This document shows positions 1 to 55,488 of a DNA stretch of 55,488 nucleotides, piece after piece (the stretch's first letter is position 1; every line of letters starts with the position of its first letter). The stretch spans positions 1-55,488 of the forward strand of contig CAMOQF010000004.1 of NCBI GenBank assembly GCA_946622645.1, read 5' to 3'. This DNA comes from an uncultured Blautia sp. GTDB lineage: Bacteria; Bacillota; Clostridia; Lachnospirales; Lachnospiraceae. The notes under the pieces are model-generated. The model saw only the letters and a list, made by a program, of their open reading frames with translations. It did no database searches and was not told where the DNA came from. The position numbers and the translations under genes are program-made.

Positions 1-175
1 AGTTAAGATGCAACAGCAATAATACAGTTAAGATGCAACGGCAATAATACAGTTAAGATGCAACGGCAATAATACAGTTATGACACAGCAGCAATAATAC
101 AGTTATGACACAACAGCAATAATACAGTTATGACACAACAGCAATAATACAGTTATGATACAACAGCAGGACTAG
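1..175. repeat. 25-bp tandem repeat array (about 6 to 7 units)
   Basis: Six head-to-tail units of exactly 25 bp start at positions 1, 26, 51, 76, 101 and 126, and a seventh diverging unit starts at 151. Each begins AGTTA and ends GCAATAATAC. The first three carry AAGATG after the first AGTT and the later ones carry ATGACA, so two sub-variants lie side by side. The array runs off the left edge, so its true copy number is unknown. The period is not a multiple of three, and there are no spacers. It ends about 55 bp before the DUF1848 start codon. Confidence 0.95.
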
Positions 176-229
176 AATTACGGTTCAGCGGTAACCTGCA
201 GCTATCGTGCAGCAGCAGAAAGGCGGTGA

Positions 230-1171
230 ATGGAAATGATCATCAATACCGGGCAGAGGACCGACATCCCGGCTTTCTATGCAGAATGGTTTGCAAACAG
301 GCTGAAAGAAGGCTTTGTCTGCGTCCGCAATCCTTATAATCCGAATCAGGTCAGCCGTTATCGTCTCGACCCGTCTGTCGTGGATGTGATCGGTTTTTGT
401 ACAAAGAATCCCTCGCCAATGTTTCCGTATATGGACCTGCTGAAGGATTATGGCCAATACTGGTACGTCACCATCACGCCTTACGGAAAGGATATTGAAC
501 CAAATGTTCCGGACAAGCACCGCCTCCTTGATGACTTCAGAAGACTCTCCGGGATCGTCGGCCTGAATTCCGTCGGCTGGCGTTATGACCCCATTTTTGT
601 TTCAGAAAGATACACAATGGATTATCATATCCGCGCTTTCGGGCAGATCGCTTCTGCGCTGGATGGATATACACACACTGTCGTGATCAGCTTTATCGAT
701 CTCTACCCGAAAGTCAGAAGGAACTTTCCGGAAGCACGGGAAGTCACAAAAGAGCAGCGCCTGGCGCTTGGAAAAGAAATGATCAGGATCGCTTCTGCTC
801 ACGGTATGACGGTCAGGCCTTGTGCCGAAGGCGATGAGCTTGCCGCCTTCGGAGCTGACTGCGACGGATGCATGCGGATCAGTGACTACGAAAAAGCCAT
901 CGGCAAGAGCCTTGACGCACCGAAAGTAAAAGGCACAAGGGCGGAATGCGCCTGTTATCTTGCATGTGACATCGGTGCATACAATACCTGCAGGCATCTG
1001 TGCAGATATTGTTACGCGAATGCGGAGCCTTCAAAAGTGCTGGCGCAGAGCCGCCTCCACGATCCAGAGTCGCCGTTTTTAATCGGCCATTATATGGACG
1101 ACGATAGAATCCACGACGTCCCGCAAAAGTCATGGATCGACACACAGATCCGTCTGCCTCTGTCTCTCTGA
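230..1171 (+). CDS. DUF1848 family protein with radical-SAM-like CX3CX2C motif
   Basis: A 313-residue protein. The N-terminal part, with IINTGQRTDIPAFYAEWF and a later FCTKNPSPMFPYMDLL, is typical of DUF1848. The function of this family is not established. Several cysteines lie between residues 215 and 262 and end in CRHLCRYC, in which C254, C258 and C261 have CX3CX2C spacing. That is the spacing used by radical SAM enzymes to hold a 4Fe-4S cluster, here near the C-terminus rather than the N-terminus. The ATG at 230 is preceded by AAAGGCGG. A second in-frame ATG lies two codons later. No partner gene is adjacent: a tandem repeat lies upstream and about 800 bp of non-coding DNA lies downstream. 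Confidence 0.85.
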   Translation: MEMIINTGQRTDIPAFYAEWFANRLKEGFVCVRNPYNPNQVSRYRLDPSVVDVIGFCTKNPSPMFPYMDLLKDYGQYWYVTITPYGKDIEPNVPDKHRLLDDFRRLSGIVGLNSVGWRYDPIFVSERYTMDYHIRAFGQIASALDGYTHTVVISFIDLYPKVRRNFPEAREVTKEQRLALGKEMIRIASAHGMTVRPCAEGDELAAFGADCDGCMRISDYEKAIGKSLDAPKVKGTRAECACYLACDIGAYNTCRHLCRYCYANAEPSKVLAQSRLHDPESPFLIGHYMDDDRIHDVPQKSWIDTQIRLPLSL

Positions 1172-1659
1172 CAGGCGCATGTGTTCTTCAGCTTTGTTCC
1201 GTCATCATGAAGATGATCTCCTGATCGGTCGCCAGGGCAGCTCCTCTTCATGATCCGTCGCCGGGCAGGTAATTTATTGATGATTAGAATATATATCCTA
1301 TCCGCAAACCTCATTCTCTCTCTGGCAAAATCCGGATATGAACACATAAGCAGGTATTGTCATGATGATCTCCAGATTTGACCGTTTGTCGCCCTCATTT
1401 TCAGAGTAAAACAACCTGCCTTCCATTTATGGATGGCAGGTAAAACAAGCTGATTTTAAATACTTACCTCGAATTTTCAGACAATCTCTTGAATAATCGG
1501 AAAACCGCGTGCTGAAAAACGGGATACATCGAGATATCGTGGCAGGCAAAAAAAGTCATATTAAATCGATTACCTTCAGTTAGAAAGCGCAAACTTCCGG
1601 GAAACGGGATAATCCAAGAAAACAGAAACAGGTAAGAACAAATAATATCACAAATATAC
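1172..1659. other. Intergenic region with one hairpin, no gene seen
   Basis: I find no credible coding sequence here. The one clear structure is a hairpin at 1415-1440, with arms CCTGCC and GGCAGG extended by TCCAT/ATGGA. It has no convincing T-tract on the plus strand. The minus strand after the stem reads TTGTTTTAC, so it could be a weak terminator in that direction. The tail of the region becomes increasingly A/C-rich. Confidence 0.5.
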
Positions 1660-1815
1660 CTGCAGTTAGTTTATGTAAACTCAAAGCGAACAGAAACCAA
1701 CATAAACCAACATAAAACAGACACAAACCAAAAACAAAACAAACACAATCCAACGCAATTCAACCTCAATCCAACACAATCCGTACGCAATCCAACACAT
1801 TCCAAACACAAAATG
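1660..1815. repeat. A/C-rich low-complexity stretch with degenerate CAATCCAACA-type units
   Basis: The plus strand is made almost only of A and C with scattered T and very few G. Short degenerate units such as CAATCCAACACAATCC recur with a spacing of roughly 10 to 11 bases, and AACATAAACCAACATAAA occurs near 1698. No open frame of interest crosses it. It separates the DUF1848 gene from a decayed transporter locus and may be a simple-sequence expansion. Confidence 0.7.
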
Positions 1816-1975
1816 AACTCCGTGCACATACCGGTCAGCGCTCGTCCTTGTCAGAAATTCCCCCCATCCGCGGACATTTTAGGATTATTTTACAATTGCC
1901 GGGTTATGATGGCTCCATCAACAGTCGCAGAGCGCTTCAAGCCGCTCGCATCATGCCCGGAAAGGGAGGAACGCC

Positions 1976-2674
1976 ATGTTTTCCAGAATACTGAAAAAAG
2001 ACCTGAAAAGAAAAAAGACCTGTCTGATCACTGCATCCTTCTCCTCCCTGAATCAGCTTGGAAAGTGCGGAAGACTGCACGAGGACGTCCCTCTGAAGAA
2101 CAATGACGCATCATCCGCGTTTTCATTCCAGATCGACTTTGAAGATGATCCCTCCCGGGACGTGATCGATGAAAGAATAGAAAAAATGAAGGACATATTC
2201 GAAACCGATAAGATCTACGACGCCGCCGGGTTTGTCGATGTATCCACCAACTCCTCTTCCACCCTGACTGCGGCAAAGAATCTGGTCCTTCTGATCTCAT
2301 TGATCATAGCGGCCCTCATCTCGGTCCTGATGGAAAGATCGTTTATCAGCAAAGAGGCCTCGGAAACAGCCCTTATGAAAGCGATCGGGTTTCGCAGCAG
2401 ATCCATCATGGCGCAGCATACCCTGCGGTTCGTGGTCGTGATGATCATATCCGCCGCCGCGGCGATGGCACTGGATTATCCCGTCACCAGGATCGTCTGC
2501 GACAGGATATTCGCAGTGATGGGCGCGGTATCCGGGATCCGCTACAGCATTAATCCGATGGAGATATTCGTGCTGTACCCGCTGTTCATCACGGCGGCAG
2601 TTGTTGCGGCTGCTTTCCTCACATCCCTGTATACCCGGACGATCCATGCGGATTCGATGGGCAACATTGAATAA
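1976..2674 (+). pseudogene. FtsX/MacB-type ABC permease with large internal deletion
   Basis: The 232-residue frame begins MFSRILKKDLKRKKT, the usual N-terminus of FtsX-like permeases in these bacteria. The first transmembrane helix and the large extracellular part, expected right after it, are missing. From about residue 45 the sequence jumps to the C-terminal part: three hydrophobic helices near residues 80-98, 128-150 and 180-205, with KEASETALMKAIGFRSRSI before the second. Intact relatives are usually 650 to 850 residues. A good ribosome site (AAAGGGAGG) precedes the ATG. The deletion kept the reading frame, so a short protein could still be made, but transport function is unlikely. It lies in the same direction as the ABC/kinase remnant 45 bp downstream. 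Confidence 0.75.
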
Positions 2675-2719
2675 GAACGATACAAGCCTCGGGCAGTCTG
2701 ATGATAAAGGAGAAAAAAC

Positions 2720-3232
2720 ATGCGTAAGATTATCGAAGTAAACGACCTGTTCAAAACCTATGTGGTCAACAAAAAGCAGAACAACGTCCTGAGAAACGTG
2801 AATTTTTCCATAGAAGAAGGCGAGATGGTCGGGATCATGGGGCCGTCCGGCTCAGGCAAGTCCACCCTCCTGTATACGGTCTCCGGTATGGACAAGATGA
2901 CTGCCGGCGAGGTCGCCTTCAACGGGAGAAACCTGTCCGGCCTCAGCGAAAACGCGCTCAAGTACGGCGACGGCCGCCGCATCACCGTGGAATGCGGTTC
3001 GGAGGAGGATTCTGTCCTGGTCACCGTCTCCAACACCGGATGCACTCTGCCAGAGCACGAGCTGGAGCATATCTTCGAGAGCTTTTACAGAGGCTCCAAC
3101 GTCGGGAACAAAAACGGCAGCGGCTTGGGGCTGTATATCTGTAAAAAACTGATGAATCTGATGAAAGGCGGGCTTTTCGCCGAAATTAACGGGGATGAGA
3201 TGAAAGTGACCGCCGTATGCCGGTGCTGTTAA
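2720..3232 (+). pseudogene. ABC-ATPase N-terminus fused in frame to histidine-kinase C-terminus (deletion chimera)
   Basis: Residues 1-75 are the start of an ABC ATPase, with the Walker A motif GPSGSGKST. The Q-loop, signature, Walker B and H-loop are all absent. Near LSGLSENALKYGDG the sequence becomes the ATP-binding end of a sensor kinase: N box NALKYG, then FESFYRGSN and the G box GSGLGLYICKKL, ending at residue 170. The simplest reading is one deletion that removed the rest of the ATPase gene and the front of a downstream kinase gene. With the shortened permease just upstream, this is the remnant of a Bce-type peptide sensing and efflux locus. A strong ribosome site (AAAGGAG) is retained. 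Confidence 0.8.
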
Positions 3233-3299
3233 CGCTCCTGTTCCGGCTCCTGCATCCTGCCCGCTTACCCGTACAGACAATAATCCTCCCGAAAAAACC

Positions 3300-3329
3300 T
3301 TGCGGCTGCCATCCGGTGTCTGTTACAAT
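3300..3329 (+). promoter_or_regulatory. Possible promoter of the ECF sigma/PrsW operon
   Basis: TTGCGG at 3300-3305 and TACAAT at 3324-3329 are 18 bp apart, with a TG two bases before the -10 element. This is a housekeeping-type promoter about 60 bp ahead of the sigma-factor start. I did not see an ECF-type self promoter here. Confidence 0.4.
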
Positions 3330-3390
3330 GAAGGACAAAGATGGTTGACCGTATGGAAATCATGCCGTATCAAAGGGAGGGGGGATCGTC

Positions 3391-3951
3391 GTGTACAGTG
3401 ATGACGAACTTTATCATCAATATCTGTCCGGCGATCAGTCCGCCGGCGATTCGCTGATGCTGCGGCACGGCGATGCTCTGACTGCATACCTGAACGCATT
3501 TCTCCACAATGAGCAGGACGCCGAGGACCTCATGCTGGACTGCTTTGCCGTCGTTCTTGTACAGAAGCCAAAGATACAGGATGGGAAATTTCGTCCTTAT
3601 CTGTTCAAAGTGGCACGGTACAAAGCAAACCATCTATGGAAGATCCGGATCCGCCGCAACGAGTTTATCATGGAAAACTCCATGGAAGACTCCTTTCCGG
3701 GGGAACTGGTCTCACCGGAAAACGAAGTGTTAAAGAACGAGCGGAACCGTATCCTGCAGCAGTGCCTCAACCGGATCGCTCCGCAGTACCGCGAGATCCT
3801 CTGGCTGGTCTACGGCATGGATATGAGCTACGCCCAGGCTGCGGAGGTCACCGGCTTCAACCATAAAAAAATCGACAATCTTCTGTACCACGGAAAAAAC
3901 CAGCTGCGCAAGGAGCTGGAGAAGGAGGGGATCACCCATGCGGACATCTGA
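3391..3951 (+). CDS. ECF-type RNA polymerase sigma factor (sigma-70 family)
   Basis: A 186-residue sigma factor. Region 2 covers roughly residues 15-85, with NEQDAEDLMLDCFAVV and FRPYLFKVARYKANHLWK. Region 4 covers about 115-175, with LNRIAPQYREILWLVYGMD and the helix-turn-helix SYAQAAEVTGFNHKKIDNLL. The GTG start at 3391 directly follows a strong G-rich ribosome site (AAAGGGAGGGGGG). The next gene overlaps its 3' end by 14 bp and the chain continues to a PrsW-like protease. The sigma factor is therefore probably controlled by a membrane anti-sigma protein and regulated proteolysis, by analogy with SigW/RsiW/PrsW of Bacillus. The signal and regulon are unknown. Confidence 0.9.
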   Translation: MYSDDELYHQYLSGDQSAGDSLMLRHGDALTAYLNAFLHNEQDAEDLMLDCFAVVLVQKPKIQDGKFRPYLFKVARYKANHLWKIRIRRNEFIMENSMEDSFPGELVSPENEVLKNERNRILQQCLNRIAPQYREILWLVYGMDMSYAQAAEVTGFNHKKIDNLLYHGKNQLRKELEKEGITHADI

Positions 3952-4276
3952 AGAACGTGTGGAAGAACTGCATCGGCGTATGAATACTGTCCGGGAGAAA
4001 GAACTTCGCCGTCGGGCTTATACAATGTATACCGCTGCAGGAGCGATCGGCCTTTCCGTTGTGATTCTTCTGGCTCTGATGCTTTCGCGTCTCCCCGTCG
4101 CTGTACAGACCATAGACCCGGGCGGGACAGCTGCCAGCATTTTTGCAGACAACGCTGCGCTCGGATACGTCGTGATCGCAATAGTCGCGTTCGCCCTGGG
4201 GATCTTTTTAACGATCCTGTGTTTCCGGCTGAAAAAGCGGATGGATAAGGAGAAGCACGATGATCGAAAGTCTTGA
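3938..4276 (+). CDS. Small two-TM protein, candidate anti-sigma factor
   Basis: A 112-residue protein with a charged, probably cytoplasmic N-terminus (residues 1-28, rich in E, R and K). A transmembrane helix follows (about 32-50), then a roughly 30-residue outside loop, a second helix (about 75-97) and a basic tail. It overlaps the sigma gene by 14 bp and the next gene by 17 bp, so translation is probably coupled. It lacks the zinc-binding HXXXCXXC anti-sigma motif. Calling it an anti-sigma factor rests on position, size and topology, and the family is not recognised. Confidence 0.6.
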   Translation: MRTSEERVEELHRRMNTVREKELRRRAYTMYTAAGAIGLSVVILLALMLSRLPVAVQTIDPGGTAASIFADNAALGYVVIAIVAFALGIFLTILCFRLKKRMDKEKHDDRKS

Positions 4277-4877
4277 AAACGCTGCGCAGCTGACGGCGCT
4301 TTTCATCTGCCTCTGCGTCGCCGTTCCCAGGGCGTTTACAAACCGCAGCAGAGCCTGGGTGCTGCTGGCTTTTTTCTTCGGCAGCTTTATGCTGGGAGAC
4401 CTCTACTGGCAGGCGTGCCTGATCTTTTATGAAGACACGCCGGCAGTTTCCGTGGTTTCCGATGTGAGCTGGTACGCGTCCTATGTTTTTCTGTACATGC
4501 TGCTGCGCGAAGTTTCCCCTCCCGAAAAGATCAGAAAGAAAAGCTTTTTTCCTTATGCGGGTCCGGTTTTCGCTGCAGGGATGGCCATATTCTTTATGCA
4601 GTGGGGGAAGTTTTTCAGCAACGCGGTCACGGGAGCCCTCATGGGGCTTCTTCTGTATGCATCGATCATCAGGCTGCTTCCCGGCAATGATACCGGAAGT
4701 TCCCGTTCTCTCTCCCTGTGCGTGCTGCTTTTTTGTCTGGCCGAACATGCGGTGTGGACGGCATCCTGTTTCTGGGAATACGATACGCTCCTGAATCCGT
4801 ATTACTGGTTTGATATTTTTGTATCTCTCCTGTTTTTCTTTTTCCTGTCAGCGGTCAAAAAGGCGGTGAAGACATGA
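4260..4877 (+). CDS. Polytopic membrane protein of unknown function in sigma/PrsW operon
   Basis: A 205-residue hydrophobic protein with about six or seven predicted membrane helices and short loops. A conserved-looking segment GDLYWQACLIFYEDTP lies between the second and third helices. I recognise no catalytic motif or family. It overlaps the 2-TM gene by 17 bp and the PrsW-like gene by 4 bp, so all four proteins are probably made together. A sensor, scaffold or regulator of the neighbouring protease would fit the position, but nothing in the sequence proves this. Confidence 0.7.
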   Translation: MIESLENAAQLTALFICLCVAVPRAFTNRSRAWVLLAFFFGSFMLGDLYWQACLIFYEDTPAVSVVSDVSWYASYVFLYMLLREVSPPEKIRKKSFFPYAGPVFAAGMAIFFMQWGKFFSNAVTGALMGLLLYASIIRLLPGNDTGSSRSLSLCVLLFCLAEHAVWTASCFWEYDTLLNPYYWFDIFVSLLFFFFLSAVKKAVKT

Positions 4878-5503
4878 ATTACATCGAAAATACATACATC
4901 TGCCTTGCTGCTCCGCTTTTGCTGGCGATCCTGCTGCTGCGGCGGGACGGGCGAAGAGCTCTTCTGTTTCTGACAGCCGGGATGACCGCCTGTCTGTTGT
5001 CCGCCTACGTCAGCTCTTTTACGGCCGGAGCCATCGGTATGGATCTGGCCATGGCTTCGCATGAGATATCTCCCGTCGTGGAAGAGCTCATGAAATCCTT
5101 TCCGCTTTTGTTTTATATCCTGATCTTCGAACCCCGAAAAGAGCATGCGATCAGCGCGACGCTTCTGACGGCGGTAGGCTTTGCGACATTTGAGAACGTC
5201 TGTTTTCTGACCGCTTACGGTACAAAAGACCTGCCCAGGCTTCTGATCAGAGGTTTCGGGACCGGAGCCATGCATGTGATGTGCGGCATGGCGGTCTCCG
5301 TGGGACTGTATTTTCTGTGGGAAAAGATCTGGCTGCGGGCCGTCGGCGGTTTTGCGCTTTTATGTTTTGTCATCACCTACCATGCCCTTTTCAATATACT
5401 TGTCAACCAGACCGGCGCCGCTTTCTGGATCGGCAGCGCCGTTCCGCTGACCATGATGCTGGGATATTTCCTGTTCCTTCGGAAACGGATCATACTTTCC
5501 TGA
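4874..5503 (+). CDS. PrsW-family intramembrane metalloprotease
   Basis: A 209-residue membrane protein carrying the conserved PrsW motifs: E70-E71-x-x-K74 in SPVVEELMKSF, E107-N108 in GFATFENVCF, H134 in GTGAMHVMCGM and H170 in TYHALFN. In Bacillus, PrsW makes the first cut in the anti-sigma factor RsiW and so frees SigW. Here it ends an operon that begins with an ECF sigma factor, so its substrate is probably the 2-TM protein encoded at 3938-4276. The start overlaps the previous gene by ATGA. A perfect hairpin terminator follows. Confidence 0.85.
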   Translation: MNYIENTYICLAAPLLLAILLLRRDGRRALLFLTAGMTACLLSAYVSSFTAGAIGMDLAMASHEISPVVEELMKSFPLLFYILIFEPRKEHAISATLLTAVGFATFENVCFLTAYGTKDLPRLLIRGFGTGAMHVMCGMAVSVGLYFLWEKIWLRAVGGFALLCFVITYHALFNILVNQTGAAFWIGSAVPLTMMLGYFLFLRKRIILS

Positions 5504-5530
5504 ATCCATTCAAAAATCCTGCACGCAAAA

Positions 5531-5577
5531 GCCTCCCTGTCCGAAATTGAAACGGACAGGGAGGCTGTGTTTTTTAT
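5531..5577. terminator. Bidirectional intrinsic terminator
   Basis: A perfect 13-bp stem (GCCTCCCTGTCCG at 5531-5543 with CGGACAGGGAGGC at 5553-5565) with a 9-nt loop. On the plus strand it is followed by TGTGTTTTTT, and on the minus strand by TTTTGCG. It ends both the PrsW operon and the converging secreted-protein gene. Confidence 0.92.
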
Positions 5578-6587
5578 TCGTATTCGATCCCGAGAGAATC
5601 CAGCAGAGCATCCGTGATGTTGTTGGTCACAGGAAGATCATGGTCCTCCTGATAACGGTTCATGGAATCATAGGTTCTGGCTCCGGCCATCCCGTCAGGT
5701 GTTCCGCAGTCATATCCGGCTTCGTTCAGAGCGGACTGCACAGCGTATACATATTTCCAGTCGACAAAGACGCGGGCCTCTTTTTCCTCTTCCGGCTCTT
5801 TGGTCGGTTCCGGTGTGGGAGTCGGAGTTTCGGTCGGTTCCGCTTCCGGAGTCTCGGTCGGTTCCGGAGTCTCGGCGGGCTCAGGCTCAGGTTCTTCAGT
5901 CGGTTCCGCTTCCGGAGTCTCGGTCGGTTCCGGTGTGGGGGTCGGGGTTCCGGTCGGTTCCGGTGCGGTTTCAACTGTTTCCCCGGATGGCAGCGGCTCC
6001 CCTGCCACGACCCTTGTCCAGTCTTCCAGGATCTCGTTTTCCCAGATATTGCCTTCATCATCCGTATAAAGGGCGATCACGGCTTTGGCTGAAGCGACGC
6101 CGCAGCTTTCATCAAACGGAAACAGACGGTACATCTCCGTCCCGGCGTCGTTAAGCGTTGCTCCGGGCTCCAGCGCGGCATCTTCCAGATAGATGATGGG
6201 GAAATAGCCGGGCATATAGCTGCTGATGGAGGAACTCAGTACGACCGGCTGTCCATTCGCATCCCAGGCTGCAAAGCAGACCGCGATATCATGGATCGGC
6301 TTCCCGGAATCATTGACGATGGTGGGAATGATCAGTCCTGTCTCATAAGAAGTCTCAAAACGCGGATCCGTTCCGTTGGTCACTTCAACATTTGTTACTT
6401 TCACTTCCTGTCCGAGGATCTTTTCCTCCGCCAGGGCAGCCGCCCGGCTGTTTACCTGCGCGCGCAGTTCCATCAGTTCTGCTGCGGACATACCCGTGAG
6501 ATCCACGGGTCCGGCCTGTGCCGTCATGGCAGCTGCAAGACACAGCATAACGCCGCACACTGCTGCCGTAATTGTCTTCTTTTTCAT
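5574..6587 (-). CDS. Secreted protein with Pro/Thr/Glu repeats and C-terminal peptidoglycan-binding-like domain
   Basis: A 337-residue protein with a signal peptide (MKKKTITAAVCGVMLCL, cleaved near AQA). A short helical segment follows, then a beta-rich domain (about 50-195), then a roughly 65-residue linker of TPEPTETPEAEPTE-type repeats. The C-terminal 60 residues (VQSALNEAGYDCGTPDG and later MNRYQEDHDLPV) look like a PG_binding_1 domain. The linker is flexible and wall-spanning in character. The gene ends at the shared terminator. The start is supported by AAGGAGG seven bases upstream. The role of the middle domain is not recognised. Confidence 0.8.
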   Translation of the reverse strand: MKKKTITAAVCGVMLCLAAAMTAQAGPVDLTGMSAAELMELRAQVNSRAAALAEEKILGQEVKVTNVEVTNGTDPRFETSYETGLIIPTIVNDSGKPIHDIAVCFAAWDANGQPVVLSSSISSYMPGYFPIIYLEDAALEPGATLNDAGTEMYRLFPFDESCGVASAKAVIALYTDDEGNIWENEILEDWTRVVAGEPLPSGETVETAPEPTGTPTPTPEPTETPEAEPTEEPEPEPAETPEPTETPEAEPTETPTPTPEPTKEPEEEKEARVFVDWKYVYAVQSALNEAGYDCGTPDGMAGARTYDSMNRYQEDHDLPVTNNITDALLDSLGIEYE

Positions 6588-6611
6588 CTGGGAACCTCCT
6601 TACTGTAGATA

Positions 6612-6649
6612 ACTGATATCAGTATACATTTTTTGACGATCAGGCGCAA
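6612..6649 (-). promoter_or_regulatory. Promoter of the secreted peptidoglycan-binding protein, with palindrome
   Basis: On the minus strand TTGCGC (6644-6649) and TATACT (6621-6626) are separated by exactly 17 bp. A perfect 12-bp palindrome, ACTGATATCAGT (6612-6623), overlaps the -10 element and start site, a usual place for a repressor. Confidence 0.5.
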
Positions 6650-6671
6650 TGCTTTTTCTCATTTTCACAGA

Positions 6672-6700
6672 TTGATACAGTCCGGCTGATGCTGTACAAT
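6672..6700 (+). promoter_or_regulatory. Promoter of the zinc-ribbon/TPM operon
   Basis: TTGATA (6672-6677) and TACAAT (6695-6700) are separated by 17 bp, with TG immediately before the -10 element. The ribosome site of the downstream gene begins about 20 bp further on. Confidence 0.65.
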
Positions 6701-6734
6701 AAGTACTATCAACACCATGATAAGGAGGGATTTC

Positions 6735-8384
6735 ATGTATTCCTGCTCTGGCTGCGGAGGCAACCTCCGCTACGACATCAAATCAGGGAACCTTGTCTGT
6801 GATTTCTGCGGAAATTCCCAGGCTCCGCAAGACCATCCCGACACCTTGCTTACAGCCGCCGAAAACGAATATGACGTGACCGTCTACACCTGCCCGCAGT
6901 GCGGCGGCGAGCTCTATTCCACCGGACTCGAGGCCGCTTCCTTCTGCATGTACTGCGGTTCCTCGGTGGCTCTTTCCGGCCGCCTTTCCAGGGAGACCTC
7001 GCCTCAGAAGATCATTCCGTTCCGGAAGACCGCGGAATCCGTCAAAGAAGCGTATCAGAAAATGACCCGGAAGGTCTGGTTTCTGCCAAAGGAGCTCAAA
7101 AATACGGAGCATCTTGAAAAGTTCCAGCCCATCTATCTGCCATACTGGATCTACAGCGTGGATCAGAAGGGTCCCATCGCCCTCAAAGGAGTGCGTTCCA
7201 AAAGCAATTATACCGAATACTGTGATATCAACCTGGATCTGGACGCGGATTATTCATTTATCCCCTTTGACGCCTCCGCTGCGATGGATGACGATCTTTC
7301 GCAGAAATCAGCTCCTTTCCATGAAAAGGAACTCGTCGATTTCAGCCCTGCCTATCTTTGCGGTTTCTATGCAGACTACGCGGATGTTCCGGACAAGACC
7401 TACCTGGACGATGCCCGAAAGGAAGCCAACGACCGGACGATCCTTTCCATCGAACGTTCTTCCGGCAGCGGAGAGATGACGGGGATGAAGATCACCCGGC
7501 CGGAGAATGAAAACGAGGCGCTGCATTCGCACGTCAACAATACCAGAAGCGCGCTCTTCCCCTTCTGGTTCCTGACCTGGAGAAACAACGACCGTGTCGC
7601 CTACGCCGTCGCGAACGGAGAGACCGGGCGCGTGGTCGCCGATCTGCCGGTAGACAAGCGCGCCTACTATCTTTGTTCGCTGGGACTGTCCGCGGTCCTC
7701 GCCCTGATCTTATATCTGCTGCCGGTCATGCAGGCCGAGACGGTCCTGATGATCTCGACGTATGTGAGCGCGTTCATCCTCTGGATCTTTGTGTTTAACC
7801 AGAAGGAAATGACGGACAAGGACACACATGCGCTGGATAAAGGCTACCAGGCCAAACATACAGCCGCGGCCGGCGCGTCGGCCGCTCTCCTGCACGGGAT
7901 CGGCGGAGCTGCCGCACAGAATCCGGACGCGGAAAAAGCCTCCCGGGAACCGAAAAAATTTCCGCTTACAAAATGTATTCCGCCTGTCGCCGTGCTTTTC
8001 CTCATTCCTTATGTGATCAAGATCATTCTGGGCACCTTCAATTTTGTCATGGCGACAGCCACTACGATGCGGATCATCGGCACGGCCGCATGGCCGATCG
8101 TATGCGTCTGTTTTGTCATTCTGCTGCATAAGGCCGTCAATCTGGAAAGACGTCTGCCGGGACGCCGCACACTCGCCGATACATTGATCGGAATGGCCGC
8201 CCTTACGGCCGCCGGTTTTGTGCTGGTGCTCCGGAATCCTTCGGATGTGTTCAACTACAGCGCGGTCATTCTGCTGCTCATCGTCATCTGCTACCTGATC
8301 ACCCGGCTGATCAACGGATACAATCTGCTGTCGACCCGGCCCGTACCGGAATTCCACCAGAGGAAAGGAGGCGCTTCACGATGA
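6735..8384 (+). CDS. Membrane protein with two N-terminal zinc ribbons
   Basis: I choose the ATG at 6735 because AAGGAGGG lies 8 bp before it. An upstream ATG at 6717 sits ahead of that ribosome site. The 549-residue product begins with two CXXC..CXXC ribbons (CSGCGG/CDFCGN and CPQCGG/CMYCGS, residues 4-80). A soluble domain of about 240 residues follows, then at least five membrane helices (near 320-360, 425-450, 455-475, 490-510 and 515-535). The ribbons resemble TFIIB-type zinc ribbons of unstudied bacterial membrane proteins. Its stop overlaps the start of the TPM-domain gene by 4 bp. A joint role at the membrane is likely, but its nature is unknown. Confidence 0.8.
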   Translation: MYSCSGCGGNLRYDIKSGNLVCDFCGNSQAPQDHPDTLLTAAENEYDVTVYTCPQCGGELYSTGLEAASFCMYCGSSVALSGRLSRETSPQKIIPFRKTAESVKEAYQKMTRKVWFLPKELKNTEHLEKFQPIYLPYWIYSVDQKGPIALKGVRSKSNYTEYCDINLDLDADYSFIPFDASAAMDDDLSQKSAPFHEKELVDFSPAYLCGFYADYADVPDKTYLDDARKEANDRTILSIERSSGSGEMTGMKITRPENENEALHSHVNNTRSALFPFWFLTWRNNDRVAYAVANGETGRVVADLPVDKRAYYLCSLGLSAVLALILYLLPVMQAETVLMISTYVSAFILWIFVFNQKEMTDKDTHALDKGYQAKHTAAAGASAALLHGIGGAAAQNPDAEKASREPKKFPLTKCIPPVAVLFLIPYVIKIILGTFNFVMATATTMRIIGTAAWPIVCVCFVILLHKAVNLERRLPGRRTLADTLIGMAALTAAGFVLVLRNPSDVFNYSAVILLLIVICYLITRLINGYNLLSTRPVPEFHQRKGGASR

Positions 8385-9274
8385 AAAGACTTTTAAAGCT
8401 TCTCCTGCTGACTGCATTTTCCCTGCTCCTCCTGGCCGGAACGTTTTCCTCCGCTGTTTTTGCCTCCAGCTCCGGCAGCGCCTCGGACGCGCTTAACAAA
8501 CTGTATGAAAGCGCTAAAGAAAACATGAACGTCACACCGATCGTGACCCCTTCTGCCGCCGATCTGCTCTCAGGAACGCTCAGCCGGGAAGACCCGGATC
8601 CGGAAACGCCCGGTGAACGCAGAGAATACAAAAACAGCGAGACCGGATACACGGCCGTGATCCGGGACGATGCCTCCCTGCTGACTGAAGAAGAAGCAGA
8701 AAAGCTGCTGAAAGACATGGAGCCCATCACCGCCTACGGAAACGTCGTGTTCCAGAGCACAGACCATAACAGCTCTTCTCCCCGCGGCTATGTGGACAAA
8801 AAATATGCCGGCTTCGATGGCAGCATCTTTTTGCTGGACATGCAAAACCGGCAGGTCGGACTGTATAATTCCGGAGACATTTATAAAGTGGTGACCACCT
8901 CGCACACAGCCTCCATCACGGACAACGTCTATCTGTATGCCTCTGACAAAGAGTATTATGAATGCGCGGCGGAAGCCTTCCGCGAGGAGCTCATCCTCCT
9001 GCAGGGCGGAAAGATCGCCCAGCCCATGAAGCTGATCTGCAGTATCCTGCTGGGACTGGTGCTCGGCTTTTCGATCAATTTTCTGATCCTTCGTATGCAG
9101 CGTTATCCCGCCGCTCCGCCCAAAGAGACTGTTCCCATCGCCGTCTCAACGGCAGCCATGGGCGCTTCTCTGGCCGTGCACGTCTATAAACGGGTGCGCA
9201 AGAGCTCCGGCTCTTCCGGCGGCGGCGGCGGAGGCGGCGGCTTCGGCGGAGGCGGGAGCAGCCACGGGTTTTAG
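8381..9274 (+). CDS. TPM-like membrane protein with glycine-rich tail
   Basis: A 297-residue protein with a signal peptide (about 1-30), an extracytoplasmic domain with LTEEEAEKLLKDMEPI and GFDGSIFLLDMQNRQVGL (about 90-210), one membrane helix (about 222-240) and a C-terminal run of Gly and Ser ending SSHGF. The order of TPM-type domain, helix and Gly-rich tail is like the YgcG/TPM family, whose members are linked to envelope maintenance. The fit to the TPM profile is judged by eye. It is translationally coupled to the zinc-ribbon gene (ATGA overlap). Confidence 0.75.
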   Translation: MKRLLKLLLLTAFSLLLLAGTFSSAVFASSSGSASDALNKLYESAKENMNVTPIVTPSAADLLSGTLSREDPDPETPGERREYKNSETGYTAVIRDDASLLTEEEAEKLLKDMEPITAYGNVVFQSTDHNSSSPRGYVDKKYAGFDGSIFLLDMQNRQVGLYNSGDIYKVVTTSHTASITDNVYLYASDKEYYECAAEAFREELILLQGGKIAQPMKLICSILLGLVLGFSINFLILRMQRYPAAPPKETVPIAVSTAAMGASLAVHVYKRVRKSSGSSGGGGGGGGFGGGGSSHGF

Positions 9275-9305
9275 GTTCTGTATCTGAGCTCCGGGAGCCT
9301 TCTTC

Positions 9306-10310
9306 TCAGATACTGTGTATCTGAACATCCCCGGAGGTCGTGTTGATGTCCACTGAGCCGCTGCCGTCTCCGCAGACATAGGTGGATCCGTCGGACGACA
9401 TGGGAAGCGAATAATCGACATCCCCGCTGGTTGTCTCCAGTTCCGCGGTAAATCCCGGTTTCTCCGGAAGAGCGGCCGTCACATCGCCGGAGGTGGCATC
9501 CACTTTCAGGCTGTCAAATTGATCCAGCCTGATGGTGATGCCGCCGCTGGTGCTTTCAGCAGACATGCTGCCTGCTTCTTTGATCTCATAATAATGGCTG
9601 CCGGAGGTAGATCCGGTCACCAGCTCTTTCACCGTACCGCCGGTCACGCCGATCCCGCCGGAGGTGCTCCGGACTTTCACTCTGTCTGCGTCTTCCGCCT
9701 TCACGGAAATATCGCCGGAGGTCGATTCCACCACGATCTCTTCGGCTTCTCCCTCTGACTGCAGCACGGTATCTCCGGAAGTGGAATCTACGCGGATCCT
9801 GGCTGCCTTTGCGGAGGCGTTGATATCTCCGGAGGTCACCTCCAGATCCAGGTTTTCTGCCGTGAGGGAAGGGATCTCCAGATCGCCTGACGTGGCGCTT
9901 ACGTGCACGTCGCTGAAAGAGAGATCTTCAGGCAGCGTGATCGTCAGTTCTTTTTCCTGCGGGTTCCAGGCGAACATGTGAAAGCCGGATTCCGCAAACT
10001 GCACGCGCAGGGTATCTCCGTCCAGCCACCAGCGAAGCTTCATGTCTTCATCGATCTCTTTCCCGGATCTTTCCCGCAGTTCGATGGTCCTGCCGCTGTG
10101 CCGGGCAAACGTGACCTTTCCGTTGATCCAGTTGATATCCAGATTCTTTACCGTCTCCGTGATATCCGTTTCCCCTGCTGTATACTTGTCCTCATTGTCA
10201 TAGCTTTCTCCCATCACATTCACAAAGCCCCGGACTGCGAACAGTATCGATGCGATCACAATGCCTGCACAGATCACCATAACGATCGTCAGAATCCCTT
10301 TTCTGCTCAT
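9306..10310 (-). CDS. DUF4097 beta-helix repeat membrane protein
   Basis: A 334-residue protein with one N-terminal membrane helix (about 6-28), then a mixed region and about ten repeats built around TSGD or TSGG (for example ESTSGDISVK and DATSGDVTAAL) spaced some 18-22 residues apart. This pattern is diagnostic of DUF4097, thought to form a right-handed beta-helix outside the cell. It is the last gene of the sigma/anti-sigma operon, with a 4-bp overlap to the anti-sigma gene. This arrangement is common in Firmicutes, where such proteins are probable envelope-stress outputs or sensors. Confidence 0.88.
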   Translation of the reverse strand: MSRKGILTIVMVICAGIVIASILFAVRGFVNVMGESYDNEDKYTAGETDITETVKNLDINWINGKVTFARHSGRTIELRERSGKEIDEDMKLRWWLDGDTLRVQFAESGFHMFAWNPQEKELTITLPEDLSFSDVHVSATSGDLEIPSLTAENLDLEVTSGDINASAKAARIRVDSTSGDTVLQSEGEAEEIVVESTSGDISVKAEDADRVKVRSTSGGIGVTGGTVKELVTGSTSGSHYYEIKEAGSMSAESTSGGITIRLDQFDSLKVDATSGDVTAALPEKPGFTAELETTSGDVDYSLPMSSDGSTYVCGDGSGSVDINTTSGDVQIHSI

Positions 10311-11047
10311 TTTATAATACCCCTCTTTCTTAAAATTTCAAAAACGATGATCCCGATGCCGGAAAGAATACCGGCTATATATAAAACGCTGTCCAGCGTC
10401 AGTCTGCCGCGGAAAGAGATCATGTTCATCATGTTGATGAACAGAGCCGCGTCCGCTGCCAGTACGATCAACACCCGGCTGCTGTTCCCGAGCGCCTTTC
10501 TCACCGGTCGGGCCTTTACGACAAACGGAAGAAAGATCACGGCCAGTCCGAAAAGCACCGCGCTGGATGCGACCCAGAACCAGCTCCCGCCGGAATACAG
10601 GCAGATCACGGCCAGCAGCATGATCAGGCTTGCCGTAAAGCTCACGAAGGTCCAGAGCAGCCTGTCGGAAGGCACCATCAGCGGAACGATGACGAGAGAC
10701 GCCGCTACGCAGAGGGAAGCGAGCACTATGAAAAACCATCCCAGCGACCTGCCCGATGTCAGATTCACGATCAGGCAGACCAGGATCGGGATCATAAAGA
10801 TCCCCGAGATCACGGTCCCCACCATGGCGGAGCGCCGTTTGAACTTCTTTTCTCCGTACCGGAGCACCGATTCTTTTTCCAGCGACAGATCGTTCTCGAT
10901 CTCTGTCGTCCTCAATCTTTCAAGAAAACTGCTGCATGCAGGGCATTCCTGCAGATGTTCTTCGACCAGCCGCCTGCTTTCCGTACTGCAGGCGTCGTCT
11001 GTATAAAGCGGAAGAAGATCGCGCACCACTTCACAATTCATTTTCAC
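10307..11047 (-). CDS. Zinc-finger (zf-HC2) anti-sigma factor, membrane-bound
   Basis: A 246-residue protein. The N-terminus carries the zinc anti-sigma motif: C5, then HLQECPACSSFL, giving HX3CX2C. Six or so membrane helices follow from about residue 75 to the end. It should hold the sigma factor encoded just upstream at the membrane. The ATG overlaps the end of the sigma gene by 4 bp and its own stop overlaps the DUF4097 gene by 4 bp, so the three are translated together. Confidence 0.88.
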   Translation of the reverse strand: MKMNCEVVRDLLPLYTDDACSTESRRLVEEHLQECPACSSFLERLRTTEIENDLSLEKESVLRYGEKKFKRRSAMVGTVISGIFMIPILVCLIVNLTSGRSLGWFFIVLASLCVAASLVIVPLMVPSDRLLWTFVSFTASLIMLLAVICLYSGGSWFWVASSAVLFGLAVIFLPFVVKARPVRKALGNSSRVLIVLAADAALFINMMNMISFRGRLTLDSVLYIAGILSGIGIIVFEILRKRGIIK

Positions 11048-11529
11048 GATTTTTCCATCCTTTCCTGTAGTCTGATCCTGGCCCGGTGATAAGTGACCCT
11101 GGCCCAGTTCTCGGTCTTTGCAAAAATCATCCCGATCTCCCGGAAACTCAGCTCTCCAAATACACGCAGCTCAAAGACCTCCCGGTATGGTTCTTCGAGA
11201 CTGTGCAGCGCCAGATGGATCCTGAAGGAGGTATCCTTGTCTTCTGCGGCTTTTTCTATGCTCTTTTCCGGATCCGGCATCTCCTCCGTGATCTCCCCAT
11301 GCCTGCTCTGCCGCCGTTTCTCATCGATAAAAAGATTCTTCGCGATCGCGCACAGCCAGGTCACCTCGTCCGATTCGCTGCGGAATTCGCTCTGTTTTGA
11401 AAAAGCCCTGAAAAAGGTTTCCTGCGTGAGTTCCTCTGCGCATCCCTGATCCCCTGAAAGCGTCATCACATAAGAGAAGACCCTCATATAACAGGTTTCA
11501 TACATCCGCGCACATTGCTCTTTGGTCAC
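11044..11529 (-). CDS. ECF-type RNA polymerase sigma factor
   Basis: A 161-residue sigma factor with region 2 (about 12-75: CAEELTQETFFRAFSKQSEF and VTWLCAIAKNLFIDEKRR) and region 4 (about 105-155: LEEPYREVFELRVFGELSFREIG). The GTG start is preceded by a near-perfect ribosome site (AAGGAGGTGAT). It heads a three-gene operon with a zf-HC2 anti-sigma factor and a DUF4097 protein. An ECF-type promoter lies about 35 bp upstream, so the gene probably activates its own transcription. Confidence 0.92.
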   Translation of the reverse strand: MTKEQCARMYETCYMRVFSYVMTLSGDQGCAEELTQETFFRAFSKQSEFRSESDEVTWLCAIAKNLFIDEKRRQSRHGEITEEMPDPEKSIEKAAEDKDTSFRIHLALHSLEEPYREVFELRVFGELSFREIGMIFAKTENWARVTYHRARIRLQERMEKS

Positions 11530-11561
11530 TCCATCACCTCCTTTTTGTTCGGATTCATGGA

Positions 11562-11590
11562 TTAGACGTGGAAAAACCGGATTCGTTACA
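11562..11590 (-). promoter_or_regulatory. ECF-type autoregulatory promoter of the sigma/anti-sigma operon
   Basis: On the minus strand TGTAAC (11585-11590) is followed after exactly 16 bp by CGTCTAA (11562-11568). This matches the known ECF consensus, in which an AAC-containing -35 element and a CGTC-type -10 element are separated by about 16 bp. It sits directly ahead of the sigma gene and suggests positive feedback. Confidence 0.75.
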
Positions 11591-11596
11591 AAAAAA

Positions 11597-11636
11597 ATAA
11601 AAAAATTTAAAGAGGCAGAGAATTATCCCCTGCCTC
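11597..11636 (-). terminator. Intrinsic terminator of the TM2-protein gene
   Basis: Arms GAGGCAG (11612-11618) and CTGCCTC (11630-11636) form a 7-bp stem. On the minus strand it is followed by TTTAAATTTTTTTATT. It lies 15 bp after the TM2 gene stop and just ahead of the ECF promoter. Confidence 0.75.
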
Positions 11637-11650
11637 CTGTCAGATCCCGG

Positions 11651-12271
11651 TTACTCCCAGTTTTTGATATACAAGCCGTCATTGTCTCTGTAGGTTCCGC
11701 AGGCGATCCGGATCACGTCTACAAACCATCCGATCCCGAACAGACCCCCGGTAAAAAGATACAGGATCCCCATGCCGATCTTGCCGGCATAAAAATGATG
11801 CGCTCCTATAACGCCCAGCATAATGCAGAGGAGAAGGGCCGCCAGCCTGCTTTTCGGCGACCAGCCTACATTGGCGTTCCTTCTTTCGACGCTTCTGTCC
11901 TCCGAACGCAGACACAGCCAGGCGATGACCGCGACCAGCACGGCTGCGGGAAAATGATTCCTGAAAACGTTATAGACCATATAAAGGAAGAAAAGGCCGG
12001 CGACCAGTATCAGCAGACGCGTATTCTTCTTTTTTCTGCGCATCTCCTCTTCCCGCAGCTCTTTTTCGCGTAAATATTCCAGTTCTTTTATGCGGACTTC
12101 CGCTTCTTTCAGCCTTGCTTCGTCCACGATACGGTTGGTTATCTGGACCCGCTCGTCCACCTGATCGATCACGATCTGCGAATTACAGTATGGACAGACC
12201 GCGAATCCTTTGTCCAGGTCCATGTCCAGCTGTGCTCCGCAATGCTCACATACAAGCCTGATCACTCTCAT
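11651..12271 (-). CDS. TM2-domain protein with N-terminal zinc ribbon
   Basis: A 206-residue protein: a zinc ribbon (CEHCG/CPYCN, residues 8-30), a charged coiled-coil-like stretch (about 45-82, rich in E, K and R), two membrane helices (about 85-120), then a TM2 domain (about 143-190) with SRLAALLLCIMLGVIGAHHF, YAGKIGMGILYLFTGG and GWFVDVIRI. TM2 proteins are widespread and poorly understood. The ribosome site AAAAGGAGA is formed by the last codons of the truncated transposase frame 4 bp upstream, so translation may be coupled to that remnant. Confidence 0.85.
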   Translation of the reverse strand: MRVIRLVCEHCGAQLDMDLDKGFAVCPYCNSQIVIDQVDERVQITNRIVDEARLKEAEVRIKELEYLREKELREEEMRRKKKNTRLLILVAGLFFLYMVYNVFRNHFPAAVLVAVIAWLCLRSEDRSVERRNANVGWSPKSRLAALLLCIMLGVIGAHHFYAGKIGMGILYLFTGGLFGIGWFVDVIRIACGTYRDNDGLYIKNWE

Positions 12272-12275
12272 TTAT

Positions 12276-12737
12276 CTATCTCCTTTTCGAGGCGGAAACC
12301 AGAGCCGCGTCCACGATCATGCCGCAGCGCATGACAAGCCCGGCTTCTGCCAGTCTTTCCCGGATCTCTGTATCGATCTGTTTATCGATCCCACGCTTTT
12401 CCAGCAGATGACGGAACCGCCTCAGTGTAGACTCATCCGGAACCTGTTCGGCAAAAAAGTCGATATGCATAAAGTTCCGCATGGCGTAACTGTCATAGAC
12501 CGCATCCTCGATCCCCGCGTCCGACAGGCCGAACCATTTCTTCAGAAGATACATGCGAAGCATGGTATCGATGCTTTTGGGCTTCCGTCCGCGTCTTCCG
12601 GAGGGATACTGCTCCCGGATCAGGCTGATCCACTGTTCCCACGGGATCATGTCCTCCATGGCAGTCAGAAATTCTTCTTTACGGGTCTGCTGCTTACGGT
12701 TGGAATACTCGATATCGCTTAAGGTCTGCTGCTGCAT
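12276..12737 (-). pseudogene. Truncated IS5-type transposase (N-terminal part)
   Basis: A 153-residue frame with the IS5-family N-terminal region: PWEQWISLIREQYPSGRRGR, then RMYLLKKWFGLSDAGIEDAV and DESTLRRFRHLLEKRGI. It reaches the first catalytic aspartate region (GMIVDAALVSA) and stops. Complete relatives are near 300 residues or more, so the second Asp and the Glu of the DDE site are missing and it cannot transpose. No inverted repeats were identified. The stop lies inside the ribosome site of the next gene, marking the breakpoint. Confidence 0.8.
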
Positions 12738-12764
12738 CTTGCGCCTTCCTTCCCCTGATCCGTA

Positions 12765-13616
12765 TCAGTCCTTCGGCTCCTGGTAAAAATGTCCGTAAAC
12801 CTCCTGCGTTTTCAGGTAATTGATGAACGCAGAGGGATCCACCTCCCTGACAGCCTGCAGTACCTGGCGGGTCTGGGAGCTGGAGATGACCGAATAAACG
12901 ATCTTTCTGCTGCAGTGGTCATAAGAGCCTTCCCCCTCGAGGATCGTAGCTCCATGATGGCTGACCTCATAGATTTTCCGGCACATTTCCTGCGGGTATT
13001 CCGTGACGACCAGAAGCGTGATCTGCTGGTACGCACGGTACATCGTATGCAGGACCACTGTCGAAGTATACTGAAAAATAATGGAATAAAGCGCTTTGTC
13101 CCAGCCGAACATCAGGCCGGACGCGCACAGGATCACAGCGTTGATCCCCAGGACCAGGTGGAATGAGTCCACTCCCTTCTTCTGGGAAAGAAAGATCCCG
13201 ATAAAGTCCGTTCCTCCCGTCGTCGCGTCTGAAAGCAGACAGATGCTGATCACCAGTCCGTTGATCATTCCGCCGAACACGCTGATCAGCAGGATATCCT
13301 GGGTGATCGCGATCCCCGGGATCAGATCCGTAAACACGCTGGACAGGATGATCATCAGGCAGGAATATAACGTAAATTTTTTTCCGATATAGCGAAACCC
13401 GATATATACCGGAAACGCATTCAGCAGTACGTTGATCAGCGTATACGGCAGATCGATCCCGAAAAACCGGTCGGCTGCTCTCTGGATCAGGATGGTAAGG
13501 CCCGTCGCGCCTCCCGGATACAGCCCGCCCGTCCGGACAAAGGTCTTGATATTCAACGCCATCGCCATCGCGCAAAAGACAATGATAACGATCCTTCTGA
13601 CATCTTTTTTATTCAT
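12765..13616 (-). CDS. YitT family membrane protein (DUF161/DUF2179)
   Basis: A 283-residue protein with five or six membrane helices over residues 8-190. It carries the YitT hallmarks GGLYPGGATGLTILIQR and DATTGGTDFIGIFLSQKKG. The C-terminal soluble DUF2179 domain (about 205-275) includes HHGATILEGEGSYDHCSRKI. The family has no settled function and is often annotated as a putative transporter. The ribosome site is AGGAAG. A possible 24-codon leader frame ends 13 bp before the start. Confidence 0.9.
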   Translation of the reverse strand: MNKKDVRRIVIIVFCAMAMALNIKTFVRTGGLYPGGATGLTILIQRAADRFFGIDLPYTLINVLLNAFPVYIGFRYIGKKFTLYSCLMIILSSVFTDLIPGIAITQDILLISVFGGMINGLVISICLLSDATTGGTDFIGIFLSQKKGVDSFHLVLGINAVILCASGLMFGWDKALYSIIFQYTSTVVLHTMYRAYQQITLLVVTEYPQEMCRKIYEVSHHGATILEGEGSYDHCSRKIVYSVISSSQTRQVLQAVREVDPSAFINYLKTQEVYGHFYQEPKD

Positions 13617-13628
13617 AACGGCTTCCTG

Positions 13629-13703
13629 CTATTGTTGAATGTGAGAGTCGATAACGCTGACGCCCAGAATAATACGGTTCGGCTGCAGACGGGTGATCTT
13701 CAT
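13629..13703 (-). other. Possible 24-residue leader peptide upstream of yitT
   Basis: On the minus strand an ATG at 13703 opens a 24-codon frame (MKITRLQPNRIILGVSVIDS and four more residues) that stops 12 bases before the yitT start. No convincing ribosome site precedes it. It may be chance or a leader peptide. Confidence 0.25.
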
Positions 13704-13783
13704 GGTGACATGTACAGGTGTTTTTCTGTATTCAATATAACCGATTTCAGGAAAAAATACAAGAAAAACCGCTTCCGGGCCGT

Positions 13784-13863
13784 CTGCCGGCCGGCAGGAT
13801 GAACAAAAAAAGGTTCTCTTTCGAAAGGCAGAATTACAAAATGAAACAAAGCTGTGCTATAGT
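13784..13863 (+). promoter_or_regulatory. Possible promoter and palindrome ahead of the PstS-like gene
   Basis: The 13704-13913 stretch holds no gene. It contains a perfect 14-bp palindrome, CTGCCGGCCGGCAG (13784-13797). About 60 bp later there is an extended -10 element, TGCTATAGT (TATAGT at 13858-13863), with a weak -35 (TTACAA at 13834-13839). The ribosome site of the next gene (AGAAAGAGG) follows. Confidence 0.4.
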
Positions 13864-13913
13864 GACAGTATCAGAACACTGCTGATCTGCAGATCAGAGA
13901 AAGAGGTGAAAGT

Positions 13914-14804
13914 ATGAAAAAGAAATCTGTTCTTCTGTGTGCCGTATCGATGGCCGCCGCCCTTCTGACCGGGAGCGTTTTTACAGGCGTCCCTGCAGAG
14001 ACAGGCGATTCGGTCCCGCACATGAGCTATTCGGAATTTCCCCGGATCGACGGTTCGCTCGCCTGCGTGCCCATGATCGAAGCGCTGGCTCAGAAAGCGA
14101 CCGGCTGCACCGAAGAAGAAGCCGAACAGACCCTGGCCGATTTTACCAACACCAACCCCTGTTATCTGGAACTGGCCAAGGGGAACCGGGATATCCTTCT
14201 GGTCTACGAAGCCGCAGATGAGACCAAAGAGCAGCTGCAGCAATACGATCCGCTGGATATCCGCGAGCTTGGAAAAGACGCCCTGGTCTTTCTTGTCAAC
14301 GAAGACAATCCGGTCGAAAGCCTGACCGTTCAGCAGATCTATGACATCTATACCGGAAAGATCACCAACTGGAGCGAGGTCGGCGGGAACGACGCCGAGA
14401 TCAAAGCTTTCCTTCGTCCCGAAACCAGCGGGAGCCAGACGCTGATCCGTAAGCTGATCCTGGGCGACGCCGAGCTGATCGAAGGCCAGTTTGAAGAGAT
14501 CCCTACCATGGAAGGGATCATCAACCGCCTGAAGGACTATGAAAACGAGAGCAACGCCCTGGGCTTTTCGGTGTACTACTACGCCTCCTCGATGCACCAG
14601 GTTCCCGGCGTGCGCCTGATCCGGGTGGAAGGCGTCGAGCCCTCCAACGAGACCATCCAGAATGGAGAATATCCTCTTGTCAATCCGTTTTTCGTGGTCA
14701 CCAACGAACAGTCCTCTCCGAACGCGCTGGCTCTCCGGGACTGGCTGCTGACGGACGACGGCCAGAGTTTTGTGGAGGAGTGCGGCTATGTCAAAGCTCA
14801 TTAA
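13914..14804 (+). CDS. PstS-like periplasmic binding protein (secreted)
   Basis: A 296-residue protein with a signal peptide (1-27). It has the PstS-type fold marks RIDGSLACVPMIEALAQKAT (an altered DGS substrate loop), ALVFLVNEDNPVESLTVQQI, YDIYTGKITNWSEVGG and RPETSGSQTLIRKLI. These are typical of phosphate-binding-type proteins. There is no lipobox cysteine, and no pstCAB genes lie nearby. It overlaps the next gene by 17 bp, so the two secreted products are probably co-translated. The ligand need not be phosphate, and a sensory or envelope role is possible. Confidence 0.8.
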   Translation: MKKKSVLLCAVSMAAALLTGSVFTGVPAETGDSVPHMSYSEFPRIDGSLACVPMIEALAQKATGCTEEEAEQTLADFTNTNPCYLELAKGNRDILLVYEAADETKEQLQQYDPLDIRELGKDALVFLVNEDNPVESLTVQQIYDIYTGKITNWSEVGGNDAEIKAFLRPETSGSQTLIRKLILGDAELIEGQFEEIPTMEGIINRLKDYENESNALGFSVYYYASSMHQVPGVRLIRVEGVEPSNETIQNGEYPLVNPFFVVTNEQSSPNALALRDWLLTDDGQSFVEECGYVKAH

Positions 14805-16197
14805 AAAAGCGCTTGCTTTATTCATGGCTTCCTGCCTGGTTTATGTGCCCGCGGCAGCAGACCCTGCCCTGTCTGTTCCGGAGGATCAGCAGCTTCTCCT
14901 GGCTGTGCCGGGAAGCGAGATCATGCTTTATTATGCGTTTGACGACCAGGGGAACAACCTTGGACGCCTCCCTGTCACAGGCTGGGGAGATTATGCCAAG
15001 CTGGTCTCCAAAAACCGTCTGTTTCCTGCAGAAGCCAGAGGCACCTCGCTGATCCGCGCTTCCGATCTGCAGGTTGCCGTCGAATACCCGGAAGAAGAAT
15101 ATACCCTTCTCTGCATGGGCAGCTATTATGTGACAGTTGAAAAAGCCACCGGGACCGTGACCTTGTATAACGAAAGCACGGAAGCGGTGGGCACTATAAC
15201 GCCGGAGCTGCCTTTTTCTCCTGACAAAGATCTTTACGGCGATCTGTTTGTGTTTCCGGACACACTGCTGCTCAACCTGAACGATTATCACAATAACCTC
15301 TGGCTTCGTTTCGACACAGGCAGTTCCGCGGTGCAGGAGATCAAAGATCCTCTTATGCTCCAGTACCTGAATCATGAAGAACTGGGGCTCTACTCCATCG
15401 GCAGTTTCCTGGTTGCCTGCCCGTACAAATATTCCGATGATGAAAATCTGCAGGGCGTCGTGATGACCCTTGACGGTCTCGTGATCATGGATGGGATCGA
15501 GGTCGTCATGCAGGAAGAGTTTTTGGGGGATGATACCATCGACCTCCATTTTGGATATCTGGATGTCCGTACGAAAGCGGACGCCGTGGTACGCAACAAT
15601 GGCGGTACCTATGATGTCTACGACGCATCTCTGGAGAAGATCGGAAGTTTTTCCGAAAAGCCGGACTCCTACATGGCTTATGGAGGCGGTTACGTAAAAG
15701 GCCTGCCATACCCGGAGCTTAACGGCAATCCCTGCGAAGGGTTTGTTTTTGACGTGGATACCCAGTCTCTCGTTCCTTACGCACGGAACCAGCAGGTATA
15801 TCAGATCCTGAAAGACGGCCGGCTGACAGAGGTCCCCGCCGAAGGAAAACCCGAGCGCATCTCTTCCGCCTACTGTGTCGTCTCAAAAGACGAAGGCACA
15901 AATGTCTACCGTACCAAAGACGCAAGCCTGTTCGCCTCCTTCGACCGGTTCTGGCAGGCCTGCCTCTCCCTGGGGAGCGAAGGCATCCGGCTTACGGACG
16001 ACGTGAGCGGAGACGACTGGTGGGACAGCCCCGCAACGATCTACGACAACGAAGGAAATCCCACCTATCACAGTCAGAACAACCGTCTTTATGCATTTAT
16101 AAACGGAACCTGGACCTGCCAGAGAGGCGTCTACCGGGGCCTCATCGACATGGAGGGAAACTGGGTGCTCAGAGACATTTTCAACTGGCAGATGTAA
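14788..16197 (+). CDS. Secreted protein of unknown function, WG-repeat-like end
   Basis: The start at 14788 is chosen because GGAGGAG lies 7 bp upstream. It gives a 469-residue protein with a signal peptide (MSKLIKKALALFMASCLVY, cleavage near AAADP). The rest is rich in beta-strand-like segments (many Y, V, G and D turns), probably a beta-propeller-like fold. The last segment, RGLIDMEGNWVLRDIFN, resembles a WG repeat. No enzymatic motif is seen. It is paired and overlapping with the PstS-like gene, which suggests a shared extracellular task. Confidence 0.65.
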   Translation: MSKLIKKALALFMASCLVYVPAAADPALSVPEDQQLLLAVPGSEIMLYYAFDDQGNNLGRLPVTGWGDYAKLVSKNRLFPAEARGTSLIRASDLQVAVEYPEEEYTLLCMGSYYVTVEKATGTVTLYNESTEAVGTITPELPFSPDKDLYGDLFVFPDTLLLNLNDYHNNLWLRFDTGSSAVQEIKDPLMLQYLNHEELGLYSIGSFLVACPYKYSDDENLQGVVMTLDGLVIMDGIEVVMQEEFLGDDTIDLHFGYLDVRTKADAVVRNNGGTYDVYDASLEKIGSFSEKPDSYMAYGGGYVKGLPYPELNGNPCEGFVFDVDTQSLVPYARNQQVYQILKDGRLTEVPAEGKPERISSAYCVVSKDEGTNVYRTKDASLFASFDRFWQACLSLGSEGIRLTDDVSGDDWWDSPATIYDNEGNPTYHSQNNRLYAFINGTWTCQRGVYRGLIDMEGNWVLRDIFNWQM

Positions 16198-16199
16198 GA

Positions 16200-19100
16200 T
16201 CAACGGACCGCAGACGCATCAGTACCGGACACGGGCGCGCTCTGCGGTCCCTTTTCTTTGTCCGTACCGTTTCTCAGGGCCATCGTCTCCATAAAAGCTT
16301 CCGGCAGGAGCGGTTTTGCGTAATAGTATCCCTGAAAGCTTTCCACATGAAAATGCCTCAGGATATCTCTCATCCCTGCTGTCTCGATCCCTTCCACGCA
16401 GACTTTCGCGCCGAAGATAGAGGCTAGAGAGGTAATACTCTTAACGACCTTCTTTGCTGTTTTGCTTTCCTCTATTCTCAGTACAAAGCTGCGTTCGATC
16501 TTGATGATGTCGATCGGGACTTCCTTGATGATGCCGACCGCCGAAAAGCCGGTCCCAAAATCATCCAGCGCGACCTGAACGCCTCTGGACCTGAGATTTG
16601 TGGTCACATTTTTCAGAAGCTCCAGATCCAGAAGCCTGCACCTCTCCGTCACTTCCAGGCATAGATGCTCCGGCGGGTACTCCAGTTCATCCAGCAGGCG
16701 AAGGACCATATCGGCAAAATCCGGCTTCTCCAGCTGTGTGTAAGACAGATTGACATTGATCACAAACTGCGGATTCTGTTTTAAGATCTCCTTTGCCGTC
16801 AGAACGGCTTCCCGGAGGATCCATGCGCCAAGCTCCGGGAACAGAGGATCTGATTCCAGGACCGGAATAAATTCATCCGGAGGGACGATGCCGTACAGGT
16901 CATTCTTCCAGCGAAGCAGCGCTTCCCCGCCGATCACCTGCTCTGTCTTTGCGTCCACCACCGGCTGATACAGCAGATAAAAACCTTTATACCCATGCAT
17001 GATGGATGAGCGGATCGCATGCAGCTTTTCCAGCCGCTGATGTTTTCCTTCGTTCAGGTCGTTGTGGAACTCCACCAGATCTCCTTTTCGTAAGACCTTG
17101 GATTCTTCATAAGCAAAATTCAGGCAGGAGTACACTGTCTGCGCGTCGATGTCAAAATGATCCACCCGTATGGCTCCGCAGTGCAGGTTCAGCAGGATCT
17201 TCCTGCCGTCCACCTGGAAATCCTCATGTAGGAACGCCCGGAAACTGTTGTATGTCTCCTGCAGCTCCGCAACGGTAAGCGTATGGCTGACCACAGCGAA
17301 CTTTGTTCCGTCGATCCTGTAGGTATGCCCCGTATTCCCGATCGCTTCAAAGATCCTTCTGCCATAAAGCTGCAGCGCGCGGTTGCCGAAATGATAGCCG
17401 TATATCTCGTTGATCTCGGAAAATCTGCTGATGCCGATCAGCAGCACACTGACCTCTGCGCACCGTCTGATGCAGCCGTCCAGGTCCTCAAAAAAACCAT
17501 ACTGGTTTCTGAGCCCGGTCAACGTATCAATATGGCCCTGGATGCCGTGATTCCGGATGGTGCCGGCAAAGTATTCCGGATCGCCGGAAAGGTCCCGGAT
17601 CACAGTGCCGCGGCAGGTGCAGACATCGTACTCTCCCGTGACACGTTTCGCACGGTACTGCATATCATGTCCTGCAGCGTTTCCTGCAAAGATTTCATCG
17701 ATCCCCTTGTGATAGGCCTCCCGGTCCTCCGGGTGGATCCGGTTCTCCCAGATGTCCCCTGCGCCATACATGTATTCGGACGGCAGTCCGAAGGTATCCA
17801 CCGCGTTTTTGGACCAGCGGGAATAGTCATGCCTCATGTCGCACAGGAAAACATAGGTTCCTTCCGAGATCACTTCGTACGATTTGAACAACGCATCCAG
17901 TAGATTTCGTCTTTCCTCGGTGATGATCCGGATATTCGTCCTCTCCTTGAGAGAATGGCTCTCCTGTACGAGCTTCTGTTCCTTCAGGCGTGCTTTGTTG
18001 TCGTACATCATGCCGTCGGCACGGTTAAAGACGTCCGCGACGGACTGATCCTCCTGCGGTGTAAAGTCAGCCTCACCGACCGCCACGACGGGGCCATCGC
18101 CCATGCGGATATTCTCTTCCGACTGTCTTCTGATCCTGGACAGCAGGCTCTCCCTGTTCATAAAATCCTGCCCCTTCAGGATCACGACAAATTCATCCCC
18201 GCCGATCCGGAATACCGGGCTGTGGCTGTAGGTCCGGCAGATCAGCCTGCTCGCGCTTCTGATATAGTCGTCCCCCGCTTTATGTCCCTCCGTATCGTTG
18301 ATGATCTTCAGACCGTTGATATCGCAGACCACGATCCCGAAAGGTTCACTTTCGGTTCTGGCCAGATCCTGCAGGTCCTTTTCCATCTCGTGGTAGGCTG
18401 TCAGGTTCTTCGTACCGGTCAGCTCGTCTCTTCTGGCCATCTCATTCGCTATGGAGAGCGCTTTCAGATGCTCTGCCTCTCTGCGGACGTCCTTATCCCG
18501 GTTCTCCACGCAGATGATAAAATGGCTCCTGTCCGAGGAGTACGTGACCGACATGCGGGTATACTGCTTTTTTCCGCCCTCGACAAGCATACGGTAATCC
18601 GTGATCACCTGCCTGCTTTTCTCCAGCTGCGAGATCAGATGATCGCGGTCCAGAAAAAGCATTACCCGTTCCCGGTCCTCGATATAGATCAGTCTTTCCG
18701 CGTTCTTTCTCGCGTTTCTGAAAAAATCCTGCTCTTCCTCCTGGATCTCCAGCCCGCCGGTTTTTTTCTTTGAAGAGAGTTCTATGTAGGTCGAATTCTT
18801 GCAGTCGATGTAATAGATCAGATCAAAATGGGACGCCAGTCTTTCCGCGATCTGCGTGAAGGTGACCGTCTTCTTCTGGTTTTCTTTCTGAGCAAGCTCA
18901 GCCTGCACTTCCTCGTCGATATTTTCAATACAGACGACTATATGCTTCCTGTCCCTGGCCATGATCTCCGTATGCCGGATATGCCTGACCTCACCGTCTA
19001 CCACCAGGCGGTACGACACGGAAAAAGAGTGTCTCTTTTTCAGGTTCTTCAGCATAATGTCTTTATAGTGGATCTTAAGAGCCTTCTCCTGATCTTCCGG

Positions 19101-19721
19101 ATGCACGTACTTGCGTATGCTTCTTCTGCTCTCTGCGAAAAAGTCGTTTCCGGTAGCCGGAACGTTCAGCTTTTTGTATTCATCTGTCGAGGAGATCTCC
19201 ACATATGTGCTGGCAGCGACGTCAACATAGTACAGGGTATCATACTGTTCCGCCAGGCTGGACGTGATCTGGTCGTAGATCTCATTCCGGCGTATGGCTT
19301 CTTCCCCGATCTCTCTCTGCCTGTACTGCTCGTCGATATTCTCCACGCCGAGCACAAAATAATCCGACTTGTCATCCAGGCCGCGGATCAGCCTGAGCGA
19401 GTGCCAGACGGGCACGCCGTTGATCAGAAGACGATATTCAATGTTCTTCATTGTCCCCGTCTTCATTGCATCGAGAAGGTTGTCCTTCTGGATATCATGC
19501 AGAAAGATATGCTGGTCTTCTTCATAAATGACTTTTTTGCAGTCACGGATGATATCTTCGAAAAAATCATCCCCGCCCTGTTCAAGCTGCAGTGAATGAG
19601 ACTCCGGATTCACTGAATACCAGAAATACTCATTTGTTTCTGCATTCACATAATAGATGCTGGAATAATCCGTCAGCAATGCTTCGGCGATCTTGCGAAA
19701 AATAGTCTCCTGTACAGTCAT
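16200..19721 (-). CDS. Multi-PAS GGDEF-GGDEF-EAL cyclic-di-GMP protein
   Basis: A 1173-residue cytoplasmic-looking protein with no clear membrane helix. Residues 1-410 hold three similar PAS-like modules, each with a YYV(D/N)..STY element (IYYVNAETNEYF, LYYVDVAASTYVEIS, IYYIDCKNSTYIELS) and an ENIDE or ENRDK end. GGDEF-1 (about 430-590) has an intact RIGGDEF. A fourth PAS follows (about 610-740). GGDEF-2 (about 745-900) is degenerate, with DGTKF at the active site. The EAL domain (about 915-1150) keeps EALLRW, NVNLS, EVTE, LDDFGTG, IKIE and VEGIE. Synthesis and breakdown of c-di-GMP are both possible, with the second GGDEF perhaps regulatory. The start is supported by GGAGAGG seven bases upstream. 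Confidence 0.92.
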   Translation of the reverse strand: MTVQETIFRKIAEALLTDYSSIYYVNAETNEYFWYSVNPESHSLQLEQGGDDFFEDIIRDCKKVIYEEDQHIFLHDIQKDNLLDAMKTGTMKNIEYRLLINGVPVWHSLRLIRGLDDKSDYFVLGVENIDEQYRQREIGEEAIRRNEIYDQITSSLAEQYDTLYYVDVAASTYVEISSTDEYKKLNVPATGNDFFAESRRSIRKYVHPEDQEKALKIHYKDIMLKNLKKRHSFSVSYRLVVDGEVRHIRHTEIMARDRKHIVVCIENIDEEVQAELAQKENQKKTVTFTQIAERLASHFDLIYYIDCKNSTYIELSSKKKTGGLEIQEEEQDFFRNARKNAERLIYIEDRERVMLFLDRDHLISQLEKSRQVITDYRMLVEGGKKQYTRMSVTYSSDRSHFIICVENRDKDVRREAEHLKALSIANEMARRDELTGTKNLTAYHEMEKDLQDLARTESEPFGIVVCDINGLKIINDTEGHKAGDDYIRSASRLICRTYSHSPVFRIGGDEFVVILKGQDFMNRESLLSRIRRQSEENIRMGDGPVVAVGEADFTPQEDQSVADVFNRADGMMYDNKARLKEQKLVQESHSLKERTNIRIITEERRNLLDALFKSYEVISEGTYVFLCDMRHDYSRWSKNAVDTFGLPSEYMYGAGDIWENRIHPEDREAYHKGIDEIFAGNAAGHDMQYRAKRVTGEYDVCTCRGTVIRDLSGDPEYFAGTIRNHGIQGHIDTLTGLRNQYGFFEDLDGCIRRCAEVSVLLIGISRFSEINEIYGYHFGNRALQLYGRRIFEAIGNTGHTYRIDGTKFAVVSHTLTVAELQETYNSFRAFLHEDFQVDGRKILLNLHCGAIRVDHFDIDAQTVYSCLNFAYEESKVLRKGDLVEFHNDLNEGKHQRLEKLHAIRSSIMHGYKGFYLLYQPVVDAKTEQVIGGEALLRWKNDLYGIVPPDEFIPVLESDPLFPELGAWILREAVLTAKEILKQNPQFVINVNLSYTQLEKPDFADMVLRLLDELEYPPEHLCLEVTERCRLLDLELLKNVTTNLRSRGVQVALDDFGTGFSAVGIIKEVPIDIIKIERSFVLRIEESKTAKKVVKSITSLASIFGAKVCVEGIETAGMRDILRHFHVESFQGYYYAKPLLPEAFMETMALRNGTDKEKGPQSAPVSGTDASAVR
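16205..16257 (+). terminator. Intrinsic terminator inside the 3' end of the convergent gene
   Basis: GGACCGCAGA (16205-16214) pairs perfectly with TCTGCGGTCC (16241-16250), followed by CTTTTCTTT. It ends the plus-strand secreted-protein gene but lies wholly within the last codons of the minus-strand GGDEF/EAL gene. There is no T-tract in the minus direction. Confidence 0.75.
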
Positions 19722-19766
19722 CTGAATACCTCTCCGAAAGCAGGTGTTTATTTACTTCCTGTTAAC

Positions 19767-19801
19767 AATACCGACCCACTTCCGGAAAGCGGGCCGGTAT
19801 T
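19767..19801 (-). terminator. Hairpin after the preA-like gene, probable terminator
   Basis: AATACCGACCC (19767-19777) and GGGCCGGTATT (19791-19801) form a strong stem with one mismatch. It lies 17 bp past the preA-like stop. The T-tract on the minus strand is short (GTTAAC), so efficiency is uncertain. Confidence 0.5.
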
Positions 19802-19817
19802 TCATGGTCAGGTTGTT

Positions 19818-21332
19818 TTATTCTTTTAGATTTGCTTTTGTGATCCGTTTCCGCGCCGGTCTGATGGCCTGCTGAGGACATACCAGAATGCACAGATGAC
19901 ATCCGACGCACTTTCTGCCATCCAGGACCGGCTGCCGTCCGGCGTTCAGGCGGATCGCCTGATGCCCTCCGTCCGCGCACGAGATCTCGCAGCGGCCGCA
20001 TCCGATACAGCGTTCTCTGGAAAACAGCGGAAAGACGACCGTGTCTCTTTCCAGTACGTCCGTCGTTACGCTCAGCGTATCCAGTCCGGCTCCGACAGCT
20101 TCCCTGACATCGGAAAAGCCTTTCTCTGTAAGATAGAGGTTCAGACCCGCTTTCAGATCATCGATGATCCTGTAGCCGTACTGCATGACGGCCGTCGTGA
20201 TCTGGATCGAGCTTCCGCCCATCAGGATAAACTCCAGCGCATCCTGCCAGGTCTCTATGCCTCCCATCGCGGAAATATGCATTCCTTTCAGAGCCGGATT
20301 CTGCCCAAGCTCGGAGACAAACCGCAGCGCGATGGGTCTGACCGCGTTTCCGCTGTATCCTCCCACGGCGCTTTTGCCGCGGACAGACGGAGAAGTGAGA
20401 TAGGTATGCGGATTCACGCCAACGACAGATTTGATCGTGTTGATGGCGGCAAGGCCGTCGGCGCCGCCCCGTCTTGCAGCTTCCGCTGCAGGGCTCATGC
20501 TGGCAACGTTAGGCGTAAGCTTTGCCAGCACCGGGATATGGCACGATGATTTAGCGGCCCGTGTATAGCGCTCCACCAGTTCCGGCACCTGACCGATGTC
20601 GCTTCCCAGTCCCCCCTCCGCCATATTCGGGCAGGAGAAGTTCAGTTCTATGGCATCCGCTCCGTTTTCTTCGCACAGTCCGGCGAGTTCACCCCACTCT
20701 TCTTCATTCTGGCCCATGATGGAAGCCAGGATAAACTTTGTGGGATACTTTTTCTTCAGCCGGCGGAAGATCTCCATGTTCTCCGAAACGCTGTGGTCGG
20801 ACAGCTGTTCGATGTTTTTGAAGCCGATAATACCTCCGTCGCTTCCGGTGATCGCGGAAAACCGCGGGGAAGCTTCGTGAATGTCCAGCGTGCAGATCGT
20901 CTTGAAGCACGCGCCGGCCCAGCCGGCTTCAAACGCACGGGCGCACATATCATACGTGCTGGCCACCACGGAGGACGACAGAAGAAAAGGATTTTCCAGC
21001 GGGATGCCGCACAGATCACATTTCAGCCTGTCTTCGTCCGACGGCAGAGGCGTTTCACAGTCAGGAAGCACCTCGGTATACAGGCGGCCGATCAGCTCCC
21101 GGATGGGGACTTCGCCCGCCCTGATGCAGGCCTGCTCACAGGGAGCCTGGCAATCCAGGCAAGGATTCGCTTCGGGCAGCGAAACGGCTGCCGTCTGTTC
21201 ATTCTGAAACCAGATGCTGCGGAGCAGTCCGGCAGGATCCAGTTTTTCGCAGGACGCACTGCATGGCGCGTTTCCGCAGAGGGTACAGCGGATCATATCC
21301 GCACGGGAGAGTCTGGGGGGTGTCTGAATCAT
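19818..21332 (-). CDS. PreA-like dihydropyrimidine dehydrogenase subunit with extra N-terminal Fe-S domain
   Basis: A 504-residue protein. Residues about 105-420 form the FMN barrel of the dihydroorotate/dihydropyrimidine dehydrogenase family (NPFLLSSSVVASTYDMC, NFSCPNMAEGGLGSDIGQ, AMGGIETWQDALEFILMGG). The C-terminus has two 4Fe-4S motifs (CIGCGRCEISC and CVGCHLCILVC). Unusually, residues 10-95 add two further cysteine clusters (CTLCGNAPCSASC and CLDCQAPCEQACIRAGEVPI) like the N-terminal Fe-S domain of PreT or animal DPD. E. coli PreA lacks this part. No preT gene is near. It probably reduces pyrimidines or a related ring using electrons from a separate donor. Confidence 0.82.
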   Translation of the reverse strand: MIQTPPRLSRADMIRCTLCGNAPCSASCEKLDPAGLLRSIWFQNEQTAAVSLPEANPCLDCQAPCEQACIRAGEVPIRELIGRLYTEVLPDCETPLPSDEDRLKCDLCGIPLENPFLLSSSVVASTYDMCARAFEAGWAGACFKTICTLDIHEASPRFSAITGSDGGIIGFKNIEQLSDHSVSENMEIFRRLKKKYPTKFILASIMGQNEEEWGELAGLCEENGADAIELNFSCPNMAEGGLGSDIGQVPELVERYTRAAKSSCHIPVLAKLTPNVASMSPAAEAARRGGADGLAAINTIKSVVGVNPHTYLTSPSVRGKSAVGGYSGNAVRPIALRFVSELGQNPALKGMHISAMGGIETWQDALEFILMGGSSIQITTAVMQYGYRIIDDLKAGLNLYLTEKGFSDVREAVGAGLDTLSVTTDVLERDTVVFPLFSRERCIGCGRCEISCADGGHQAIRLNAGRQPVLDGRKCVGCHLCILVCPQQAIRPARKRITKANLKE

Positions 21333-21391
21333 GTATTATTCCTCCTCCATGTAGACCGTTCATACGCCATTATATGCATTATTCTGCAGGT

Positions 21392-22606
21392 TTATCCCAC
21401 ATGTACTTCGTCAAAACAGTATTTCCAGACCGCGCCTTCATCATTCAATGTAAACCAGGCTTCAAAAGGCATGTCCGGTACATAGTCGTTCTCTCCTGGC
21501 CTGTTCAGCATAATATGGCCCGTCACCTTTACGCGGTCCCCGTCCATCCGGGAGGGTCCGTCCGCGGAAAAATAAAACCAACCCGCGTCTCCGAAATCAC
21601 CGGTCGCGTTGACTTTGCAGATCCCGTTCTCCACAGATTCTACATATTCGTCATAGAAAGCATCGCGGTCTCCTTTTGTAGCTTTTCCGAACATTTCGGT
21701 CAGGATGCTTTTCAGGGACTTGTCGCTGATGGAGTTATACGTATAATCATCGCTCAGCTGCACGCGCGGGTCATTGTGATTATACTGATACCAGTACAGC
21801 ATGAAGGCTTTTTCGCTGAAGGTCAGATCATCCACACGGATGGTATCCTCCTCAGGCTCTCTCAGGTCGTTATGTCTCCAGCGGTAGATCCAGCCGGCCA
21901 TGGTGGCAAGCGAGCCCGCCGCCTCATCCGTTTCTGACATTTCAGGCTCCTGCCCCTGTTCCGGCACTTCTCCGGGCTCCGGGTATTCATAATACGTCAC
22001 TTCCGCCCCGTCCAGAGGAACTTCTCCTGGCTCCAGGCCGTCCATCATGATCCCGGCTGTGATCACATCGTCGGTCTCCAGATGGATCTCGCTGATGCAG
22101 GTGTCCGTATATTTCCAGCCGGACCGTACATCCATGATGCGGACGCGAAGCGTGCCGTCGCAGGTGATGGGATTCTTCAGCACGAACTGAAGGCCTCCGT
22201 AGCCGGAAGAATAGGTCATCGCGCCGGCGGAAGTATCCACTTCTTCCATCTGGGACCCGGACTGCAGCTGGATCCTGGTCACGGCACTGTTCATGTCAAA
22301 AACATTCTGGTTCTTGTAATATCCCGGATAGATGGTCCCGCCCGTGATGACGGTCCCTGCAGGGAAGAACAGATCCACGTACTCGCCTATGCCGTTTCCG
22401 GAGGCGCCTTCCACCCAGGCAGTGGAAAGATCATAATCGTTGATGTTGTAACAGTTATAGTCTCCGATCCCGTCGTACAGTGTGGACGACGCCGCGATCC
22501 TCGTGGGCGAAAGCTGCGTCACCGCCGCCGTGACGCAGGTCCCCGCGGAAAGCATGCAGACGCAGGAAACGGCAGCCGTCAGCAGAAGCATTCCTTTTCT
22601 GTTCAT
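21392..22606 (-). CDS. Secreted protein with NADase-type glycan-binding (discoidin-like) domain
   Basis: A 404-residue protein with a signal peptide (about 1-28). Residues about 30-180 form a discoidin-like fold with ASSTLYDGIGDYNCYNINDY and DLSTAWVEGASGNGIGEYVD, close to the glycan-binding domain named after bacterial NADase toxins. A Pro/Glu-rich linker (about 205-235) leads to a C-terminal domain (about 250-404) of unknown function. It lies 13 bp after xpt in the same direction, probably in one transcript with xpt and the DUF1294 gene. Confidence 0.75.
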   Translation of the reverse strand: MNRKGMLLLTAAVSCVCMLSAGTCVTAAVTQLSPTRIAASSTLYDGIGDYNCYNINDYDLSTAWVEGASGNGIGEYVDLFFPAGTVITGGTIYPGYYKNQNVFDMNSAVTRIQLQSGSQMEEVDTSAGAMTYSSGYGGLQFVLKNPITCDGTLRVRIMDVRSGWKYTDTCISEIHLETDDVITAGIMMDGLEPGEVPLDGAEVTYYEYPEPGEVPEQGQEPEMSETDEAAGSLATMAGWIYRWRHNDLREPEEDTIRVDDLTFSEKAFMLYWYQYNHNDPRVQLSDDYTYNSISDKSLKSILTEMFGKATKGDRDAFYDEYVESVENGICKVNATGDFGDAGWFYFSADGPSRMDGDRVKVTGHIMLNRPGENDYVPDMPFEAWFTLNDEGAVWKYCFDEVHVG

Positions 22607-22619
22607 GCCGGTCTCCCTT

Positions 22620-23189
22620 CTATCTGAACCTGATCTCGTCTTCCGACATTTCGTCGATGATGGCCAGAGATTCGACCCTGTAGCCCTGTGCCCTCAGCTT
22701 GTCTCCGCCGCCCTGGAATCCTTTTTCTATGGCGGCGCAGCATCCGACAAGCTCTGCTCCGGCTTCCTTGATGATCTCGATCAGTCCCGCGAAAGCACAT
22801 CCGTGAGCCAGGAAGTCGTCGATGATCAGGATCCTGTCATTCTTGTCCAGGTATTTACTGCTTACAATGGCAATATTATCGATGTTGTGTGTAAATGAGT
22901 GGACCTTGGCCGTATATACGTCCCCGCTCATATTGGTCGTCCTCTGCTTTTTGGCAAAAAGAACCGGAAGTCCCATGGTCATTCCGGCCGCCACCGCGAT
23001 CCCGATCCCGGATGCCTCGATGGTGAGAAGCTTTGTAGGCTTGTCATCTCTGAAAAGCCTGTCTACTTCTTTCCCGACCTCAGCCATAAAAGTCGTATCG
23101 ATCAGCTGGTTCAGGAATCCTCCGACCTGCAGGATCCCTCCGGGAAGAACTATACCGTCAGAGAGTATCTTTTCCTTCATTTTTTCCAT
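22620..23189 (-). CDS. xpt: Xanthine phosphoribosyltransferase
   Basis: A 189-residue enzyme converting xanthine and PRPP to XMP in purine salvage. It shows the Xpt pattern: ILSDGIVLPGGILQVGGFLN near the start, TIEASGIGIA, KKQRTTNMSGDVYTAKVHSF and the PRPP loop ILIIDDFLAHGCA. Its length agrees with the family (about 190). The ATG at 23189 has AAAGGA ahead of it. It is the second gene of a likely DUF1294-xpt-secreted-protein unit. No purine riboswitch is visible in the leader of that unit. Confidence 0.93.
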   Translation of the reverse strand: MEKMKEKILSDGIVLPGGILQVGGFLNQLIDTTFMAEVGKEVDRLFRDDKPTKLLTIEASGIGIAVAAGMTMGLPVLFAKKQRTTNMSGDVYTAKVHSFTHNIDNIAIVSSKYLDKNDRILIIDDFLAHGCAFAGLIEIIKEAGAELVGCCAAIEKGFQGGGDKLRAQGYRVESLAIIDEMSEDEIRFR

Positions 23190-23205
23190 GATCTCATACC
23201 GTCCT

Positions 23206-23478
23206 TTATTTTATTATTGTAAAGTACACAACCATTGCAGCAGCCTGGATCAAAAGGATCGCCGGCAGGCCGTACTTAAAGTACCAGTGTTTCGTCTTGT
23301 GATGAAACAGAAGCATACCTGCTATGGCCCCGACAGACCCGCCGATCACGGCAATTCCGATCAGCGTTTTTTCCGTGATCCTCCATTTGCCTCGTCTGGC
23401 TTTCCGTTTGTCAAGCCCGTATAAAATAAACGCGGTCATATTGACGCACAGCAGATATATGATAAAGATTCTACCCAT
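23206..23478 (-). CDS. DUF1294 small membrane protein
   Basis: A 90-residue protein with three hydrophobic helices and the DUF1294 features LYGLDKRKARRGKWRI and GGSVGAIAGMLLFHHKTKHW. The function is unknown. It is the first gene of the transcript leading into xpt, 16 bp apart. Confidence 0.88.
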   Translation of the reverse strand: MGRIFIIYLLCVNMTAFILYGLDKRKARRGKWRITEKTLIGIAVIGGSVGAIAGMLLFHHKTKHWYFKYGLPAILLIQAAAMVVYFTIIK

Positions 23479-23538
23479 TTTTCTTCATCCTTTTTTGCTG
23501 GAAACCCGCCTGCCGGAAAAATAATATGTCCTGCTTTA

Positions 23539-23567
23539 AATATAAATGTTCACGAATAGTCTGTCAA
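23539..23567 (-). promoter_or_regulatory. Promoter of the DUF1294-xpt unit
   Basis: On the minus strand a perfect TTGACA (23562-23567) and TATATT (23539-23544) are separated by 17 bp. Transcription should begin near 23532, giving a leader of about 55 bases without an evident aptamer. Confidence 0.75.
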
Positions 23568-23622
23568 TATTTGTATCTGTCTCTCGGAGCCTTCGATCAT
23601 AGTTGAGATTTCACTGAACTTC

Positions 23623-24486
23623 TCAGAAATCCTGTCTTATCATATTTTTAGGAGACGAACCGTATTCTTTCACAAATGCCCTATAAAAGACAGAATAATC
23701 CGAAAAGCCGGATTTCTCGCAGACTTCGGAAGGCTTTTTCCCATTCACAAGCGCGTCTTTGCACATAGCCAGTCTCTTCTTGATGATATACTGATGCAGC
23801 GAAATCCCCATCTGGTCCTTGAAAATGTGCGAAATATGATACTTACTGACATAAAACAACTCTGAGAGCGTATCCAGCCGAAGATCTTCGTTGATATGCT
23901 CTTCTATGTAGCGGATCAGGCTCTGCCGTAGGTTATCCCCGTTTTTGCCATACTTTTCCGGATGCAGACTTTCGTAGACTGTCCGGTTGAGGAACAGAAG
24001 CAGCTCATTGATCCCTAAAGCGACAGCTGTACGTCTTCCGAAACGGTCAGAGTAGATTTCTTCAATGACCTGAAAGACCTTACGCTGAACGGTGTTAAAA
24101 GACACTTCCTTGAAATGCCAGACAAACCCGCCGTTATCGGCTTTCCCGGTAAGGTACAGGAACTCATCAGAATGTACCTGCAGTTTGGCAAGAAAGCTTT
24201 TTGTTATCCAGAAAACGACCCGTCGGTAGGAAGCAGCGGGATTATGGACCTGAACATAGTGCTGCATACCGGGCGGGATGATCACCATATCCCCGTATTT
24301 CATCCGGTGAGAAGAATCAGCATAGAACATAGTCACATCCCCTTCCAGAAAAAAATAAAACTCGTAGTAGTTGTGGGAATGTTTTTCTACATTGCGAAAA
24401 TTGTAGTCTTTATAATAATAGATCTCAAAATCCTTTGAGATCATATACTGACGGTTCAGAAATACGGTGGAAAGATTATCTTTCAT
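23623..24486 (-). CDS. AraC-family transcriptional regulator
   Basis: A 287-residue regulator. The N-terminal cupin-type sensor domain (about 20-150) includes EKHSHNYYEFYFFLEGDV and IIPPGMQHYVQVHNP. Two helix-turn-helix motifs lie at the C-terminus (about 190-287), with LDTLSELFYVSKYHISHIF and EVCEKSGFSDYSVFYRAFVK. It is divergent from the beta-glucuronidase gene and probably controls that operon in response to a sugar or glucuronide. Its own promoter carries a palindrome just after the start site. Confidence 0.92.
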   Translation of the reverse strand: MKDNLSTVFLNRQYMISKDFEIYYYKDYNFRNVEKHSHNYYEFYFFLEGDVTMFYADSSHRMKYGDMVIIPPGMQHYVQVHNPAASYRRVVFWITKSFLAKLQVHSDEFLYLTGKADNGGFVWHFKEVSFNTVQRKVFQVIEEIYSDRFGRRTAVALGINELLLFLNRTVYESLHPEKYGKNGDNLRQSLIRYIEEHINEDLRLDTLSELFYVSKYHISHIFKDQMGISLHQYIIKKRLAMCKDALVNGKKPSEVCEKSGFSDYSVFYRAFVKEYGSSPKNMIRQDF

Positions 24487-24508
24487 GTGTACTCTCCTTT
24501 TAAGTCCA

Positions 24509-24562
24509 TGTCTGCGCAGACAAATATTAACATATTATAGCATGTTTTGCAATATATGTCAC
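24509..24562 (-). promoter_or_regulatory. araC-family gene promoter with 14-bp palindromic operator candidate
   Basis: On the minus strand GTGACA (24557-24562) and TATAAT (24534-24539) are 17 bp apart. A perfect 14-bp palindrome, TGTCTGCGCAGACA (24509-24522), sits at about +5 to +18 of the transcript, the usual position of a repressor roadblock. The likely glucuronidase promoter (TTGCAA at 24547-24552) overlaps it on the other strand. Confidence 0.65.
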
Positions 24563-24663
24563 AAGCCGGACAATATGCTGTTTTCAGGAATAATGGTAAG
24601 CTCTAGACACAAAGTAAAAAGACGAATCCTGGCCCATAAAAAGGAAAAGAAAGGAGGAAATAA

Positions 24664-26514
24664 ATGCTGTATCCAATAATGACGGAGTCAAGGCTCGTAA
24701 TGGATCTTTCCGGAACCTGGGATTTCCGTCTGGACAACGGAAATGGTTTTGCTGAAAAATGGTATGATAAACCGCTTGCGGAAGCAGAGCATATGCCGGT
24801 TCCGGCTTCCTACAACGATCTTAAGGAAGATGTGGATTTCAGGGACCATTGCGGGTATGCTTTCTATCAAAAAAGTTTTTCATTTCCGAAATCTCTTTTT
24901 GAACATCGTCACATCGTTCTGCGCTTCGAAGCGGTCACTCATTTTGCGAAGGTCTATCTGAACGGAAAAGAGATCGGAAGCCATCTGGGAGGATTTCTTC
25001 CCTTTGAATTTGAGATCGGAAAAGAACTGCAGAGCGAAAACCTGCTGACCATCGCCGTAGATAACCGGATTGACTATCACACGCTGCCTGTTGGAAATCT
25101 CGAGGATGTCTGGGGATCCAGGGGTAAGAACAAGGTTCAGAAAAAAGCAAATTATCCGAATTTTGATTTTTTCAATTACTGCGGAATCACAAGACCGGTC
25201 AGGCTCCTGGTGATGCCGGAAAACCATATTGAAGATATCACTGTGGTTCCCGAGGTTCAACTCACCGGCGACGGGAAAGGAAACGCGCTTCTTCGGTATT
25301 CCGTTCTCACCTGCGCCGCTGAAGGTTCTTCACAGCCGACTTGTAAGGTGGAGATCCTGGATCGTGAAAGACGCTGCGTTGGTGCTTCGGAGGGGGAAAC
25401 AGGTGAGATTTATATTGAGAATGCTTCTCTCTGGCAGCCGCTCGATCCTTTCCTGTATTATGTGAAGGTAAAGTTCGGAGAGGATATATACGAACTGCCC
25501 TACGGGATCCGGACGGTAGAGGTCCGCGGTACGGATTTCCTGATCAATGGAAAAGCGTTTTATTTTAAAGGTTATGGGAAACATGAGGATACGTTCCCCC
25601 ATGGACGGGGTGAGAATATCCCCATGTATGTAAAGGATCTGTCCCTGATGAAATGGCAGGGTGCCAACAGCTTCCGCTGCAGCCATTATCCATACAGCGA
25701 GGAGATGATGCGGCTTGCGGACCAGCAAGGTTTTGTGGTAATCGATGAGACGCCTGCCGTAGGGCTGAACCTGGCTTTTGGCGGGGGCGCGAATTTTGAA
25801 GGAAAAAAGAAGGGAACCTTTGACAAGGAGTCCGGTCTTCAGACCTTCCCGCATCATCAGGAGGTAATCCGGGACCTTATAGACAGAGATAAAAACTATG
25901 CCTGTGTGGTAATGTGGAATATCGCCAACGAACCGGACGGCTGCGGAGAAGGCGCTTTTGAATACTTTAAGCCTCTGTTTGAACAGGCTCATCGCCAGGA
26001 TCCTCAGAAAAGGCCGGTGTGCATTGCAAGCGCACAGATGGCCGGCGGTCCGGATACAGATATATCCGCCAGATTATCCGATGTAATCTGTCTGAACCGG
26101 TATTATGGATGGTATGAAGGGGGGCCGGATCTTCAGGAACCTGCACAATGGCTCCGCAGAGAACTGGCAGAATGGGAAAAGCTCGGGAAACCGCTGATGA
26201 TCACTGAATATGGGGCAGATACGGTTGCCGGTCTGCATGATACGGCACCGGTGATGTTTACAGAAGAATATCAGCTGGAGTATTACCGTATGAACAATCA
26301 GGTTCTGGATGAATTCCCCTTCGTAGTCGGAGAACACGCCTGGAATTTCGCGGACTTTGCCACCGGACAGGGAGTGAACAGGGTGCAGGGCAACAAAAAA
26401 GGCCTTTTTACAAGAGACCGCAGACCGAAACTTGCGGCACATTATTTCAAAGAACGTTGGCATGCGGTGCCGGACTATGATTATAAAAAAGATACACACA
26501 AGAAAGGAGAATGA
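24664..26514 (+). CDS. uidA: Beta-glucuronidase (GH2)
   Basis: A 616-residue GH2 enzyme that releases glucuronic acid from conjugates. It has the sugar-binding domain (about 10-185), the immunoglobulin-like domain (about 186-285) and the TIM barrel (about 286-600). The acid/base is E423 (IANEPDG) and the nucleophile E515 (ITEYGADT). N577-x-K579 in QGNKKGL is the motif that recognises the glucuronate carboxylate and separates these enzymes from galactosidases. The segment after ETPAVGLNLAF is nearly as long as loop 1 of E. coli GUS, so this may be a loop-1 type able to act on small glucuronides. The ribosome site is AAAGGAGG. No signal peptide is seen, so it is cytoplasmic. Confidence 0.93.
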   Translation: MLYPIMTESRLVMDLSGTWDFRLDNGNGFAEKWYDKPLAEAEHMPVPASYNDLKEDVDFRDHCGYAFYQKSFSFPKSLFEHRHIVLRFEAVTHFAKVYLNGKEIGSHLGGFLPFEFEIGKELQSENLLTIAVDNRIDYHTLPVGNLEDVWGSRGKNKVQKKANYPNFDFFNYCGITRPVRLLVMPENHIEDITVVPEVQLTGDGKGNALLRYSVLTCAAEGSSQPTCKVEILDRERRCVGASEGETGEIYIENASLWQPLDPFLYYVKVKFGEDIYELPYGIRTVEVRGTDFLINGKAFYFKGYGKHEDTFPHGRGENIPMYVKDLSLMKWQGANSFRCSHYPYSEEMMRLADQQGFVVIDETPAVGLNLAFGGGANFEGKKKGTFDKESGLQTFPHHQEVIRDLIDRDKNYACVVMWNIANEPDGCGEGAFEYFKPLFEQAHRQDPQKRPVCIASAQMAGGPDTDISARLSDVICLNRYYGWYEGGPDLQEPAQWLRRELAEWEKLGKPLMITEYGADTVAGLHDTAPVMFTEEYQLEYYRMNNQVLDEFPFVVGEHAWNFADFATGQGVNRVQGNKKGLFTRDRRPKLAAHYFKERWHAVPDYDYKKDTHKKGE

Positions 26515-26520
26515 CGTAAA

Positions 26521-27999
26521 ATGAAAAAACAGTTCACATGTGCTTTGGCGGCAATGATGGCAATATCAGCTCTGTCTCCTGCCATAACGGTGTCTGCAGA
26601 GGAAGAGAATTACAAAATGGTGATGGAGGTTGTCAACTATGGATTTGACGATCCGGATCTTCTCATGGTACAGGATGCAGTTAACAAGATCACTGTTCCG
26701 AAGATTGGCGTCGAGGTGGAATTTCTGACTGTTCCGATCATGGATCAGGCCACAAAACAGGGACTTCTTGTAGCCGGAGGCCAACAGATCGACCTGGTGG
26801 TAGCCGGGCTTCTGACAACGCCCTCCAATCTTGTATCCAGCGGACTTCTTCAGCCCATCACCGAATATGTGGAGGGCTCTGAAATTCTTTCCGGTCTGGC
26901 GGAAGGGATCCTCGAGGCATGCAGAGTAAACGGAGAGATCTATGCATATCCCGGATCGATCGCCAGCGGAAACAGGGTCTCTTTCTTCTATGATAAAGAT
27001 CTTGCCGAGGAATACAATATCGAAATGCCGGAAATGATCACTACTGCAGAAGACTGGGAGAAACTGTTTGAAGCTGTAATAGAAAGCGGTATGCCGCAGT
27101 ATGGGATCTCTCTTGGAGATGGTGTGGCGTGTGAGTACGAATGGACGCCTTTTGATTCTCTGGGCGATGACGCTCTTCTGTCCTACGGTGTGGTAATGGA
27201 TGCGAAAAACGGTACCACTGTAGAAAACTATTATGCTACGGAAGAATACATGCAGAAATGCCTGATGCACAGAGACTGGTTCGAAAAAGGATATTGCGTG
27301 CCGGATTCCATCAGCAACGGATATACTACTACTGATTCTATGAGCCAGGGACTGATGCTCGGCTTTGTTTCCAATTCCAATCCAGGAAACAGCGCAGCCT
27401 ACAAATCAAAGACCACCGGCAAAAATCTCGGAGAAGTTCCGATGACTGATATCATCACCAAATCAAGCAACGTACTGAATTTCTGCTGGGGTGTTTCTTC
27501 CTCCTGCGAAAGACCGGACAAAGTTGTAGAGTTCCTGGAACTGATGTTTTCCGATGCCGAGCTGGCAAATCTGCTTAACTATGGAATCGAAGGCGTTCAT
27601 TACACGACCACAGAGGGCAGCAAGATCATCGGCTATCCGGATGGGGTGGACGCCAACAACTGTGGATATGGATCTTTTGTAGGCACGTACGGAAACGTGA
27701 AAGATCTTTACCAGAGACCTCCGTTTACCGATGAAGATATTGAAGGTTTTGCCGATTTTATCTATCCGAACGCCGACACATCGAAATTCCTGGGATATAC
27801 ATTTGATCCCACCAATGTGACGACTGCGCTGACTGCAGTTGCTGCAGTGATCGGGCAGTATGCACCGGCTCTGGAATGCGGAATCGTAGATCCGGAAGAG
27901 AAGATCCCGGAATTCCTCGATGCTCTGGAGGCTGCCGGAATCGATGAAGTGATCGCGGAAAACCAGGCGCAGCTGGATGCATGGCTTTCAGCAAAATAA
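26521..27999 (+). CDS. Extracellular sugar-type solute-binding protein, orphan
   Basis: A 492-residue protein with a signal peptide (about 1-26, cleavage after VSA). The fold is that of large ABC sugar-binding proteins, with AYPGSIASGNRVSFFYDKDL, TTAEDWEKLFEAVIESG and a C-terminal helical end, similar to the LplA/DUF3502-type group. It starts 6 bp after the glucuronidase stop, so the two are co-transcribed. There is no lipobox cysteine, which is unusual for a Gram-positive binding protein, and no permease or ATPase gene follows. A terminator lies right behind it. It may bind a glucuronide and hand it to a transporter encoded elsewhere. Confidence 0.82.
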   Translation: MKKQFTCALAAMMAISALSPAITVSAEEENYKMVMEVVNYGFDDPDLLMVQDAVNKITVPKIGVEVEFLTVPIMDQATKQGLLVAGGQQIDLVVAGLLTTPSNLVSSGLLQPITEYVEGSEILSGLAEGILEACRVNGEIYAYPGSIASGNRVSFFYDKDLAEEYNIEMPEMITTAEDWEKLFEAVIESGMPQYGISLGDGVACEYEWTPFDSLGDDALLSYGVVMDAKNGTTVENYYATEEYMQKCLMHRDWFEKGYCVPDSISNGYTTTDSMSQGLMLGFVSNSNPGNSAAYKSKTTGKNLGEVPMTDIITKSSNVLNFCWGVSSSCERPDKVVEFLELMFSDAELANLLNYGIEGVHYTTTEGSKIIGYPDGVDANNCGYGSFVGTYGNVKDLYQRPPFTDEDIEGFADFIYPNADTSKFLGYTFDPTNVTTALTAVAAVIGQYAPALECGIVDPEEKIPEFLDALEAAGIDEVIAENQAQLDAWLSAK

Positions 28000-28060
28000 T
28001 CCCGTATCCTTGACGTTTCTCATGATCAGATGATATAGTTTCCTCATATTAAATCTGGAA

Positions 28061-28110
28061 GGGGCTGTGAAGCCTGAGGTTTTCAACCTCATTTTTCACA
28101 GCCCCCTTTA
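28061..28110 (+). terminator. Two-part hairpin terminator after the glucuronidase operon
   Basis: GGGGCTGTGAA (28061-28071) pairs with TTCACAGCCCC (28095-28105). An inner helix TGAGGTT/AACCTCA (28075-28081 with 28085-28091) stacks within it. CTTTATT follows. Confidence 0.8.
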
Positions 28111-28201
28111 TTATAAAATTATAATGTGATTTGTCACATCGACCCGCCGGCTGCTCAGATGCTTTCCTTGTAAAAACCGGAAATAAAGCCGCGCTGTCTG
28201 A

Positions 28202-28230
28202 TATACAAAACCCGACTGATATGCTATAAT
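28202..28230 (+). promoter_or_regulatory. Promoter of the cardiolipin synthase gene
   Basis: TATACA (28202-28207) and TATAAT (28225-28230) are separated by 17 bp, and TG precedes the -10 element by one base. The leader to the chosen start is about 90 bases. The rest of the 28000-28327 gap holds only the terminator above. Confidence 0.65.
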
Positions 28231-28327
28231 GACTGACAAAGAAACCGGACGAAAATGCAGCATTGACCGGCCGGATGAAGCAGATTGGCCGTGCAGGCAG
28301 AGCTGTCCAGGAGAGGAAGGATCGGAT

Positions 28328-29899
28328 ATGGAAAAACAGTCGACAGTCGAAGGAAAAGCCAAAACCAAAAACGGCGTAAAAAGGATGGTATTTGCCCTCC
28401 TGTCCATTGTATTGGAGCTCTTTGTCATTTTTACATTGCTGACAAGGCTTTCGGAGCATGCGTTCTGGATCGAAGCCGTCGTGAGGATCCTCGCTCTCGG
28501 ACTGGTACTCGGCATCTACGCGCAGAGCAGAACATCCGCCATGAAAATGCCCTGGATCATCCTGATCCTGACGGCGCCCTTCTTCGGCGTGACGCTCTAT
28601 CTGCTTGTCGGCGTGAACGGCGGAACACACGCGATGCGCAAGCGCTTCGACAGGATCGACAAAGAACTGCTTCCCCTGTTGTCCAAAAGGAAAAAGGAAA
28701 ACCTGACAGAGCTTCTGAGGGACATGGATCCCGCTGCGTCAGGCATCGCCTTGTATCTTGATCAGCAGTCCGGCTACCCCCTCTGGCAGAACACGGACGT
28801 CCTGTATTTTGATGACGCGGCAAAAGGGCTGGACGCTCAGCTCGAGGATATGCGGAAAGCCGAAAAGTTCATTTTTATGGAATATCACGCGATCGAAGAT
28901 GGCACGTCCTGGCACCGGATCGAGGAGGTCCTGGAAAAAAAGGCTTCGGAGGGCGTGGAGGTCCGTGTATTCTATGACGATATGGGCAGCATCGGTTTTA
29001 TCACCACCGACTTTGTCAAAAAGCTGAAAGGAAAAGGGATCGCCTGCCAGGTGTTCAACCCGTTCGGACCCGGCCTGAATCTCTTCCTCAACAACCGCGA
29101 CCATCGCAAGATCACCGTGATCGACGGAAAAGTGGGATATACCGGGGGCTACAACCTTGCGAATGAATACTTCAACCTGACCCACCCGTACGGAGAATGG
29201 AAGGACACCGGGATCCGTCTGGAGGGCGACGCCGTTCCGTCCCTCACGATCATGTTCCTGGAAATGTGGAATGCCGGAAAGCGGACCGGCGATTTCCAGG
29301 ACAAGGATTTTGGAAAATATCTGCCTGTATACAAGTATAAAGCAGTTCAGAAAGGCTTCATCCAGCCATACGGAGACTCTCCCATGGATCAGGAACAGGT
29401 CGGGGAAGAAGTCTACATCAGCATGGCCGAAAAAGCTGAAAAATACTGTTATTTTGTGACGCCTTATCTGATCCTCACCGATGAAATGACCCATGCGCTT
29501 GTCCTCGCTGCCAAGAGGGGCGTGGACGTCCGGATCATAACGCCCGGCATTCCGGACAAAAAGCTGGTCTACAACGTCACCCGTTCTTTCTATCCTGCTC
29601 TGGTCAAGAACGGCGTCAGGATCTATGAATGGACCCCCGGTTTCTGTCACTGTAAGATGAGCGTGGCTGATGACAAGATGGCCACCTGCGGCACGATCAA
29701 TATGGATTACCGGAGCCTCTACCATCACTTTGAAAACGGCTGCTGGATCTATGAAAAGAATATCGCGTCAGAGATCCGCCGTGATTTCGAGGTCATGATC
29801 TCACAAAGCACAGAGGTGACGAAGCAGTATCAGGAGGGAAAGAGTTCTTTCCTCAGATTTTCACAGCTGATCCTGCGGCTGTTTGCGGAACTGCTGTAA
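28328..29899 (+). CDS. cls: Cardiolipin synthase (phospholipase D superfamily)
   Basis: I choose the ATG at 28328 because GAGAGGAAGG lies just before it. The longer reading from 28229 has no ribosome site and overlaps the promoter. The 523-residue product has two N-terminal membrane helices (about 18-40 and 48-66) followed by PNAPLD-type linker sequence. Two HKD sites follow: HRKITVID with GYTGGYNLANEY, and HCKMSVAD with CGTINMDYRS. It condenses phosphatidylglycerol into cardiolipin at the membrane. The next gene follows 43 bp later. Confidence 0.92.
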   Translation: MEKQSTVEGKAKTKNGVKRMVFALLSIVLELFVIFTLLTRLSEHAFWIEAVVRILALGLVLGIYAQSRTSAMKMPWIILILTAPFFGVTLYLLVGVNGGTHAMRKRFDRIDKELLPLLSKRKKENLTELLRDMDPAASGIALYLDQQSGYPLWQNTDVLYFDDAAKGLDAQLEDMRKAEKFIFMEYHAIEDGTSWHRIEEVLEKKASEGVEVRVFYDDMGSIGFITTDFVKKLKGKGIACQVFNPFGPGLNLFLNNRDHRKITVIDGKVGYTGGYNLANEYFNLTHPYGEWKDTGIRLEGDAVPSLTIMFLEMWNAGKRTGDFQDKDFGKYLPVYKYKAVQKGFIQPYGDSPMDQEQVGEEVYISMAEKAEKYCYFVTPYLILTDEMTHALVLAAKRGVDVRIITPGIPDKKLVYNVTRSFYPALVKNGVRIYEWTPGFCHCKMSVADDKMATCGTINMDYRSLYHHFENGCWIYEKNIASEIRRDFEVMISQSTEVTKQYQEGKSSFLRFSQLILRLFAELL

Positions 29900-29942
29900 A
29901 GCGGGCAGGGCGCACGGGATCTGAAAGGAGGTGTGCCGTCAG

Positions 29943-30464
29943 ATGACCGTTTCGATGAAGACAGCCGCCGTCCCCGAGCTCAGGAAGACGATCTGTTCCT
30001 CCGCCATATTTCAGCAAGCGATGGCGCAGGAGCATCATTATGACACGACGCTCGGCAGGCATTCCGTCCTCGTGTACAGACAGGCGCTCAGGATCTGCAA
30101 AGCGCTCGAAAAAAAAGGGATCATGACAGACCGCAGATGCATCACTGTGGCATCTCTCTGTCATGATCTCGGTATGGTCGGCCGGAAAGACCGGTATAAA
30201 AATAATCTGGAGTGCTGTATAAAACATCCGCGGGCTACGCTTACAGAAGCCGGCAGGCTGATCGACGACATTGATCCGAAAACGGAAAAAGCCATCTTAA
30301 GCCATATGTGGCCGCTCGGCGTAAGGATCCCGACCTCCAGAGAAGGCTGGATCCTGGCAGCCGCGGACAAGATCGTTTCCACCGCAGGAACCGTACACAT
30401 CATCCTGCACATGCTGCCGGCAAAGCAGAAGCATGCCGGCAGACACATCTCTCCTCTTCGTTGA
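29943..30464 (+). CDS. Small HD-domain phosphohydrolase
   Basis: The ATG at 29943 is placed 9 bp after AAAGGAGGTG. A GTG at 29931 sits inside that ribosome site and is unlikely. The 173-residue product keeps the metal-binding pattern of HD proteins: H in LGRHSVLVYRQA, the HD pair in CHDLGMVGR, a further H in SHMWPLG and D in LAAADKIVS. It could hydrolyse a nucleotide or other phosphate ester. The substrate is unknown, and there is no GYP motif of c-di-GMP esterases. It follows the cls gene and may be co-transcribed. The converging serine dehydratase gene ends 5 bp away. Confidence 0.78.
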   Translation: MTVSMKTAAVPELRKTICSSAIFQQAMAQEHHYDTTLGRHSVLVYRQALRICKALEKKGIMTDRRCITVASLCHDLGMVGRKDRYKNNLECCIKHPRATLTEAGRLIDDIDPKTEKAILSHMWPLGVRIPTSREGWILAAADKIVSTAGTVHIILHMLPAKQKHAGRHISPLR

Positions 30465-30469
30465 ATCCA

Positions 30470-31672
30470 TTATTCTGCATAATAGATCTGGGCCAGTCCG
30501 CCGTGGGAAGTCTCCCTGTATTTTTCGTTCATGTCCCGGCCGGTCCGGTACATTGTCTCCACCACCTCGTCAAAAGAGATCTTCCGGGTGGAAAACAGGA
30601 ACCGGGACAGATTGACGGAGCTGATCGCACGCATGGCCGCGACCGCGTTTCTCTCGATGCAGGGGATCTGCACCAGGCCCTTCACCGGATCGCAGGTCAG
30701 GCCCAGGTTATGTTCCATGGCGATCTCCGCCGCGTATTCGATCTGTTCAATATTCAGCCCGTAGAGCGAAGCGAGCGCCGCCGCCGTCATGGAACAGGCG
30801 CTTCCGATCTCCGCCTGGCATCCGCATTCCGCTCCGGATATGCTCGCGTTGGTCCTGATCACATTCCCGATCAGCCCTGCGACCGCGAGGGCGTCAAGTA
30901 TCTCTTCTTCCGGGAACCCTTTTTCATTCTGCATATAGTACAGGACGGCCGGAAGCACGCCGCAGCTTCCGCAGGTCGGCGCGGTCACCACAATACTTTC
31001 ATCCGCGTTCTCTTCGCTGACCGCATACGCATATGCGGCTATCACACGGTTCATCGTCACATCTGCACTTTCGTTGTAGCAGCGCTTCTCAAACAGGATC
31101 TTCGCTTTTCTCGCGACGCCCAGGCCTCCGGGCAGTATCCCCTCCGTATGAAGCCCGCGTTCAACGGACGCCTTCATGGCTTCCCAGATCTCCTGCAGGA
31201 ACGCTTTTAAGGAAGGATCCTCGTAACGGTAGATAAACTGGGCGAGATTCAGGCTTCTCTCCTTGCAGAGCCACAGGATCTCCGTAAAATTCTTCTGCGG
31301 ATAGACTTCGATATCGTCCTCCGAATTCTCGTTTTCTATGCGGATCGAGCCTCCGCCGATGCTGAAGATGCGTTTGCTTTCGATCAGCGTCCCGTCCTTG
31401 AAGGCTTCGAACAGCATCGTGTTCGGATGGGGAAGATCATCCTCCGGGATCGTGCGGTCGTAGATCACCTCGATCCCCGGCAGGGCGGCTTCGATCGCCT
31501 TTCTTGTTCCATGGCCTTCACCCGTAAACGCCAACGAACCGAAAAGCGTCACGCGGAAGGCGTCCGCCTCCGGATGCCGTTTCCCAAAGACCCGCGCGGC
31601 GTGATAGGGACCTACCGTATGGGAGCTGGAAGGGCCGTTTCCGATCTTGTATACACTCTTAATGCTTTTCAT
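30470..31672 (-). CDS. sdaA: L-serine ammonia-lyase (single-chain, 4Fe-4S)
   Basis: A 400-residue enzyme converting L-serine to pyruvate and ammonia. The beta-type domain is N-terminal (SSSHTVGPYHAARVF and GSLAFTGEGHGTRKA) and the alpha-type domain C-terminal (APTCGSCGVLPAVLYY, GAECGCQAEIGSACSM, TCDPVKGLVQIPCIERN). The cysteines hold a labile 4Fe-4S cluster, as expected for an anaerobe. The gene lies 36 bp after a PfkB-type kinase gene in the same direction. With the glycine cleavage operon at the end of the window, it supports use of serine and glycine as nitrogen and carbon sources. Confidence 0.93.
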   Translation of the reverse strand: MKSIKSVYKIGNGPSSSHTVGPYHAARVFGKRHPEADAFRVTLFGSLAFTGEGHGTRKAIEAALPGIEVIYDRTIPEDDLPHPNTMLFEAFKDGTLIESKRIFSIGGGSIRIENENSEDDIEVYPQKNFTEILWLCKERSLNLAQFIYRYEDPSLKAFLQEIWEAMKASVERGLHTEGILPGGLGVARKAKILFEKRCYNESADVTMNRVIAAYAYAVSEENADESIVVTAPTCGSCGVLPAVLYYMQNEKGFPEEEILDALAVAGLIGNVIRTNASISGAECGCQAEIGSACSMTAAALASLYGLNIEQIEYAAEIAMEHNLGLTCDPVKGLVQIPCIERNAVAAMRAISSVNLSRFLFSTRKISFDEVVETMYRTGRDMNEKYRETSHGGLAQIYYAE

Positions 31673-31708
31673 TGTCTGTCCTCCATCTGCAGATTCGGAT
31701 TCTTTCTG

Positions 31709-32863
31709 TCATCGGACACAGGGATCTTTTTTATCCATGTCTGATGAATTCTTTTTCCAGCCGGCGCCGATCTTTTTTTCGATCTCGTCGAAGGTGATCA
31801 GGCCGCTCAGGGCGTCGTATGCTTCTACACAGGATGCGCCCGCAGCCGCGGCATACTGCAGACATTTCTGCAGAGGAAACCCTTCCAGCAAAGCCGTCAG
31901 AAAGGCGGCGATGCAGGTGTCTCCTGCTCCGGTCGCTGAGAGTACTTTACGGGGAACATAGGCTGGCTCAAAACCTTCAAGCCCCGCCCAGGATCCGACG
32001 GACGGTTCCAGAAGCTGAGCAAGGGATCTCAGTTTCTCTTCGGAAGCGGTCCTGAAATACAGACCCGGGGCGCCGCATTTGATCAGCAGGATCCTGCAGC
32101 CCATCTCCATGCACGCGTCCGCAAGCGGACGGACGTCTTCATCTAGATTCAGGAGCATGCACATGTCCCCGTTCCCGGCTCTTTTCCGGAGAGATTCGAA
32201 CCGGTCCCTGTCCAGCATAAACATCAGCTCTTCTATGCTGGGGACAAAGATGTCCACAAAGGGCAGCGTCTTTTGAAGGATCTTTCTCCAGTCCGCCCGG
32301 CCTGCTTCCGAATTCGGATCGACGGTGGCAAAATCCAGGGAGGTCGCCGTGCCGAAGGATCTCGCTTTTTTCATCACCTCGACCAGGCCTTCTCCCTCGT
32401 TTTCATACATCTTTTTCATCAGCGGCGCGTAGCCGAAGTGAAAAAGAGCCGTATCCCGCAGCAGATCTTCCGTCAGATCGTCTGCAGTAAAGGTATTGTT
32501 GGCGCCCGGATCATGCAGGAAGATCCGGTCGATGCCGGGAATCGCAAGCACGATGGTGTAGGCCGTATTCTCACCCGGCCTGCGGATCAGGTCTTTTTCT
32601 GCCTGCCGTTCCGCCAGGATGGCCTCGATCATGTTCCCGAAGGAATCGTCGCCGATCTTTCCGGCCAGGGAAACGTCCGCTCCGAAAAATTTCATCGCCA
32701 GGCCGGTGTTGGCCACCGAACCGCCGGTGTGGATGACTGCCGGACCGACATGCACCAATGTTCCGGGAGAAAGCAGCCCGCCTACATCCGGTGTTTTGCT
32801 TTCGTTAAACGTGGGGGTAATATCAATGCAGATATGGCCTGCTGCCACAGCTTTTTTCTTCAT
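31709..32863 (-). CDS. PfkB-family carbohydrate kinase
   Basis: A 384-residue kinase with the two PfkB signatures: HTGGSVANTGLAMKFFGADV near residue 45, and SATGAGDTCIAAFLTALLEG near residue 320, with the catalytic Asp in GAGD. It is longer than most ribokinase-type proteins (300-330). The extra length lies around 200-310 and at the C-terminus. It phosphorylates a sugar or nucleoside that cannot be named from sequence alone. It is upstream of and probably co-transcribed with the serine dehydratase gene. Confidence 0.88.
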   Translation of the reverse strand: MKKKAVAAGHICIDITPTFNESKTPDVGGLLSPGTLVHVGPAVIHTGGSVANTGLAMKFFGADVSLAGKIGDDSFGNMIEAILAERQAEKDLIRRPGENTAYTIVLAIPGIDRIFLHDPGANNTFTADDLTEDLLRDTALFHFGYAPLMKKMYENEGEGLVEVMKKARSFGTATSLDFATVDPNSEAGRADWRKILQKTLPFVDIFVPSIEELMFMLDRDRFESLRKRAGNGDMCMLLNLDEDVRPLADACMEMGCRILLIKCGAPGLYFRTASEEKLRSLAQLLEPSVGSWAGLEGFEPAYVPRKVLSATGAGDTCIAAFLTALLEGFPLQKCLQYAAAAGASCVEAYDALSGLITFDEIEKKIGAGWKKNSSDMDKKDPCVR

Positions 32864-32948
32864 AGATCTGTCTCACCTCTCTTCCACTATACACTGCCGC
32901 ATATGGTTTTGCAATTGTACGCAAGGGCATTTTTCCTATATTGCGCTT

Positions 32949-32978
32949 AAAAAAAGCACAGCAGGTTTACTGCTGTGC
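32949..32978 (-). terminator. queT terminator with the stop codon in its loop
   Basis: On the minus strand GCACAGCAG (32970-32978) pairs perfectly with CTGCTGTGC (32956-32964), followed by seven T. The first arm is the last codons of queT and the loop contains its TAA. Confidence 0.9.
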
Positions 32979-33470
32979 ATGGTAGGTTTCGCGGAACATG
33001 TTTTTGCGGTTGGGATAGAGGATGCTCATCAGGATCAGACCCAGGATACCGGCCGAGATCACTTCTCCGGCGCCGACCGTAAGCATCATAAACGGGATCG
33101 GCTGATCCACGCCGTAGCCGTACCGAAGGACAAACGGAACGATCACAAGGTTGGCGGCGATCGGAGGGATCGGTGCCAGAAAACGGTTTTTGCTGCGGAG
33201 CATGTAGGTTCCCACCGCTCCGATCAGAGTGGCCAGGCTGCCGAAGATGATGTCCGGAAGAATGGCGCCGCCCAGGATGTTGGCGAGCAGGCATCCCACA
33301 AACAGGCCGGGGACCGCCGCGGGGGTAAAAAACGGAAGGATCGTCAGCATTTCCGCGAAACGGACCTGGATCTCGCCGAACGACAGCGGGGCGAAGACCA
33401 GGGTGAGGACCACATAGACAGCGCCGATCAGCGCTCCCTGTACCAGATACTGCGTGCTTTTGTTTTTCAT
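32967..33470 (-). CDS. queT: QueT, S component of a queuosine-precursor ECF transporter
   Basis: A 167-residue integral membrane protein with about five helices and the QueT marks FGEIQVRFAEMLTILPFFTP, GLFVGCLLANILGG and IFGSLATLIGAVGTYML. It brings in a queuosine precursor (preQ0, preQ1 or queuine) for tRNA modification, working with a shared EcfAAT energy module encoded elsewhere. A preQ1-I-like riboswitch in its leader supports the substrate. The ribosome site AAAGGAG joins directly to the riboswitch tail. Confidence 0.92.
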   Translation of the reverse strand: MKNKSTQYLVQGALIGAVYVVLTLVFAPLSFGEIQVRFAEMLTILPFFTPAAVPGLFVGCLLANILGGAILPDIIFGSLATLIGAVGTYMLRSKNRFLAPIPPIAANLVIVPFVLRYGYGVDQPIPFMMLTVGAGEVISAGILGLILMSILYPNRKNMFRETYHAQQ

Positions 33471-33478
33471 TTTCTTTT

Positions 33479-33522
33479 CTCCTTTAGTTTTGTTTTACGT
33501 GAGGAAGGTCTCGAACTCACGA
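33479..33522 (-). promoter_or_regulatory. preQ1-I-type riboswitch overlapping the queT ribosome site
   Basis: The minus-strand RNA has a 6-bp stem CGUGAG/CUCACG (33516-33521 with 33498-33503), a 12-nt loop UUCGAGACCUUC, and an A-rich tail UAAAACAAAACUAA that runs into AGGAG. This is the layout of class I preQ1 aptamers (short stem, 12-nt loop, tail ending ACUAA). CCUU in the loop can pair with AAGG of the ribosome site to close the pseudoknot, so ligand binding should block translation of queT. Confidence 0.75.
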
Positions 33523-33554
33523 ATAAAGCGCTGCGTCTCCCGGACACAGCGCTT
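33523..33554 (-). terminator. Hairpin after the Na/Pi cotransporter gene, probable terminator
   Basis: AAGCGCTG (33526-33533) pairs with CAGCGCTT (33547-33554), and an inner GTC/GAC pair set extends the stem. On the minus strand it is followed by TTATTCG, a short T-tract. It lies between the cotransporter stop and the queT riboswitch. Confidence 0.55.
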
Positions 33555-33616
33555 CATAGTATAGCATGTTGAAAATACGGAATCAAGCAGATTTTAAAAA
33601 ACTGTGGAAGGTTTTC

Positions 33617-35461
33617 CTATACTTCCGGCGTTCTCTCGGTTCCTTCCGGAGTGACGGGAATCTCTTTCAGCTGACTGTAGTAACGGTTGTAGCCTGATTC
33701 GAAAGCCTGCTTATAAGCCTGATCATCCGACTGATGCAGGTTCTGCAGATACTGATGCTCGTTGCCGCTGATGTTCTGGTCGTTACGGCCGAGCATATAG
33801 ACGGCCAGATCCGAGCACTGATCCGAGATCCTTTCCAGATGCAGCAGAATGTTCTGGAATTCGATCCCGTTAAAGATATCGCACAGACCGTGGGTCATGC
33901 GGTAGACATGCCTCTGCTTCAGGTCCTCGATCAGCTCGTCGATCACTTCCTCAAGAGGTTCAACCGTCTGCGCGAGCCTGTTCCGGTTGGTCTTATAGGC
34001 CTGGGACGTATTCTCCAGGATCTCCTTTACGGCTCTTGTCAGAACGCGGAGCTCCTCCATGGCCGTAGGTGAAAACTCCTTCTGCGCACGCTTCAGATTT
34101 TCGATGTTTTCGGATATATGCAGGGCCAGGTCGCCGATCCGCTCGTAACAGGTCATGGCTCTCAGCTGGAAATTCTGGTTGATGTTGTCCCTGTCCGTGG
34201 TGATATTCGGCGAAATGGCAACGATATACTGGTTGGAAGCGTCCGTCATGCGGTCCAGCAGGTCTTCCCTCTGGTTGATCCGTTCAAAACGCCTCGGATC
34301 ATATTCATAGAGCTGTTGGACGGACGCCTCGTAATTGTGAAGCGCCACATCGGCCATATGACCGATCAGATGCGCCGTCTCGTTCAGGGCGATGGCCGGG
34401 TTGGTGATCAGACGCATATCCAGCTCGCGGAGGTTCTTCTCGATGTCGGATTCTTCGGCGTCCTCCTGTTTTCCGGGGACCGCTTTTTCGGCCAGGTTGG
34501 CCAGAATTCCGCTGAAGGGCAGCAGCAGAATGGCCGGGATCAGGCGGAAAAGGCCGTGGATATTGGCGACGCCGCCGGAATTCAGCGGGCTGAACCAGAT
34601 ATCGTCATTGATCACGCCGGCCGCGCGGAGTATCCCGATCACGCTGAAGAGCATCACCGCGGCGATCACATTGTAAATGATATGTACCACACAGGTGCGG
34701 ATCTGCTCTGTCTTGGCTCCGAGGCGGCATACCAGGTAGGTGGTGATGCAGTCTCCGATGTTGACGCCGATGATCACGGCAAAGACGCCGCAGAAGGTCA
34801 CGCCGACCGAGCTGGCGATCGACTGCAGGATACCGATGACGGCGGAGGAGCTCTGGATGACGCCCGTCACGGCGACGCCCGATAAGAATCCGAGGAAATA
34901 GTTATCCTCAAAGGAAGTCAGAAGCGTACTGAGCGTATCGCCGAAAGTGCTGACGGCGCTGCTCATATTCATCAGGCCGACGAAAAGAATACCGAAGCCC
35001 ATAAGGATAGTGCCTGCGTTGGCCGCGTTCCTTTTTCTTTTTCCGATGAACATGATCAGGATCATGCCCACCAGGAGAGCAAAAGGCGCCAGGTTGTCCG
35101 ATTTGAAGAAATACAGAACGCTGGACTCCCCTGCGTCCACATCCATCAGACGGATGATCTGGGCGGTGATGGCGGTTCCTACATTGGCGCCGAGCACAAT
35201 GCCGACCGACTGCCGGAAGGTGAGAAACCCGGCGCCGACCAGACCGACGGTCAGAACGATGGTGGCGGTGGAGCTCTGGATCATACAGGTGACCAGAACA
35301 CCCAGGATAAAGCTCATGACCGGTTTATTGGTGACTTTTGCCAGGACCGCCTTCATGGCGCTGCCGGAGCTGCTCTTCAGCCCGTCGCCCATCACACGCA
35401 TGCCATAAAGAAACAGAGCAAGTCCGCCGAGCAGGGAAACGATCCGATAAAATGTGTCCAC
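33617..35461 (-). CDS. Na/Pi cotransporter family protein with PhoU domain
   Basis: I place the start at the GTG at 35461 (MDTFYRIVSLLGGLALFLYG), 5 bp after AAAGGAGAG. A longer upstream reading adds 27 residues that do not fit the family. The 614-residue protein has two repeats of the Na/Pi cotransporter domain, each with a QSST or QSSS motif (TCMIQSSTATIVLTVGL and VTGVIQSSSAVIGIL), over about 1-330. A PhoU-like helical domain (about 350-590) follows. It probably moves phosphate across the membrane with sodium. The C-terminal PhoU part may regulate it. Confidence 0.92.
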   Translation of the reverse strand: MDTFYRIVSLLGGLALFLYGMRVMGDGLKSSSGSAMKAVLAKVTNKPVMSFILGVLVTCMIQSSTATIVLTVGLVGAGFLTFRQSVGIVLGANVGTAITAQIIRLMDVDAGESSVLYFFKSDNLAPFALLVGMILIMFIGKRKRNAANAGTILMGFGILFVGLMNMSSAVSTFGDTLSTLLTSFEDNYFLGFLSGVAVTGVIQSSSAVIGILQSIASSVGVTFCGVFAVIIGVNIGDCITTYLVCRLGAKTEQIRTCVVHIIYNVIAAVMLFSVIGILRAAGVINDDIWFSPLNSGGVANIHGLFRLIPAILLLPFSGILANLAEKAVPGKQEDAEESDIEKNLRELDMRLITNPAIALNETAHLIGHMADVALHNYEASVQQLYEYDPRRFERINQREDLLDRMTDASNQYIVAISPNITTDRDNINQNFQLRAMTCYERIGDLALHISENIENLKRAQKEFSPTAMEELRVLTRAVKEILENTSQAYKTNRNRLAQTVEPLEEVIDELIEDLKQRHVYRMTHGLCDIFNGIEFQNILLHLERISDQCSDLAVYMLGRNDQNISGNEHQYLQNLHQSDDQAYKQAFESGYNRYYSQLKEIPVTPEGTERTPEV

Positions 35462-35561
35462 AGTATCTCTCCTTTGTATGTTGTTAACCGCATCAGAACG
35501 GGATGATCGCCCCGTTCCGACATGGTATAGATCTTCTTCCAAAGGACTACTATACTACAAA

Positions 35562-35602
35562 AAAACAAAAAAGAACAGAGGAAAAATCCCCCTGTTCCTT
35601 TT
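35562..35602. terminator. Bidirectional intrinsic terminator
   Basis: GAACAG (35573-35578) pairs with CTGTTC (35592-35597), extended inward by GG/CC. On the minus strand TTTTTTGTTTTTTT follows, and on the plus strand CTTTTTATG. It mainly serves the secreted-protein gene at 35670-36584. Confidence 0.75.
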
Positions 35603-35669
35603 TATGTCTGTGACAGGCCTTCCTGAAAGCCCCGTCCGGCCTCTGTCACGTCAGTTCTTTATGACCGGT

Positions 35670-36584
35670 TTACAGCCCGATCCGGACATCCTGGATATCC
35701 TCGAGATGTACATTGCCTTCCGTATCCACGGAAGCGTATACCAGTACATAACCGGGTACGGATTCCGGCATCCAGCCTTCGTCTTTGGCAAGGAAGCAGT
35801 AGATCGTCTCCTCTGCAGTCCGGGTCGCCAGCAGCATCTGCGGCACGTACGCCACGTCGAGGACCTCTCCCATCGCCTGGTTAAAGATCTCCATCGCCTC
35901 CGCCGTTACGGTATTGTCTTCCAGGATATACCATCCGCCGGGCAGAAGGTTCGGATCCTCCTGATCGGGCTCTGCGACAGAAGCACCGTCGGCCTGTTCG
36001 ATCGTGAAAAGGCTTTCCACCGGTCTGACCGTAACAGTGTCGTCCGATGGATCGGATGTTCCGGCAGGCGCCGGTTCCGGTCCGCCGGCAGAGGCTTGCG
36101 TATCCTGGCCGACGATCACGATATTGCTGATCACCTCATCAACGCCGGCGTAAAGTCTGCTGTACTCTTCTTCCACTGCGGGATCATACGGATACGCCTG
36201 ATAGTCCGTTGGAAGATCCGCATAATAGTTCATCGCGTCTTCTTCGTTAAACCCGATGTATTCAAAATGGGGAAGCTCGGTAAAGCTCTGGTTCACGGAA
36301 GCGCCGAGGGTGAACAGGCGGCCGCCCTTGTAACCCTCTTTCTGGTATCCTTCGTAGCTGTCCTTGTGGTAGAAGGCCGCGCCGCCTTCCTCCGGGATCA
36401 CGATGGTGTTCTGATACCATTCTTCATCCATCGTGACGATGACGCCCGGCGCGAAGTAATAGGAATAGGTCCCGTCCTCGTTCTGGTAGTCGTTGAATTC
36501 GTCAAAATAGCCGGCGGCGGATACGGATGCGGCAGCTCCCAGAGTCAGCAGAGCAGACAGCGCTATGATCGTCGATCGTTTCAT
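35670..36584 (-). CDS. Secreted protein of unknown function
   Basis: A 304-residue protein with a clear signal peptide (MKRSTIIALSALLTLGAAAS, cleavage after SAA). A first domain (about 25-165) is rich in Y, E and D (FAPGVIVTMDEEWYQNTIVI). A low-complexity linker (about 168-190: AGGPEPAPAGTSDPSDD) leads to a second domain (about 195-304), with VESLFTIEQADGASV and VPGYVLVYASVDTEGNVHL. The two domains may be related to each other. No catalytic motif is seen. It has its own terminator and is not obviously part of an operon. Confidence 0.7.
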   Translation of the reverse strand: MKRSTIIALSALLTLGAAASVSAAGYFDEFNDYQNEDGTYSYYFAPGVIVTMDEEWYQNTIVIPEEGGAAFYHKDSYEGYQKEGYKGGRLFTLGASVNQSFTELPHFEYIGFNEEDAMNYYADLPTDYQAYPYDPAVEEEYSRLYAGVDEVISNIVIVGQDTQASAGGPEPAPAGTSDPSDDTVTVRPVESLFTIEQADGASVAEPDQEDPNLLPGGWYILEDNTVTAEAMEIFNQAMGEVLDVAYVPQMLLATRTAEETIYCFLAKDEGWMPESVPGYVLVYASVDTEGNVHLEDIQDVRIGL

Positions 36585-36684
36585 GTTGCATTCTCCTTTC
36601 TTCTTTTCGGATTACTGTCATCTGATGAACCGATTATACAACAATACCGCCCTCGCTCTGTAACGAACGGATGACGATCCGGCT

Positions 36685-37212
36685 TTACAGATCATACTCT
36701 CTGTACCCGCAGTTGGGAGTGGTGAAAGTGACAAATTCTTCATTGTCCATATCCGCAAAATAGCTGTGGATCACGCGTAAGATGCCGCCGTGCGTCAGCA
36801 GGAGCACGCTTTTTTCCTGCAGTGTTTTCAGCTCCTCCAGGAACGGATAGACACGGGCTGCGACGTCCAGGAAGGATTCTCCCTGCGGATACCTTGCAAA
36901 ATATTCTCTTTTGGCTTTCTGGTAAGCCGGGTCGTCTCTGTCGACGCCTTCATAGATGCCATAATTCTGTTCAATGAGCCTGTCATCGGTCCGGCAGGGG
37001 ATCTTAAGCCTGTCCGCAACGGTCTTTCCTGTGATATAAGCTCTTTGCAGCGGCGACGTGATGACAAGCTGTATATCGGTATTCTCAAGCCTGTCCGCCA
37101 GTTTTCGGGCGCCAAGCAGTCCGTTTTCGTTCAGTTCGGCGTCGGTCCTTCCCAGGACCTTGTTGAGAGCGTTCCATTCCGTCTCCCCGTGGCGGGCTGT
37201 ATATAGTTTCAT
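36685..37212 (-). CDS. Histidine phosphatase (phosphoglycerate mutase-like)
   Basis: A 175-residue protein with the RHG motif (YTARHGETEWNALNKVLGRT), the second arginine in ITSPLQRAYITGK, and the late histidine in LLLTHGGILRVIH. It removes a phosphate from a small molecule, and the substrate cannot be told from sequence. It starts 17 bp after the large GTPase/NYN gene in the same direction and is probably co-transcribed with it. Confidence 0.88.
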   Translation of the reverse strand: MKLYTARHGETEWNALNKVLGRTDAELNENGLLGARKLADRLENTDIQLVITSPLQRAYITGKTVADRLKIPCRTDDRLIEQNYGIYEGVDRDDPAYQKAKREYFARYPQGESFLDVAARVYPFLEELKTLQEKSVLLLTHGGILRVIHSYFADMDNEEFVTFTTPNCGYREYDL

Positions 37213-37229
37213 ATGAAGCGGTTCCTTTC

Positions 37230-39881
37230 TTATTTCAGCTGATCCAGTTTTTCCTGCAGGGAGGTGCCGAAACGGACCTTGTTCTGAAGGATCCTTTCCC
37301 GGACCTCCGAACGGGTGCGGTCCACCTCTTCCTGGAAGCCGGACGCAGAAAGGCGCCGGGCTCCCTGTCCCATGATGATGATCTGTTCCACGCTGTCCGA
37401 GGTGGCGACCGTCACGTCGCTCCCGCGGGGAAGGCTGTGCACCGTGCGTTCGATGTACTGATCCGCCGTCTCCGCCGTTCTGGTATATACCACATAGATA
37501 TTGTGATACTGAATGACCTCTTCCGGATGGTTTTCAAGCTTGTAGGCGTCAAACACCAGGATCAGGGTCCCGCCTGTGCTTCCCTGGTAATCGCTCATCA
37601 TTTCCTTCAGCCGTTCCTGGGCCGCCGTTATGTTCGTCCTGGCCAGATCTTTCAGAGAGTCCCAGGCGAACATGATATTGTATCCGTCCACCAGAAGATA
37701 TGCATCGCCTTTCCTGCGTGGTTTCGGCGGTTTATACGGTTTGTCCGGCGCTGAAAAAACGCGTTTTGTCTCCTGCGGAAGCTTGCTTTTCACCGGACCG
37801 TAGGTCCGCTCAAAGATAGCCATCAGCTCTGCGTCCGCCGCATATCCGTCCCTGGCAGTATCCCTGGACGGCGTCTGTCTTGCGATCTGTTCAGAATAGT
37901 CCTGCTGCTGCGCGGTCTCCGGCAGTTCCGGATGCAGATGCATCATGCCGTCCGCCTCATACCAGGGGACCAGAAACCCGGCTCCATGCGCGCAGAAGAC
38001 CGAGCTCCCGGGGTTTTCCATATCTTTGTCGGGATCATACCCGGCTTCCCGCACGGCCTCCTCCTGCTCATCACAGGGTTCATAGCCCGAAAGCCCCAGA
38101 AAGATCCTGCCCCTTCCGCCCGTATCGCTGAGCAGCTGTACCGGATAATCCCGCAGCTTCGAGACCGGGCCTCTTCCCCGCAGGATGCAGGTATCCATGT
38201 CCTGTTCCGGAGGATCAAAGGTTCCTTTTCTTTTCTGGATCTCCGTCATGGCCTTTCCCAGACAGTCTGACGGTACCTCCAGCGTAAACTGATACCACGG
38301 CTCCAGGAGGATATTCCGGGCCTTGTACAGACCCTGGCGCACCGCCCGGTAAGTAGCCTGACGAAAATCGCCCCCCTCTGTATGCTTCAGATGCGCGCGT
38401 CCGGTGATCAGTGTGATCTGCAGGTCCGTCACCGGGGAGCCCGTCAGGACGCCGACATGCTGCTTTTCTTCCAGATGCGTCAGGATCAGCCTCTGCCAGT
38501 TGCGGGCCAGCACATCCTCGCTGCAGGCGGTAAAAAACTGACACCCGCTTCCCCGTTCGCCCGGTTCCAGAAGCAGATGGACTTCCGCGTAATGACGTAA
38601 GGGCTCGTAATGGCCCGCGCCGTACACCGGCTCCGCGATGGTCTCTCTGTAAACCACGCGGCCGGCTCCGAAATCCGCCGCCACATGGAAACGGTCCCAG
38701 ATCACCTGCCGCAGGATCTCCGTCTGTACCTCGCCCATCAGCATGACCTGTATTTCTTTGGTCTGTTCCTTCCATACGATATGAAGCTGGGGATCTTCCT
38801 CCTCCAGGATACGCATGTTCCGCAGCATACGGACCGGATCGCAGTCAGAAGGCAGGATCAGCGAGAAATTGAGCACAGGCTCCAGCACCGGCACCGGCGC
38901 GTTTTCTTCTTCCCCCAGGCCCTGTCCCGGCCATGTGGCGGAAAGACCGGTGACCGCGCAGACCATACCCGGGAAGGCTTCCTGCACCGTCTCGTATTTT
39001 GCCCCGGAATACACGCGGATCTGGTCGGTCTTTTCGGAAAGGACCGCGTTTTCCTGCCCGGGGATCCTTCCTTCGTACTCCAGAAGGCTCCTCACTTTCA
39101 GGCTGCCTCCGGTGACCTTCAGGTACGTAAGGCGGGTCCCTTTGTCGTCCCTTGCGATCTTAAACACTCTGGCCGCAAAGGCGTCCTTGTCGTATTCCGG
39201 CTGCTCTGTCCATTCGATCAGGCCATGGAGAAATTCCTCGACGCCGGTCATACGGAGCGCGGATCCGAAATAACAGGGGAAAAGACGCCGCTTTGCGATC
39301 GCCTCCCGCAGCTTTTCAGGAGGCAGGCTTCCATCTTCCAGGAAAAGCTCCAGAAGCTCCTCGCTGCACATCGCGGCGTTTTCATAGAATGCGCCCTGAT
39401 CCTGAGACGGATCAAAATCGACGCAGTTTTCGCTCAGCCGTTTTTTCAGCTCCGCAAGGAGAGCTTCCCTGTCGGTCCCTTCCTGATCCATCTTGTTGAC
39501 AAAGAGAAAAACAGGAATATGATATCGTTCCAGCAGGTTCCAGAGAGTGACCGTGTGCGCCTGAACGCCGTCCGCTCCGCTGATCACCAGCACCGCGTAG
39601 TCCATCACCTGGAGCGATCTTTCCATCTCCACCGAAAAATCCACATGTCCCGGCGTGTCCAGCAGGGTGATGACCGCGTCGCCCGTCTCCAGCACCGCCT
39701 GCTTGGAAAAGATGGTGATCCCGCGTTCTTTTTCCAGCGCATAGGTGTCCAGAAAAGCATCTCCGTGATCCACGCGCCCCATCTTTCTGAGCGCGCCGCA
39801 GAGATATAAAAGCCCTTCGGAGAGCGTCGTCTTGCCAGCGTCCACATGGGCCAGGATTCCGATTACCAGTTGTTTTTTCAT
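37230..39881 (-). CDS. Tet-like ribosome-protection GTPase fused to C-terminal NYN (Rae1/YacP-like) nuclease domain
   Basis: The start at 39881 gives MKKQLVIGILAHVDAGKTT, as in Tet(M)-type factors, with GGTGGA upstream. The 883-residue protein has intact GTPase motifs (AHVDAGKTT, ERGITI, DTPGHVDF, NKMD). EF-G-like domains II-V run to about residue 635, a linker follows, and an NYN/PIN-type nuclease domain occupies about 720-880 with acidic residues in LLVDGYNIMFAW, LILVFDAYKLE, TADQYIER and ATSDSVEQ. The NYN part resembles YacP/Rae1, a ribosome-associated mRNA endonuclease of Bacillus. The domain IV loop reads HLKHTEGGDFR, unlike the SPVST loop of Tet(M). A ribosome rescue or quality-control role seems more likely than drug resistance. 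Confidence 0.85.
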   Translation of the reverse strand: MKKQLVIGILAHVDAGKTTLSEGLLYLCGALRKMGRVDHGDAFLDTYALEKERGITIFSKQAVLETGDAVITLLDTPGHVDFSVEMERSLQVMDYAVLVISGADGVQAHTVTLWNLLERYHIPVFLFVNKMDQEGTDREALLAELKKRLSENCVDFDPSQDQGAFYENAAMCSEELLELFLEDGSLPPEKLREAIAKRRLFPCYFGSALRMTGVEEFLHGLIEWTEQPEYDKDAFAARVFKIARDDKGTRLTYLKVTGGSLKVRSLLEYEGRIPGQENAVLSEKTDQIRVYSGAKYETVQEAFPGMVCAVTGLSATWPGQGLGEEENAPVPVLEPVLNFSLILPSDCDPVRMLRNMRILEEEDPQLHIVWKEQTKEIQVMLMGEVQTEILRQVIWDRFHVAADFGAGRVVYRETIAEPVYGAGHYEPLRHYAEVHLLLEPGERGSGCQFFTACSEDVLARNWQRLILTHLEEKQHVGVLTGSPVTDLQITLITGRAHLKHTEGGDFRQATYRAVRQGLYKARNILLEPWYQFTLEVPSDCLGKAMTEIQKRKGTFDPPEQDMDTCILRGRGPVSKLRDYPVQLLSDTGGRGRIFLGLSGYEPCDEQEEAVREAGYDPDKDMENPGSSVFCAHGAGFLVPWYEADGMMHLHPELPETAQQQDYSEQIARQTPSRDTARDGYAADAELMAIFERTYGPVKSKLPQETKRVFSAPDKPYKPPKPRRKGDAYLLVDGYNIMFAWDSLKDLARTNITAAQERLKEMMSDYQGSTGGTLILVFDAYKLENHPEEVIQYHNIYVVYTRTAETADQYIERTVHSLPRGSDVTVATSDSVEQIIIMGQGARRLSASGFQEEVDRTRSEVRERILQNKVRFGTSLQEKLDQLK

Positions 39882-39980
39882 ATTATTCCACCAATGTATA
39901 TTGAACCCGTCTGTCGCGTATCTATAGAATAACACAGATCCGTTCAGATAAAAACAGCCAAATAACCCTGCGGCATGCTC

Positions 39981-40009
39981 TTGTCAAATCGTTTGTTTTA
40001 GGAGATAAT
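39981..40009 (+). promoter_or_regulatory. Promoter of the serine hydrolase gene
   Basis: TTGTCA (39981-39986) and GATAAT (40004-40009) are separated by 17 bp, 40 bp ahead of the start codon. Confidence 0.65.
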
Positions 40010-40050
40010 TAAGGCACAGATCAGACGTATATACATCAGGAGGTTTTGCT

Positions 40051-41184
40051 ATGGATTTTACAAAGCTTGGACAGTACCTGGATACGCTCCATGACGTTCA
40101 TGTGCCGGGTTGTGATATTGTGGTCTATGCGGATCATGAGCCGGTCTACAGACATATGGCCGGATACCGGGATCCTGCAGAAAAGCAGCCCATCAACGGA
40201 AATGAGACTTACTGTCTGTATTCCTGCACAAAAGTGTTTACCACCTGTGCCGTGATGCAGCTTCTTGAAAAAGAAAAGCTGAGCCTGGACGATGCTGTCA
40301 GCGCCTATCTTCCGGCTTATAAAAATCTGACGGTCCTGAAGGACGGAGAGGTCGTGCCGGCTGAACGCACCATGACGATCCGGCATCTTCTGAGCATGCA
40401 GAGCGGACTGGATTATGAACTGGACACCCCCGCGATCCGCCGGGTCCTGGAGCAGACCGGAGGACAGGCTTCCACAAGGCAGATCGTCGACGTCCTGCCC
40501 GAAAGCCCCCTTCAGTTTGAACCCGGAACCAACTTCCTGTACAGCCTGAGCCACGATGTCCTCGCCGCAGTCATCGAAGTGGTCTCCGGACAGAAATTCT
40601 CGGATTATCTGAAGGAGAATATCTTTGATCCCCTCGGACTTTCCGTCATCGGCTTTACGCTGAAGGAGGAGGATCGCAGAAATCTCTGCGCACAGTATGA
40701 ACATGACCCCGAAAGCGATACGCTGAAGCTCCTTACGGACGACGTGATCGGCTACCGGATCAGCCGGAACTATGAAAGCGGCGGAGCAGGCCTGATCAGC
40801 AACGTGCACGACTACGCTGTCTTCTCGGATACACTCGCCTGCGGCGGTAAAACGAAGGACGGCATGCAGATCCTTTCGCCCGAGATGATCCAGCTGTGGA
40901 GAGCAAACCAGCTGTCCGCAAAAGCCCGCAGGACCTTTGACGAATGGAACCGGCTGGGTTATTCCTATGCGCTCGGCGTCAGGACCCGCGTGGATCTCTC
41001 GAAAGGAGGCCTGGGTTCCATCGGAGAATTCGGCTGGGACGGCGCCGCCTGCGCCTGGACCATGATCGATCCCACCCTGCGTCTCAGCGCGTTTTTCGCC
41101 ATGCATGTCAAGAATTTCGGCTACGGATATGATGTGATCCACCCGCAGATCCGAAACCTGATCTACGAAGGATTCACAAAATAA
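40051..41184 (+). CDS. Serine hydrolase of the beta-lactamase (class C-like) family
   Basis: A 377-residue protein. The nucleophile motif SxxK is S58-C-T-K61 (LYSCTKVFTTCAVMQLL). Other family marks are RHLLSMQSGL, the second-motif tyrosine in FLYSLSHDVLAAVIEVVSG, PLGL and GEFGWDGAA near the end. There is no signal peptide, so it is probably cytoplasmic and acts as an esterase or peptidase rather than a secreted beta-lactamase. The ribosome site is AGGAGG. A strong terminator follows. Confidence 0.87.
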   Translation: MDFTKLGQYLDTLHDVHVPGCDIVVYADHEPVYRHMAGYRDPAEKQPINGNETYCLYSCTKVFTTCAVMQLLEKEKLSLDDAVSAYLPAYKNLTVLKDGEVVPAERTMTIRHLLSMQSGLDYELDTPAIRRVLEQTGGQASTRQIVDVLPESPLQFEPGTNFLYSLSHDVLAAVIEVVSGQKFSDYLKENIFDPLGLSVIGFTLKEEDRRNLCAQYEHDPESDTLKLLTDDVIGYRISRNYESGGAGLISNVHDYAVFSDTLACGGKTKDGMQILSPEMIQLWRANQLSAKARRTFDEWNRLGYSYALGVRTRVDLSKGGLGSIGEFGWDGAACAWTMIDPTLRLSAFFAMHVKNFGYGYDVIHPQIRNLIYEGFTK

Positions 41185-41197
41185 AGCGGCAGAAAAA

Positions 41198-41243
41198 GCC
41201 GGCAGAAACGGTCTCATCAAACCGTCTCTGCCGGCACTTTTTT
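41198..41243. terminator. Bidirectional intrinsic terminator between convergent genes
   Basis: GCCGGCAG (41198-41205) pairs with CTGCCGGC (41228-41235), with an inner ACGGT/ACCGT helix. ACTTTTTT follows on the plus strand and TTTTTCTG on the minus strand. Confidence 0.85.
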
Positions 41244-41250
41244 CTGTCAT

Positions 41251-42453
41251 TCATCTCTCCTGCAGCACCTGGAAGATATAAAATTTCAGGTAGTAGGATT
41301 CATCGGCCGCCCACAGGACCGGATGGTCCGGGGACTGGGTCCTTTTTTCCACCTGACGGAGCCTTCGGCGGGCGCCGGAGGCCGCCTGGAGGATCGTCTT
41401 TTCAAAGAGATCCTCGGTCATAAAGTGCGAGCAGGAGCAGGTCGCCAGAAAGCCGCCGTCCTTCACCAGCTTCATGGCGCGGTAATTGATCTCCCGATAG
41501 CCTTTCACAGCCTTCTTCACGGAATTTCTGGATTTGGTAAAAGCCGGAGGATCCAGGATCACGACGTCGAAAGTCTCTCCCTCTTCCTGCAGACGAGGAA
41601 GAAGCTCGAACACATCTTCGCATAAAAACGATACTCTGTCCGTCACGTCATTCAGCACAGCGTTCTTCTGTGCCTGCAGGATGGCTGTCTCCGAAGCATC
41701 CACTGCCAGAACCTGCGCAGCGCCTGCCGCCGCGGCGTTCAGCGCAAACGAACCGGTATGCGTAAAGCAGTCCAGCACCTTCTTCCCGGCGCACATCTTC
41801 CGGATCGCCAGACGGTTGTACTTCTGGTCCAGGAAGAAGCCCGTCTTCTGCCCGTCCTCCACGTCCACCTCATAGCGGACGCCGTTCTCCTCGATCAGGA
41901 CCTTCGTGGGGAACGGATCCCCGATAAAGCCTTTGTAAAGCTCCATCCCTTCCTGCAGGCGGACCTTCGCGTCGCTTCGTTCATAGATCCCCCGGATCAC
42001 GATGCCGTCTTCCGCCAGCACCTCCCGGAGAGCGTCCGTGATCACCTTTTTCCAACGATCGATCCCCAGAGCCAGAGACTGGACCACGATGATATCCGAA
42101 AACTTGTCCGCGACAAATCCGGGCAGAAAATCCGCCTCGCCGAAGATCAGCCTGCAGCAGCCCGTGTCCACGGTCAGCCTGCGGTAATTCCACGCATCCC
42201 TTACCCGGTCTTTAAAGAAAGCGTCGTCGATCGTCTTATGCTCGTCCCGGGTCAGCAGCCGGATCGTGATCTTCGAGGCTGTGTTGATAAAACCTTTGCC
42301 CAGAGGATAGCCGTCAAAGTCCCTGATCAGCACCACGTCGCCCTGGGCAAAACTTCCCATGACGGATTCGATCTCGTTGTCAAAGACCCACATCCCGCCT
42401 GCCTTTAACAGACGTCCTTCTCCTTTTTTCAGCGTTGCCACCGCATGTTCCAT
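41251..42453 (-). CDS. Class I SAM-dependent rRNA (cytosine) methyltransferase, RlmI-like
   Basis: I use the ATG at 42453 (MEHAVATLKKGEGRLLKAGG), which has AAAGGAGG seven bases upstream, rather than a start 12 codons earlier. The 400-residue product has an N-terminal PUA domain (about 1-75), a central EEHEE-like domain (about 80-180) and a Rossmann methyltransferase domain with VLDCFTHTGSFALNAA (SAM loop) and the catalytic motif VILDPPAFTKS. This matches the RlmI/YwbD group, which makes m5C in 23S rRNA. It stands alone, convergent with the serine hydrolase. Confidence 0.9.
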   Translation of the reverse strand: MEHAVATLKKGEGRLLKAGGMWVFDNEIESVMGSFAQGDVVLIRDFDGYPLGKGFINTASKITIRLLTRDEHKTIDDAFFKDRVRDAWNYRRLTVDTGCCRLIFGEADFLPGFVADKFSDIIVVQSLALGIDRWKKVITDALREVLAEDGIVIRGIYERSDAKVRLQEGMELYKGFIGDPFPTKVLIEENGVRYEVDVEDGQKTGFFLDQKYNRLAIRKMCAGKKVLDCFTHTGSFALNAAAAGAAQVLAVDASETAILQAQKNAVLNDVTDRVSFLCEDVFELLPRLQEEGETFDVVILDPPAFTKSRNSVKKAVKGYREINYRAMKLVKDGGFLATCSCSHFMTEDLFEKTILQAASGARRRLRQVEKRTQSPDHPVLWAADESYYLKFYIFQVLQER

Positions 42454-42570
42454 ATAGCGGCCTCCTTTATCGAAATGCCCGATGCACAAACCCAGTTTCC
42501 GTTCTCTATCATCCTACCAACACAGGAATAAAAAATCAACAGGCAGACGTGCGGCTTTCATACAATCTGA

Positions 42571-42599
42571 TTTACTTTTTTCCTTTTTCACTATATAAT
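42571..42599 (+). promoter_or_regulatory. Promoter of the sugar isomerase gene
   Basis: TTTACT (42571-42576) and TATAAT (42594-42599) are separated by 17 bp. The ribosome site AAAGGAGG follows near 42618. Confidence 0.7.
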
Positions 42600-42634
42600 T
42601 CGTATATAAACCTGATAAAAGGAGGAATCGCTTC

Positions 42635-44065
42635 ATGTTAGTAAAGTCTCTGGTTGAAACCAAAGCAAGGATCGGCGTTTTTTCGATCGCGCTCGGCGCG
42701 TACCTTCCACAGTTTCCTTCCCTTGTCCCCGAATTTGAAGCCCAGTATGAAGCCTTCAAAAAAATGCTCCCTGACACAGTCGATCTGATCGACGGCGGGA
42801 TCGTCACGACCAAAGAGCTGGCCATGGCCGCCGGTGATAAATTCCGCGCTGCCGACGTCGACCTGGTGATCCTGCAGCTGCTGACATACGCGACATCCTA
42901 CAACATGCTTCCCGCTGTCCGGGATCTGGACGTCCCCGTGGTCCTGGTCAATCTTCAGAAAAAAGCGGCGCCGGATTACGCGAAGACAGACACCGCCACA
43001 TGGCTCGGCGAACTCTACGCCTGCGGCGCCGTCGGCGAGATGGTCGCCGATCTTGAAAGAGCCGGAAAACGTCACGCCGTGATCACCGGCGTGGTGGAAG
43101 GCGGAGATCCCGCAGCCATCGCCGAGATCGAAGACTGGTGCAAAGCCGCTCAGGTAAGACGCAGATTCCGCGATACCAACCTTGCCCAGATCGGAAGGCC
43201 TTATCCCGGCATGATGGATCTCTACATCGACGAGACCAACCTGTATCACAGGATGTGGCTCTATACCAAACAGTTCGACTGGGAGAAGATGTGGGCGATC
43301 GCCGACGACATCGATGACGAAGCCGCCATCCGCGAAAAAGCCCAGGACATCCTCGACACCTTTGAGATCGAAGGCGGCGGGACCATCGAAAAAGTATGGG
43401 ACATGGCCCGTTATGTCGTAGCCTTTGAAAAATGGGTCCGCGACGAGCAGATCGGCTTCATCGCGTCGCACTACGACGGCTTTGCCCAGGGGAAAGCCGG
43501 CACGCTGGACAGCATGCTGATCCCCGCCTTCTCCATGCTGATCAGGCAGAGCGTCGCCTGCGCGGTCGAAGGCGACATCAAAGTGGCGATGGCCATGAGC
43601 ATCCTCAAGACCATCTCCGGCATGGGACAGCTCTCCGAGATGTACTCCATCGACTTTAACGAAGACATCTGCATCATCGGCCACAGCGGATCGGGCGATG
43701 CGGACATCTCCGCAAAGAAACCCACCATGAAGATCGTCGAAGTGTTCCACGGAAAGACCGGCGGCGGATATCTGACCCAGTTCTATCCGCACCTCGGTCC
43801 GGTCACATACCTCGGCATCACCCAGGACAAGGACGGCCATTTCAAATTCGTCGTGGCGGAAGGCGTCAACGAAGACGGACCGATCTTCACGTTCGGGGAC
43901 ACCAACATGCGCACCCGCTTCACCTGCGGAGCCAGAGAGTTCTGCAACAGATGGAGCGAGGCAGGCCCCACGCACCACATGGCCGCGGCATCCGGCCGGC
44001 ACATCGACACCATACTCAAAGTGGCAAAGATATTCAATGTACCGGTGGATGTGATCACGAGATAG
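42635..44065 (+). CDS. L-arabinose/L-fucose isomerase family protein
   Basis: A 476-residue protein similar in length and pattern to AraA-type isomerases: RIGVFSIALGAYLPQFPSLV near the start, LVILQLLTYATSYNMLP, SHYDGFAQGK and AMSILKTISGMGQLSEMYSI, then HSGSGDADISAKKP and a C-terminal THHMAAASGRH. These enzymes interconvert aldoses and ketoses with a bound metal ion. Several signature AraA residues differ, so the sugar is uncertain. No kinase or epimerase gene is next to it. Its last 11 bp overlap the end of the convergent GDPD gene. Confidence 0.8.
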   Translation: MLVKSLVETKARIGVFSIALGAYLPQFPSLVPEFEAQYEAFKKMLPDTVDLIDGGIVTTKELAMAAGDKFRAADVDLVILQLLTYATSYNMLPAVRDLDVPVVLVNLQKKAAPDYAKTDTATWLGELYACGAVGEMVADLERAGKRHAVITGVVEGGDPAAIAEIEDWCKAAQVRRRFRDTNLAQIGRPYPGMMDLYIDETNLYHRMWLYTKQFDWEKMWAIADDIDDEAAIREKAQDILDTFEIEGGGTIEKVWDMARYVVAFEKWVRDEQIGFIASHYDGFAQGKAGTLDSMLIPAFSMLIRQSVACAVEGDIKVAMAMSILKTISGMGQLSEMYSIDFNEDICIIGHSGSGDADISAKKPTMKIVEVFHGKTGGGYLTQFYPHLGPVTYLGITQDKDGHFKFVVAEGVNEDGPIFTFGDTNMRTRFTCGAREFCNRWSEAGPTHHMAAASGRHIDTILKVAKIFNVPVDVITR

Positions 44066-45152
44066 AAACCAGCCTGCCGGCCCGTTCCGGTTCGTTGGTA
44101 ATAATACCGTCAGGACAGGCGTTTATTGTCTTCCCCAGATCTGCTTCACTGTCAGGGGTCCAGGCATAAACGCCTGTCTGACGTTCATGCATCGCTTTCA
44201 CAAGTTCCGCGGTGAGCGTATTATAATGGCAGATCAGATAATCAGGATGAAAACCGAGGCTGTCCACATAAGCGGTCAGGTCCGCCTGCGCCCGGATCTG
44301 TTCTTCCACATCAGACCAGACGGCGTCCGCCGCGGCAATCGCCGCGATCCCTTCCACGACGCTCATCAGGATCTCTTCCGGCGTATCCCCTTTTGCTCCA
44401 AACGTCTCCAGCAGGCGGATGACCGGCTCCGGAAAATTCTTAAGATCCTCCACGGTATACTCGATGATCGCTTTTTCGGCAGGGAATATGGTCGAAAAAT
44501 CAAAAAGCGTCAGCACCGAAAGGTTCGGTATGGTGATGATCCCCACCGGGATCTCAGGCGCATACTCTTTCAGTTCTCGAAGGATCTCATGGTCGAACGA
44601 GCTCACCATCACGCGGCCGGTCATCCCGGAAGAGCGGACCGTATCCACCAGTGTACGGATCACCAGGTCGCCGGACTGTCTGGTCGGTTTGATCTCCAGA
44701 TTGACGATCTGAAAATCCAGCTCTTCCGCCGCTGACAGACATTCTTCCAGCGTAAGGATCTGTTCTCCGGCATATTCCTCACCGAACCGCGACCCGAAAT
44801 CATAGGTTTTCAGTTCCTCCAGCGTCATCTCCGAGATCCTGCCGCTGCCGTTGCTGGTAAGGTCGATCCTGTCATCATGTCTCAGGACCAGATATCCGTC
44901 CTTTGTCATCCACAGATCCGTCTCGAACCCGTCCGCACCGGCAGCCTTCGCGGCTTTCAGCGCGGAGAGCGTGTTCTCCGGCCCAAGGCCGGCTCCTCCC
45001 CCATGGGCCTGTATCACGATACCGGAGCCGTCCTCCGTGTCCGCGGAAGCCGTATCGGACAGCTCCGTCTCTGCCATTACATGGATCTGCAGCGCAAGGC
45101 AGATCATCATTATGAGACATACAATTCTATTTCGCTTTTCTGAATGAAACAT
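44055..45152 (-). CDS. Glycerophosphodiester phosphodiesterase, secreted
   Basis: I choose the ATG at 45152, with GGAGGGG seven bases upstream, giving 365 residues. A signal peptide (about 1-32, ending VMA) leads to a GDPD TIM barrel. It carries QAHGGGAGLGPENTLSALKA (active-site His, Glu, Asn), FETDLWMTKDGYLVLRHDD (metal and catalytic residues), NLEIKP and a C-terminal GVYAWTPD. An insertion of about 50 residues (around 225-280) precedes the last strands. It cleaves glycerophosphodiesters outside the cell. The 3' ends of this gene and the isomerase overlap by 11 bp. Confidence 0.9.
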   Translation of the reverse strand: MFHSEKRNRIVCLIMMICLALQIHVMAETELSDTASADTEDGSGIVIQAHGGGAGLGPENTLSALKAAKAAGADGFETDLWMTKDGYLVLRHDDRIDLTSNGSGRISEMTLEELKTYDFGSRFGEEYAGEQILTLEECLSAAEELDFQIVNLEIKPTRQSGDLVIRTLVDTVRSSGMTGRVMVSSFDHEILRELKEYAPEIPVGIITIPNLSVLTLFDFSTIFPAEKAIIEYTVEDLKNFPEPVIRLLETFGAKGDTPEEILMSVVEGIAAIAAADAVWSDVEEQIRAQADLTAYVDSLGFHPDYLICHYNTLTAELVKAMHERQTGVYAWTPDSEADLGKTINACPDGIITNEPERAGRLVSIS

Positions 45153-45224
45153 GATTCGTCCCCTCCGCATTATTGTAAGCTTATGTGATATAAAATCCCG
45201 GAAATACGCCGGAAATTGTTTCAA

Positions 45225-45253
45225 TTTACTTATGGATCATCCTGTTTTATAAT
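45225..45253 (+). promoter_or_regulatory. Promoter of the DUF3842 gene
   Basis: TTTACT (45225-45230) and TATAAT (45248-45253) are separated by 17 bp, about 75 bp ahead of the start codon. Confidence 0.7.
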
Positions 45254-45327
45254 GATATCACAACCTGACCCCGTAGAAAACTCCGATAACTTTTTCGGGA
45301 AAAACAAGAATCAAAGGATATTACAGT

Positions 45328-45765
45328 ATGAACAAAAATAATACCAGTCAGAAAATTCTCGTGATCGACGCGCAGGGCGGAGGGCTTGGAAAACAGCTGA
45401 TCCAGAATATCAGAAAAGACCTGCCGCAGGCTTATATCATGGCTGTCGGGACCAATTCCGCAGCCACCGCCGCAATGCTGAAAGCAGGCGCCCATGAAGC
45501 GGCCACCGGCGAGAATGCCGTCGTCGTCGCAAGCCGCAAAGCAGACGTCATTATCGGACCGATCGGTATCCTGATCGCGGACTCCATGCTGGGGGAGATC
45601 ACGCAGGTCATGGCTGCCGCCGCCGCGCGCGCGGAAGCGCCCCGCATCCTGATCCCTTTCAGCAGCTGCGACAACTATATCGCCGGCGTATCGGATTTCA
45701 GCATCGGGCATCTGATCAGCGATGCCTTGGAACAGCTCAAAAACCTGATGACAGACAATACATGA
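45328..45765 (+). CDS. DUF3842 family protein
   Basis: A 145-residue soluble protein with an N-terminal nucleotide-binding-like loop (KILVIDAQGGGLGKQLIQNI) and MAVGTNSAATAAMLKAGAHE, typical of DUF3842. The function is unknown. Members occur mainly in anaerobic Firmicutes. The glycine-rich loop suggests binding of a nucleotide or cofactor. The -35 element of the next promoter lies within its last codons, so it may be partly co-expressed with the nickel-related operon that follows. Confidence 0.85.
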   Translation: MNKNNTSQKILVIDAQGGGLGKQLIQNIRKDLPQAYIMAVGTNSAATAAMLKAGAHEAATGENAVVVASRKADVIIGPIGILIADSMLGEITQVMAAAAARAEAPRILIPFSSCDNYIAGVSDFSIGHLISDALEQLKNLMTDNT

Positions 45766-45776
45766 TGTGTTATAAT
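45748..45776 (+). promoter_or_regulatory. Promoter of the larC operon
   Basis: ATGACA (45748-45753), inside the last DUF3842 codons, and a perfect TATAAT (45771-45776) are separated by 17 bp. Transcription should begin near 45783, exactly at the first arm of the structured leader. Confidence 0.75.
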
Positions 45777-45782
45777 GACCCA

Positions 45783-45949
45783 AACGGCATGAAGCCATTT
45801 TTATATGCGCCGAAGCGCATCTGATGCATCGTACATTCACGATGCGGTTCCTGTTGCAGGGCAGCCGGGTATTTGTCCTGCACACAATACTTTGGTAAGC
45901 CATGAAGGCATGCCCACTCTTCTCAGAAGAGGACGGGTATGCTTTTTTT
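45783..45949 (+). ncRNA. Structured 5' leader with pseudoknot and terminator, riboswitch candidate
   Basis: The leader contains a possible closing helix GGCAUG/CAUGCC (45786-45791 with 45909-45914) and a hairpin AUGCGC-CGAA-GCGCAU (45805-45820). A second hairpin is GCAUCGU/ACGAUGC (45826-45845), and a third is CCGGGUAUUUGU/ACAAUACUUUGG (45865-45876 with 45884-45895). The loop of the third contains CCUGCA (45877-45882), a perfect complement of UGCAGG (45855-45860) just upstream, so a pseudoknot can form. It ends in a strong terminator: GCATGCCC/GGGTATGC (45908-45915 with 45935-45942) with an inner CTCTTC/GAAGAG and seven T. The 3' arm of the closing helix is also the 5' arm of the terminator, so the two exclude each other. 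I do not recognise the class. Confidence 0.7.
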
Positions 45950-45969
45950 GAGCAGAAAAGGAGGAAAAA

Positions 45970-46368
45970 ATGGCTTGTTTTTTAGTATCGGCAGCTGAAG
46001 CTGTCGTCGTCACTGCGGTAGAGAAGGCAGAAGAAAAGAAAGAACAGAAAATCGCGGAGAACAGCTCTTCTGAGATCGTCGAGACAAAGATCCCGCTCAG
46101 CAGAAAACTGAAATGGCTCTCCTATATGCTGTGGGGAGGCGCCATCCTGCTGGCCTTCGAACATATCTGGCACGGAGAAGTGGTGGCATGGTTCCCGTTC
46201 TTATCCGCCATGTCAGATCCGGGGGATACAGCTGAGATGCTGCACGAAATGGCAACAACCGGCGTATGTATGGCCTTGCTGGTCACGCTCGTCTGGATCG
46301 GCATGTGCTTTGCGGCGGATGCCATCCTGAAACGCGGACAGAATGAACCTGCACGTAAAGCTTCCTGA
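45970..46368 (+). CDS. Small membrane protein in larC operon, unknown family
   Basis: A 132-residue protein. It opens with MACFLVSAAEAVVVTAVEKA, then a charged stretch (about 20-45). Two membrane helices follow (about 50-68 and 96-118), separated by a loop with HIWHGEVVAWFPFL, whose two histidines could touch a metal. A strong ribosome site (AAGGAGG) follows the leader terminator by about 10 bases, so expression depends on read-through. I do not recognise the family. Its place before an ECF S component and LarC suggests a part in metal uptake. Confidence 0.65.
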   Translation: MACFLVSAAEAVVVTAVEKAEEKKEQKIAENSSSEIVETKIPLSRKLKWLSYMLWGGAILLAFEHIWHGEVVAWFPFLSAMSDPGDTAEMLHEMATTGVCMALLVTLVWIGMCFAADAILKRGQNEPARKAS

Positions 46369-46385
46369 CAGAAAGGATATAAAAA

Positions 46386-46694
46386 ATGACATTATTGCTC
46401 ACAGTCTTTGCGGCTGTCTTTGTGACAGTCAAATGGTATAACCGGAAAGACGACAGCATGAAGCTTGGCATCCTCTGTTTTCTGTACTGGGGAGCCTCGA
46501 TCATGTGGTTCGTAGATGCTGTTTTTGAATACGCGGAACTTGGTGCCGCTTACTTTACGCCGGCTCTGGAGGATATGATCAACGACTCCTTCCTGGGTCT
46601 GTCCGTGATCGCCCTGGGCCTGATCATCTGGCTCGTAAGGCTTCTGATCACGGATCCGAAAGGCTCTGTACGCGCAGCACTTCAAAAGCACTGA
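46386..46694 (+). CDS. Small membrane protein in larC operon, unknown family
   Basis: A 102-residue protein with three hydrophobic segments (about 2-16, 27-45 and 68-88) and a polar loop EYAELGAAYFTPALEDMIND. It lies 17 bp after the previous gene, with AAAGGA ahead of the start. The family is not recognised. Together with its neighbour it resembles the small accessory membrane subunits of metal ECF transporters in size and position only. Confidence 0.65.
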   Translation: MTLLLTVFAAVFVTVKWYNRKDDSMKLGILCFLYWGASIMWFVDAVFEYAELGAAYFTPALEDMINDSFLGLSVIALGLIIWLVRLLITDPKGSVRAALQKH

Positions 46695-46709
46695 AAAAAA
46701 GAATCTGAG

Positions 46710-47249
46710 ATGAGAAAAGAACAAAAAAACGTGTTACGTCTGGTTTATTCCGCCATCTGTCTCGCTTTGTGTATGGTACTTCCCTTTCTGACCGGTCAGA
46801 TCCCGCAGATCGGGCAGATGCTCTCGCCGATGCATATCCCGGTTTTTCTGTGCGGCTTTATGTGCGGCTGGCCGTGGGGACTGGCGGTAGGTTTCATTGC
46901 ACCGCTCTTAAGAGGCGCTGTGTTCGGCATTCCCGTGCTGGTTCCGGGGGGGATCTCCATGGCTTTCGAGCTGGCGACCTACGGCCTGATCGCAGGGATC
47001 CTCTACCGTGTCTTTCCCAAAAAGCTTCCGTATATCTATCTGACCCTTGTGATCGGGATGATATCCGGACGCATCGTCTGGGGAATCGTGCGTTTTATCG
47101 TTTCCGGCGTGACGCAATCGGAATTCACGTTTGAAATGTTTATGGCAGGAGCCCTGATAAACGCCATTCCCGGCATCATCCTGCATCTTGTGCTGATACC
47201 TGTCATCGTACAGGCGATGCAGAAAGCAAAACTGATCGTCAATGACTGA
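46710..47249 (+). CDS. ECF transporter S component-like membrane protein
   Basis: A 179-residue protein with about five or six helices. Features of ECF substrate-binding subunits are LVYSAICLALCMVLPFLTGQ, MLSPMHIPVFLCGFMCGWPW, and a late PGIILHLVLIPVIVQAM. The substrate is unknown. With LarC immediately downstream (LarC starts 13 bp after its stop), nickel or a nickel-cofactor precursor is the leading guess. The ribosome site is weak, so it may depend on translation of the gene before it. Confidence 0.75.
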   Translation: MRKEQKNVLRLVYSAICLALCMVLPFLTGQIPQIGQMLSPMHIPVFLCGFMCGWPWGLAVGFIAPLLRGAVFGIPVLVPGGISMAFELATYGLIAGILYRVFPKKLPYIYLTLVIGMISGRIVWGIVRFIVSGVTQSEFTFEMFMAGALINAIPGIILHLVLIPVIVQAMQKAKLIVND

Positions 47250-47262
47250 AGAGGAAAAACCG

Positions 47263-48636
47263 ATGAAAAAGACGCTTTTTATTGACTGCAGCATGGGAAT
47301 CGCAGGAGACATGTTTACAGCCGCTTTGCTGGAGCTGTTTCCGGACAAAGAAGACATGGTCCGGAAACTGAATCAGCTTCAGATCCCGGGCGTGGAATAC
47401 AGACCGGACGTCAAAACCGTCAATAACATCACAGGCACGCATATGACCGTGCTGATCCATGGCGAGGTAGAGGGAGAACCCCATCCCGGTCATCATGAAG
47501 AAGACCATGCTCACCATGAGCACGATCATCACGACCATGATCACCACGACCATGACCATCATGACCACGATCACCACGACCACGATCATCACGGATACGA
47601 GCATGATCATCACGATCATCATGGTCACGATCATCATCATACCAGCATGCAGGAGATCCGCGATCTGATCGGCTCCCTGCAGATCTCCGACAAGACCCGG
47701 CAGGATGTCCTGTCGGTCTATGAGGTCATCGCCCAGGCAGAGAGCAAGGCGCACGGTGTTCCGGTCACGGATATCCATTTTCACGAAGTGGGAACGATGG
47801 ACGCCGTCGCCGATATCACGGCAGTCTGTTTTCTCCTGGAGCAGCTTTCCCCGGATGAGATCATCTGCAGTCCGGTCCACTTAGGCTGCGGAGAAGTTCA
47901 CTGCGCGCACGGAGTCCTTCCGGTGCCGGCTCCTGCCACCGCTTACATCCTTGCAGGCATCCCGACCTACAGCGACGGAACCAGGGGAGAACTTACCACG
48001 CCTACAGGAGCTGCCCTCCTCAGGCATTTTGTTTCCCGCTTTGAGACCCGGACGGTCCGGGATCAGTACGGCACGCCGGACGACCTTCAGATCAGCGCAG
48101 GAGCTGCCTGTCCCATGCCGCTGCCGCACGTCGAAGCCACTGCCTATGGAATGGGGACAAAGGAGTTTTCCAGGACCAACTGTGTCCGCCTGTTCTGGGG
48201 TTCTTCCGATCCCGCGTCCGGACGCGATACGATCGTGGAGCTTCGCTGCAATATCGACGACATGACGGCAGAAGAACTCGGATTTGCGATGGACCGTCTT
48301 CTGGAAGCCGGCGCCCTGGACGTTTTCATGATCCCGGTCATCATGAAAAAGAACCGCCCCGGGACCATGTTCTGCGTCCTCTGCAAAGAAGGACAGAAGG
48401 AAGAGCTCACACGCCTGATCTTCAAGCATACTTCCACCATCGGCATCCGCGAAAATGTATCTTCCCGAAGCGTCCTGAACCGTGAAGAAGAAATACGGCA
48501 TACTCCTTACGGAGAATGCCGTCAGAAAAATGTTTCCGGTTATGGAACAGCTCGGAAAAAGCTTGAATACGATGACCTTGCCGGGATCGCCATCCGGCAC
48601 GGTCTGAGCCTCGCCGAAGCCCGGGAGCTGTTATGA
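47263..48636 (+). CDS. larC: LarC, nickel insertion enzyme for the nickel-pincer cofactor
   Basis: I choose the ATG at 47263 (MKKTLFIDCSMGIAGDMFTA), 8 bp after GAAGAGG, giving 457 residues. LarC inserts nickel into the pyridinium dithio-mononucleotide to finish the cofactor of lactate racemase and related enzymes. Typical marks are DCSMGIAGDMFTAALLELF, FHEVGTMDAVADITAV, HGVLPVPAPATAYIL, GELTTPTGAALLRHF, and ELRCNIDDMTAEELGFAMD. A His/Asp-rich segment (about residues 75-128, mainly HDHH repeats) probably stores or binds nickel. It is one continuous frame, whereas Lactiplantibacillus needs a frameshift to join LarC1 and LarC2. No larA, larB or larE lies in the window. Confidence 0.92.
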   Translation: MKKTLFIDCSMGIAGDMFTAALLELFPDKEDMVRKLNQLQIPGVEYRPDVKTVNNITGTHMTVLIHGEVEGEPHPGHHEEDHAHHEHDHHDHDHHDHDHHDHDHHDHDHHGYEHDHHDHHGHDHHHTSMQEIRDLIGSLQISDKTRQDVLSVYEVIAQAESKAHGVPVTDIHFHEVGTMDAVADITAVCFLLEQLSPDEIICSPVHLGCGEVHCAHGVLPVPAPATAYILAGIPTYSDGTRGELTTPTGAALLRHFVSRFETRTVRDQYGTPDDLQISAGAACPMPLPHVEATAYGMGTKEFSRTNCVRLFWGSSDPASGRDTIVELRCNIDDMTAEELGFAMDRLLEAGALDVFMIPVIMKKNRPGTMFCVLCKEGQKEELTRLIFKHTSTIGIRENVSSRSVLNREEEIRHTPYGECRQKNVSGYGTARKKLEYDDLAGIAIRHGLSLAEARELL

Positions 48637-50010
48637 CAGCTCCGGGCGGCAGGCTTCTGTGATCGCTTCGCAGAAGGTCGGATGCGGACGGATCACGCCG
48701 TACATCTGTTTGAGCGTTGCGCCCGCCGTCACGGCCTGGGCAAACTCTCCGATCAGATCCGACGCGCGCTCGCACATCATCTGGGCGCCTCGTATCCGGC
48801 CGGTCTCCTTCTCGTAAACCACCTTGATAAAGCCTCTCTCGCCTGCGGACAGGACTGTTTTTCCGTTCGCGGACATCACGATCTTTCTCGAAGCGCAGTC
48901 GAGTCCCTTTTCTTTTGCCCCGGCATCGTCAAGACCCACGGACGCGATCTCAGGCGAAGTATAAATGCAGGAAGGGATCACGGACAGGTCGCAGACGTTC
49001 GGTTTTCCGTTCATGTGCGCGAGCGCATTCTTCCCCATGGCGGAGGCGGCATGCGCAAGCATAAGCCCGCCCGTCACATCTCCGATCGCGTAGACCGAAG
49101 GGATACTGGTCTGCTGGCCCGCGTTTACCAGAACGCGGCCTTTTTCCATTTCAGGAATACAGCCGTCCGAAAACAGGCCTTCCGTGCAGGGGCGTCTCCC
49201 GGTACAGATCAGGACCTGATCCGCGCTTACGCTCTTTTCCTCTTCTTTTTCGGTGTAAACGCATACGATCCCCCGGCCTTCCTCCTGGCGGAGTTCTTTC
49301 ACCATCGCTCCTGTGCAGATGGTCACGCCCCGCTTCTTCATCAGAAGCTTAAGGCTCTGTGAAAGCTCTTTGTCCAGGTTCGCGATGATGCGGGGAAGGG
49401 CTTCCAGCACTGTGACAGGAACGCCCAGGGAGCTGTACACCGAGGCAAATTCCATCCCGATGACTCCGCCGCCGATGATCAGCAGATGCTCCGGCACGGT
49501 CCTGCTCTCCAGCAGACCGTCGCTTGTCATGACTCCGGGCAGGTCCGCGCCCGGTATGGGGGGGAGCGAAGCTCTGGATCCCGTGGCGATCAGGACAAAC
49601 TCTGTATCCAGAGTGATCTTACTTCCGTCAGGCCTGACCGCTTCCACGGTGTGTCCGTCCACGAGCCTGCCTGTGCCTTCGATCACGGTCACTTTCTTCT
49701 GCTTCATCTGCATCGCGATCCCGGACCGCAGGGTGTTCAGCACTTCTTCTTTCCGGTCCTGGATCTTTTCCATATCAAAGGAAACCTCTCCCACCGTCAG
49801 TCCGAAACGGGAGCACTCCCTGATCTCTCTGTAGAGATCCGCCGAATGAAGCAAAGTCTTTGTGGGAATGCAGCCGTGATTCAGGCAGGTGCCTCCCAGA
49901 GCCTCTTTTTCTATCAGAGCCGTTTTCATCCCGTAGGTTCCGGCCGCTTCCAGGGCTGTTTCGTACCCTCCCGGGCCGGCTCCGATCACCACGATATCAT
50001 ACTCTCTCAT
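48631..50010 (-). CDS. lpdA: Dihydrolipoyl dehydrogenase (glycine cleavage L protein)
   Basis: Start at 50010 (MREYDIVVIGAGPGGYETAL), with AAAAGGAG six bases upstream. The 459-residue flavoprotein has the redox pair in GGTCLNHGCIPTK, the second dinucleotide fold IIGGGVIGMEFASVYSSLG, and the C-terminal catalytic HPTFCEAI. It reoxidises the lipoyl arm of GcvH with NAD. It is the last gene of the operon and overlaps lplA by 14 bp. Its stop overlaps the convergent larC stop by 6 bp. Confidence 0.94.
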   Translation of the reverse strand: MREYDIVVIGAGPGGYETALEAAGTYGMKTALIEKEALGGTCLNHGCIPTKTLLHSADLYREIRECSRFGLTVGEVSFDMEKIQDRKEEVLNTLRSGIAMQMKQKKVTVIEGTGRLVDGHTVEAVRPDGSKITLDTEFVLIATGSRASLPPIPGADLPGVMTSDGLLESRTVPEHLLIIGGGVIGMEFASVYSSLGVPVTVLEALPRIIANLDKELSQSLKLLMKKRGVTICTGAMVKELRQEEGRGIVCVYTEKEEEKSVSADQVLICTGRRPCTEGLFSDGCIPEMEKGRVLVNAGQQTSIPSVYAIGDVTGGLMLAHAASAMGKNALAHMNGKPNVCDLSVIPSCIYTSPEIASVGLDDAGAKEKGLDCASRKIVMSANGKTVLSAGERGFIKVVYEKETGRIRGAQMMCERASDLIGEFAQAVTAGATLKQMYGVIRPHPTFCEAITEACRPELS

Positions 50011-51061
50011 TTCCGGTCTCCTTTTCAAAGTTTTCATCTCTTTCCGGCGTCTTCACAGATACCAGCTTCTCCGATAAGAATGCACATATATCTTCCGTCA
50101 TACGCCGTTCTTCTTCCGTTCCGTCGCCCATGGCTTCCAAAGACGCCAGTATCTCCTGCCTGTCATACCGAAGGCCCTTCAGCCTTCCGGCCAGGCTTTC
50201 GATATAGCCCTGGTCCATAGCGTCGGAATAACAGACACAGTCCCGGATGCTGCCTTCATTCACCTGCAGCTGAAGAAAAACGTCTCCCCAGGAAAAACGC
50301 TTTTGGATCTGATGCGTAAAAGGCAGATTCCTGCCCCAGATCCATCCGGAGGATGCAAAAAAAGCCCTGTCCCTTTCGATCTTGTCCGGATCAAGCCGTT
50401 CCCGCAGGAAATCCTCGGCCGGAAGGCCGTATACCCCGGAACAGGCCTCTTCCAGTTTCCTGCCCAGAAGAGGGATCGTAAGGGAAGGACAGTATTCTTT
50501 CAGATTGACGACGCGGGAACGGACCGAATCCACGCCTTTCGCCTTCAGCTTTTCGGGATCCGGGCTCAAATACCGGAACATCCGCTCCAGATCCACGTCC
50601 GCCATGATGGTGCCATGGTGAAAGCAATGGTCGCCGGACCGATAAAAAGCGTTCCCCGAAAATTTCTTTCCTTCACAGACCAGGTCGTTGCGCCCGGTCA
50701 TGACCGCCGGGATCCCCAGGCTGTTGACCGCCTCAAGGATCACCGACAGCTGGCGGGAAAGATCGTAATTCTGCTTACGGACGCAGAAAGTAAAATTCAG
50801 GTTGCCCGTATCATGATAGACCGCGCCGCCGCCGGACAGGCGGCGGGCGATCCTGACGTCCTCTTCCATCAGATGGTCCACGGGACACTCCTTCCAGGGA
50901 TTCTGGTTCTTTCCGATCACCACGGTGCGGTGGTTCTGCCAGAGATAGAGGATGCATTCCTCCGGCTCCGCACAGAAGGTCAGATATTTTTCCAGCGCAA
51001 GGTTCCTGTACGGGTCCCCGTATTCAGCCGGTTCCCGGAAGATACTAAGCTTCGAAATCAT
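49997..51061 (-). CDS. lplA: Lipoate-protein ligase
   Basis: A 354-residue ligase that activates lipoate with ATP and attaches it to GcvH. Key stretches are LYLWQNHRTVVIGKNQNPWK, ARRLSGGGAVYHDTGNLNF (the RRxSGGGxVxHD signature), GRNDLVCEGKKFSGNAF with the catalytic lysine, and HHGTIMADVDL. A C-terminal accessory domain (about 245-335) is present. It is nested between gcvPB and lpdA, overlapping them by 17 and 14 bp, so lipoylation is made together with the proteins that need it. Confidence 0.93.
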   Translation of the reverse strand: MISKLSIFREPAEYGDPYRNLALEKYLTFCAEPEECILYLWQNHRTVVIGKNQNPWKECPVDHLMEEDVRIARRLSGGGAVYHDTGNLNFTFCVRKQNYDLSRQLSVILEAVNSLGIPAVMTGRNDLVCEGKKFSGNAFYRSGDHCFHHGTIMADVDLERMFRYLSPDPEKLKAKGVDSVRSRVVNLKEYCPSLTIPLLGRKLEEACSGVYGLPAEDFLRERLDPDKIERDRAFFASSGWIWGRNLPFTHQIQKRFSWGDVFLQLQVNEGSIRDCVCYSDAMDQGYIESLAGRLKGLRYDRQEILASLEAMGDGTEEERRMTEDICAFLSEKLVSVKTPERDENFEKETGNERV

Positions 51062-52445
51062 AGCGGATCACAGGGTTCCGGGCAGCCAGCACCTCATCCG
51101 GCCGGAGCACCGGCGTTTTCACAGGCTTTTCATGCATCTGTTCCGGATTCTCCGAAGCCTCGCGGAAGATCTCGCGGAAGATGGCGATCACTTCATCCAG
51201 CGTCTCCTTGGTCTCTGTCTCGGTGGGCTCCACCATCAGCGCTTCATGCACGATCAGCGGGAAATACATCGTAGGCGGATGAATGCCGAAATCCAGCATG
51301 GCTTTCGCCATATCCAGAGCGGAGACGCCTGTCTCATGTTTCAGCTTTTCCAGCGTGATCACGAATTCATGCATGCAGACTGTATCGTAAGCCATGGGGA
51401 AGATGTCCGAAAGCTTCACTTTCATATAGTTTGCGTTCAGCACCGCGTTGCAGGCCGCGGCCGGGATGCCCTCCCTGCCCAGGGACAGGATATAGGTCAG
51501 AGCCTTCACCGCCACCAGGAAGTTGCTGCCAAACGACCGTACGTCGCCGATGCTGCCTTCTTTGCCGGTTCCCGGAAGGTATCTGGCAAGGAACTGCTTG
51601 CATCCGCTCGGGCCGCTGCCCGGACCGCCGCCGCCGTGCGGCGTCGAGAAGGTCTTGTGCAGGTTGACATGGATCACGTCAAATCCCATGTCTCCCGGAC
51701 GGGCGATGCCCATGACCGCGTTCAGGTTGGCTCCGTCATAATAGCAGAGGCCGCCCGCCTCATGGACGATGCGGGTGATCTCCAGAATATTCGGGTCGAA
51801 CAGGCCTACTGTGTTCGGGTTGGTCAGCATAAGACCTGCGGTATCCTCGCCCACAGCTGCTTTCAGCGCTTCCAGATCCACGCATCCATGCTCGTCCGAA
51901 GCGATGCTGATCACTTCAAAGCCTGCCATCGCAGCGCTGGCGGGGTTGGTCCCGTGGGCGGAATCCGGCACGATGATCTTTGTTCTTTTTACGTCGCCCC
52001 GCTCCCTGTGATAGGCTTTGATCAGCAGAAGGCCGGTAAACTCACCGTGCGCACCGGCAGCCGGCTGCAGCGTCACTGCATCCATACCGGTGATCTCGCA
52101 CAGATATTTTTCCAGCGTTTCGCAGACCTGCCGGCAGCCTTTGACCGTCTCTTCGGCCTGCAGCGGATGAATGTTGGTGAATCCGGGCAGGGCAGCCATC
52201 TCTTCGTTGATCTGCGGATTGTACTTCATGGTACAGGAGCCCAGCGGGTAAAAACCGCTGTTCACGCCGTACGTCTGTTTTGCCAGCTCTGTATAATGAC
52301 GGTCCACTTCTGTCTCGGGAAGTTCCGGCAGGCGAAGCGGGGTCTTTCTTGCAAACTTTTCAGAAGGAAGGGCCGAAGGCAGGTCACATTTTTCCAGATA
52401 GGCGGTCCCTCTGTCGGATCTGCTTCTCTCAAATACAAGCTTCAT
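51045..52445 (-). CDS. gcvPB: Glycine dehydrogenase (decarboxylating) subunit 2
   Basis: A 466-residue PLP subunit. The PLP lysine lies in VNLHKTFSTPHGGGGPGSG. Other family marks are YPLGSCTMKYNPQINEE, TLQPAAGAHGEFTGLL and PDSAHGTNPASAAMAGFEV. It forms the P protein with GcvPA, decarboxylating glycine and loading the aminomethyl group on GcvH. Its start overlaps the gcvPA stop by 4 bp and its 3' end overlaps lplA by 17 bp. Confidence 0.95.
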   Translation of the reverse strand: MKLVFERSRSDRGTAYLEKCDLPSALPSEKFARKTPLRLPELPETEVDRHYTELAKQTYGVNSGFYPLGSCTMKYNPQINEEMAALPGFTNIHPLQAEETVKGCRQVCETLEKYLCEITGMDAVTLQPAAGAHGEFTGLLLIKAYHRERGDVKRTKIIVPDSAHGTNPASAAMAGFEVISIASDEHGCVDLEALKAAVGEDTAGLMLTNPNTVGLFDPNILEITRIVHEAGGLCYYDGANLNAVMGIARPGDMGFDVIHVNLHKTFSTPHGGGGPGSGPSGCKQFLARYLPGTGKEGSIGDVRSFGSNFLVAVKALTYILSLGREGIPAAACNAVLNANYMKVKLSDIFPMAYDTVCMHEFVITLEKLKHETGVSALDMAKAMLDFGIHPPTMYFPLIVHEALMVEPTETETKETLDEVIAIFREIFREASENPEQMHEKPVKTPVLRPDEVLAARNPVIRYDFEA

Positions 52446-53764
52446 GCTCCGGTCACCTCCTTACAGATCGCAGCCGTCTTTTCGATCTCTGCTTTTGTAT
52501 TCATCTCGGTGGCGCACCAGAGGATCCGGTCCTCCGAAAGCGGAAGCCCGCCAAGGATCCCTTCCTTGTCAAGGGCGCTCAGCACCTTTTCGGCATCCTT
52601 GCAGACGGTCACGAATTCATGGAAGAACTCTGCTTCCGGATAAGCGGGCGCAAGGCCTGCCTCCGAGAGCTTCTGCTGAAGATAATGGGCTTTTGCGCTG
52701 CACTGGCACGCGGCGTCCCGAAGTCCTTCCGGCCCCATGGCCGCCATGTAGGCCGATGCCCGGAGAGCGCAGAGCGCCTCGTTGGAGCAGATGTTGGAGG
52801 AAGCTTTTTCCCGGCGGATATGCTGTTCCCTGGCCTGCAGGGTGAGCACGAAGGTCCGGTTTCCGGCTCGGTCCACGGTCTGGCCCACGATGCGGCCCGG
52901 AAGCTTTCTCATCATCTTCTGCGTTGCGGCCATAAAGCCAAGGTACGGGCCTCCGAAAGCGAGCGGAAGCCCCAGGGGCTGTCCTTCGCCCACCGCGATG
53001 TCCGCGCCGTATTCTCCCGGCGTTTTGAGAACGGCCAGGGAGATGGGATTGACGCTCATGATCAGCTTTGCTCCGGCGTCATGCACTTTCTGTACGGCCG
53101 TGTCCACATCCTCCAGATTGCCGTAGAAATTGGGATGCTGCAGAAGGAGACACGAAACATCGCTTCCCAGCAGCTCCTGCAGCGCGTCTGTGTCCGTCAC
53201 GCCGTCTTTTTCCGGCACCGGCACCACCTCGACGTCACGGCCGAAGCTGTAGGTCCGGACCACGGAAAGGATCTTCGGGTCTGCCGCCTGGGAAACCAGG
53301 ATGCGGCTTCTTTTTCTGTCACGGCACATCTCGCAGGCTTCCGCCGCCGCAACGGCGCCGTCATACACGCTGGCGTTGGAAGCATCCATGCCTGTCAGCT
53401 CGCAGATATCCGTCTGGTATTCAAAGATCGTCTGCAGTACGCCCTGGCTGATCTCCGCCTGGTATGGCGTATAGGCTGTGCGGAATTCTTCGCGGTTTGC
53501 GATCGTGTTTACGATGGCCGGTATATAATGGTTGTAGGCGCCGGCCCCGCGGAAAATATGCCGGTACACCTTATTCTGTGCGGCCATCTCCTCCACGGCG
53601 CGGTGTACGGCGATCTCCGGCATTCCGTCGGGAAGACGCAGCGCGTCCTGACCGAGGCGTACCTGCTCCGGAATATCCGCGTACAGGTCCTCAAATCCGG
53701 AAAAGCCGCATTCCTTCAGCATCTGCTGCTGCTCTTCCGGTGTGTTCGGTACATATCCTGTCAT
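52442..53764 (-). CDS. gcvPA: Glycine dehydrogenase (decarboxylating) subunit 1
   Basis: Start at 53764 (MTGYVPNTPEEQQQMLKECG), which has AAGGGTG upstream and fits the family, giving 440 residues. Marks include YHHYIPAIV-type GAYNHYIPAIVNTIANREEF, TAYTPYQAEISQGVLQTIFE, YQTDICELTGMDASNASVYD and LTLQAREQHIRREKASSNIC. It is the N-terminal half of the P protein in organisms that split it. It begins just after gcvH in the operon. Confidence 0.95.
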   Translation of the reverse strand: MTGYVPNTPEEQQQMLKECGFSGFEDLYADIPEQVRLGQDALRLPDGMPEIAVHRAVEEMAAQNKVYRHIFRGAGAYNHYIPAIVNTIANREEFRTAYTPYQAEISQGVLQTIFEYQTDICELTGMDASNASVYDGAVAAAEACEMCRDRKRSRILVSQAADPKILSVVRTYSFGRDVEVVPVPEKDGVTDTDALQELLGSDVSCLLLQHPNFYGNLEDVDTAVQKVHDAGAKLIMSVNPISLAVLKTPGEYGADIAVGEGQPLGLPLAFGGPYLGFMAATQKMMRKLPGRIVGQTVDRAGNRTFVLTLQAREQHIRREKASSNICSNEALCALRASAYMAAMGPEGLRDAACQCSAKAHYLQQKLSEAGLAPAYPEAEFFHEFVTVCKDAEKVLSALDKEGILGGLPLSEDRILWCATEMNTKAEIEKTAAICKEVTGA

Positions 53765-53768
53765 AGGT

Positions 53769-54146
53769 TCACCCTTCTTCCGTAAATGCACGGTACTCTT
53801 CCGCAGTCATCAGATCCTCGGATTCGCTCACGTCCCTGACGCGGATAAACCAGGCTTCGTAAGGCTCCTGATTCATTCTCTGGGGCTCGTCGGCCAGTTC
53901 CTCATTCACAGCATCCACAACGCCGCTCACCGGGCTCATCACATCCGATACGGCCTTGACGGATTCCACGTCCGCGAAGGTCTCTCCTGCGGTCACTTCG
54001 TCGCCTTCTTCCGGCAGATTGACAAATACAAGGTCTCCCAGCTGATCCTGCGCGTAGTCGGTAATGCCGATGACGGCCGTTGTCTCGTCTTCAAAGCGCA
54101 CCCATTCATGTGTTTTGGAATACTTCAGTTCCTCCGGAAAATTCAT
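53769..54146 (-). CDS. gcvH: Glycine cleavage system H protein
   Basis: A 125-residue lipoyl carrier with the lipoylated lysine in [17 protein letters not shown] and the typical N-terminus [20 protein letters not shown]. It shuttles the aminomethyl group between the P, T and L proteins. It lies 33 bp after gcvT and 4 bp before gcvPA. Confidence 0.95.
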
Positions 54147-54179
54147 TTTGTCTTCCTCCTTAAAATAATATAATTTGCT

Positions 54180-55265
54180 TTATCTGTGATAAAACGGAAG
54201 TTTGACAGTCTCTGCGGCCACACGTCTTCCGCGCACGTTTACTTCTACCTGAGCTCCTTCGGCAGCGATGTCGGAATCCAGAAGCGCCATGGCGACCGGA
54301 TAACCCAGGAACGGGCAGTGCGTCCCGGAAGTGGTCACGCCCACCTGGCGATCCCCCGCGAAGACCTCCTGGTGTTCACGGAGAATGCCTTTGCCCGTCA
54401 CCTTAAGACCCACGCGTCTTCTGGCAGGCTGTCCTTCTGATTCCAGCGCGTCCCGGCCGATAAATTCCGGCTTGTTCAGCTTGACGAAAGTGCCAAGCCC
54501 TGCCGTGACCGGTGAGATCTCTGCCGAAAGCTCATGCCCGTACAGCGGCATGGAAGCCTCCAGGCGAAGCGTGTCTCTGGCGCCCAGCCCGCAGGGGATC
54601 AGCCCCTCCTCGCGGCCGGCGTCCAGAAGCAGGTTCCAAAGATCCGCCGCCTTGTCCGCAGCCATGTAAAACTCAAATCCATCCTCTCCGGTATAGCCTG
54701 TCCGCGAGATGATGCAGGGGATGTCCCCCACCTTGCCGTCAAAGACAGCTGAATAATATCCGCGGGGAATGTCCTCTTCTTTGGCAAGCTTCTGCAGGAT
54801 CTTCTCCGCATTCGGCCCCTGCAGGGCGATCTGGCCGTATTGTGCCGATACGTCCGTGACGGATGCGCCTTCGGTCTGGTGATCTTTCATCCAGGCGAAA
54901 TCCTTATCTTTGTTGGCGGCGTTTACCACCACAAAATAGTCGTTATCACGGACCTTGTATACGATCAGGTCGTCCACGGTTCCGCCGTTGTCATAGCACA
55001 TGGGGCTGTAGCGGGCCTTCCCGTCCTTCAGGGAAGTGTAATCGTTGGTCAGGATATGGTTCAGATACGCCAGCGCTCCGGGGCCCTGCACCAGGATCTC
55101 GCCCATATGGGAGACGTCAAACAGCCCGCAGGCCGTACGGACGGCCATGTGCTCCTTGATGACGCCGGTCTGATACTGGACCGGAAGAATATATCCGCCG
55201 AACTCCACCATCTTGCCGCCGCATTTTATGTGCTCCTCATAGAGAGGCGTTTTCTTTCCATCCAT
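54180..55265 (-). CDS. gcvT: Glycine cleavage system T protein (aminomethyltransferase)
   Basis: Start at 55265 ([20 protein letters not shown]), with AAAGGAG upstream, giving 361 residues. Family marks are [49 protein letters not shown] and a late [18 protein letters not shown]. It transfers the methylene unit to tetrahydrofolate and releases ammonia. It is the first gene of the gcvT-gcvH-gcvPA-gcvPB-lplA-lpdA operon. Confidence 0.95.
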
Positions 55266-55296
55266 AATGAATTTTCTCCTTTCTGCAGCAGAATCA

Positions 55297-55353
55297 GGAG
55301 GCATATGCCCCCTATATATTCTCTATTATGCCATAGAATAATGAATGGGTCAA
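55297..55353 (-). promoter_or_regulatory. Promoter of the glycine cleavage operon with nearby palindrome
   Basis: On the minus strand TTGACC (55348-55353) and CATAAT (55325-55330) are separated by 17 bp. A near-perfect palindrome centred on GGCATATGCC (55297-55312) lies about 10 to 25 bp into the transcript and may be an operator. The leader is only about 55 bases and shows no glycine riboswitch. Confidence 0.65.
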
Positions 55354-55444
55354 TTCGTGAAAAAGCTATGGACTCTTCTTTTATAAAAAGTTATAATTTA
55401 TAATATAGATGAATGGTTAGAAGAATCGGCTGTGAGGATATCTT

Positions 55445-55488
55445 ATGTGGTATTATGATTATATTGTGCCAAGCTTTCTGGTGCTTTT
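55445..55488 (+). CDS. Start of a plus-strand gene cut by the window edge
   Basis: An ATG at 55445, preceded by GAGG about 8 bases upstream, opens a frame MWYYDYIVPSFLVL that runs off the window. Two TATAAT elements lie at 55392-55397 and 55399-55404. The hydrophobic start resembles the first membrane helix of GGDEF or EAL proteins in related bacteria, but 14 residues are too few to be sure. Confidence 0.4.
   Translation, partial: MWYYDYIVPSFLVL

Follow-up and report, generated by a model that had tools for sequence, protein, structure and literature searches.

A short operon ending in larC in an uncultured Blautia sp. (Lachnospiraceae) is preceded by a 187-nt leader, and the question raised by this locus is how that leader is controlled and which genes it serves. 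The first-pass annotation had described it as an unrecognised, riboswitch-like RNA, in which an aptamer-like part with a closing helix and a pseudoknot would decide over an intrinsic terminator. The leader and its relatives were compared with Rfam, with each other and with the genes around them. The window denotes the whole stretch of DNA analysed (55,488 nucleotides), and the features at the locus are listed in Table 1.

Table 1. Features of the leader, the operon and the upstream gene in the window.
Feature	Position	Strand	Remark
DUF3842 gene (PF12953)	45328..45765	+	Pfam 166.4 bits; 3' end overlapped by the promoter of the leader
Promoter	45748..45776	+	-35 ATGACA, 17-nt spacer, -10 TATAAT
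P1 hairpin	45786..45796	+	GGC-AUGAA-GCC, GAA pentaloop
P2 hairpin	45805..45820	+	AUGCGC-CGAA-GCGCAU, GAA tetraloop; GAA-to-GAA distance from P1 21 nt
Two hairpins of the variable P2-P3 linker	45826-45845, 45856-45881	+	folded; outside the shared architecture (alignments)
P3 antiterminator hairpin	45894..45914	+	GGUA-A-GCC-AUGAA-GGC-A-UGCC; 7 pairs plus a single A-A mismatch; present when the nascent RNA is folded by minimum energy
Intrinsic terminator	45905..45949	+	5' arm includes the 3' arm of P3; from fold and T run
P4, apical hairpin of the terminator	45920..45933	+	UUCUC-AGAA-GAGGA; its GAA 22 nt after that of P3
Ribosome-binding site	45959..45964	+	AGGAGG
m1	45970..46368	+	small protein of membrane type, 132 aa; opens the operon
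m2	46386..46694	+	small hydrophobic protein of 102 aa; adjacent to m1 in relatives
ECF transporter S component	46710..47249	+	PF12822 59.4 bits, above cut-off
larC	47242..48636	+	nickel insertion in nickel-pincer cofactor synthesis; PF01969 417 bits

The promoter-like site in front of the leader carries 11/12 consensus bases and places the transcript start near 45783, at the leader's 5' end, where the first-pass annotation had put it; sites of that grade were observed three times in the 1201 bases scanned vs. 1.3 expected. The terminator claimed to lie about 20 nt before the first start codon is present as well: a strong hairpin followed by seven T ends 20 nt ahead of the start codon at 45970, and is not among the sites listed by a simple terminator scan. 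LarC had been named as the last product of the operon, and this holds, with NCBIfam LarC1 (184.5 bits) and LarC2 (143.2 bits) both above cut-off; the ATG at 47263 is an alternative start codon, and a long His/Asp-rich stretch encoded at 47480-47640 (by eye) is probably metal-binding. Of the two small genes at the start of the operon, m1 gave just weak, sub-cut-off matches (BCD and DUF2189), and family searches (Pfam, NCBIfam) assigned m2 to no family. They form a conserved small hydrophobic pair (45970-46694) that in relatives is often located close to lar genes, whether or not the element described below is present, and are candidates for a role in nickel or cofactor transport or maturation. 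A MHIPV motif was seen by eye in several relatives of the ECF S component, whose substrate is plausibly nickel or a cofactor precursor. Further upstream (42635-44065), the window encodes a distant sugar isomerase relative with fucose/arabinose isomerase C-terminal domains just under cut-off.

When folded, the 187-nt leader gave a z of -4.0 (0/200 shuffles as low) and the part 5' of the terminator a z of -1.6 (8/200 shuffles as low), the folding excess in the window coming mostly from the terminator; this much would also fit an ordinary intrinsic terminator accompanied by chance hairpins, with no regulation. The minimum-energy fold of the RNA up to 45934 contained P1, P2, the two linker hairpins, P3 and the P4 stem; at the P4 apex, the pairing in the minimum-energy fold extends one step further and leaves a 3-nt loop. 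An Rfam search had been proposed as a check on the novelty of the leader. At gathering score the window had 0 matches, and no Rfam 15 class was found at the leader in the window or in the 27 related loci (15 + 12, with a tRNA and a group II intron elsewhere in them), so the leader is rightly called unrecognised; a lax search of the leader region returned three chance matches (best E 3.9).

Relatives were collected through m1, which was found in 54 of 397 family genomes and in one additional genome from within the genus. Short GAA-loop hairpins, mostly with a terminator, were read by eye at 10 of these 55 m1 5' ends, and nine of the ten loci had DUF3842 within the fetched stretch. When DUF3842 itself was searched for (43 of 200 genomes from the family sample have it), this leader turned up immediately 3' of it and before other genes. 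The covariance model R1, built from 10 leaders with the window excluded, recovered the window leader (40.9 bits, E 0.0014) and gave new matches before larB, larE, a NikA-type gene and an ECF S gene. The model R2 was built from 16 leaders with the window included, five of them found through DUF3842, and was searched against the 397 family genomes, the best 80 of 565 DUF3842 loci in public assemblies and 291 genomes of the class; the E-values of both models are rough.

The resulting set of 78 matches comprised 46 of the 47 from the best 80 DUF3842 loci (E ≤ 1), 28 of the 30 family matches with a locus, L033, and three weak R1 matches hand-picked as real-looking (L129, L132, L138). A minus-strand match in L176 was left out, two family matches were the same places as L193 and L211, and just one of the family matches with E 0.0285 to 0.3 (no locus) is in the set (G111, as L138). 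The other weak R1 loci (L128, L130, L131, L133-L137 and L140-L144) did not look real on reading and were left out. For the hairpin statistics 69 of the 78 matches were kept: L163, L238, L239, L215 (25.2 bits) and L174 (26.1 bits) were judged false or weak, while L211, L193, L226 and L219 were dropped as duplicates or near-duplicates; as the twins of L211 and L193 were missing from the hairpin table, two good elements were lost here without need. The 26.1-bit match precedes an ecfS gene and may be real. In the class sample, R2 matched 12 genomes from ten families at E ≤ 0.012; at E 0.014 to 0.064, L284 was judged real and L282, L283, L285 and L286 look false.

The feature common to P1, P2, P3 and P4, absent from the first-pass annotation, is a GAA loop. 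Hairpins called by this rule in the 69 elements were P1 in 47, P2 in 64, P3 in 54 and P4 in 42, all four being found in 19. The loop was a pentaloop (NNGAA) in 31/47 P1 and 47/54 P3 hairpins and a tetraloop (NGAA) in 58/64 P2 and 36/42 P4 hairpins, with a C-G closure in 43/47 P1 and 61/64 P2 (the script sought GAA loops only). Measured from GAA to GAA, P1 and P2 lie 19-24 nt apart (n = 47; 16-24 accepted by the script) and P3 and P4 17-23 nt apart (n = 34; fixed distance windows for P3 and P4), while the distance between P2 and P3 ranges from 22 (L236) to 147 nt (L201). The leader thus resembles a tandem-hairpin unit present twice, with the 5-nt loop first and the 4-nt loop second.

GAA-loop hairpins of at least 4 pairs numbered 2.82 per match vs. 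0.23 in shuffles, i.e., a twelve-fold excess (n = 78). A detector of tandem GAA hairpins (18-22 nt spacing) run on the 80 DUF3842 loci (823 kb) found 53 pairs, whereas each of 11 control loop cores gave between 0 and 4. Eleven of the 53 pairs fell in nine loci without an R2 match (E ≤ 0.012); seven of these loci were read, all with the pair before larE, larB, larC, m1 or a cbiM-like gene, and in the remaining two it stands before m1 and ecfS. One of these 11 pairs, in L167 (6440), is likely a coding repeat. Covariation in homologous leaders, the second check that had been proposed, was found in both stems scored: 0.757 vs. 0.260 shuffled for P2 (58 hairpins) and 0.581 vs. 0.344 shuffled for P3 (44 hairpins), with 0/500 shuffles reaching either score. 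All 7 pairs of P2 showed changes on both sides; the hairpins had been selected for at least 3 inner pairs, and pairs 4 to 7 from the loop, which constitute the unselected test, changed on both sides too. One P2 row (L123, an AT-rich palindrome) is probably misassigned. Chance hairpins were rejected by the excess over shuffles and by the loop-core controls, and this excess, together with the covariation and the placement before one gene set (below), leaves an unregulated terminator with next to no probability.

Promoter-like sites were found upstream of 43 of the 69 elements vs. 7 expected, and in 33 of these 43 the -10 box ends 24-31 nt upstream of where the P2 model begins, a distance from which it follows that transcripts start at or just before P1. 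Not all elements are built alike at their 3' end. Among the 21 larB loci above cut-off that were fetched for comparison, a second subtype was read by eye in three (L243, L249, L254), where the terminator takes both P3 arms; the hairpin reads GCC-ACGAA-GGC or similar, both arms lying inside the terminator. Another larB locus, L255, is like the main type (by eye), and in two genomes with the second subtype (G130, G082) DUF3842 contains IDGQGGRMG or MDGQGGRMG. In L150, L168, L183 and L072, GAA hairpins stand before m1 and near the ribosome-binding site, with no clear terminator (by eye), and these variants may act on translation.

The elements on which a single ligand-binding aptamer had been postulated fared differently. 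The 6-nt complementarity read as a closing helix (GGCATG/CATGCC) is indeed present in the window, but it is not conserved: runs of at least 6 of this kind occurred in 3 of 34 elements, the window included, vs. 1.84 by permutation, and 125/500 permutations reached 3. For the pseudoknot assigned to the third hairpin (45856-45881), no exact 6-nt complement was found within 45783-45969. This hairpin and the one before it (45826-45845) fold as described, but both belong to the variable linker. By eye, AUGCCC in the 5' arm of the terminator (45911-45916) would be able to pair, through one G-U, with GGGUAU in the loop of the second linker hairpin, which is possibly a lineage-specific extra contact. 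A true riboswitch, binding nickel, cobalt or a nickel-pincer precursor directly, would agree with a leader that offers P3 and the terminator as alternatives before the genes of one pathway and has no Rfam class; a closing helix and a pseudoknot that are absent or not conserved, the same loop repeated from hairpin to hairpin and so elastic a distance between P2 and P3 make it improbable.

The element is not unique to the larC leader, an idea that was rejected on finding matches before many other genes: it precedes larB, larC, larE, NikA-type, CbiM and FecCD transporters, ECF S genes and the small membrane-type pair. A recognised gene was found within 1.3 kb of 73 of the 78 matches, the first one being m1 (22), ECF S (15), NikA-type (12), larE (8), larB (8), fecCD (6), a gene for a metal binding protein (1) or an ECF ATPase (1). 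With E ≤ 0.012, a recognised gene starts within 1.3 kb in 64 of 67 matches, 62 of them within 250 nt, which bears out the earlier view of a regulatory leader that should choose between termination and read-through and is tied to genes for nickel or the nickel-pincer cofactor. The five matches without a recognised gene are weak ones in L215, L163, L238 and L239, plus L228. In L228 (G385), a transposase-looking gene (by eye) stands between the element and m1, and in L190 a methyltransferase stands before fecCD. Nine of the 10 new matches in the class sample also lie before genes of the nickel set, the tenth (L280) having no recognised gene. The reference proteins for these gene calls came partly from the same loci, and names were checked on representatives only: those of LarB, LarC and LarE scored above NCBIfam cut-offs, CbiM with PDGLE, FecCD, SBP_bac_5 and ECF S were identified by Pfam, and the NikA-type and CbiM proteins remained under NCBIfam cut-offs. 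Judging by protein family and neighbourhood, the ABC and ECF transporters behind the element would carry nickel. We conclude that the leader belongs to an undescribed RNA switch family, made of paired small hairpins with the same loop and placed before nickel-uptake and nickel-cofactor genes of many bacteria.

The presence of the element follows that of DUF3842 and not that of the genes behind it. Among the family genomes with an R2 match (E ≤ 0.012), 28/30 have DUF3842, vs. a base rate of 43/200, and 13/15 have it when the 15 genomes with training leaders are removed; within the 200 genomes searched for both, the count is 14/15 against the same base (p 9e-10, which ignores kinship). The two element genomes without DUF3842 (G295, G262) have neither tandem hairpins nor a suitable gene and look false, and matches with E 0.012 to 0.3 gave DUF3842 in 5/13 genomes, as expected if mixed with chance matches. 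In the class sample, all 12 element genomes have DUF3842 (base 96/291; hypergeometric p 1e-6, which ignores kinship), including 10/10 of the genomes that were new to the analysis. At the m1 locus, an R2 match (E < 0.001) was found in 9/11 genomes with DUF3842 vs. 0/44 without it (Fisher p 9e-9, which ignores kinship); 7 of the 9 are R2 training leaders, so the weight of this contrast rests on the 0/44. The two exceptions with DUF3842 are G385, in which the element lies 3 kb upstream behind an inserted gene, and G422, which has a short variant, while several of the 44 m1 genomes lacking DUF3842 have larC near m1 and no element found by the model. Such co-occurrence is what one expects of a regulator and its target site.

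In the best 80 of 565 DUF3842 loci, 38 have the element (E ≤ 0.012), and in 30 of these it lies within 300 nt 3' of DUF3842 on the same strand. The co-occurrence is nevertheless not mere linkage, since the element and DUF3842 are found on different contigs in nine genomes (G133, G278, G440, G291, G308, G614, G504, G511 and G603). That the element tracks a protein family counts further against direct ligand binding, and with the separate one-loop hairpins and the variable linker it favours a protein-bound antiterminator over a classical riboswitch. Which protein binds is a further question, and the same tandem-hairpin antiterminator could be bound by another one, DUF3842 being a sensor, a partner or an enzyme of the pathway. 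DUF3842 is widespread, and 84 of the 96 class-sample genomes that have it gave no R2 match at E ≤ 0.012, a gap due either to missed subtypes or to other roles of DUF3842; moreover, a sequence comparison with solved structures gave no significant relative (best E 0.46), no RNA-binding relative is known, and the copy in the window is not obviously basic (by eye). The co-occurrence even across contigs and the m1 loci that lack both DUF3842 and the element speak for DUF3842 itself, and we see only a small chance that another protein is the binder.

Altogether, we consider it likely that the leader acts as a protein-dependent antiterminator of transcription in a nickel/nickel-pincer-nucleotide regulon, with DUF3842 as its most likely regulator. 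Transcription would start at or just before P1, P1-P2 would serve as a loading site of two GAA-loop hairpins, and P3-P4 as a second GAA-loop pair, superimposed on the terminator. Because P3 shares its 3' arm with the terminator's 5' arm, the two structures are mutually exclusive. Once its 3' arm has been made, the terminator (-24.3 kcal/mol) outcompetes P3 and P4 together (-12.3 kcal/mol), so something must hold P3 for read-through to occur. With the regulator on P3-P4, P3 would sequester the terminator's prospective 5' arm, so that the operon would be read; with no regulator, P4 would extend into the terminator and transcription would stop. We infer that the neighbouring DUF3842 protein binds the RNA, presumably as a dimer or larger, that it reports nickel or cofactor status and that binding is the ON state; since the genes under control are those of uptake and synthesis, read-through would be expected under nickel or cofactor shortage. 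For the protein family as a whole, our expectation, held somewhat less firmly, is that DUF3842 constitutes a new family of RNA-binding antiterminators governing nickel import and cofactor synthesis in several groups of Firmicutes, sensing nickel or nickel-pincer status and binding tandem GAA hairpins, mostly in antitermination and in some cases perhaps at the ribosome-binding region.

The closest known system is the dual-hairpin antiterminator of ANTAR proteins. ANTAR targets in eut, nas and ami leaders consist of two small hairpins with conserved loops and constrained spacing, one of which overlaps the terminator, making termination incompatible with binding of the protein (PMC3369931, PMC8934654). 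Each loop is a hexaloop whose first base is A and whose fourth is G. The leader described here likewise has tandem small hairpins at constrained spacing with P3 overlapping the terminator; it differs in its tetra- and pentaloops ending in GAA, which do not follow the hexaloop A1/G4 rule, and in having two pairs per leader, with P4 as the terminator apex. The ANTAR domain (PF03861) had 0 matches in the genome of the window, and the control genomes also gave 0. LicT/SacY, HutP, PyrR and TRAP systems rely on a small protein, in many cases with its gene close to the target, that binds leader RNA and shifts the choice between terminator and antiterminator. The proposed DUF3842 system resembles them in having a small, nearby-encoded protein act on leader RNA, whereas their RNA motifs and proteins are unlike the leader and DUF3842, the comparison having been made only via Rfam scans. 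The NiCo (czcD) riboswitch controls export. It and other metal riboswitches have in common with the present leader that an RNA leader precedes metal-related genes, but no Rfam match was obtained here, and the genes are those of uptake and cofactor synthesis. In the literature searched (most subscription journals lay outside its scope), DUF3842/PF12953 was not named and a nickel or lar leader of this kind was not found.

The locus thus represents a new leader RNA family, probably together with a new type of RNA-binding regulator, akin in its working to known tandem-hairpin antiterminators. It offers a likely function for the common protein family DUF3842, delineates a regulon of nickel and nickel-pincer cofactor genes, and yields a sharp prediction that joins one small protein, one short RNA and one pathway. 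The element could also help to find additional nickel genes, the m1-m2 pair and the ECF S component being examples.
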